Shown here one piece after another: positions 1-39,080 of a DNA stretch of 39,080 nucleotides (positions are counted from its first letter, which is position 1; each line of letters begins with the position of its first letter). The notes below the pieces were generated by a model. The model did no database searches and had not been told where the DNA came from. It worked only from the letters and a program-made list of their open reading frames with translations. A program made the translations under genes and the position numbers. Source of the stretch: a virus. Location of the stretch: the IMG/VR virus record IMGVR_UViG_3300027792_000040, positions 1 to 39,080 of that record; one strand, written 5' to 3'.

Positions 1-2
1 TA

Positions 3-1760
3 GATAATTTAAATATAATAGGAAACACAATAGGTCTGGATAACACAGACAATACAGATTTGAGAGGAATATTTATTGACATTGGTGAGTCCATTGGAAA
101 AGCAACAATATCTGGTAATAAAATTGTTGGTGAATTAAATGTCTTGTCTACCAACAATGTATCCAATGGTATAAGAATTATAAATACACTTGCGACAGGA
201 AATGTTTTATCACAAGCAATAATACACGAAAACTATATAGAGAATGTTAAATTACTTGATAGTTCTGTGTTTGGAATTTATATTGAGGACGTAAGCAGGG
301 TCTCAGTTTCTAACAATACTCTTGTAAATGTTGCAACGTTTGGGGCACCTTACTCTGACACTGGATTTATTTGGATTGATGACTCTGTTGGAATTGTGGA
401 CGTTCACAATAACTTATTAAATATTGGAGAGGCGTTGCGCGGAATATATGTAAAGGGCACATCGACCATAACATCAATTCTCGGAAACACTTTGAGCCAA
501 ATTGGTGACGCAAATAATGCAACCAATTTGGCTCTCCCGTACTCTGCATATATTTTGGGCAATTCGGCTCGCGCAAGTGTTGTATCAAACACTTTTATTG
601 GCCCAGGAGACTACGGTATTTGGTGGAAGGGAGAGAGATCAAAAATTTCAGGAAACCATTTTAGCACACCAGATAGCGCCACTAATTATGCCTTCAAAAT
701 AGGTATAAAAGCGCAGGCAAGCTATTTGGATATATCTGATAACATGTTGGTTGGGTTTACTGACACTGATTCAATGGGAATAGTAAACGTGAGCACAGCA
801 AACGAAGGCGTAAGAATATCTAATAATACTATAGATGGTGACGAAATGGCCAATCTAATAAAATTAAGTGGTGATTATCATGTAATTTCTGGAAATAGGC
901 TTAAAAACTCTACACAATCGTCTGTTGGTGGCACAACACAGTTCATTGAGTTTTCAAGTGATGCTGATAGTATATCTGTTGTTGGAAATACATTTGAGGG
1001 CAAAGGAACATCATTTATTTATTCAACCTATGCAATAACAAATGCGTCAATTTTAAATAATACCATGTATGATGCGGGCGCGGCAATGCTAACTGGCGCA
1101 CCAATTACGCTCAGCAGTGCGTCAGTAGCAGATTGTTTTATATCCGGGAATAAACTACCGGATATATCTCATTGCGGCGCTGAAAATACAATAGGTGCTT
1201 CTCCCTCACAATTTGATTATAATACTAATACCATAGGATTTAATAAGGGTTTATTAGATAGTATTAGTCTACATGCTTCAGCTGGTGTTACTGGATACGA
1301 TTCAACGGTTTCTGGTGATGGAAAGCCGTTTTGGACAATTGTGGATGGCGGAACATACTGGCAACTTAATAATACAGATAAAAATAATTGTTACTTGTAT
1401 TTCCCAATAAATTGTTTACCAAATGGTTCTGTAATAAAATCAGCACAAATACAAGGCAGGTTCACAACACAGGCTGCGGCTGCATCTATTACGGCAAGAA
1501 TATTTAAAAGAAGTGTTAATTTAATTGATACAAGTAGTCCAGTGCAACCCGTTAGTGACCCGATAACAATATCCATTAATGGTGAGTTTGTAAACACAAC
1601 TTCTACCGGAACAATAGACGAAATATCTGGTGGTGAAATATCGGAAGTAATAAATTATAGTGAAAGTGCTTATTATGTGCAAATATACTATTTGTGTTCA
1701 AACACATCTTCTGCTTCCGGAATCCAAATAAGAGGAATTACTGTTAATTTTAGACATTAA
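3..1760 (+). CDS. Right-handed beta-helix tail spike/fibre-like protein, 5' truncated by window
   Basis: The frame is open back to base 3, so this is the 3' part of a longer gene; the TTG at base 60 is not a credible start. The translated part carries many regularly spaced rungs of the type ISGN, VSNN, ISDN and VVGN from the window start to about base 1190. This pattern is typical of right-handed parallel beta-helices of the NosD/pectate-lyase fold, which phages use as receptor-binding or polysaccharide-degrading tail spikes. From about base 1240 to the stop the pattern changes to a compact, probably beta-sandwich C-terminal domain that could serve trimerisation or binding. I cannot assign catalytic residues. 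It is followed after 11 nt by the next gene. Known for the fold: surface polysaccharide recognition. Inferred here: host-surface adhesin or depolymerase; it could equally be a purely structural fibre. Confidence 0.75.
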   Translation, partial: DNLNIIGNTIGLDNTDNTDLRGIFIDIGESIGKATISGNKIVGELNVLSTNNVSNGIRIINTLATGNVLSQAIIHENYIENVKLLDSSVFGIYIEDVSRVSVSNNTLVNVATFGAPYSDTGFIWIDDSVGIVDVHNNLLNIGEALRGIYVKGTSTITSILGNTLSQIGDANNATNLALPYSAYILGNSARASVVSNTFIGPGDYGIWWKGERSKISGNHFSTPDSATNYAFKIGIKAQASYLDISDNMLVGFTDTDSMGIVNVSTANEGVRISNNTIDGDEMANLIKLSGDYHVISGNRLKNSTQSSVGGTTQFIEFSSDADSISVVGNTFEGKGTSFIYSTYAITNASILNNTMYDAGAAMLTGAPITLSSASVADCFISGNKLPDISHCGAENTIGASPSQFDYNTNTIGFNKGLLDSISLHASAGVTGYDSTVSGDGKPFWTIVDGGTYWQLNNTDKNNCYLYFPINCLPNGSVIKSAQIQGRFTTQAAAASITARIFKRSVNLIDTSSPVQPVSDPITISINGEFVNTTSTGTIDEISGGEISEVINYSESAYYVQIYYLCSNTSSASGIQIRGITVNFRH

Positions 1761-1771
1761 GAGAGGAATAT

Positions 1772-2266
1772 ATGGCCGAAAGAAGTGGAATAGAAATGTT
1801 GGAAGAAATACTTTTTAAAATATCACAATTAGAGTCCCAGATTTCTGGCATTGATAAAAATATTAAGTCCTTATTAAATACCTCAAAAAACGGTGCAATA
1901 AAAAATAAACCAGAAATTAGTGTGGCCCAACCGAATACAGGACCGGTTTCTGGGTTTAAGAATTTTTCTTTTCAGCCAGAGCAAACAGAACCAATAATTA
2001 TGGTTAAAGGAAAATTAAAATTAAGCAGCGGAAACTCAACAATTCCTATTTCTGGTGTGTCTGTTACTATTTATGATTCATTTGACAAGGTGGTAAAAAA
2101 GACCAAAACAAATAGAGCAGGACAATGGATGAGTCAGCTTAAACCCGGAAAATATGTTGCACTTTTTGAAGGAGAGGCTAATGGTAAAAAACTACTCCCT
2201 CAAAACAAGAACTTTATAGTTCCACAAACATTACCTGCTGGGCAAACAGAGTTTGAAGTAATATAA
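1772..2266 (+). CDS. Small virion-associated protein: coiled coil plus Cna-B/carboxypeptidase-regulatory-like beta-sandwich
   Basis: 164 aa. The ATG is preceded by a good ribosome binding site (GAGAGGAA at 1761-1768). Residues 1-36 look like an amphipathic coiled coil (LEEILFKISQLESQISGIDK). Residues 37-75 form a polar linker. Residues 76-164 resemble a Cna-B or carboxypeptidase-regulatory-like Ig fold, with the run VSVTIYDSFDKVVKKTKTN followed by a GxW and a KPGKY turn. No signal peptide or membrane segment is visible. It lies between the beta-helix protein and the probable neck protein, in the same orientation with 11- and 14-nt gaps. An accessory role in a fibre, neck whisker or spike attachment is plausible by position only; I do not recognise a specific family. 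Confidence 0.65.
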   Translation: MAERSGIEMLEEILFKISQLESQISGIDKNIKSLLNTSKNGAIKNKPEISVAQPNTGPVSGFKNFSFQPEQTEPIIMVKGKLKLSSGNSTIPISGVSVTIYDSFDKVVKKTKTNRAGQWMSQLKPGKYVALFEGEANGKKLLPQNKNFIVPQTLPAGQTEFEVI

Positions 2267-2280
2267 AATTGGAGTTTTAA

Positions 2281-3060
2281 ATGGTTCAACCTTACTCACA
2301 TAGAGTACTTTCAGACATCTTCGGCCTAGAATCGGTTGTATCGGACATAGGCGTAGTTGCTGGGAAAAATATACTAATTGATCACTTAAGAGATATATTT
2401 TCCAGAGATAGAGAATATCGATTTTTGAGCGATGATTTCGGTTTTCCGAAAACACCTAGCCATCTTGGTTTGTCTCCTGGCGCTGGCCTTGATGACGAAG
2501 AAACTACTCGTATTTTCATTGGTGGAACTTTTCGCTACGACGTAAAGTTTAACCCATCACTGATCATAAAAAACACCGGAAGTAGGTATATACCAATTTC
2601 CTTCAACCAAAACTTATTGGGAATTATTAATACAAAAGAAATAATTACAGATGGTTACGGAAATAGTGCTACGATATACACTCCCGCCTATCATACTTTG
2701 GTCGGCGCCTGGGACCAAACATTTGAGGTAAAGGTTGTAGCAGAAAGTGAAACAGATAGAGAAGAAATATCAGACATTGTACAGGTGACTTTGATGGGAA
2801 CCAGAAGATTAGATTTACAAAATGCTGGGCTTTTTATAAAATCTCTTTCAACGTCTGGTGAGCACGAAGAAAAATATGCAAATGATTACTTGTATTCTGT
2901 GTCTATTAACATAGATGCACGTAGTGAGTGGAAAGTGCACATTCCAATAAGTGATGTGGTAGAAAGAATTGGTGTTTGTTTGACATTTAGTGCCTTGGGA
3001 GGAGAGACTGCCGATGCACTAACTATAAATCAACAAATAACAATGGCAGATACTTTGTAA
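2281..3060 (+). CDS. Probable neck / tail-terminator protein
   Basis: 259 aa, with TTGGAG as ribosome binding site about 7 nt before the ATG. The protein is soluble and mixed alpha/beta: an N-terminal helical part (residues 1-60), then beta-rich sequence including RIFIGGTFRYDVKFNP around residue 80 and a C-terminal SWKVHIP-like strand region (EWKVHIPISD) around residue 220. No enzyme motif is visible. It is the last gene before the sheath, the place where T4-like phages keep gp15-type tail terminators and many myoviruses keep head-tail connectors; its length is close to that of T4 gp15 and gp14. The functional call therefore rests on synteny and size, not on a recognised motif. An alternative is a tail completion or connector protein of another type. 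Confidence 0.45.
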   Translation: MVQPYSHRVLSDIFGLESVVSDIGVVAGKNILIDHLRDIFSRDREYRFLSDDFGFPKTPSHLGLSPGAGLDDEETTRIFIGGTFRYDVKFNPSLIIKNTGSRYIPISFNQNLLGIINTKEIITDGYGNSATIYTPAYHTLVGAWDQTFEVKVVAESETDREEISDIVQVTLMGTRRLDLQNAGLFIKSLSTSGEHEEKYANDYLYSVSINIDARSEWKVHIPISDVVERIGVCLTFSALGGETADALTINQQITMADTL

Positions 3061-3165
3061 TGAAATAAAAAATCTATCAATATTATTGGATTAAATGTAA
3101 GGTGAGCCCTATTCGGAGTTTGCTTGGGCCTCCTTAATAGATCCGATTAATAGGAGACTAAAAGA
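3061..3165 (+). other. 105-nt untranslated leader before the tail sheath gene
   Basis: One of only three gaps longer than 100 nt in the window. It holds an AGGAG ribosome binding site at 3152-3156, 9 nt before the sheath ATG. A direct repeat TTAATAG occurs at 3134-3140 and 3147-3153, and TTAAT/ATTAA also forms a small inverted repeat just before the ribosome binding site. An imperfect GC hairpin (GAGCCC 3104-3109 with GGGCCTC 3126-3132, one bulge) is present without a U tract. TATTAT at 3081-3086 could be a -10 box but has no convincing -35. A late promoter or translational leader for the very abundant sheath protein would be expected here; the sequence does not prove it. Confidence 0.35.
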
Positions 3166-5736
3166 ATGGCCAATTTACCAGGTATTTCGGGTTACACACG
3201 CCCAGGAACCTATTCCAGAGTGCGAACAATTCGTCGCGGCGTAAGTATTCCCGGAGGTTTACGGATTCTGGCTATAATAGGCTTGGGTCAAGCCGAAGAG
3301 AGTATTATTTTGAGTGCCGAAGGCGGTGGGGCTGATGGAGTAAATCCAGATTTCTCTGGTTCAACTGCTCCTGATGGTAGGCACTTTGAGCTGTCAAAAA
3401 CTGATTTAATATCAGCGAGAACTGATATCTACAAAAACAATATTCCCTTAACCGGAATTGAAGAAACAATTGATACCGACCCATTCGATAATAGATACGA
3501 TTATCGCCTTGAACCATCTACCGGAAGAATAGAGCTTCAAAGAGCGCATTTAGTTGATCAGGGCGGTATGTATGCTCCTCCTAGTACCGCGAATGTTGGT
3601 AATGGTTCTATGTCTACAATAGAACTTATTGACGCAAATGCTCCAGCAGAAACATGGACGTTTAGGGCAACAAGCGTTATACGCGATGCTTACGGCGATC
3701 CAATTCCAGATGTAACCGTGTTTACTGCCATCGGATCCGTATCTGGACAACCAGTGGATGCCTACGGCGCTCCGGTTGTATTTATAAGCGACGGAGTTGT
3801 AAGGGATAACGGTATCCTGCGCGTTGCAATAACAGAGGGTGCTACCGCCTTTGATCGCGGTGATAGGTTCACAGTAAAGGTTACTAGTGGTGTTCTTAAA
3901 AAGGGCGAATCACTTGATGCTCGATATATTGCGACAGAGGACCTTAATGATCCAGAGTTATTTACTGATGCAAACAAATTATACATAAAACACGGCAGAC
4001 CGTCTGTTACAAACACTTTGTCTTTAGGCGCAGAACTTGCCTTTGCTAATGGAGCATTTGCGGTATTGGCCCTTCAAGCAAAGCCGCCGCTGCCACGAAG
4101 AACTTCTGAAGTATTGTTGGAATCCGATAATCCATTAACTGTCGCTACAGAAGGTTTTCCCACCGTTGGTACACCAGTTGCGTCAGCAGACATAGATGCC
4201 TTCAGATACACACTTAATGGCGTTCCTGATTCAGATACTTCGGTTAATATTATGGTCATTGATCGCGAAACTGCGGATGAAACACAGATATTTCCAACAA
4301 AGGTTGCGTTCTACAATTCTGGTATTACATCTGATCCTTACAGCGGGTTTATTGATAATGCACAATACACCTACAGTTATACCATTATATTGGATGGTCA
4401 GGTTGAGGACGAGGGACATGATGGAGAAGTAACACTTGGTGGATTTACTTTTACGGCTGATTCCGCTTCGTTTGCTGCCTATAATATTGATGTTGGTGAA
4501 TATGATACACTGAAGAAGCTACGTATTTTGCCATTTGATCGTTATGGAAACAATGTTAGTGCTGTTGCAGGAGAATATACTATTTCTGCAGTTGGTGACA
4601 GTTTTGGTGATGATACCATTATAACCGTCACTTCAGCGTCTTTGGTTGGAAGTTCTGGTTGGACAGCAACAGAAACTGATTTAAGATGGGAATTAGTAGA
4701 TGACGCAGATACTTCTGCTAGACTGCTTCTTACTTCTGACCTATACACTGGCGGAGCAATCAGGGTGAGAGATGGCCTAAGGTGTTCGTACATTGACGTA
4801 GACGACGCAGACTTCTTTGATACAAATTGGGCCACCGCTCTTGAGGCACTTGAGGCCGTGAATTGCCAAATGGTAGTTCCACTTCCTGATAGTGCTTTCA
4901 GTGCAATTCAACAGGCTACGGTGGCACACTGCGAGCTTATGTCAAATACGGCCAACCAACGCGAAAGAGTTTGTTTGATTGGTGCACCTATGGGTGTAAC
5001 TAATGCCGCGTTGGCAGGAAGAGAATTGGTTGCTGTTGAAGACATTGGAGTAATAGAGGGACTACAGGGTGACGACGCCGAGGAAGTTTTGGCTGGCAAC
5101 ATAGAGGACCTTCAGGACTACGATGTTGCAACTAATTTTGGAACTACCTTTAGAGCTATTTATTTCTGGCCAGATGAAATAATTAGGACGATAAATGGCA
5201 CTAACACAACAATTCATGGTTTTTACCAAGCAGCTGCTGCTGGTGGGTTGCTGGCATCTGAGCCAAATGTTGCACGACCACTAACAAGAAAAATTTTAAC
5301 TGGCTTTAGTATTCTTCGTAGTAAAATACTACGCCCAGTGTTGCTTAATGAACTTGGAAACAATGGTGTTGCGGTTGTTCAGCCAGTAACAGGCGGTGGG
5401 CAAATTGTTCATGGTAAAACCACAACTTCAAGTGCATCACCAGAAGAAGAGGAATTATCAATAGTTTTCATTAGAGATCGCACTGCAACCGTTTTGCGAT
5501 CAGTATTACAGGGGTTTATAGGGCAACCTGAAGACAAGTCATTAATTGCGTCTATAACGTCACAGGTAACAAAGACATTAAATGCACTTATGTCACAAGG
5601 ATTACTAAGTGCATATAGAAACCTGAGTGTTGCGCGAGATGATGTCGATCCAAGGCAATTTAATATATCTGTTGAAGTACAACCAGTATATCCTATCAAT
5701 TGGATATTTATTGATGTCAGTGTTGGTTTAATATAA
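3166..5736 (+). CDS. Contractile tail sheath protein
   Basis: 856 aa; the start is supported by AGGAG 9 nt upstream. The N-terminus (LPGISGYTRPGTYSRV) matches the usual opening of sheath proteins, where an extended arm joins neighbouring subunits. The core around residues 560-620 has the sheath-like stretch MVVPLPDSAF then an ERVCLIG strand. The C-terminal domain, about residues 700-856, has the family pattern: a TGFSILRSKILRPVL helix/strand region, LRSVLQGFIGQ, LNALMSQGLLSAYRN and a final strand VQPVYPINWIFIDVSV that makes the inter-subunit handshake. It is longer than T4 gp18 (659 aa); residues about 160-255 look like an inserted Ig-like domain. It is followed by a homing endonuclease and then the tube gene, so sheath and tube are neighbours apart from that insertion. 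The role is contraction to drive the tube through the host envelope. Confidence 0.93.
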   Translation: MANLPGISGYTRPGTYSRVRTIRRGVSIPGGLRILAIIGLGQAEESIILSAEGGGADGVNPDFSGSTAPDGRHFELSKTDLISARTDIYKNNIPLTGIEETIDTDPFDNRYDYRLEPSTGRIELQRAHLVDQGGMYAPPSTANVGNGSMSTIELIDANAPAETWTFRATSVIRDAYGDPIPDVTVFTAIGSVSGQPVDAYGAPVVFISDGVVRDNGILRVAITEGATAFDRGDRFTVKVTSGVLKKGESLDARYIATEDLNDPELFTDANKLYIKHGRPSVTNTLSLGAELAFANGAFAVLALQAKPPLPRRTSEVLLESDNPLTVATEGFPTVGTPVASADIDAFRYTLNGVPDSDTSVNIMVIDRETADETQIFPTKVAFYNSGITSDPYSGFIDNAQYTYSYTIILDGQVEDEGHDGEVTLGGFTFTADSASFAAYNIDVGEYDTLKKLRILPFDRYGNNVSAVAGEYTISAVGDSFGDDTIITVTSASLVGSSGWTATETDLRWELVDDADTSARLLLTSDLYTGGAIRVRDGLRCSYIDVDDADFFDTNWATALEALEAVNCQMVVPLPDSAFSAIQQATVAHCELMSNTANQRERVCLIGAPMGVTNAALAGRELVAVEDIGVIEGLQGDDAEEVLAGNIEDLQDYDVATNFGTTFRAIYFWPDEIIRTINGTNTTIHGFYQAAAAGGLLASEPNVARPLTRKILTGFSILRSKILRPVLLNELGNNGVAVVQPVTGGGQIVHGKTTTSSASPEEEELSIVFIRDRTATVLRSVLQGFIGQPEDKSLIASITSQVTKTLNALMSQGLLSAYRNLSVARDDVDPRQFNISVEVQPVYPINWIFIDVSVGLI

Positions 5737-5739
5737 TAA

Positions 5740-6549
5740 ATGAAAACAGAAAGGGGCCAGCAACGACCCGACATAAACAATGAAATAGTGGTTAGCTTAT
5801 ACGACAACGGTAGGCTAACCATGAAAGAAGTTGGTGCGATACTTGGAATATCATCTGATTCGGTTTTAAATAGACTGCATGGTGTTGGAATAAGACTTCA
5901 CACGCGGCACAAAATAAATCATGATGTGTTTAATATTCCAAGCAAAGAAGGTTGTTATTGGGGAGGGTTTATAGCGGCCGATGGATGTATAAATAACAAA
6001 AAAACTGTGGTAACTGTAGAGCTTCAACGATCCGACAAAAAACATCTTGAAAAATTGTGTTTATTTGTTGGGAGAGACAATAAAACGTGGAACAGAGAAA
6101 GAATTAGGGGTAATAAACGTTTAAAGTATTCTACTATTTCGGTTGTTTCTAAAAAGATTGTCTCTGACCTTGAGGTTAATTTTAATATAGTTCCTCGAAA
6201 ATCTATGGTTTTAGACAAACCAAATATACCGGCAAATTGTGTGAATCATTTTATTCGTGGATATATAGATGGAGATGGACACATAGGTTGGCATAACGGT
6301 GCTCCAAGAATAAATGTGGTATCTGGTTCTAAAAAAATATTATACTGGATTAGGGACGAAATAGTTAGTGGTGTCAGTGGGACATTTTGTCCAGCAATTC
6401 TTGCAAGACACAACGGCAGTACTCTTTCCATAGAGTTTGGCGGAAAGAATTCTTATAATATTATCGAATGGTTATATAGTGATTCTACAGAAAGCACCAG
6501 ATTAGAAAGAAAATTCGAAAGAATTACAGAATACTTAAATAAGAGGTAA
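5740..6549 (+). CDS. Free-standing LAGLIDADG homing endonuclease
   Basis: 269 aa. The ATG lies 3 nt after the sheath stop, so translation is probably coupled to it. Residues 13-55 look like a helix-turn-helix (LTMKEVGAILGISSDSVLN). Two LAGLIDADG motifs are visible: GGFIAADG at residues 75-82 and IRGYIDGDG at 172-180, giving probable metal-binding acids D81 and D179. Two motifs in one chain indicate a pseudo-symmetric monomer cutting an asymmetric site. The length suits the family. It sits between sheath and tube, with no intron or intein evidence: the sheath C-terminus is intact and the tube has its own start. Enzymes of this family make a double-strand break in an allele lacking the gene, so it is copied by repair. 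Whether it is still active is unknown; both acidic residues are retained. Confidence 0.88.
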   Translation: MKTERGQQRPDINNEIVVSLYDNGRLTMKEVGAILGISSDSVLNRLHGVGIRLHTRHKINHDVFNIPSKEGCYWGGFIAADGCINNKKTVVTVELQRSDKKHLEKLCLFVGRDNKTWNRERIRGNKRLKYSTISVVSKKIVSDLEVNFNIVPRKSMVLDKPNIPANCVNHFIRGYIDGDGHIGWHNGAPRINVVSGSKKILYWIRDEIVSGVSGTFCPAILARHNGSTLSIEFGGKNSYNIIEWLYSDSTESTRLERKFERITEYLNKR

Positions 6550-6555
6550 ATAAAA

Positions 6556-7197
6556 ATGACAGACTTTCTATCAGCAAGTGGTTTTCCTAGCACTGGAACC
6601 AATATCAATGCAGGGCACCGAACAAACTCTGGCCTTTCTACCCAGATTATTATAAAGGTTTTTAATAGTCCGGTTGGTGCACTTCAAGAATTAACAGCAT
6701 CCCAAAATAGGCCATTAACTAGAATAAAAGAAATAGGTACAGACGGAAATATAGAGATTGTTCCGAGTAGTGCTACTGACTTTAGCTTAAGCGTTCGCAG
6801 AATAGTGTTTGATCAATTGCGATTACCAGAATCATTTTCTCGTGGATTTAGATTCATTAATTCACAAAGAATTCCATTTGATATAGACATAATAGATGTC
6901 AGTGGAACTGAACCAAATGTATCCGATGATGATGGCAACAAGGTTATAATGACGTATAAAAATTGTTGGTTTACCAGATACGATACGCCGTACTCTGCCG
7001 ATAACTACATCATAACAGAAACTGCAGAAATTTGGTGTGAAACAGCCTATGCAGTTCAGCTTGGAAGAGATGGTTCCTTACGCCCTGTGGAACGCCAGGT
7101 TGATAGTGGTGGTGTCGAGGCAGAGGTTAATTCTGGACGTCGTCTTGGATCAATGGATGCAGCTGGTCTTTTGAATTCTTTGTTCAGCGGTGAATAA
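6556..7197 (+). CDS. Tail tube protein
   Basis: 213 aa, start supported by AAGAGG at 6541-6546, which lies inside the last codons of the upstream endonuclease. The protein is beta-rich with the typical tube order: an N-terminal segment, a loop region (VGALQELTASQNRPLTRI), a GTDGNIEIVP strand, VRRIVFDQLRLPESF, and a late strand IITETAEIWCETAYAV that fits the gp19/XkdM-like tube fold. Placement directly after the sheath, and before the chaperone and tape measure, fits contractile tail operons. It forms the rigid inner channel through which DNA leaves. A terminator-like hairpin follows at 7271-7306, as often seen behind highly expressed structural genes. Somewhat longer than T4 gp19 (163 aa), with a Gly/Ser-rich C-terminal tail of about 35 residues. 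Confidence 0.85.
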   Translation: MTDFLSASGFPSTGTNINAGHRTNSGLSTQIIIKVFNSPVGALQELTASQNRPLTRIKEIGTDGNIEIVPSSATDFSLSVRRIVFDQLRLPESFSRGFRFINSQRIPFDIDIIDVSGTEPNVSDDDGNKVIMTYKNCWFTRYDTPYSADNYIITETAEIWCETAYAVQLGRDGSLRPVERQVDSGGVEAEVNSGRRLGSMDAAGLLNSLFSGE

Positions 7198-7262
7198 TTT
7201 ATAAAGCACAGTTAATGAAAGACAATTTAGCCACCCTCTTTTTTCTCCCCCGTTTTATTATT

Positions 7263-7268
7263 TATAAT
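7263..7268 (+). promoter_or_regulatory. Possible -10 box (TATAAT) upstream of chaperone gene
   Basis: A perfect TATAAT lies 52 nt before the chaperone start. The region 17 nt upstream is only a T-rich run (TTTTTC), so there is no good -35 box. In AT-rich DNA this may be chance. Confidence 0.15.
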
Positions 7269-7270
7269 CA

Positions 7271-7306
7271 TATGGTGCTTATTTTACTAGGCACCATACT
7301 TTTCTA
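7271..7306 (+). terminator. Rho-independent-type terminator after tail tube gene
   Basis: TATGGTGC (7271-7278) is perfectly complementary to GCACCATA (7291-7298). The stem can extend by a T-G and two A-T pairs to 11 bp with a 6-nt loop, and is followed by CTTTTCT. It lies in the 122-nt gap between tube and chaperone genes. The stem is only moderately GC-rich and the U tract is interrupted by C, so it may be a partial terminator or an mRNA end-stabilising hairpin that lets tube protein be made in excess over the downstream genes. Confidence 0.55.
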
Positions 7307-7319
7307 TTAAGGAAATAAT

Positions 7320-7853
7320 ATGTCAAAGTTATCACACCAAGGAACAAGTCAATCACAGGTTGCGCCAGCACCAAAAAATTATGTTGTTGAAAATGAAGAT
7401 ATTAACGAAAGGCTTTCACAGTTTGAGGAAGCAGAACCAGTTGTTTTCAGAATGCCTCCTCCAAAACCAGTATCCAAGGATTTGGAAAAATTAATTTTTA
7501 TAGGTCGTCTGACACAAATTGTAGAAATTGGCGACACAAAGTTTGAAATAAGTTCATTGACAAATAAAGAATACAATCAAATATTGGAAACATTGTATAG
7601 ATTTAAGGAAGCAAGTGACTTATTTAAAGTAAGAATTGTTACGCTAGCAAATTGTTTAAGAAAAATAGATGGTGTTTCTTTGGACAATATTGAAATTGAG
7701 GGAAAATTTGAGGACGATTTTCACAAACGCATTTCCGTAATAGACAACCTACAATTACTGGTTGTTGAAAAACTTTATGCTGCCTATGAAAAACTAGTAG
7801 CAGCGAAAGAAGAAAAGGAAGCTGGTGCAGAGAAAGAACTAAAAAACTCGTAA
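7320..7853 (+). CDS. Tail assembly chaperone (G-like, short product)
   Basis: 177 aa, start preceded by AAGGAA at 7309-7314. The protein is acidic and largely helical with no enzyme motif. Residues 1-45 are polar and low in complexity; residues 55-150 form the body (KLIFIGRLTQIVEIGDTKFE, then helices); the last 30 residues are charged and Ala/Lys/Glu-rich. Its position between tube and tape measure, and the overlap by -1 frameshift into the next frame, match the tail assembly chaperone pair of lambda (G and GT) and of P2/Mu-like phages. The role is to bind the tape measure protein during tail assembly and to be absent from the finished virion. The last sense codons contain the slippery heptamer, and the stop (7851-7853) lies between heptamer and stem-loop. 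Together with the downstream frame it would make a 315-aa fusion spanning 7320-8266. Confidence 0.8.
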   Translation: MSKLSHQGTSQSQVAPAPKNYVVENEDINERLSQFEEAEPVVFRMPPPKPVSKDLEKLIFIGRLTQIVEIGDTKFEISSLTNKEYNQILETLYRFKEASDLFKVRIVTLANCLRKIDGVSLDNIEIEGKFEDDFHKRISVIDNLQLLVVEKLYAAYEKLVAAKEEKEAGAEKELKNS

Positions 7854-7874
7854 AGGAGCCCTGGCACAGGCTCC
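7841..7874 (+). promoter_or_regulatory. Programmed -1 ribosomal frameshift signal
   Basis: The heptamer A AAA AAC (7841-7847) is in the correct X XXY YYZ phase of the upstream frame (CTA AAA AAC TCG TAA). After a 7-nt spacer, GGAGCC (7855-7860) pairs perfectly with GGCTCC (7869-7874) across an 8-nt loop. A -1 slip leads exactly into the frame of the 7892-8266 ORF, with no stop in between (next codons CTC GTA AAG GAG). Heptamer, spacer length and stem all match the known architecture. Frameshift efficiency cannot be read from the sequence. Confidence 0.88.
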
Positions 7875-7891
7875 GCTGGAAATTATGCCAA

Positions 7892-8266
7892 ATGTGGGGT
7901 GTGCCCGTTGACCACGAAATGTTTAATGATATCACTTCTTCTCAGTGGTTGTGGTATTATAATAATGTTGTAGAAGACAATAAAGAGTCTTTCGAACATC
8001 ACAGGGATATGGTTGAGTATTTGGCTAGTTTTATGGAGCCAGAAGCCGTTAGAAAGATTAAAGAGTCAAGAGAAAATGCCGTCTTGGTTCCAGAAGAAGA
8101 GTTTGTTAAGGGTATTGAAAGCATATTTGGTAGAAAGATTAATTTACCCAGCGAAAAAAGAGGATCTTCTGTGAAAAGCACAAATCCAGAGTCTGCAATT
8201 AAAAATTTTAAAAACCCAATAAAAAACATAAACGCTAAATATTGGGTTGATTTTGATTTGGAATAA
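7892..8266 (+). CDS. Tail assembly chaperone T-like extension, made by -1 frameshift
   Basis: The frame is open from the slippery site at 7847 through to the stop at 8264-8266. The first ATG in it is at 7892, but that ATG has only a weak GGA upstream and no convincing ribosome binding site, so the main product is probably the 315-aa fusion (176 residues of the upstream frame plus 139 of this one). The junction region reads LVKEPWHRLRWKLCQMWGVP, a Trp/Arg-rich opening common in T-type segments. It continues with DITSSQWLWYYNNVVED and an acidic and then basic C-terminal part. In lambda the T segment of the fusion recruits tube subunits to the G-coated tape measure; the same division of work is inferred here. 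The tape measure gene starts 3 nt after the stop. Confidence 0.8.
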   Translation: MWGVPVDHEMFNDITSSQWLWYYNNVVEDNKESFEHHRDMVEYLASFMEPEAVRKIKESRENAVLVPEEEFVKGIESIFGRKINLPSEKRGSSVKSTNPESAIKNFKNPIKNINAKYWVDFDLE

Positions 8267-8269
8267 AAT

Positions 8270-10810
8270 ATGTCTGAACTTGACGAACTTAATGAACAAG
8301 TAGATGATGTAGGCCAGAAATTGGAAAACCCCCTTGAGTTAAAGATAAAAACTCCTGAGCCTGGTTTCTTGGATGGTTTACTAGAAAAACTTGAAATGGC
8401 CAAGAGTGGTCTTAAAAACATGTTTTATGGTTCAGAAGAAGCATCAAGAGGTGTGTCTAGTCTTTCTGGGTCTTTGTCGGCCAGTTTTGAGCCGATGGAA
8501 AAGACACTTACAAATGTTAAGAAAGAAGTGAAATTAATTAAAGAGCAGGTTCTGGAGGCCAAAAAGAGCATAGGTTCTGATAGCGATGGTACTGCCTCTG
8601 GACTATCATCGCACCTGAAGCACATGATGGAATCTGCCAAGAAAATGGTAGGGCCGGGAACTGCAATCGCGGCCCAAACAACAATGAAGTCTGGGTTTCA
8701 AAAAGTAGATGATACAACTGGTGTTTTTTCAAAAGTACAAAAGCCCGTTATGGATATTCAAAAAGCCGCTATGCAAATGCAACTGGCCATGGGTAAATCA
8801 TTTGACTCGGCTATTAAAAATGTAGGCGCCTTTAGAAACGAATTTACCAACGCCATGGTTGATACTAAATCCACCATGGAAGACGTCACAAAGACACAGG
8901 CGGCCTTCAGAGACGTTTTTAGCGCCGATGATGCAGTGAGACGCCTTGTGTCTCTGGAAAAGGCTACAAAGGACGTCAGAGCGAGTACAACGCTAACCAC
9001 GACAGCTCTTTTGGTGGGGGCCGCCAAGGGAGTTGATTCTGCAAAAATAGCAGAGATGATGTCAAAGGCGCACTTCGAGTTGGGAGCCACAGCAGAAGAA
9101 GCAGCCGAATCAATGGGAGATATAGCTCTTGCCTCAGAAAAGTCTGGTTTAAGTTTTAGTAAATCGGCTGGAGCAATTATGGATAATGCCTCAAAGCTTG
9201 CCATGTGGGGTGGAACGATTAAAACCGTTGCTCCTCTTTTGCAGGCTTTTACTTCTGCTCTTGGAGACAACCGAAAAGGTCTAGCTCCAAAGTTGCTAGA
9301 GGAATATGTTGGCGGGTTGGAGCGAATGGGATTTGAAATGCGGGCGCTCACAGGGATATCCACTGGTGTTGGTGGAGGAAAGGGGGCAATTGGTGCTGGT
9401 TTAGAGATGGAAGCACTTTTAGATAAGGGTGCCGAAGGTATGGCCGAAGTTTCTCAAAGATTAATCGACACAATAAAACAATTTTCTGGTGGAGAAATTA
9501 TTACACGAGAGCAAGCAATAGCGGACCCAGCATTAGAACAAAACTTTTTGATACAAAGAAAACTATTGCAACAAATGACAAATAGCAGCGATAGTAGTGC
9601 AACCAGAATGATAGGTATTCTTAAAAATATCGATGCGAACGGCCTTGATGTCGGTGATCCTAGCGATGCATTATCAGAATTACAAGAGACCATGGGGCAA
9701 GGCCAAAGAGTTAAAGACTCAACTACCGATAGTTTGACTGCACAGGTTATTAATTTAAATGCCACACAAATAGAATCTGGAGAAAAAATAGTTGCAGAGT
9801 TAAGCACGTTGGTATCATTGGGGCAAGAAATGGTTAGTGCCGGTTTGTATGCCTCCGAAAGAATGGCTAAAACAGGAACCATTACAACACAGGATATAAG
9901 AACCACTGGAAAACTTGCTGGTGCAGAAAAATTAACCGATAAACTAGTTGATGCAGTAACAAAGTCGCTTGGAATTGGCGAAGCTGGTGGCAAAAGAGAG
10001 GAAGTCAAGACAAGACTAGAGGTCGAAACCGGTATAAAGGCAGGAAGAGAGAACTCAAGAGACATTACCAATGTTGCAGTAAGAGAGTTGCTAGTAAAGA
10101 GCGAAAAACCTAATAATTTGAGCGACGAACAGAAACAAAGACTAGAAAGCACTGGAGAAATCCCCGTCAAAGAATTTGCCGAACCAATATTAAAAAAAGC
10201 CATAATGGAACTTAGTAAGTCAATTACAGAGGTTGGTGGCGGCCAGGCTAGAGAAAAACTAAGCAACATGAAAAAGGCAGAAATTGCGGTAATGGAAGAA
10301 CGAATGGCTAGCTTAACCGACCTACTGAAACAGGAATATATTTTACCAGAACAACTCGGTATAAAAAAGCAGAAGCAACCGTTACCAAAAGAACTAAACA
10401 CTACACCAGTTAATACAGAACAATCTAGGGCAAACACACTGCCACCAAAAGAACCAAAAACACCTGAACCTACCAATACACCGTCAGCGGCAGCAGCAGC
10501 ACAACTAATTAACAGCCAGCAGCCCACTACAGCAAGAGGCACAGTTGAATCTGGTGGAGCATTGACGGCACCACGAACAACTACTGCTGATGTGCGAGCC
10601 GTTCAGGCGTCTGTGTCTGGTAACAAGTCTACTACATCTGAAAAAATTACACAGGATATAGTATTGAATGCTAAAATAAATCCGGTTGGTGATGGTATTT
10701 TTAAGTTTGAATTAAGTCCAGAGAAATTAGATGCAACACTTAAAAACAGCGAAGAGTTGAAAAGGGTTGTTGGCGCCGAAGTAAGAAGAGAGAAACTGAA
10801 AAACGACTAA
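8270..10810 (+). CDS. Tape measure protein
   Basis: 846 aa, ATG 3 nt after the chaperone extension stop with only a weak ribosome binding site, so coupled translation is likely. The sequence is long, mostly helical and low in Cys. It has coiled-coil character in residues 1-120 (LDELNEQVDDVGQKLENP and following), an Ala/Gly/Ser-rich stretch with hydrophobic patches in the middle (about 230-360), more helices, then a Pro/Thr-rich linker (about 705-760) and a charged C-terminus. This profile, together with its place directly behind the chaperone pair, is diagnostic. The protein sets tail length and later passes out with the DNA. At about 0.15 nm per residue it would predict a tail of roughly 125 nm. 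I see no peptidase or lysozyme motif, which some tape measures carry. Confidence 0.85.
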   Translation: MSELDELNEQVDDVGQKLENPLELKIKTPEPGFLDGLLEKLEMAKSGLKNMFYGSEEASRGVSSLSGSLSASFEPMEKTLTNVKKEVKLIKEQVLEAKKSIGSDSDGTASGLSSHLKHMMESAKKMVGPGTAIAAQTTMKSGFQKVDDTTGVFSKVQKPVMDIQKAAMQMQLAMGKSFDSAIKNVGAFRNEFTNAMVDTKSTMEDVTKTQAAFRDVFSADDAVRRLVSLEKATKDVRASTTLTTTALLVGAAKGVDSAKIAEMMSKAHFELGATAEEAAESMGDIALASEKSGLSFSKSAGAIMDNASKLAMWGGTIKTVAPLLQAFTSALGDNRKGLAPKLLEEYVGGLERMGFEMRALTGISTGVGGGKGAIGAGLEMEALLDKGAEGMAEVSQRLIDTIKQFSGGEIITREQAIADPALEQNFLIQRKLLQQMTNSSDSSATRMIGILKNIDANGLDVGDPSDALSELQETMGQGQRVKDSTTDSLTAQVINLNATQIESGEKIVAELSTLVSLGQEMVSAGLYASERMAKTGTITTQDIRTTGKLAGAEKLTDKLVDAVTKSLGIGEAGGKREEVKTRLEVETGIKAGRENSRDITNVAVRELLVKSEKPNNLSDEQKQRLESTGEIPVKEFAEPILKKAIMELSKSITEVGGGQAREKLSNMKKAEIAVMEERMASLTDLLKQEYILPEQLGIKKQKQPLPKELNTTPVNTEQSRANTLPPKEPKTPEPTNTPSAAAAAQLINSQQPTTARGTVESGGALTAPRTTTADVRAVQASVSGNKSTTSEKITQDIVLNAKINPVGDGIFKFELSPEKLDATLKNSEELKRVVGAEVRREKLKND

Positions 10811-10831
10811 ACATGGTAATTTGGAGCCCTT

Positions 10832-11746
10832 ATGGCAATTGAACAGGACATAAAGGATTTTGGAGAAAATATTGGTCATTTTGCAAGTGACAATGAGGAT
10901 GCACTTGGGCAATTGCGTCAGATGCTCGACACTCCGCCTAACACACGGCTTGGCCATGGAATAACCAATAGAAATCAGCAGGTAATGACTTGGCGCCTTC
11001 CAAATGGCAGCACGGTCCAAATGTATATTAACCCAGAAAGTTTTGTTGTGGCGGAAAGCAAGCAAATACAAGCAACCAGAACAAAGGGTGGTTTTGTAGT
11101 TCAGTACTGGGGAGATAATCTTACAAAACTAACATTAAGTGGGACCACGGGATCGTCTGGTGTTCGTGGAATTCAAGTATTAAGAGATGTATATCGCGCG
11201 GAAAATAATGCTTTTGAGATTATCGCTGCTGGGCAACAAAATGACATAATAAATATGGTCACTGAGTCACAAGAACTATCTAATGCGGATTTAGCAACAG
11301 TATTTTATGGTTTAGCGCAACAAAATAGGGAAGGTAATTTCATTCTACGCCCGTCATTGGCTGCACTTGCTTTAAGTGTTTCTTTATTTTATCAAGGCGT
11401 TCAGTATCGTGGTTTTTTTAATGATATATCTGTCACGGAAAGTATTGACAAACTGGGACTATTTAACTATAGTATTAATTTTACGGCAACAGAAACAAGA
11501 GGCAGCAGGAAAAACTTTATGGCATGGCACAAGGAACCTTTAAGTTCGGATATTGCTGGCCAACTAATATCTGGAACAATTAATGCTGTTGGCAATACTT
11601 TGCGTGGTTTATTTGGCCTTCCAAATCAAGCACAAAACCCAACACAGTTCCATCCTGAAAATGCTCCACTTTCTTTTGGTGGTTCAACTTCATTAAGTGC
11701 TTCTTTGGGAATAACACAGGGCAGTGGAAACATTGCTCCAAGGTAA
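10832..11746 (+). CDS. Baseplate hub-associated protein (tube-to-hub adaptor type)
   Basis: 304 aa, with GGAG (10823-10826) as ribosome binding site. After a helical N-terminus (residues 1-45) comes a beta-rich domain with VQMYINPESF, then TRTKGGFVVQYWGDNL, LTLSGTTGSSGV and a helix RGIQVLRDVYR (about residues 65-125). This combination is often seen in tail proteins that sit between tape measure and hub genes in myoviruses (compare XkdP-type and T4 gp53/gp48-like adaptors). The middle (residues 175-225) has further strands, including a FFNDISVTESIDKLGLFNYS segment. The C-terminal 60 residues are polar and low in complexity. No LysM repeat is evident. I am fairly sure it is a baseplate protein; the precise equivalent is uncertain. 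The downstream HNH gene starts 5 nt after its stop and probably inserted between it and the hub gene. Confidence 0.6.
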   Translation: MAIEQDIKDFGENIGHFASDNEDALGQLRQMLDTPPNTRLGHGITNRNQQVMTWRLPNGSTVQMYINPESFVVAESKQIQATRTKGGFVVQYWGDNLTKLTLSGTTGSSGVRGIQVLRDVYRAENNAFEIIAAGQQNDIINMVTESQELSNADLATVFYGLAQQNREGNFILRPSLAALALSVSLFYQGVQYRGFFNDISVTESIDKLGLFNYSINFTATETRGSRKNFMAWHKEPLSSDIAGQLISGTINAVGNTLRGLFGLPNQAQNPTQFHPENAPLSFGGSTSLSASLGITQGSGNIAPR

Positions 11747-11751
11747 ATAAA

Positions 11752-12672
11752 ATGAAGGTTTGTACTAAATGCAAAGAAGAAAAAGATGAATCAATGTTTG
11801 GTAAAAACAAAACAAACAAAGACGGCCTAAACTGTTGGTGCAAAGTTTGTACAAAACAACACAGAGAAGTAAATAGGGAAAAAATAGCAGAGTACAAAAA
11901 ACAATACAGCGAAAATAACAAAGAAAAAATTGCAGCACACAAAAAACTATATTACGAGAACAACAAGGAAAAAATTGCAGAGCGAGGAAAACAATATCGT
12001 GAAGAAAATAAAGACACTATTTCAGAAAAGAAAAAGAAATATCAAAAAGAAAACAATGAAAAAATAAAAGAATACTCGAAGAAATATTACAAAAACAATA
12101 GGGATTCAATTTTAGAATGTCGTAAACAATATCGCAAGGATAATAAAGAACAAATACGCGAGTACAAAAAAGAGTATCGCAGAAATCACAAGAAGAGCAT
12201 TTTATTAAGAGACAGGAACTATCGCGACAGCCACAAAAAAGAGGCAGTAATATACCAAAAGCAATATCGTGCATCAAACAAGCAACATGCCAAAGAGTAT
12301 CAAGAAAAATATCACAAGCTTAATGGCAAAAAGATCGCAACATACTGTAGAGAACGACGGTTAAGCGACACCTCCTTTAAGATTTGTTGCAACCTGAGAT
12401 CTAGATTGAATACGGCATTAAAACAAAACTATAAATCTGGGTCTGCAGTTAGAGACTTGGGATGCTCTATTGGAGAACTAAAACTGTACCTTTCTTCTAA
12501 ATTTCAACCAGGAATGACCTGGGAAAACTATGGTAAGTGGCATATAGATCACATCTTACCGCTTTCTAAATTTGATTTAACAGATAGAAATCAACTTCTT
12601 AAAGCCTGTCATTACACAAACCTACAACCGCTGTGGGCCAAAGACAATTTAAAGAAGGGAAATAGGACATAA
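11752..12672 (+). CDS. HNH homing endonuclease with zinc ribbon and ten 15-residue repeats
   Basis: 306 aa. The N-terminal zinc ribbon uses C4, C7, C30 and C33. Residues 48-197 are ten consecutive 15-residue units built on a pattern like YKKQYxENNKEKIAE, with I or V usual at unit position 13 and Y at position 5; they are highly charged and probably form an extended helical array. The C-terminus (about 212-304) is an HNH nuclease domain with IDHILPLS (D266, H267), NLQPLW (N290) and KDNLKKGN (N299). The gene lies 5 nt after the hub-associated gene and 21 nt before the hub gene, both intact, so it is free-standing. A paralogue lies at 19390-20193. Family knowledge: such enzymes nick or cut an allele lacking the insertion. 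The repeats likely set the distance between DNA recognition and cleavage; this last point is inference. Confidence 0.87.
   Translation: MKVCTKCKEEKDESMFGKNKTNKDGLNCWCKVCTKQHREVNREKIAEYKKQYSENNKEKIAAHKKLYYENNKEKIAERGKQYREENKDTISEKKKKYQKENNEKIKEYSKKYYKNNRDSILECRKQYRKDNKEQIREYKKEYRRNHKKSILLRDRNYRDSHKKEAVIYQKQYRASNKQHAKEYQEKYHKLNGKKIATYCRERRLSDTSFKICCNLRSRLNTALKQNYKSGSAVRDLGCSIGELKLYLSSKFQPGMTWENYGKWHIDHILPLSKFDLTDRNQLLKACHYTNLQPLWAKDNLKKGNRT
11893..12342 (+). repeat. Ten 45-nt coding repeats in HNH endonuclease
   Basis: Residues 48-197 of the HNH protein fall into ten 15-residue units with no gaps (10 x 45 nt). Units share a basic start, an aromatic at position 5, Asn/Lys/Glu at 7-12 and a hydrophobic residue at 13. 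The DNA copies have diverged, so the repeat is clearer in protein than in DNA. Confidence 0.85.
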
Positions 12673-12693
12673 TAACCGACTTCAAAGGAACAC

Positions 12694-15600
12694 ATGGCGA
12701 TTATTTTTAGTAGTGGATCTGGCGCTGGCAATAATTCTGGTATTTTAGAATCCGCTTATGATGGGTTTGTAAAAGAAGCAAAAAACCAAATGGATAGTAT
12801 ATTTGGTTTTGTATCAAATGCAATTAGTGGAATAAATCCGGCTCCGCCAGTAGAAAGTGTTTTTGTTGACTCTGGATTCACAAATGTTCCAGGAACAGCA
12901 TTTAATGGCTCTAATATAGATAATTTAGATGATGTGCAAACCAGGAGAATTACCTCACAGGAACCGCAACTTACGGCGTACATTAGAAAACGCGCGTTCG
13001 GTGGTTTGTCCGACGAGAATGATAGCAGATTTATGGATTCCGGCGAAAAATTATATCTTCGTGCCACCAAGATATTATTCGAAAAAAAGTGTAATCAAAT
13101 TGGGTCTTACGAAGCACTGACCAAGGCTTCAAGACTGGTGTCCGATGATGCGCAACTAGATGCTGATAGAGTTCACCAGATAATAGAGCTAGCAGAAGCT
13201 TGGAAAAAATCTACACTAAAAAACCTAGATGATCGTACATTTGCCGTACAACAAACTAGCCTCGATCAGGAAGCTATTGAAGATTTAGTAAAGCAGTATG
13301 GCGAGCTTAGGCGCGGAATTGAAGCATCTGTTGGGAAAATAGAAGAATTGCGTGAGCACCTTTACAAGAAACAGGCCAAATTACGCACCGCCACTAGTAC
13401 AACATGGGTAATAGACCCAGACCAAAAAGATATATTTGGAATAGGTAGAGGAGCCGGTGTAATAGAGCTAACACTGATAAGTGATGTATCTACCGATCTC
13501 GGAATAGAAAATGACGATGGTAGTTTTACGCTCTCAATAGAAGATCCATATAATTTAACAAAAATAACGAGCGATGATATTGAAGTTTCTCTGGCAGCAG
13601 CCTATGGTGAACAAAACAGTACATCAATCGGACAAAATACATTACTGCTTGGCCCATCAACCATATTGGATTTGGCCAAAGAAAAAGAACAACGCCTTCG
13701 TAGTATTAGGGCAAATAGAGTCGCCTCAACATTCGGTTTTCCACTGTCCGCGGTTGGTAATTCTGCTGACGCTGAAATTATTTTCGAAATTAATGTATCT
13801 TCTCGCGCTGCTGATAAAGTTGTTGCTCATACCACTAGCATTGGAACAACATCTTTTAATAGAAGTAATTTTACTGTAGCTCTTTCTCAATTGCCAGCAG
13901 AACAACAGCTGACTATTACTGAGTATCAACTAGTAGATGTGATATTTAGTTTGTTGGACCAGTATGTTAGTGCCGTTTTAAGGCTCAATAAAGAAATACT
14001 AGATACCAACGGTAAAGAAGATGTAAAGTATGCAAGAAGGCAATTGCGCACACATTATCTTGGAAAAAACATTGTCCAACCAATGGATAGTGTAAATATC
14101 TACATAAGGGGCAATACAACAAAACCAAACCAAGTCGTTGGGCCGCTCAGCTCTGTTTTAAATAGCTCTAAATTTGTTCAAGACTACTCAAAAGACCCAG
14201 ATGCATCTGATGCCATTATGCGGGATGAAATGGTTCAGTTTGGAATAGATAAACTAATTTCACTTGATATTTATAAGGCTATCAGAACCGGTAGCTTTAT
14301 GAGAAACGCAGGAACTCATGTTTTCGGGGGAGTTGTTTCTTCGGCAACAGAATTCTATAATGCCAGTAATGGGTCATACAAACTAAATATAAGTGGCCAA
14401 AGTAATTTGAAATGGCTAAACCTGTCTCGCGTAAATACCAAACCAAGTTTGAATCAACCAAAAGGTGTTTTGGAGGACCCACTAACACCCTTCAAGTTTG
14501 AAACAGACTCCTCGACCGGTCTTATAAAAAAGGGGTCAGTGTTTTTGGATGAAACAAATGAAAGGATTAAGGAAAAACTCTTATTGGATAAATTTGGGCT
14601 TTATAGAGGACAAACATCAACGCATGAGTCTCTAGCGCAAGACTATGAAACATTTGCCAATGATACAAAAATAATCTACAAGCATTGCCCGGGAATGGTT
14701 TATAAGTGGAAATCTGGTGTCATGGTTGCAACGCTTGATGCCAATTTGGGGACATCTTTGCAGGGTACGGAAAACGATATGGCCTACCTTAAGAGATTTG
14801 TTGGCGTAAATGTTGTTGAAACTCCTTTTGCTGGTCAGGATGCGGCAGACACAGTAAGTCTGTTAATTACTGGGTTTCCTTATAGTGCTCAAAGATTTTA
14901 TGATAATGCCAAAAATGTAGGGACTTTTAGTGAAGCAGGAAGCAATGCTTCACCTAGCTACTTTCATTCATTTTTTGATATTACCCGAAGCACCAACAAA
15001 ACACTTGGAAACTTTCGACCATTTCGTGCCGTTGAGATGTCTGGACAATCACTGGTCACTCGCGCAGCAAAACTTAAATTACAAAACAATATTCGTGGTG
15101 GATATTCTTTGATTGAAAATCTTAGGTCGCAGTTGGCCCAGGCGTATGATAAATTAAACTCAGTATATTGCAGGCCAGCAATTCTTGGTCCAGTTCAATC
15201 AGATGATCCGGATGAAAGAGACAGGCAGATGGTCGTTTCTGGATTTGAAACAATAATACGAAATCTTAGGGACCAAATAGCAAAAGAAGAGGCTTCACTT
15301 ATATCGGCAGAAAATGAAGCAAAGAAAAGCAACATAAAACTTAGTGCCAGTGATATTATATTGGGTTTAGATAGACTATCAAGCGGTGATGAAGGTGAGG
15401 CTTATGCTGAATTCAATAAAAAAATAATGACACAAAATAGGCTGCAAAGATTTAGACCACAGTTTAATTGTAAATTTAATCTCGACCAAAATCTATTGAT
15501 AATATCTGACAAATACGATAATGACCTGGACATACAATCATTTGTACGCCGGTTAACACAACAACAAAATATTTTTGAGAGTGAATACAAGACACCAATA

Positions 15601-17400
15601 GAGATTTGCAGGGAAGTAGCAAAGACAATTGATTTTGAGTTATTTGCAGATTCTCAGGGTCACATTCAGTTTAGGCCGCCGCAATATAATAGAATACCGC
15701 TCTCGTTGCTGCTTAAGTTATTTGTTTTGAATAGAAACAACAACACGCAATTATATCCAGACTTCATAACTGAAATGTTTAAGTCTCGATTAAGCACCAC
15801 AAAAGATGATGAAGAAGTTTTAGAATGGCAAATTCAGATTGAGTCATTATCTTTGGGCAGAACCTATAAGCAGGACGCGGCGCTTGTTTCGGAAGTGATA
15901 AGTGGTCTTACCGAAGAAGAACTTGTTTCCGGACAGTATCTGAAAACCAATTCCAGCACAATCAACAAAATCCTATTGTCTGGAATTTCCCAGCTTATAG
16001 TTGGTTTGCGCAACAGGATAGAAGCAAAAACAGGAAGAACATCGAATCTGCAGGACATAGAGTACACTAAAAATTATGTTTACGAACTAAACAATCCTCA
16101 AAACCTACAAGTAAATTCCATGAGACTTAAGGTTGCCGATAGACTTAGGGCCCTTGTTGGAAAATTAGAACAAACAAAAGCATTACGATCCAAACTTGAA
16201 GCGCAAGAACCAATATACACGAAGGGGATTGGTAATTTTTCTCGCGAAACATTTGATGAAATGATAGCCCCCTTTCAAGACCTAATACAGGATGATTACT
16301 ATGATGTGCTGGGGCCTGGTTCGGCTAAACGATTTATAATATATGACGATCAAATTATTAGTTCTTCTTTTACGGAGTCTGATGCAAATGCATTTTGCAG
16401 AGTCGATGTATATGGGGAAATAGATTTTATTGGTGACAACAAAGGAAATATCGCTCCCGGTATTCCGTCTCTCTGGGCTGGAGCAACAGACTTTGATATG
16501 TGGAGACAGTATGGTTATAGGGCACTCGCAACAACCAGTAAACCTTTTCTAAAAAATGCAGCCGAACAGTGTGCGCCCTACGCTCTCTTTCTGCTTTCTA
16601 AGGCCAGAAGAGACATAGTAAAGGGAAGAGTTACAGTGTATGGTAATGAGTATTATCAAATAGGTGATGTAGTATATTTAAATTCCCGTGATTTGTTGTT
16701 TTATGTCACTAGCGTTAGACATCAGTTTTCTTACGAGAATGCTAGTTTTACTACAGAACTTGAACTTAGATACGGCCACGCTTTGGGAGAATATATACCA
16801 ACACCACTTGATGTTATTGGAAAGACACTTATACGTAATCAGGTAGAGTTTAATGATATTCTTATTTCGCGTGAAACAGTAGACCCAGTTTCTGGCATTC
16901 ATATTGGTATGGTTATTTTTGGGAATGCGGAATCAGAGGATGAGTTTAGAACTATGTTGTCTGACCCATACTCAAAATTTAATATATCTGAATTACAAAG
17001 ATCTATTTTGTTGGCCAAAAATTATGTAAATAAGGAAGGATTTCCAAAGGTTGAAGTGAGAGGCTGGGTGACAAGCGATAACGACAAACCAATAGTTCAG
17101 AAAAGAATGGATAGTGTGATAAAATGGCTTAAATCTCCGCGTGGTTCCGCTGTGGTTGGAAGCACAAGCGACTACACCAAATTAGAAGAACAATATGAAC
17201 AAGCAAAAATGGAAAATGAAAACATACATAACGAAGTTTTAAAGGGAAAGACAAACGAAATAACTCCCGTAAACCTTTTGTCTGCACCTCTAAGTGGTGA
17301 TAACCTAAAATATTCAAGAATTCCAAGTGACGAAGTATATAATGCTTCAGATAGAGCAGATCCAACTAATATAATAGAACTTGTTTTGATTCTGGGGTAA
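12694..17400 (+). CDS. Giant baseplate hub protein (gp27/gpD-like hub core)
   Basis: 1568 aa, start supported by AAAGGAA at 12684-12690. Residues 1-235 are mostly helical. Around residues 245-300 a beta domain starts (GVIELTLISDVS, SFTLSIEDPYNLTK). Coiled-coil stretches occur near 800-880 (SLIENLRSQLAQAYDKLN; LRDQIAKEEASLISAENEAK). The most telling part is about 1310-1365: GRVTVYGNEYYQIGDVVYL, LLFYVTSVRHQF and TTELELRYGHALGEY, the usual closing barrel of phage hub proteins of the gp27/XkdQ/gpD type. Residues 1430-1568 form an extra helical tail. Usual hubs have 300-450 residues, so about three quarters of this chain is additional. It is followed 3 nt later by the central spike gene, its expected partner. 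The function, a ring that joins tube and spike, is inferred from the core motif and gene order. Confidence 0.75.
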   Translation: MAIIFSSGSGAGNNSGILESAYDGFVKEAKNQMDSIFGFVSNAISGINPAPPVESVFVDSGFTNVPGTAFNGSNIDNLDDVQTRRITSQEPQLTAYIRKRAFGGLSDENDSRFMDSGEKLYLRATKILFEKKCNQIGSYEALTKASRLVSDDAQLDADRVHQIIELAEAWKKSTLKNLDDRTFAVQQTSLDQEAIEDLVKQYGELRRGIEASVGKIEELREHLYKKQAKLRTATSTTWVIDPDQKDIFGIGRGAGVIELTLISDVSTDLGIENDDGSFTLSIEDPYNLTKITSDDIEVSLAAAYGEQNSTSIGQNTLLLGPSTILDLAKEKEQRLRSIRANRVASTFGFPLSAVGNSADAEIIFEINVSSRAADKVVAHTTSIGTTSFNRSNFTVALSQLPAEQQLTITEYQLVDVIFSLLDQYVSAVLRLNKEILDTNGKEDVKYARRQLRTHYLGKNIVQPMDSVNIYIRGNTTKPNQVVGPLSSVLNSSKFVQDYSKDPDASDAIMRDEMVQFGIDKLISLDIYKAIRTGSFMRNAGTHVFGGVVSSATEFYNASNGSYKLNISGQSNLKWLNLSRVNTKPSLNQPKGVLEDPLTPFKFETDSSTGLIKKGSVFLDETNERIKEKLLLDKFGLYRGQTSTHESLAQDYETFANDTKIIYKHCPGMVYKWKSGVMVATLDANLGTSLQGTENDMAYLKRFVGVNVVETPFAGQDAADTVSLLITGFPYSAQRFYDNAKNVGTFSEAGSNASPSYFHSFFDITRSTNKTLGNFRPFRAVEMSGQSLVTRAAKLKLQNNIRGGYSLIENLRSQLAQAYDKLNSVYCRPAILGPVQSDDPDERDRQMVVSGFETIIRNLRDQIAKEEASLISAENEAKKSNIKLSASDIILGLDRLSSGDEGEAYAEFNKKIMTQNRLQRFRPQFNCKFNLDQNLLIISDKYDNDLDIQSFVRRLTQQQNIFESEYKTPIEICREVAKTIDFELFADSQGHIQFRPPQYNRIPLSLLLKLFVLNRNNNTQLYPDFITEMFKSRLSTTKDDEEVLEWQIQIESLSLGRTYKQDAALVSEVISGLTEEELVSGQYLKTNSSTINKILLSGISQLIVGLRNRIEAKTGRTSNLQDIEYTKNYVYELNNPQNLQVNSMRLKVADRLRALVGKLEQTKALRSKLEAQEPIYTKGIGNFSRETFDEMIAPFQDLIQDDYYDVLGPGSAKRFIIYDDQIISSSFTESDANAFCRVDVYGEIDFIGDNKGNIAPGIPSLWAGATDFDMWRQYGYRALATTSKPFLKNAAEQCAPYALFLLSKARRDIVKGRVTVYGNEYYQIGDVVYLNSRDLLFYVTSVRHQFSYENASFTTELELRYGHALGEYIPTPLDVIGKTLIRNQVEFNDILISRETVDPVSGIHIGMVIFGNAESEDEFRTMLSDPYSKFNISELQRSILLAKNYVNKEGFPKVEVRGWVTSDNDKPIVQKRMDSVIKWLKSPRGSAVVGSTSDYTKLEEQYEQAKMENENIHNEVLKGKTNEITPVNLLSAPLSGDNLKYSRIPSDEVYNASDRADPTNIIELVLILG

Positions 17401-17403
17401 TCT

Positions 17404-19353
17404 ATGGCAGAGCCGCGAGTAATAAGAACAATACGATTGGCCGTAATACGCGATGTTAGAAAAACATTTGTTGAGTGTATGTATCTTGGCGATACTGTCG
17501 AAAAAACATTTAAGTGTCCAATACCACACCCATATGCCGGCGCTGGTGGCGGCATACTAATAGGGCCGGAAGTTAATTCTGTTGTAATAATAGCAACTGG
17601 ACCAAGTGAGCAAAAATATATTATTGCTTCTGTTCCTCTGAGAAAATGCTATTTCAAAGATGGCGTTTCCTCAGATATGCCCTATAACGCAACTCAGTTT
17701 CCAGACCTACAAGAAGGACAGATAATACTTAAGTCATCTGGGTCTGGATCAAATATAAATCTCACACCCGATGGCAATATAAAATTAAGCGCAAGTCTCG
17801 GCGTTAGTGGGTCCAGTGTGGAGCTATCTCCCTATTCAAAAACCACTTTTTTTAGGTCTGAAAATATCTGTAGTTTTACTGAGGCTGGAAGAAAAATAGA
17901 CGGCATAGTAAAAAGAGATAAGAACAAACAAGAAAATACATTCGATACAAATACAGCTAATTTCTTAAACGGCGATGATTATGAGGCACTATTAACAAAA
18001 ATAGGACGATCTCCGCAAAACGAGGTTCAATTACGAACGAACAAAATAAGCAGAGACACCATAAGAAATCCTCCATTAGTAGAGAAGAGAAGCATAGTAT
18101 ATGAGTATGCTGATAGTTTTAATGTCAGATATTTATCTGGCGAAATCAGTTCTATGGCAAAACCAAATCAAGACGGCGGCGTTGACAATTTGCTATCCCC
18201 GCACGGAAGCAGACAATCCAGGCGAACTGATGTTCTAAACCTAAATATGCTTAATTTCAATCATTTAATAGAGAAGGTTGAAGGAACACTTGTTGATATT
18301 TATGGAAATATATTAGATATAAATAGAAATGTCATAAAAATACCTGATACTTCCACGCTAAATACGAATACCAATATTTCTGAATCCCTACAAACACTTT
18401 ATAAGACGCTTCGTAGATCTGTCAAATATCATCTAGAAATTAACTCAAGAAAAGAACTTTCTGGTAGCGATGAATCAAGCAAAGATAGTGCATCTAACCA
18501 TGCAGAACATAGTAGGTGGAGTTTCGATGTTGATGGAGAAGGTCTAACAAAAATAAATATTCCTGCTTCGTCAAATACTGGTAATATTCCAATATTAAGT
18601 AGATATCTTACGTCTATCCCGGACGTGACTGAATCAGACAAAAAGGGTGATGGTAGTTTTAGAGACGGCAATGGTATAGATATAAAACTTATGCCGTTTG
18701 GTGAGTCTGGCCCCAGCATATCAACCACGGACTCATTTAATTTAGCTGAAGGAGCACAACTAGAAGGTGCCGGAACTGCACACCACAACATGATGGAAAC
18801 TGCACAGCTAATTAAAGATTCTGGTTGGCACGGAACAAAAGATAGAATGGTTTCAGCCATTAATAACAAAATTGGAGACTTTGATGCAAATGCTGGTGGA
18901 CGCAGTTTACACGCAAACCTTGATGGAAGTGCAGAAATATCTATAGGAGCAGATGTTGCTGATTCTAAATCACTTTTATTGGATTTAAAGGGCGGAATTA
19001 TATCTCACTATGGAAAGGATTTATCTGGAGTAAGCGTAATGCACCAATCTGATGGTGCCGTTATAATACAGATAGGTGAATCTAGTAGTCCCGGCAAATT
19101 AGAAATACATGTAGCGGGAATGAGCAATACGCAAAAAATAATCATAGATGAAAGAGGAATGACGCTAGATATTCAAGGAAATACAGTTTTTAAATCAAGC
19201 GGTGATATGTCTATTATGTCTGATACTCGCCTACTAATGAATGGTAAGATGAACTTTCATCATGGCTCTTGCGACACAGAAGTTGGAGGAACTAGGGCTA
19301 TACAGGGAACAGAATCACTATGGATTAGAACTGGGATACCAAATACCTGGTAA
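17404..19353 (+). CDS. Baseplate central spike protein (gp5/gpV-like, OB fold plus beta-helix)
   Basis: 649 aa, ATG 3 nt after the hub stop. Residues about 15-85 form an OB-like beta-barrel (FVECMYLGDTVEKTF, CPIPHPYAG, GGGILIGPEVNSVVIIAT), the domain by which gp5 and gpV spikes dock on the hub. The middle (160-490) is polar, variable and partly helical. From about 498 to 640 the sequence becomes repetitive beta: SLHANLDGSAEISIG, SLLLDLKGGIISHYG, GAVIIQIGE, KLEIHVAG, MTLDIQGNTVF, GDMSIMSDTRLLMNGK, as expected for the triple-stranded beta-helix of the membrane-piercing needle. No lysozyme domain is visible, unlike T4 gp5. The end is HHGSCDTEVGG..., without an obvious HxH iron-binding tip motif, so a separate PAAR-type tip protein may exist elsewhere. 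Confidence is high for spike, lower for the exact tip structure. Confidence 0.8.
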   Translation: MAEPRVIRTIRLAVIRDVRKTFVECMYLGDTVEKTFKCPIPHPYAGAGGGILIGPEVNSVVIIATGPSEQKYIIASVPLRKCYFKDGVSSDMPYNATQFPDLQEGQIILKSSGSGSNINLTPDGNIKLSASLGVSGSSVELSPYSKTTFFRSENICSFTEAGRKIDGIVKRDKNKQENTFDTNTANFLNGDDYEALLTKIGRSPQNEVQLRTNKISRDTIRNPPLVEKRSIVYEYADSFNVRYLSGEISSMAKPNQDGGVDNLLSPHGSRQSRRTDVLNLNMLNFNHLIEKVEGTLVDIYGNILDINRNVIKIPDTSTLNTNTNISESLQTLYKTLRRSVKYHLEINSRKELSGSDESSKDSASNHAEHSRWSFDVDGEGLTKINIPASSNTGNIPILSRYLTSIPDVTESDKKGDGSFRDGNGIDIKLMPFGESGPSISTTDSFNLAEGAQLEGAGTAHHNMMETAQLIKDSGWHGTKDRMVSAINNKIGDFDANAGGRSLHANLDGSAEISIGADVADSKSLLLDLKGGIISHYGKDLSGVSVMHQSDGAVIIQIGESSSPGKLEIHVAGMSNTQKIIIDERGMTLDIQGNTVFKSSGDMSIMSDTRLLMNGKMNFHHGSCDTEVGGTRAIQGTESLWIRTGIPNTW

Positions 19354-19389
19354 AATTTTTTACATTTAATGTGGAGTTGGAGCAAGAAA

Positions 19390-20193
19390 ATGAAAATTTG
19401 TAGCAAATGTAAAGCAGAAAAAGAAGAAAGTGCGTTCTGTAAAGATAAAAGTAAAAAAGATGGATTAAATTCTTGGTGTAAAGATTGCGCTCACCAGAAT
19501 CGCGAAAAAAACAAAGATGAACGTCGTCCAAAGAGTAAGAAATATTATGAAGAAAATAAAGAGAGTATTTTGGAAAGAAAAAAAATTTGGCGCATTAATA
19601 ACAAAGAAAAAATTGCCGGCCGCGACAAGCAATATCTTGTTGAGCATAGAGAAAAAATTAACGACAAGAATAGGCGTTGGCGCAAAAATAATCCAGAGAA
19701 ACTAAAAAAATCAAAAAAACTATATTATGAAAATAACAAAGAAGAAATTTTAGCAAATAGGAAACACAATTACAAAGAAAACAATGAAGAAATTAAAAAA
19801 CAACGAAAATTGTGGGATAAACGAAATAGGAAAAATATTACAGCAAAAGAGAAAGAGCGCAGGAAAAACGATATTAATTATAGAATATCATGTAATCTTA
19901 GATCTCGTTTAAATAGTGCATTAAAAAATAACCAAAAATCAGGCTCTGCTGTTCGAGACTTGGGTTGCACTATTGCGGAACTTAAAACTTGGTTAGAGCA
20001 ACAGTTTCAACCGGGAATGACTTGGGAAAATTATGGTGAGTGGGAAATAGACCATATCCTACCGCTTTCCAAATTTGACTTAGGTGATAGAAAACAACTT
20101 CTTAAAGTCTGTAATTGGTTTAATTTGCAGCCACTTTGGGCAGAAGATAATATAAAAAAGGGTAATAAGGTTGACATTATTGAAAATAAATAA
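19390..20193 (+). CDS. HNH homing endonuclease, paralogue with seven 15-residue repeats
   Basis: 267 aa. I choose the ATG at 19390 because it aligns with the paralogue at 11752 (MKICSKCK versus MKVCTKCK) and has GGAG 7 nt upstream; an in-frame ATG at 19369 would add seven residues. The zinc ribbon uses C4, C7, C30 and C33. Seven 15-residue units fill residues 48-152. The HNH domain follows with EIDHILPLS (D221, H222), NLQPLW (N245) and EDNIKKGN (N254). Over the last 92 aligned residues I count 72 identities with the paralogue, against looser similarity in the repeats. It lies between the spike gene and the next baseplate gene, both intact, so it is free-standing. It has six extra residues after the shared KKGN end. 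Probably a mobile gene spreading by cleavage of alleles lacking it. Confidence 0.87.
   Translation: MKICSKCKAEKEESAFCKDKSKKDGLNSWCKDCAHQNREKNKDERRPKSKKYYEENKESILERKKIWRINNKEKIAGRDKQYLVEHREKINDKNRRWRKNNPEKLKKSKKLYYENNKEEILANRKHNYKENNEEIKKQRKLWDKRNRKNITAKEKERRKNDINYRISCNLRSRLNSALKNNQKSGSAVRDLGCTIAELKTWLEQQFQPGMTWENYGEWEIDHILPLSKFDLGDRKQLLKVCNWFNLQPLWAEDNIKKGNKVDIIENK
19531..19845 (+). repeat. Seven 45-nt coding repeats in second HNH endonuclease
   Basis: Residues 48-152 fall into seven 15-residue units without gaps. The array begins at the same residue number as in the paralogue, but is exactly three units shorter. Confidence 0.82.
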
Positions 20194-20226
20194 TACTAGT
20201 TTAATTATACCAAAAACAGGAATACA

Positions 20227-22203
20227 ATGGTAAATTTTCATTTTATTAAAGACCCACAAGCATTAGCTGTTATAGACGAGATTTTAGAGTTAGTTGGCCC
20301 AAATTTTACAGCACCATATGATGCTGACGCTCAACCATCGGATGGTGTAAAGCGCAATGATGAGAGCTTAACGCAGTTTGATATTCCTGGTGGAATTACA
20401 ATTAAAAGCGTACAGAATACACAAATAAACCCAAGTATGGGGTTTGTTATAAGTAGTTTATTGACAATTCTGTCACCAATAATTTCTGCTTATGGATTTT
20501 TGTTACCAATACTGGGCATAATAAAGGCAATAATAGAAATACTATGTTGTTTAATGAATCCATATTGTATTATAGGGGCTGTTATAAGGCTTTTTGAAAA
20601 ATATCTTCCACCATTTATATCTTTGTTTCCACCATCTGCTGGCATTGTGCTGATAAAAAGTGTAATAAAACTTATTTTGGCCCTGGTATATTATGTTATG
20701 ACGGAGATTGCTCCAACAATACAACTTATAATAGATAATGTTAAGAAAATAGTGTCTGCTTTCGATAGTAACCCAGTTAATTTAGCGAGTGCAGAAATAG
20801 GAAAACAAAAAATACTTACTATTATTACTGACCTATCAAATAGAATAGGACTATTATCGGTTCTTAAACCAATATTAGAACTAATATTTCTTTTATTGCA
20901 ATTAATATCCGGAATTCCATGTGGTTCTGGAGAAGCGTCAAGTGAGAGTATGCCAATGCTTGGGGTTTTTGCTCCATCGGTCTTCGGTGGTGTGGGTTCT
21001 CTGTTTAATACTAGTCTTCCTGATACAAATTGTTGTAATACATCACAGTGCCCAGAAGAACTTGCTGTGCCACCAAGAGGAACTGGCATGGTCGCCAGAA
21101 CCTCATATGGTGATGATATACCTAACTTTTCTTGGCAATTAATACCATTAACAGGCCAAACAAATGTTCCAAAATTACGACAGTATCTACAAAATCTTAA
21201 GTCACAGTTAGACCCACAGCTTGATGAGCCAGTTAGTATTGCGGCACCAATAGGATCTCGCTACGATGCATCACACCTTCGTGTTAGAATAACTGGGAGA
21301 CGGGATCAGATTATATGCCTTGAACACGCCGGCGACACAAACGTTAATATCACTGGAGAATCATTTCCAATAACGGATATCCAGGATAACGGAGTTATTG
21401 TTTTTAGGGGTCTCAGTGGGGTTGTGTTACGGGGAATGGTTGATTATTGTATAGAACCAAATTTTGAGCAACTTATCGCAAACAGCATTATAGGAGTTGG
21501 GTGTCATCCACGTGTAATAGCGGCAAAGGATAAAATTAGAAATCAGTTTGGTGAAATTATGGAACAATCTGCCCTTAACAGATTCCCAGAGTTAGTTGGT
21601 TTTGATACAAGATACAATGAATTATATAAAAAGTTGCAAAATTACATAAATGGGATTAGAAATATAGTAGATAAACCAATAGAGGATTTCGATTCTGGGG
21701 ATGGCCCAGCAATACAGAGCATACAAGACAATATTTTGAGCGATCTTCTAGATTACTCTAAGGATTTAATTTCTGTTTTAAATGTAATTGTTTCAAGAAT
21801 GTCAGACGGTGTAATGAGTTTTCTAGAGATTGATAAAAATATAGCGCGCGCGGGTGGCTCTGACTTTGCAATTATAAGAATAACTCCACGTGATGTATCT
21901 GGAACAGCAATAATGAAAAATATGAGAGATAATGTTGTACTAGATGTTCAAATTTTTACAGATTTTGGGACAATAAAAAATAAACGATTTGATATTTCGA
22001 CAGGCTCCACCATTGCCGAAATATCTTCGCCACTACCAGGGACATCATCTATCACCGCCAAGGTTGGTGACAAAATGATATTAGCGCAATATGGAAGTTC
22101 AGACCTAAAAACTGAGACGGTGCGGTTCGTTGCTGATGCAGTTCTTCCAAAGAGACGACATCGTCAAAAATCAACAACTGACATAGAGCCAGGTAACCGG
22201 TAA
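20227..22203 (+). CDS. Unusual baseplate-block protein with multiple hydrophobic (membrane-type) segments
   Basis: 658 aa, with CAGGAA at 20217-20222 as ribosome binding site. I do not recognise the family. Residues 71-120 and 127-160 are long hydrophobic stretches (FVISSLLTILSPIISAYGF; SVIKLILALVYYVM) and 208-231 is another, enough for four or five membrane helices; there is no signal peptide in front. Cys pairs occur at 107-108 and in NCCNTSQC. Residues 320-440 are beta-rich, 460-560 helical, and about 565-640 resemble a bacterial Ig-like domain (FAIIRITPRDVSGTAIM and following strands). The stop overlaps the next start as TAATG, so it is translationally coupled to the baseplate genes. A virion protein that inserts in the host membrane on contraction is one reading; an assembly factor at the membrane, or hydrophobic helices buried in the baseplate, are others. 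Confidence 0.6.
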   Translation: MVNFHFIKDPQALAVIDEILELVGPNFTAPYDADAQPSDGVKRNDESLTQFDIPGGITIKSVQNTQINPSMGFVISSLLTILSPIISAYGFLLPILGIIKAIIEILCCLMNPYCIIGAVIRLFEKYLPPFISLFPPSAGIVLIKSVIKLILALVYYVMTEIAPTIQLIIDNVKKIVSAFDSNPVNLASAEIGKQKILTIITDLSNRIGLLSVLKPILELIFLLLQLISGIPCGSGEASSESMPMLGVFAPSVFGGVGSLFNTSLPDTNCCNTSQCPEELAVPPRGTGMVARTSYGDDIPNFSWQLIPLTGQTNVPKLRQYLQNLKSQLDPQLDEPVSIAAPIGSRYDASHLRVRITGRRDQIICLEHAGDTNVNITGESFPITDIQDNGVIVFRGLSGVVLRGMVDYCIEPNFEQLIANSIIGVGCHPRVIAAKDKIRNQFGEIMEQSALNRFPELVGFDTRYNELYKKLQNYINGIRNIVDKPIEDFDSGDGPAIQSIQDNILSDLLDYSKDLISVLNVIVSRMSDGVMSFLEIDKNIARAGGSDFAIIRITPRDVSGTAIMKNMRDNVVLDVQIFTDFGTIKNKRFDISTGSTIAEISSPLPGTSSITAKVGDKMILAQYGSSDLKTETVRFVADAVLPKRRHRQKSTTDIEPGNR

Positions 22204-23624
22204 TGTCAAATAAAAATAATGACTTTGATTTTGAAAAATTTGCCGTTGATGCAATAAACCAAATAGATGGAATCAGATCCTATTTCGATCTTGGAACGTC
22301 TCTTGGTTCAGAGCAACAATTAAATTCTGGAAGCCCTATATCGACAAAAAACAAACAAAGGGAATCAAGAATAAATGCATTTTATAGATTGATTGGGTTA
22401 CCAGCAGTATTACCAGCAAAAAAAGAGTCCACACAGGAACGTGTGGCGATAATTGACAGACACAATAACGGAAATGTTCATGAATCTTTAAGAATGGACA
22501 CATCTATAGGTGGATTCGAAATTGAAAAATCACTTAAAGAGCGGCAGACCAATTTTACCAGCAAAATCACGCCTAAAGAGATAGACACATTTTTAGTAAA
22601 CAATGTGTCAAAAATATCTGGCAGCGTTACCACAAATGCTTCGGACAAAAGACTTCGTGGACATTTGTTTCCAATGGTTGTTGATGGCCGCATTAGGGTT
22701 CATCCGGCAAGGAGGCGTATTGCTGGTGCATTTCTTGATAAAGATTCTTATGAAAAACGATGGGAAAAAGACATTTATCCACCGCCGCTGATAGAGCAAA
22801 TTTTATACATTCGATTAAAAGGTTCATCTGTCGTGAATTCAGAGAGTCAAAGTTCGCTTGGGTCTATGCCACTAAAAGACCTTATTGTTGATTTCAAAAA
22901 CAGCCTTGATCTTGCACTTAACAGTATTGCTCCGTCATATGAACGGGCTGTGGAAACAGCAAACAAAGTAAAGGCAAGCATAGGAAGTGACGTAGTTCCA
23001 GTTATAGCGAACGTTGCTCACGAAAACCATGATTTGGTTGAACCGGTAGAGCCGAAAAGGTCTGGTCAACTCAATGTGGAACAAGCACAGGTAGCGGCAA
23101 GAAAAGCAATTCAAGAAGCAAAATTATGGTTACTTGGGTTTAATGATACGGATTTTTCACTGGAGACCAAAAATGTGTATTCAAGTGGATTATTATCGTC
23201 ATTAATAGAAATACAGGTTCCACGTAATGCAATATCACAAGCAAAACGAATAGAGGATAGGGTAGAGGAAGCGGTTGCAGAGACAGAATCTCTTTTAAAA
23301 CAAGCAGTTAGGAGCATTGAGCTTTCGCTTGGATCATTTTCTGGTATTTCTGGAATAGATATATTAGTAACTATTGTTGCTCTTTTCCAAATAAACGAAG
23401 AACATCTTGTTGCACTTTTAAACAAGGATTCCAAAGATAGACTTGAAATTTTAAAGGGAAATTTAGAAAGTTTACAAAAAGCTGCTAATATTTCTATATA
23501 TGATGCAGTTAAAGTTTTACAAGATAAAGTATCAGAGTTGATCGACTCTGTTTCAAATTATATTAAAGACACAAGCCTAATAACCAAGAAAGAACTACAA
23601 AATTCACAGGAAACAGAAGAATAA
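22203..23624 (+). CDS. Uncharacterised baseplate-block protein
   Basis: 473 aa, its ATG overlapping the upstream stop (TAATG), and its own stop overlapping the start of the gp25-like gene in the same way, so three genes appear tightly coupled. I do not recognise the family. Residues 1-60 are polar; RINAFYRLIGLPAVLPAKK (about 56-74) is a compact motif; residues 150-205 are basic with aromatic residues (LFPMVVDGRIRVHPARRR; WEKDIYPPPLIEQILYI). The second half (about 225-465) is predominantly helical with coiled-coil character. No membrane segment or enzyme motif is evident. The position between the hydrophobic protein and the gp25-like wedge protein suggests a baseplate component or a partner of the hydrophobic protein. 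Confidence 0.6.
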   Translation: MSNKNNDFDFEKFAVDAINQIDGIRSYFDLGTSLGSEQQLNSGSPISTKNKQRESRINAFYRLIGLPAVLPAKKESTQERVAIIDRHNNGNVHESLRMDTSIGGFEIEKSLKERQTNFTSKITPKEIDTFLVNNVSKISGSVTTNASDKRLRGHLFPMVVDGRIRVHPARRRIAGAFLDKDSYEKRWEKDIYPPPLIEQILYIRLKGSSVVNSESQSSLGSMPLKDLIVDFKNSLDLALNSIAPSYERAVETANKVKASIGSDVVPVIANVAHENHDLVEPVEPKRSGQLNVEQAQVAARKAIQEAKLWLLGFNDTDFSLETKNVYSSGLLSSLIEIQVPRNAISQAKRIEDRVEEAVAETESLLKQAVRSIELSLGSFSGISGIDILVTIVALFQINEEHLVALLNKDSKDRLEILKGNLESLQKAANISIYDAVKVLQDKVSELIDSVSNYIKDTSLITKKELQNSQETEE

Positions 23625-24049
23625 TGTCATTTGATTTTGCATTGGTTAATAACGACCTAAAAATACAGACAGATGGAACTATGAAAACGGTAAAGGATAC
23701 CGAAAAACTACGACAAGATATAGTTAAAATAATAATAACTCAACTTGGATCAAATAGATTTCATTCTTGGTATGGATGTTCGGTTAGTGACGACATCATA
23801 GGTAAAGAATTACCTGTCAATATGATGGAAATGGACATAAAGTCGTCGGTTACACAGTCACTTGATAGACTTCGTGTTTTGCAAACACAGCAACTTACCG
23901 GCCAAAAAGTTAGTATGGCTGAATTAATACATATAATTGGAGAGGTGGTATCCTATCGTTCTTTAGATGATCCACGAGAAGTAAAAATTCAAGCAACCGT
24001 GTATTCTAAGAGACTCACAGAGATAAGTGAAGAATTTACACTAGTTTAA
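23624..24049 (+). CDS. Baseplate wedge protein, gp25/GpW-like
   Basis: 141 aa, start overlapping the upstream stop as TAATG. Length and pattern match the gp25-like wedge family (T4 gp25 is 132 aa): an N-terminal DFALVNNDLKIQTDGTMKTV hairpin, a helix DTEKLRQDIVKIIITQLGSN containing the acidic/basic pair of the family, RFHSWYGCSVSD (equivalent of the conserved short loop), and a C-terminal strand REVKIQATVYSK. This protein binds the J/gp6-like wedge protein and starts sheath assembly at the baseplate; the J-like gene follows after 12 nt, the usual order. Nothing odd is visible. Confidence 0.9.
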   Translation: MSFDFALVNNDLKIQTDGTMKTVKDTEKLRQDIVKIIITQLGSNRFHSWYGCSVSDDIIGKELPVNMMEMDIKSSVTQSLDRLRVLQTQQLTGQKVSMAELIHIIGEVVSYRSLDDPREVKIQATVYSKRLTEISEEFTLV

Positions 24050-24061
24050 TCGAGGTTCTGT

Positions 24062-27000
24062 ATGGCTATATTTAAAAGTTTTAATGATTTGGTCGTCTCT
24101 TATATAGAATACCTTAGGTTGGTACAGCCAGAATTAGATACAAAGCCTGGAACCGTGGCAAGAGATGTATTTATTGATGCACAGGCACAGCAGCTTGCGA
24201 ATTTATATTCTCAATTAAAGTCAATAGCTGACCTTCAGTCACTATTCTCCGCCTCAGGCTCTGATATAGATAAGCTTGCATCAAATTACGGTGCGAGCAG
24301 AATTAGTGGTTCTGCCTCAACAGGAACCGTTGTATTTACCACAAACAATATGGACGTTGACGTACTTATACCAAGAGGATCTGTGGTTACCGCACGAAAT
24401 GGCGTTAATTTTGAAACACTTAGTGATACAATACTTAGGTCTGATAGTGCAAACGTTTATCGCGCAAATGCTGTTAGAATGAGAGCTGATTTGGCTCTGG
24501 CTAGTATTACGGATGAGTTTGCTATAGAAACGACAGTGCAAGCTCTTACTTCTGGGATTTCTGGTAATATAGGAAGATTTTATGTAGTTTCTCATAATAT
24601 AGACAGCATATCTAATGTTACAAATATTTCATCGTTTTCCGGCGGCAATGATTCGGAGAGTGACGATGAGTTTGTTAATAGAATATTAAGCATTTTTTCA
24701 GGAAGCAATACTGGAACAGCATTAGGATATTCTACGGCACTAAGTGTTGTTCCTGGCATTTCTGATTCTGAAATTGTTGTCCCAGGTGATCCACTTCTAA
24801 TAAGAGACGGAACACAAGTTACAACGAACTCTGTGGGCGAACTAGCTGTGTCTGATCCTGGAAGTGGTGGTAAAGTTGATATATATACACTTGGGTCAGA
24901 TTTGGTAAGCGAAATAGATTCGTTTATATATAATGACAAAAGTGGTAACGACGACCCGATCAATACTATAAATGATTTTATATTAGGTCAAAAGGGAGAA
25001 AGCACTACACTTAATGCTGCCCAGAGACGTGTATCTCTCATATCGGCAGATGACTTGCCATATCAACCAATAGATTCTGTTACTGGTGTGTCAGGCAGTT
25101 CTTCTGGATCAAATTTTATAGAAAAATACACAGATACAGACGGTGCAATAAAGGGAAATTATGAGTTAATAAAAGATACTGGAGATTTTGGAGGCAGTCC
25201 GTTTGGTTTTGATAAATTGCACTGGATTTCCAATACAATATCGCTAGATGCAGAAGACGTATCCAAGGGTATTTTTAATGGGTCAGATGGCCTGAGTTTT
25301 ACTGATATCAGCGGAATATCAGAAATAACACAGGATTATTTGGTAACTAATGAAAACCCAATCCTAAGTTCTTCCTCGAGAAGTTCTTTGACTTTAAGAC
25401 ACACTCCAATCAGAAGTGTTAGTCGCATTGTCAATCTTACAACAGGTGAGAGATATCTAGTATCAAACCAAAACCCAGATGGTTCTTCTGGTTCGCTTAA
25501 TGAAACTGGTAGAATAACTATTACCGGTAGTACTCTTCCCGTCAGCACCGATACATTGCAGGTAGATTATACGTGGGTAAAAAAATTCGATAGTAATTTG
25601 GATTTTGATAATATATCCTCATACAATTCATTAAGAACCGCACAAGATTCCGTTGATTGGGGATTTGGTAATTTAGTAAAAGACGAACCGGCCACCATTA
25701 CTAATACTGGTGGAGTGTTTACTGTTTCGGTATCACATCCAGTGTACAGTGTTATTTCGGTAAACATTTTATCTACGTCAACATCTATCGTAAATAATGG
25801 AACAATAAATGTTGGACAGTTGGTTTCAAATGTTATTGATATACGCAGAGTTTCTGACGGAGCAGAACTATTTAATACAGATTCACAGTCCGGCGCACTA
25901 ACTGGAACAAGCTCGATAATATTACCAACAGATTCCTTAGCTGAAGATGGCGATAGTGCTGTTGTGAGATTCAATTCAGTAGATGTTTACTCTCCAGATG
26001 GATATAGTGGAAGTTTTAACGACGCTACCATAACATTGCCGGATTCTGGCTTAATTACAGGAAACGAGAGTGTTTTAGTGAATTACATAGCCGATGTTAA
26101 TACACTGATATCAGAAAGAGAAATATCTACTCTTCCGGCAATTGGGTATCAGAACACATTCTTGGTTGATGGGTCATATACTGGGGAACAACCTACATCG
26201 AATGTGTTTGGATTATCCGGGAATTATACAAAAAACTTAAGACGCGCAGCAACTAATGTAATCGTTAATGCGACATCTATTCCGGCAGAGGGTTCAATCG
26301 TTGTATCTGGAACGGCACTCAATAAAATAGAGGATGCAATAGTCGTTGTTACATCTGGGTCCGGATATCAAGTTGATTTACGATCTGCAATACTATCTGA
26401 TATTAATTCTACATCTGTACCGAACTCTATTGCGATTGCAAGACTTATAAAATTAGAACGGGTTAATGTAAATAGCTCTGGCGTTATACAATCGGTTGAT
26501 AATGTGTATGACACAATTAACTACAAACTTAATGATAATTCATTTGATTTAGATAAATCTTTAAAGAATTCGTCTTTAAATACAACATCAGTGGAACTTC
26601 CGCGCACGACTGGTAACTCGGATGCAATTTTGGTGACTGGTGACATAGTTAGGGTTTCGTTCTATTATACAAGAACCGGTGTCGTAGAGCAATTGTTTTA
26701 TTCTAGGAATGGTGTAAAAATTACAGACAACATATTTTCTTACATAAACAGAATATCTCTTGGGTCTGGGTTTCGAGATGCAACCGGTACACTTCGCGGA
26801 AACATAGAGGTTAAAAATTATAATCAACCAGTTAGCAACACTCCTTATAGTGTAGATTACAATTATATTGCGCCAAAAGAGAATGAAAGAATAACTATCA
26901 CATTTAATTACAATGCAATAGTTAATTCTGCAACAAAAGCTATAGAAAATGTTAGACCAATAACTGCCGACGTTCTTGTAAAATCTGCAATTGAAAAATC

Positions 27001-27289
27001 AATTGATGTAAACATAAAAATTGTTCTTTTGTCTGAATATATTTCTCAAGAACAGACGGTTATACAGGACGCAATAGATGTGGTTACTAATTTCTTAAAC
27101 GCAAGTAGTTTGGGAACGACAGTTGATGCATCAGATATAGTTAATGTTTTGTATTCTGTGAGTGGTATAGACCGTGTCAGTATAATTAGTTTTAGTACCA
27201 ATGGGACCGGAAATGTTTTGAGTATAACGGCAAGTAAGAATCAGTATTTAAGTGCAGGAGCCGTTACTATTCAGGCAGAGGTAAGATAA
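24062..27289 (+). CDS. Baseplate wedge protein, gpJ/gp6-like, with large internal insertion
   Basis: 1075 aa, GAGG (24052-24055) upstream. The N-terminus (FKSFNDLVVSYIEYLRLVQP, then TKPGTVARDVFIDA) and residues about 40-290 match Baseplate_J proteins, including the family pattern GGNDSESDDEFVNRIL near residue 194 and VVPGISDSEIVV near 230. The C-terminal J part is at about 945-1075: NVRPITADVLVKSA, INVKIVLL-like strand (VNIKIVLLSEYISQEQ), GTTVDASDIVNVLYSVSGID. Between them, about 295-940, lie some 640 residues of repeated beta modules with VDYTW, VNYIA and VDYNY strand endings. Usual J proteins have 300-400 residues and T4 gp6 660. It forms the inner wedge ring with the gp25-like protein. The insertion probably faces outward, and its modules resemble those in the following protein. 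Confidence 0.85.
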   Translation: MAIFKSFNDLVVSYIEYLRLVQPELDTKPGTVARDVFIDAQAQQLANLYSQLKSIADLQSLFSASGSDIDKLASNYGASRISGSASTGTVVFTTNNMDVDVLIPRGSVVTARNGVNFETLSDTILRSDSANVYRANAVRMRADLALASITDEFAIETTVQALTSGISGNIGRFYVVSHNIDSISNVTNISSFSGGNDSESDDEFVNRILSIFSGSNTGTALGYSTALSVVPGISDSEIVVPGDPLLIRDGTQVTTNSVGELAVSDPGSGGKVDIYTLGSDLVSEIDSFIYNDKSGNDDPINTINDFILGQKGESTTLNAAQRRVSLISADDLPYQPIDSVTGVSGSSSGSNFIEKYTDTDGAIKGNYELIKDTGDFGGSPFGFDKLHWISNTISLDAEDVSKGIFNGSDGLSFTDISGISEITQDYLVTNENPILSSSSRSSLTLRHTPIRSVSRIVNLTTGERYLVSNQNPDGSSGSLNETGRITITGSTLPVSTDTLQVDYTWVKKFDSNLDFDNISSYNSLRTAQDSVDWGFGNLVKDEPATITNTGGVFTVSVSHPVYSVISVNILSTSTSIVNNGTINVGQLVSNVIDIRRVSDGAELFNTDSQSGALTGTSSIILPTDSLAEDGDSAVVRFNSVDVYSPDGYSGSFNDATITLPDSGLITGNESVLVNYIADVNTLISEREISTLPAIGYQNTFLVDGSYTGEQPTSNVFGLSGNYTKNLRRAATNVIVNATSIPAEGSIVVSGTALNKIEDAIVVVTSGSGYQVDLRSAILSDINSTSVPNSIAIARLIKLERVNVNSSGVIQSVDNVYDTINYKLNDNSFDLDKSLKNSSLNTTSVELPRTTGNSDAILVTGDIVRVSFYYTRTGVVEQLFYSRNGVKITDNIFSYINRISLGSGFRDATGTLRGNIEVKNYNQPVSNTPYSVDYNYIAPKENERITITFNYNAIVNSATKAIENVRPITADVLVKSAIEKSIDVNIKIVLLSEYISQEQTVIQDAIDVVTNFLNASSLGTTVDASDIVNVLYSVSGIDRVSIISFSTNGTGNVLSITASKNQYLSAGAVTIQAEVR

Positions 27290-30200
27290 ATGACTCTTTC
27301 ACCAATTAGAACATCTGAACTAACTGTATCAAGTATTAAAATTATTTTTAATGACGATCTTGATACGAATATAGGTGTTGCCAACATATCTATCTATTCA
27401 GAAATTGACAGCATTTCTAATCCAGAGGTTAGGTCTGTATCTGTAGAAAATGAACAACTGTCTATAACATTTAGTCCCTTATTCCCAAAAGTAAAGTATA
27501 AAATACTTTTCGTTAGCACGGACACACAGTCATTCCAATCAATTAATGGTGAGCCAATAGTTGAGGATGGTGGAAGAAATTCTCTATTTATAGTGAGTCC
27601 TGGGGAAACACAAAACACTATAAGGGATAATGTTTTTTCAGATATATCATCGATATACGATATTGATGGCCAAACTACTGTACGAAGTCTAATAACCACA
27701 CTTGCCGATGAATTGCAGACATCCTCCGACGCAATCAGCACTACCAAATCTGGTAACTATCTATCTCAACAGGTTATAGATGAATTAAAGATTAGAGATG
27801 ATGGCCCTGTCGATAAGCTAGATAATGGGGGGGCTTTTCAAATATTACGTGTTGCCTCCACCCCAACTGGGTTTAGTAAAAATGGAACACTGTTATTCAA
27901 TTCAACCAGGGAACAGACCTTTTCATCAAGAAATGGTATAATAATAAATTCTGCTGTAAGTGATCTTCCGTCTGATCCAATAAGCTTACAGGAAATAGAT
28001 GTAATAAATGAAAAAGTTACCGATAACATAGACCTGCCAAATTATTTTAGCGGACTTTTTGTAAAATTATCATATGGTCCAATAATTAGGGTTGTATCTG
28101 TTGCATTGAAGCGCAACGGTACATACACTGAGTATGATATAGAAAATTTTGGATATACTCTTTTTACAAATTATTATGACACTAGTTCTGCTTCAACAAA
28201 TGTGAATATAGGCAATAATGAGTTTGAGCTGTCTTCATCATCTTTAACCGGAAATACTGGTGGGTTTTTAACTCCACAGGCGGGCGACGAATTATATGTA
28301 TCCTATACTTACAAAAGACTTGGTAGAAATATAGATGGCGACTCAATTGAATTAAGCAGAGTTAAAAATGTTGTCAGAGAGGCTGCTCCAGCAATCGTGA
28401 ACATATTTTCACTAGATTATGCCCCAATAGTTAATTCTTCTGGTATCATATTTGAAACAGGAGGTGTTACGTTTTATAACACGATAGCATACGATGGCCA
28501 TCCAGCACTAACATACGACCACCCAGCATTTATAAGAGAGATACCATATAATCTTTTGCATCTTCCAGAACAAGCCGGAGAGTATTCTGTAGATTACTCA
28601 AGTGGGAGTGTTATAGTTTATGGCGAGGATGAAACCAACAAAGGAACAGGATTAAATCCACCTGTTGCATCCTATTCTTATAAACACATTTTTGATAACA
28701 CAATTGACTATACATTCGATAGTGATAATTCATCATTATCATTGAATTCTACAAGGGAAATAGATGGTCTTGATGCAACAATATCGTTTAATTATGAAGA
28801 CACATTTGCAGAGGGAACTGATTTCAGGGTGTTATCACATGTTGAAGTTCTTAATGAGAGGATTCTAAATAAACTAACAGGGTCTTTTGCTCTGGAGACA
28901 CAAAACTTTCCAATAACAGATGTTTTTAGAATATTCAATGAAACAACTGGTGAGATATACTCGCTAGACAGATTTAATGACACAACAGTTTTTTTCAATG
29001 GAACACAGGCACCCAGACAAAAGGACATAGTACGTGAAAGAGCTACATTTGTTCGTGTTCCGCAGGAGATTTTACTTATCTCTGATGAGCTATCAAACAC
29101 AATTGGTTTAACTGTTTTTAAAATAAATCTTGAAAATAATGGAATAGCAGATAGTCACGGAACATTTGTTGGTGCTAACTTTGATACATCTGCATTGTTT
29201 TCAAATGCAGATGTATTTGTTAGAGAATTCTTTTACGAAGATCGTCTGTTTACTAGTGTTGAAACCAATATAGATAGACTACTACAAGTTGGTGACTATT
29301 CGATTGACTATAACAATGGAATTATTTATGTTGCCGTATCTGCATCACAGGATTCAAATATAGGCGATGTTACATATTTGCATAAGAAAATAGATACATC
29401 TAATTCAAATATTTTGGGCGTTAACAATATATATAAAAGCAAGTCAGCACTTCAATCGAATGTAGTAAATTATCTTATCGGCGACATATCTGATACAGAA
29501 GCGGAGGTTGTTGGTCTCGAACAAATTGGTGAAAGATTTATTAATGGCACTTCGTCTAGGGTGTTGGTTGTTGGTGCACATCAGAACGGCGAAGATGGAG
29601 TTACCTCTGAGAACATTTTTACCTCAAATGGTGCTATATTTACAGAAGATGATGTCGGTAGATATCTTACTGTTGGGTCGTCTGTACAACCACCAGTACA
29701 AGAGGTTTTAATAACTGGACTAATTAATATTCATCAAGTACTGGTTTCTCCTGATTTTATCTACTCGGGTGCTGGTAGAGTTTGGTCTGTTGTTGATTTA
29801 TCACCAGGATCGCCAAAAACAATAACTCTTGATCACGACATAGTTTCTGTAAATAATATATACACTGTTTCGCAGCTCGGCACGTTACCATCGTCACTGT
29901 TGGATGGGTATTTTGATATAAATCGCGATACTGTAAGCGGAAATGTAATTACTCTTGGTGACGACAATCCGCTAGAGCTTGGTGCGGCAGTTGTAGTTAG
30001 TTATAATTTTGGAAATATTTTTATTGATTATAAGTATTTGCGCGACAATATTATTATATCTTACGAATATGGCAAAAATTCAATAGATTGGAGTATAAGT
30101 AATTCACTATATAGTGGCCAAGAATATTATGTAACCTACAAATACGGCGCATTACGAAATTCTCTTCTATTAAATTTTGGTTCTTTGACTCAAATACCAC

Positions 30201-33200
30201 AACTTACAAATTTTTCACCAAATCTTAACAGAGAAACATATCGGTCTGTACTGTCGGGAACACTGCAATCATTCATAGAGGGTCCAACAGTAAGGTCAAT
30301 AGAGAGATTGGTAGAATCATTCACTGGAGTAACGCCAGAAATAGAGGAGTCTACGTTTAGTAATTGGGTTGTTGGTAGAGATAAGTTGCATCTAAGAAAA
30401 CCAACCTACTTATCAACACAGTCGTTCGATTTGGGCCGGTTTGATAAAGGTGCCATTATAGACTCCACTAATTTTATTAGTGTTCCGGCACTGTCACATA
30501 TAAAAATTAACGAGGGGACTATATCTGCATGGTTGCGGCCGAACTGGAGTGGCTTGGCGAATGATGCCCAGATAACTTTTGACATTCAAATGGATGGGTA
30601 CTACGATGAGTCAAGAGTATTTATAGGATTCTCTGGTTTTCATCCTGATTCAATTCCCTTTACACTTAATTCGTCTGATGATGATCCCAGCGTAACAAGT
30701 GTTCCGAATGTTTTAGATAGTGAAACTGGATATTTTATTTGGTATGATGAGTTCGAAAAGAAATGGAATATAGTTTGGAGAGAAAACTCATCATTTAATC
30801 ATAATTTTACTGGAACAATATCAACCGATGGTGAATTTTATAGCGTAAATAATTACACTGGGCTAGACGGATATTCCAATAACGAAACCAGTGATATAAT
30901 AACTAGTTCACTGGATTATATAAAGTTTTCTGGGTACATAGATGGTTATGATTCAGGATACTCATCTGATGGTATATCATTTGCATCTGATTTACATCAC
31001 TATATATTCGACATGGCCGCATCACCTAGTGCAAACAGAATGTCATTATTCAAAGATGGGTCTGGATATTTAAATTTCCAGGTATTTGACAATAGAGGAA
31101 TGGATATTGATGGTTTTTCTGGTTTCTATAATGTTTCAAAGGACATAAGCGCTTGGAATGAAGACGAATTGCATCATGTTGCTGTTTCGTGGAGATTTAA
31201 TTCTGACGAAGAAAATGATGAAATGCATTTGTTTGTAGATGGTTCAGAGGTACAAAATCTATTTAAATATGGTGGTAATCCGAAAGCAAGCTCATTATAT
31301 GATTTTGGAAATGTATCAGAGGAAGTTGTGATATCCAGTGCAACAAAACCAATTATAGGTGGTAGCGATGGCTCTACTTATGCTGGGTCTTTTGTGTTTG
31401 TTTCTACTTCTTCAGATTTTTCCACAGATGGCGTTTCTATAGGAGACTCACTATACTTATTGGATGACACAGCAGACGGAACAGGGTCACCAAACTATGG
31501 AACTCCTTATGGAATTACTGGTGTTGGTTCATCGAGCATTACCTTGGACCGTGCTCCAACATTAACGCTTAGTAGTGTAAAATTTAGCGTAAATTCTACA
31601 ACAAAAACCGTAGATACACATGTTAATATTCAGGACTTCATAGTTGTTAAAATTGATGCCGATGGAAATGAAACAGAATTAGCGGGGGTAGATTCTTCTG
31701 ACCCAGATTATTCTACTGTACGCGGAACATACTATAATCATACACTCACAATAAATAATGGAATAGCTATCGGGGATCGTGTTGTAATTAGACCACTTGG
31801 TTTAATATTAAGAAGATGTAAAGATAAAGTTTATGTGTACGGCGGAGGATACGATGAAATTAGATTAAATTCTGCTCCACCAGTTTCGTTGGCTGATGTC
31901 AAAATAACATCCATTGTGCTTGACAAAACAAGCATAAGTGAAGATGGGTACTTTGATTTTGCATCTGGCATAGTTGATGCACAATTGGTTACATTATTAA
32001 CCAGAACGATAAGTGATATGTGTCAACCAAGCAATCAATCTGCTGGCAAAAAATTAGATATCACATTTAGCGGTGATAATTTTAATTATACCTTATCGGG
32101 AAATACCGTTGTCATAAATGGAACAACATATTCAGGGGCAACAACTGAAACCCTATCTTTCACAGAAAGTACAACAACTACTTCTTCACAGTATTGGAAA
32201 ACTATAGAAAATTTAACCATTTCCGCAATACCAATTGATTTAGAGAAAGGGGCCGGAACAGTAGAAATACGTGAATCTATACCAATAACTGTGTCAGAAA
32301 ATAACGGTGATTATGCAGAAATAGTTGATTATGCTAACGGTATATTTAGATTGGAAACATATGGAACTGGTGGAAACCCATATATACTTAATGCTTGTAC
32401 CTATGAGGTTGACTACCCATCTTATTTGAGAGTTCCATTTGATAGTATTCCAGATAAATTTTATATTGGGTGCGACCACAACGAGTCGAATAATTTATCT
32501 GGAACAATAGATGAGTTTAAGATACTTGATTTTATGGCATCGGATACCAGAGTAGGAGAAGAGGTTGTATCAGGCGAATACTCGATAACAACCGATTATA
32601 ATTCATCCAATGAGTCAGAGGAAGACGCAAACACATTACTACTTATGCATTTAAATAGTACTGTAGAAGACTCATCGATTTTTAGAGACAGATTTAATGC
32701 CGGATATGAGGTTTCGTCTAGCATAAACTCTGATTTTGGCATGGCGATTAAATTCGGCAAAAATAATCCTTACATTGTCAACGATGCCTCTATTTTCAAT
32801 ACTGACGAGGGTTCAATAGAGTTTTGGGTTAGTCCTTTTCAAGATTCAATAGGTGATCCAAATTATAGATACTACGTTGATATGACTACCAGTGTAGAAA
32901 TAGAGGTAGAATCAGTTTCAAGGGTGTCAGTAATATCTCCAAGAAGTATAAGGGAAGTGGAAAGCATAAGACTTGTTTCAGATATATATAATACTGGAAT
33001 AAATTATTTTGACGGAGGTTCATTATCTACTGTTGATAATAAAACAATTTCACTCAGTACTCCGCTTCCAGATTACAATACTCCTGTTAGAATTAGATTT
33101 GTTTCATTGGACAACCAGGGAGACCGAGTAAGTATTTTTAGAGACCCAGATGGTAGAGTTAATTTTTTTGTAAAAGCCTCTGGGGTTGAGCACTTACTCA

Positions 33201-33832
33201 GTGTATCTACCGTGTGGGACAGACATACCTGGCACAGAATTATGGTTATGTGGAAGACAAACAGCTCAGATGGCCAGGATAGATTGCGCTTATTTGTGGA
33301 CGGGGAGGAGAGAGGCACAATACGATATGGAACTGGACTCATATATGGAACTGGAGTTATATACGGACAAGAGGAGATTCGTTCTGGAGCAGATAGATTT
33401 TTAGTAGATAATATTGATCTTACAGATGTGTTTTCAACAATATATCTGGGTTCTGATATAACTAGCAATAATGGTGCAAGTGCCAAGATGGATAATATAA
33501 GATTTTCAGAAATTCAACGACTTGAAACCATTAAAGTTGTATCAAGCACAACAATTGATGTCAATTACTATCAGAATACTCTGTTGGCGATTCCGGTAAC
33601 AGAGGATGTATATACTACTAAGATTTTTAATTTTGACGATGACAGTTCTAATGTGATATATTTAGCCACAGTTGTGAATAAAGAACGTGGCATTTTCCGG
33701 TTTAAAGTAAAAGTAATAGATTCGTTTGATAGAGTAATTGGTAATACGGAACTAGAGAACCTTTTGGTAACTCTTATAAATACAATAAAAGCAGCTCACT
33801 GTGAGGCTATAGTTGAGTACATTAGGTGGTAA
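27290..33832 (+). CDS. Giant baseplate wedge/adhesin with LamG-like domains
   Basis: 2180 aa, ATG directly after the stop of the J-like gene. Residues 1-95 look like an Ig/FnIII-type domain. About 100-1010 contains serial beta modules with endings such as YSVDYSSGSVIVYG and DYSIDYNNGIIYVA, like those inserted in the J-like protein. About 1045-1355 begins a LamG/ConA-like domain (FISVPALSHIKINEGTISAW; HHVAVSW at 1295; LFVDGSE near 1315). Its expected last part (FYIGCDHNESNN, then GTIDEFKILDF) appears only at 1724-1745. A second LamG-like domain spans about 1778-2078 (EFWVSPF; WHRIMVMW; LFVDGEE; IYLGSDI; MDNIRFSEI). Residues 2080-2180 are a final alpha/beta domain. The gene after J is usually the next wedge protein (gpI or gp7 role). 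LamG domains commonly bind glycans, so a combined wedge and receptor-binding role is inferred. Confidence 0.72.
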   Translation: MTLSPIRTSELTVSSIKIIFNDDLDTNIGVANISIYSEIDSISNPEVRSVSVENEQLSITFSPLFPKVKYKILFVSTDTQSFQSINGEPIVEDGGRNSLFIVSPGETQNTIRDNVFSDISSIYDIDGQTTVRSLITTLADELQTSSDAISTTKSGNYLSQQVIDELKIRDDGPVDKLDNGGAFQILRVASTPTGFSKNGTLLFNSTREQTFSSRNGIIINSAVSDLPSDPISLQEIDVINEKVTDNIDLPNYFSGLFVKLSYGPIIRVVSVALKRNGTYTEYDIENFGYTLFTNYYDTSSASTNVNIGNNEFELSSSSLTGNTGGFLTPQAGDELYVSYTYKRLGRNIDGDSIELSRVKNVVREAAPAIVNIFSLDYAPIVNSSGIIFETGGVTFYNTIAYDGHPALTYDHPAFIREIPYNLLHLPEQAGEYSVDYSSGSVIVYGEDETNKGTGLNPPVASYSYKHIFDNTIDYTFDSDNSSLSLNSTREIDGLDATISFNYEDTFAEGTDFRVLSHVEVLNERILNKLTGSFALETQNFPITDVFRIFNETTGEIYSLDRFNDTTVFFNGTQAPRQKDIVRERATFVRVPQEILLISDELSNTIGLTVFKINLENNGIADSHGTFVGANFDTSALFSNADVFVREFFYEDRLFTSVETNIDRLLQVGDYSIDYNNGIIYVAVSASQDSNIGDVTYLHKKIDTSNSNILGVNNIYKSKSALQSNVVNYLIGDISDTEAEVVGLEQIGERFINGTSSRVLVVGAHQNGEDGVTSENIFTSNGAIFTEDDVGRYLTVGSSVQPPVQEVLITGLINIHQVLVSPDFIYSGAGRVWSVVDLSPGSPKTITLDHDIVSVNNIYTVSQLGTLPSSLLDGYFDINRDTVSGNVITLGDDNPLELGAAVVVSYNFGNIFIDYKYLRDNIIISYEYGKNSIDWSISNSLYSGQEYYVTYKYGALRNSLLLNFGSLTQIPQLTNFSPNLNRETYRSVLSGTLQSFIEGPTVRSIERLVESFTGVTPEIEESTFSNWVVGRDKLHLRKPTYLSTQSFDLGRFDKGAIIDSTNFISVPALSHIKINEGTISAWLRPNWSGLANDAQITFDIQMDGYYDESRVFIGFSGFHPDSIPFTLNSSDDDPSVTSVPNVLDSETGYFIWYDEFEKKWNIVWRENSSFNHNFTGTISTDGEFYSVNNYTGLDGYSNNETSDIITSSLDYIKFSGYIDGYDSGYSSDGISFASDLHHYIFDMAASPSANRMSLFKDGSGYLNFQVFDNRGMDIDGFSGFYNVSKDISAWNEDELHHVAVSWRFNSDEENDEMHLFVDGSEVQNLFKYGGNPKASSLYDFGNVSEEVVISSATKPIIGGSDGSTYAGSFVFVSTSSDFSTDGVSIGDSLYLLDDTADGTGSPNYGTPYGITGVGSSSITLDRAPTLTLSSVKFSVNSTTKTVDTHVNIQDFIVVKIDADGNETELAGVDSSDPDYSTVRGTYYNHTLTINNGIAIGDRVVIRPLGLILRRCKDKVYVYGGGYDEIRLNSAPPVSLADVKITSIVLDKTSISEDGYFDFASGIVDAQLVTLLTRTISDMCQPSNQSAGKKLDITFSGDNFNYTLSGNTVVINGTTYSGATTETLSFTESTTTTSSQYWKTIENLTISAIPIDLEKGAGTVEIRESIPITVSENNGDYAEIVDYANGIFRLETYGTGGNPYILNACTYEVDYPSYLRVPFDSIPDKFYIGCDHNESNNLSGTIDEFKILDFMASDTRVGEEVVSGEYSITTDYNSSNESEEDANTLLLMHLNSTVEDSSIFRDRFNAGYEVSSSINSDFGMAIKFGKNNPYIVNDASIFNTDEGSIEFWVSPFQDSIGDPNYRYYVDMTTSVEIEVESVSRVSVISPRSIREVESIRLVSDIYNTGINYFDGGSLSTVDNKTISLSTPLPDYNTPVRIRFVSLDNQGDRVSIFRDPDGRVNFFVKASGVEHLLSVSTVWDRHTWHRIMVMWKTNSSDGQDRLRLFVDGEERGTIRYGTGLIYGTGVIYGQEEIRSGADRFLVDNIDLTDVFSTIYLGSDITSNNGASAKMDNIRFSEIQRLETIKVVSSTTIDVNYYQNTLLAIPVTEDVYTTKIFNFDDDSSNVIYLATVVNKERGIFRFKVKVIDSFDRVIGNTELENLLVTLINTIKAAHCEAIVEYIRW
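33325..33360 (+). repeat. Two tandem 18-bp repeats in LamG region
   Basis: ATATGGAACTGGACTCAT (33325-33342) is followed at once by ATATGGAACTGGAGTTAT (33343-33360), encoding YGTGLI-YGTGVI and then YGQE. Fourteen of eighteen or more bases agree, so a recent slippage duplication within a surface loop of the second LamG-like domain is likely. Confidence 0.7.
33775..33782 (+). promoter_or_regulatory. T4-late-promoter-like TATAAATA before dockerin-like gene
   Basis: TATAAATA, the T4 late promoter -10 consensus, occurs in the last codons of the 2180-aa gene, 161 nt before the next start and just ahead of a 111-nt gap. Such octamers arise by chance in AT-rich DNA, and no sigma factor is known here. 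Confidence 0.18.
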
Positions 33833-33943
33833 TATATTTGTCGCTCTATATGATTGTTTCTTGGTTTTCCACGGTCTAATGACCTTTATACACGAGAAAT
33901 TTTGGTTGTCAAGCGACTTATAAGAAATTTTTAGGAGAAAAAA
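33833..33943 (+). other. 111-nt untranslated leader before dockerin-like baseplate gene
   Basis: This is one of three long gaps in the window. It carries a strong ribosome binding site (AGGAG about 7 nt before the ATG). GGTC TAAT GACC followed by TTTATA could make a very small hairpin, and GTCGCT (33840-33845) is complementary to AGCGAC (33912-33917), so the leader might fold. I see no convincing -35/-10 pair and no clear terminator. Confidence 0.3.
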
Positions 33944-36772
33944 ATGGCTAGGTCTAATTGGTCGAGAGTAAATTTTTTTGATGGTCAAGAGGTTTCTGAA
34001 ACGGACCTCGATGTTGAACAGAGCGCATGGCATAATGGCTTGGCCAATGCCGTAGATTTTTTGGCGGGTAGCGGGGTAGAAAAGGATTCTGCAGTTCAAA
34101 GAGTGTTGTTTGACTCGGATGATGTTCCTGCGTCTATATCTAGTCTGATTTCGTCAACATCATTTGATGGAGAGCCTATATATCCAACAGATGCGTTTGG
34201 CCAGGTTGTTTTTCTGCAGCCATCCGATGCATCTGAGGGAAACCAATTAGAGGTTGAAATATCTGGATCATCATTGGACGGGACTCCAAGTGCCAAGGTA
34301 TTTGTATTTGGTCAGATTTTTGGCGGAACATTTACTCACGAGGTGCTGGTATTTGACAAAAATACATCTATTGTAACCAGGAACTATTTTAATAATATAG
34401 TTTCTATAATGACGCAGGATTTTCTGGGGAACCAAAATACAATAGTGGACGGCGTTGCATCAAGAAACAATGGAGGAAGATTAAGAATTCTTGAAGCTCT
34501 GCCAATGTCACTAACTCACGACACCATAATGGCGGAACAAGTCGCAGAGCCTAGTATGGATTACGTGAATTTTAAACCAGCAACATTATCTAAAACATTA
34601 GATATAGTGTTGGATGAAATAGCTGCTACAGAAGGATTATCAAAAGATGACCTAAGAATAAATGTAACCGCAACCACCACAAGGACACTTCCAATAAATG
34701 AAAGTACCGGAATGATAGTTGGCCAAAAATTTAAGGCTACCACCAACAATATTCAAAAGATTTCAGTGCTGTTGTCTGTTGAAGAAAACACTCTAGCAAC
34801 ACCAGGACAGGAATTTGATTGGTCTGGAGAAATTATCGTTGGTATTAGAGCACTACAAACGACAACCACATGTCCAACCGCAGCAATACCAAACACATCA
34901 ATCGAATTTGATCCTGAATTATATCCGTTGGCCGAAGTTTCTTTTTCGCAAAACGATCTTGAAGACATAGGGGTGATATTAACTGATGAACCCCAAGTAG
35001 TTGATTTTGTATTTACACAGTCTCTGCTGGCAAACCCAAACATAGAACCATCTATTGTTCCTGGAAAATATTATATTCTAACAATACGCAGGTCTGGTGA
35101 TTTGAGCAAAGGTAACATTGTATTGCAGGAGGCAGAGAATACAAATGTTTCCGACACAGACGACATGATGATGTCTGTGTTCTCACAGAATGTTTGGACA
35201 GATATTCCAGAAAGTGACTTGTGGTTTAGAATACACACAGACGCAATAAGAATAACAAGCGGAACAGCATTTGATGGTGGAGTACAAATAACATCAAATA
35301 AAACAAAAAAGAATGATTCGACGGGAGTGCTGGAACCATATGTCAACGGATACTATAATTTACTAGATATATCTAGTTCTGCGAAAAATTATGTGATTGT
35401 ACAAAAATCAACAGAGTTTTCCGATTCAATACCACATCCGTCGACCGGAAACCAAGTGTTTACCAGAATACTTGATGTGCCAGATGTTGTTGTTGTATCA
35501 GAAGATACCCTGACAACATTAATTGACGCAGGAACAGAGCCAATAATTTTGGGATATGCAACTGATACTAATCCAATTGGAAATCCGAGTATTACCGGAT
35601 ACACAGAGTTTCCTGGATTAGCAAGAAGTAATACCCTTACATTGATTAATCCAAGTTCTGATATAACCAATAATAATTTGGTCGGGTCAATACTAACGCC
35701 AAATACTGGTGAGCCAGAATTAAAATACAGAATAATAAAAGTTCAGTCGTACGACGATGCCTACGGTGATATTAATAATGACCTAGGCGTGGACGTATTT
35801 GATGTTTCGCGGGCATTGATTTTGGACGGGTACTCAAAGACATTGGTAGATGGAACAGTATCGTCCGTCGACCAGCAAAGGGCAATTGTAGCCGGCACAG
35901 TAACAATGGAAGAAATCATAAGAGCTGATGTCACTAACGATGGTGAGATAGATATTCTTGATGCACAATTGATACAACAAAACATATCTCTTGGGACATC
36001 ATTTAGTTCTGGTAGCACTTTTAATAGGGTTGTAATAACTGTCGAAAGTCTTACTAGTCCACTTAGCACAACTCCTAATATTATAGGATCAGATAGTTCA
36101 TTTAATGATGTTCCGTTTTCACAGATACAGTTTAGAATAGACTTTGTTCCACTTTGGACACAATCAAACATAACCATAGTGGATTTAAGAAGGTTTGTTC
36201 CGAATACTTTTACACAGTTGGAATCCGATGATATAACTGGAAGCACACCTAATGGCGGAAAGAATGTTGCGTACATTCCAGGTGACTTGTTGCTGGGCGG
36301 AAATCTTCTAACACCAGAGGGAGAATCATACTCTGTTGATTTAGAGGTAAACACGATAACAATAGATTTGCCGGATGGAGATACTCAGGGAGAAGTTGAT
36401 ATATTTACAAACTTTATTAAAAATAAAATGTATTTCTCGGATGGCTCATTGGTAACTGCCGACGCAATAACAGATAATCAAATTAAGGTGTCAGCAGCGA
36501 TTGGTTCACTTGCTAAGAACAACGAGGACTTGGATGGATATGACTTCCAAAGCATAGACGGAGTAACGACAGTTGATACTTCGGTTTCTGTGTTGTATAT
36601 GCAGGAGTTCGGTTTATTGAGAATTAGAGCATATAATATAAAAAATATATCAACTGTCCCGGAACTAAAAACAAAAATTATTCTTACCGTGTTCCTAAAG
36701 AAAGCCGGTTTTGCTAACAGTGAGGTTGAAGTAACACCACAAGAATTAAGCGACATATTAACGGTAATATAA
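33944..36772 (+). CDS. Baseplate/fibre protein with dockerin-like calcium-loop repeats
   Basis: 942 aa, strong AGGAG upstream. The N-terminus (SRVNFFDGQEVSETDLDVEQ) resembles a recurring opening of tail and contractile-injection baseplate proteins (FFxGQ then a D, then EQ). Residues 60-600 are beta-rich. Two canonical 12-residue calcium loops follow: DINNDLGVDVFD (609-620) and DVTNDGEIDILD (662-673), each followed by a hydrophobic helix; a degenerate middle copy KTLVDGTVSSVD lies at 632-643. The spacing and the D-x-N/T-x-D-G-x-x-D-x-x-D pattern match type I dockerin repeats. Residues about 690-942 are again beta-rich, ending LLRIRAYNIKNIS and LKTKIILTVFLKK. It lies between the LamG protein and the glycosyltransferases. 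The role is probably attachment or scaffolding of a host-facing fibre, with calcium needed for the dockerin-like fold; an intramolecular brace is also possible. Confidence 0.68.
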   Translation: MARSNWSRVNFFDGQEVSETDLDVEQSAWHNGLANAVDFLAGSGVEKDSAVQRVLFDSDDVPASISSLISSTSFDGEPIYPTDAFGQVVFLQPSDASEGNQLEVEISGSSLDGTPSAKVFVFGQIFGGTFTHEVLVFDKNTSIVTRNYFNNIVSIMTQDFLGNQNTIVDGVASRNNGGRLRILEALPMSLTHDTIMAEQVAEPSMDYVNFKPATLSKTLDIVLDEIAATEGLSKDDLRINVTATTTRTLPINESTGMIVGQKFKATTNNIQKISVLLSVEENTLATPGQEFDWSGEIIVGIRALQTTTTCPTAAIPNTSIEFDPELYPLAEVSFSQNDLEDIGVILTDEPQVVDFVFTQSLLANPNIEPSIVPGKYYILTIRRSGDLSKGNIVLQEAENTNVSDTDDMMMSVFSQNVWTDIPESDLWFRIHTDAIRITSGTAFDGGVQITSNKTKKNDSTGVLEPYVNGYYNLLDISSSAKNYVIVQKSTEFSDSIPHPSTGNQVFTRILDVPDVVVVSEDTLTTLIDAGTEPIILGYATDTNPIGNPSITGYTEFPGLARSNTLTLINPSSDITNNNLVGSILTPNTGEPELKYRIIKVQSYDDAYGDINNDLGVDVFDVSRALILDGYSKTLVDGTVSSVDQQRAIVAGTVTMEEIIRADVTNDGEIDILDAQLIQQNISLGTSFSSGSTFNRVVITVESLTSPLSTTPNIIGSDSSFNDVPFSQIQFRIDFVPLWTQSNITIVDLRRFVPNTFTQLESDDITGSTPNGGKNVAYIPGDLLLGGNLLTPEGESYSVDLEVNTITIDLPDGDTQGEVDIFTNFIKNKMYFSDGSLVTADAITDNQIKVSAAIGSLAKNNEDLDGYDFQSIDGVTTVDTSVSVLYMQEFGLLRIRAYNIKNISTVPELKTKIILTVFLKKAGFANSEVEVTPQELSDILTVI

Positions 36773-36779
36773 ATAAACC

Positions 36780-38897
36780 ATGACAGAAATTGTTGGTGGA
36801 CACGGCGGCAGGTGGAGGGGCAGGTCTATAAGGCCAATCTTCAAAGATGGGTCGTCCTGCGCCTCTATGCCAAACAAAGATTCAATGATTATGTCTCCAT
36901 GCAATGTGGAGTGTGATTCTGTTTATCAAGTTTCAGTTTGCGCATCAAAAAATGGCGGCAACGGAATTTTGCTGGTGAATTTTTTTGGTGGGCAAAACTA
37001 CGATGGTGCTCCAGCAACGGTCAATATAACAACACAAAACATATCTACCTATAAAGCCACAATTAGATCTCCAAAATTTCCAAAAGGATTACCAATAAGT
37101 TTGAGAATTTGGAAACCGTCCTCGTCCACTGGGAATGTATATGTTAAATTAATTAAAATTGATAAGGTTGTTGTCTCTGCGCAAATTCAACAACAATCTA
37201 GGCCAATTATAAACACAATACCAAAAGTTCCACCTGCGTTGATTAAGAGAGAGGAACCAAAGAAAGTAAAAAGAGAAAGAAAAGAAATAATAGTTAGGCC
37301 AAAAAAGAAACAAGTTGCAATTGTTAAAGAAAAAAAGAAACCGTCTATTAATAAGTTTAGTGACTTGTTGTCTTTTGATACTAGTCTCGTTCCCTTGGTT
37401 TCTATTATTACACCAACTCGCGACGGTAGAAATTTAGTAGAAAGTTGCTACAAGGCAATAAAAGAAAACACCATCTATCCTAATTGGGAGTGGATAATTG
37501 GAGATAGTAATTCACAAGATGGAACGGCAGAATTAATCAAATCCTGGCAAGACCCCAGAATAAAATTAGTGGAAAGAAAAACCACAGAAGGGTCATTTTC
37601 TTCGATAAACAATGAGTTGGTAAAGTATTCAACAGGTGAGTACTTACTGTTTTTGAACGATGACACGCAACCGCAATTTCTGTGGCTATACACTATGGTT
37701 TCAAAGCTTCATAATAGAGAAAACATAGGGGTGGTAGGTGCGCGTCTTTTATACTTAGAAAATAAAATACAGCACGCCGGCGTTGCGTTTATACCACATG
37801 GCCCCGTTAATGTTGGTAAGTCTGTACTTAAGTCTTTGCCGCAAGATTTCCCAAACAACGATAGGTTTTATCAAGCAGTTACGGGCGCTTGTATGTTGGT
37901 GAGAAAAACAGATTTTCTTGCTGTGGGCGGGTTTGATGAAGGATACTATTTTTGTTATGAAGACATAGACCTGTGTTTAAAAATTAATAAACAATTAAAT
38001 AAAAAAATAGTTTATGCTTCGTCCGCAAAAGTATATCATAGGGAGAGTGCCACACAAAAGAAGTTTGGAACTGCTTGTGAAAAACAAAGAAACGGAATCG
38101 CCTTGTTTCGCGCAAGGTGGTCATCATTTGTGAGGTCGGATTTAGTTGAGTTTAGCGGCAACCCAAACGCTGATATTAAGAAAACAGACATATCGTTTGT
38201 TACTTGTGTTAGCAATTTAAATCAGTATAAATCACACGTACTGATGTCGTTGCTGAAAAACACAACAAAGAAAAACTATGAAGTTATTCCAGTACTAAAC
38301 GCCGGCAATAAATACTCAGCGGCCCAAGCATTAAATATTGGAATAAAATCTGCAAAAGGAAATATAATTGTTTTATGCCATCAGGATGTGGTGTTTTTTG
38401 AGAAATGGATAGACAATTTATTTATTAGAATTGCAGAGGTTGAAGGAAAAACAAGCAAGTGGGGTGTTTTGGGAACCGCGGGAATAAATTCTTCTGACAC
38501 CACGATAGGAAGAGTGTATAATATAAAGGGTAAGCTGTCGTGGGCATCAACAACTGACAAAACCATAATGCCGGCCCAAACAGTTGATGAACATTGTATG
38601 GTGATTAAAAAGAACTCTGGGTTGCTGTTTGATGAAAAAACAGTTAAGGGGTTTCATTTTTACGGTGCGGATATTTGCTTGAACGCCAGTATAAATAAGG
38701 GCCTGGTGAACTATGGTATTTTGTGTCCAATAATTCATAATTCCGCTTCTGGTAGTTTAAATATTGGAAAAAAAGAGTTTGAGAGACTTATGGTTGTGTT
38801 TGCAGAGAAATGGAAAAAAGTCCCAGTTATAAGGACACCAACGTCATTAATAAACAGAAAGTCTAAAAAGACATTTTTGAAGTTTAAGAAAAGGTAG
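36780..38897 (+). CDS. Two-domain GT-A glycosyltransferase with N-terminal beta domain
   Basis: 705 aa, ATG 7 nt after the previous stop with no strong ribosome binding site. Residues 1-135 form a Cys-containing beta-rich domain, carbohydrate-binding-module-like in pattern. About 145-195 is a Lys/Arg/Pro-rich linker. The first glycosyltransferase domain (GT2 family, about 205-455) has LVSIITPTRDG, WEWIIGDSNSQDGT, LFLNDDTQ (N293-D295), VTGACMLVRK and GGFDEGYYFCYEDIDLC (E394, D395, D397). The second (about 475-690) has ISFVTCVSN, IIVLCHQDVVFF (H534, D536), DEHCMVIKK and FHFYGADICLN, a pattern of the HQDV type of GT2-like enzymes. It should use nucleotide sugars in the infected cell. Placement behind baseplate adhesin genes suggests glycosylation of virion proteins or of host surface glycans; the acceptor cannot be read from sequence. 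Confidence 0.85.
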   Translation: MTEIVGGHGGRWRGRSIRPIFKDGSSCASMPNKDSMIMSPCNVECDSVYQVSVCASKNGGNGILLVNFFGGQNYDGAPATVNITTQNISTYKATIRSPKFPKGLPISLRIWKPSSSTGNVYVKLIKIDKVVVSAQIQQQSRPIINTIPKVPPALIKREEPKKVKRERKEIIVRPKKKQVAIVKEKKKPSINKFSDLLSFDTSLVPLVSIITPTRDGRNLVESCYKAIKENTIYPNWEWIIGDSNSQDGTAELIKSWQDPRIKLVERKTTEGSFSSINNELVKYSTGEYLLFLNDDTQPQFLWLYTMVSKLHNRENIGVVGARLLYLENKIQHAGVAFIPHGPVNVGKSVLKSLPQDFPNNDRFYQAVTGACMLVRKTDFLAVGGFDEGYYFCYEDIDLCLKINKQLNKKIVYASSAKVYHRESATQKKFGTACEKQRNGIALFRARWSSFVRSDLVEFSGNPNADIKKTDISFVTCVSNLNQYKSHVLMSLLKNTTKKNYEVIPVLNAGNKYSAAQALNIGIKSAKGNIIVLCHQDVVFFEKWIDNLFIRIAEVEGKTSKWGVLGTAGINSSDTTIGRVYNIKGKLSWASTTDKTIMPAQTVDEHCMVIKKNSGLLFDEKTVKGFHFYGADICLNASINKGLVNYGILCPIIHNSASGSLNIGKKEFERLMVVFAEKWKKVPVIRTPTSLINRKSKKTFLKFKKR

Positions 38898-38902
38898 GTT
38901 AT

Positions 38903-39080
38903 ATGAAAGAAAGTTTAAATGTAAGATTAAATTCGTGGCTTTCTGGAAATTTAAGTTGGGCGTACGTAATGGGTAGGTTGGGTCAGGCTTTCGAGGAATT
39001 GGGGCATAATGTCTATACAATTTCCACCAACGGATTGAAAAATTCTGATCCATATTTTAATGAAGATAAAATGCTTAAGT
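38903..39080 (+). CDS. Glycosyltransferase, GT-B (family 4-like), 3' truncated by window
   Basis: The ATG is 5 nt after the preceding stop, with AGGTAGG as a possible ribosome binding site. The 59 residues visible are MKESLNVRLNSWLSG, NLSWAYVMGRLGQAFEELGH and NVYTISTNG. This is the usual N-terminus of GT-B glycosyltransferases of the group 1 type: a first strand, a Gly-rich loop (SGNLSWAY), a helix with a small-residue face, then GHNV leading to strand two. The catalytic C-terminal half is outside the window. It appears to be coupled to the two-domain GT-A gene and would extend the same glycan or act on the same target. Confidence 0.7.
   Translation, partial: MKESLNVRLNSWLSGNLSWAYVMGRLGQAFEELGHNVYTISTNGLKNSDPYFNEDKMLK

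Follow-up and report, generated by a model that had tools for sequence, protein, structure and literature searches.

Dockerins are best known from cellulosomes, where they serve as plugs, and a canonical dockerin has about 22 residues between its loops. The type I and type II dockerins of cellulosomes, e.g., those of Acetivibrio cellulolyticus ScaB (4uyp_B) and Clostridium thermocellum CelS (1daq), consist of two F-hand repeats and carry a calcium loop of the form D-x-N/D-x-D-G-x-x-D/T/S-x-x-D. In the C. thermocellum dockerins, a Ser-Thr pair contacts the cohesin; the two residues are numbered 11 and 12 in PMC4728124 and correspond to loop positions 10 and 11 as counted here. Among phages, the dockerin likeness of single proteins has been mentioned in passing, and a 1332-aa protein of an uncultured Caudovirales phage (A0A6J5RS54) bears the name 'Dockerin domain-containing protein' in UniProt, so the module has already been noticed at least by name. 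In the open-access papers covered, no module of this kind is described for a tail or baseplate protein of a phage, and no study of A0A6J5RS54 was found. In lactococcal phage p2, calcium acts on the baseplate (PMC3499812), a likeness to the present case by functional analogy only.

The window, by which we mean the whole stretch of DNA analysed, comprises 39,080 nucleotides (positions 1 to 39,080 of IMG/VR virus record IMGVR_UViG_3300027792_000040). It encodes a 942-aa tail- or baseplate-associated protein (33944-36772, + strand) with a dockerin inside, two genes 3' of a baseplate J-like wedge protein (24062-27289, + strand). By its profile matches (PF04865, E 5e-22; phrog_6 baseplate wedge, E 2.7e-41), the baseplate J gene anchors the region as baseplate. 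Between the two lies the gene for a 2180-aa protein with lectin-like Laminin_G_3 domains (27290-33832, + strand; E 1.5e-13). The order baseplate J, 2180-aa gene, dockerin gene is fixed: upstream of the dockerin gene, 97 of 100 loci have a homologue of the 2180-aa gene, mostly as its immediate neighbour (six loci have gaps of 574-1333 bases), and the remaining three loci are truncated by the end of their contig. From this gene order, the dockerin protein likely has a tail or baseplate role and may be part of the virion.

Five scans of IMG/VR recovered about 100 relatives. Their contigs range in length from 9 to 481 kb (many exceed 200 kb, many are shorter or cut), and the tail protein is common to many uncultivated, often very large phages. 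After identical and short rows were dropped, the alignment held 101 sequences including that of the window, which form 97 clusters at 90% identity and 76 at 70% identity. The last scan is biased, because its search pattern was taken from the dockerin itself; in the first scan, one pattern (MEEIIRAD) touched the dockerin, and all loci of that scan were recovered by later ones. With the loci of the last scan excluded, 81 relatives remain, which in most cases share 28-36% identity with the window protein. The patterns that retrieved these intact relatives lie outside the dockerin, and the calcium-ligand pattern is retained in both loops of every one (81/81). One further relative (L010, at 6779-6803) has its frame broken at the dockerin start and a degenerate loop 2, which may reflect either a misassembly or true loss of the loop; its ORF is split and it is therefore not among the 81, so that 'every member' here means every intact member. 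A tblastn search of 50,697 phage records, for which the window protein, five of its relatives and one isolated dockerin segment served as queries, found no relative, and none was found among bacterial and archaeal genome contigs. No dockerin was found in Bacillus phage G or in LR745208, with its related baseplate J.

The dockerin module spans residues 607-684 (35762-35995, + strand) and contains two calcium loops with conserved ligand positions: loop 1, residues 609-620 (DINNDLGVDVFD; 35768-35803, + strand), and loop 2, residues 662-673 (DVTNDGEIDILD; 35927-35962, + strand). The initial annotation had placed dockerin-like repeats at 35768-35962, which correctly corresponds to residues 609-673 of the 942-aa ORF. 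Across 97 clusters of homologues differing by at least 10%, Asp occupies positions 1 and 12 of loop 1 in all 97, and position 5 of this loop is Asp or Asn in all 97; in loop 2, position 1 is Asp in 94 and Asn in 3, position 5 is Asp in 91 and Asn in 6, and position 12 is Asp throughout (97/97). Loop 1 of the window has Leu at position 6, where the consensus has Gly. Both motifs, as judged from the alignment, exceed chance expectation, and the module probably binds calcium.

Profile searches agree with this assignment. The isolated 87-aa segment of the window matches Dockerin_1 (PF00404) with 27.4 bits against a Pfam cut-off of 22.9, and a six-frame profile search of the window also places Dockerin_1 above the cut-off; in a Pfam scan of the full-length protein, Dockerin_1 is the sole match (residues 607-681), at 17.7 bits and thus below the same cut-off. 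The profile is matched by 42 of 44 homologous segments (best E 2.2e-14), with scores in relatives reaching 45.4 bits, and in a search with a profile built from the family segments, solved dockerins score E 1e-12 to 1e-5 and EF-hand calcium proteins E 3e-5 and weaker.

The AlphaFold2 model built from 97 sequences has a mean pLDDT of 87, with the dockerin elements mostly at 80-93; a model from 7 close relatives (mean pLDDT 34) was set aside. The module is predicted to run from loop 1 through helix 618-626, linker helix 639-650 and helix 655-661 to loop 2 and helix 671-683. When the whole model was compared to the PDB with Foldseek, no match reached E <= 0.001; the ScaB dockerin 4uyp_B stands at rank 35 and is the sole match of probability 1.00 among the 50 best PDB matches (TM by target 0.67, 88 columns), and the length and nature of this target place the match on residues 607-684. 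The best match of the predicted structure is A0A6J5RS54 (TM by query 0.72, 23% identity, E 6.8e-79), which is longer than the 942-aa window protein and belongs with it to one family of tail proteins; the comparison covers this structure match and the database name. Residues 607-684 are thus modelled as a true dockerin fold, in which a helix follows each of the two calcium loops. The earlier proposal of dockerin repeats in a tail-block protein is borne out by profile, conservation and predicted fold alike: the loops lie within a dockerin fold and their acidic positions are kept.

Two full calcium loops and a degenerate third had been noted, of which the two full ones, at 609-620 and 662-673, stand. 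The third, at residues 632-643 (KTLVDGTVSSVD; 35837-35872, + strand), is a linker segment: it has Lys at position 1, and D636, at position 5, is Ser in close relatives. The inter-loop linker measures 41 residues in the clade of the window against 34 in most members that lack a large insert, and the third motif falls within this stretch, longer by 7 residues and specific to the clade. A three-repeat calcium protein was accordingly rejected, since the ligand positions of the third motif are not conserved and it belongs to a clade-specific linker extension. For the same reason, the loop spacing of 23 and 30 residues proposed earlier is replaced by a single linker of 41 residues between two loops. 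Phage members without the large insert have 34-41 residues between the loops, unlike the canonical dockerin.

The module is best read as a calcium-stabilised clamp that acts in cis, built into the tail or baseplate protein with no plugging into a cohesin, a reading to which we give a probability of roughly 0.6. The module would sit permanently in the middle of the protein between two β strands; calcium binding would fold it, the folded module would fix the relative position of the β-rich parts on either side, and the tail would need it. The module is kept at the same place in all intact relatives found and shows no signs of a cohesin partner, and a calcium-locked structural part is therefore the most likely explanation. 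The embedding is visible at both ends of the model: a β strand at 595-606 (35726-35761, + strand) leads directly into loop 1, and another at 692-702 (36017-36049, + strand) follows the last dockerin helix. Tyr595 and Phe693 are near-invariant: among 76 representatives, residue 595 is Tyr in 72 and Phe in 4, and residue 693 is Phe in 72. Among the options raised by the initial annotation, a calcium-dependent brace is the best supported. If the clamp reading is true, the dockerin fold serves a contractile tail as an integral calcium clamp, free of cohesin-recognition features, and these phages are predicted to depend on calcium for infection or for a stable tail.

The conservation pattern within the module separates the calcium-binding positions from the cohesin-contact positions. 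When variability was ranked over 883 well-filled alignment columns, loop positions 1, 5 and 12 fell at percentiles 0-10, position 3 at 15 and 30, and position 9 at 31 and 50, whereas the cohesin-contact positions 10 and 11 fell at 91-98. The contact pairs of the window are Val-Phe in loop 1 and Ile-Leu in loop 2; unlike in C. thermocellum dockerins, Ser/Thr at both contact positions is rare in the phage family (6/76 representatives in loop 1, 4/76 in loop 2), and a conserved contact pair of the Ser-Thr type was found neither in the window nor among the 76 representatives. The repeats of one protein show no mirror symmetry at positions 10 and 11, with 13 identities observed and 13.6 expected from pairing repeats of different proteins. 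By this alignment, the calcium-held fold is conserved and the cohesin face is not. Variable contact positions would also be expected if the partner differs from phage to phage, so this pattern speaks against one conserved partner, not against any partner.

One rival reading is a joint in trans, in which the dockerin face would bind another tail protein within the virion, attaching fibres or the 2180-aa protein, with a diverged cohesin-like or other β domain as the partner. Dockerins are by nature binding modules, the order with the 2180-aa gene is fixed, and a cohesin-like fold beyond profile recognition is conceivable; still, we consider such a joint unlikely. The phage module shares with cellulosomal dockerins the calcium loop and the profile and fold match, and it differs from them in lying inside a tail protein, in having strands at both ends and in that no cohesin was found: the cohesin profile (PF00963) has 0 matches in 34 phage records including that of the window, a count that a strongly diverged cohesin would escape and that comes from records most of which may be incomplete. 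With a conserved partner, the contact face should moreover be conserved, but positions 10 and 11 rank with the most variable columns. The dockerin-cohesin-like joint suggested earlier therefore has no positive evidence, with no cohesin found in the searched records and contact positions that are variable and not mirrored, and both ends of the module continue straight into β strands with near-invariant residues; a cohesin-type joint is conceivable but lacks support. Nearly all Dockerin_1 matches in the large records fall in the family gene; two weak ones lie elsewhere, at G021:345704-345760 (the record behind relative L175) in an ORF of 235 aa and at G019:205025-205153 (the record behind relative L091) in an ORF of 337 aa.

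Calcium could alternatively act as a switch, bound only once the phage has left the cell or meets the surface of its host, where it would shift tail parts and arm the baseplate. The calcium-triggered baseplate rearrangement of p2 sets a precedent (PMC3499812), and the conserved ligand positions fit a switch; but the p2 case is an analogy only, and we regard this mechanism as improbable. Docking to the host surface, with the phage dockerin binding cohesins displayed by the host, could account for contact positions that differ between phages, as host-specific recognition might produce. However, the module is tethered at both ends within its protein, and its retention across diverse, often very large phages would demand cohesins on all their hosts, which makes this a very poor candidate. 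That the dockerin is a neutral remnant of an ancient capture, a view to which the degenerate loop 2 of L010 might lend something, is scarcely credible: the intact loops of all 81 relatives, at low overall identity, refute it at the level of the whole family.

The family also includes a split form of the module. In 52 of 101 rows (L061 and 51 others), 124-169 residues separate the loops, an extra stretch of about 110 residues between the calcium repeats, and a tree from which the dockerin columns were omitted places this insert as a single change with full support. Gly-Ser inserts have been engineered into a cellulosomal dockerin, between its helices 1 and 3, and studied (PMC4728124), and an insert therefore need not destroy the module. 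We put at about even odds the broader proposal that the dockerin has become fixed as an essential calcium-locked baseplate element in a large group of uncultivated phages, which in one clade stays intact despite a domain between its repeats (a split dockerin). The long-insert clade is a natural experiment on the degree of splitting that a dockerin tolerates.

Several other ORFs surround the genes discussed above. A glycosyltransferase with GT2-type domains (36780-38897) lies directly 3' of the dockerin gene, and an ORF related to it is found downstream in 47 of 100 loci. Two similar ORFs in the tail operon (11752-12672 and 19369-20193), assigned to no family by a Pfam scan, both end in W..YG.W.IDHI.PLS.FD, like HNH homing endonucleases. 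The ORF at 5740-6549, beside the sheath gene, matches LAGLIDADG_3 (E 3.9e-9) and likely encodes a homing endonuclease, and a β-helix protein at 3-1760 is truncated by the start of the window.
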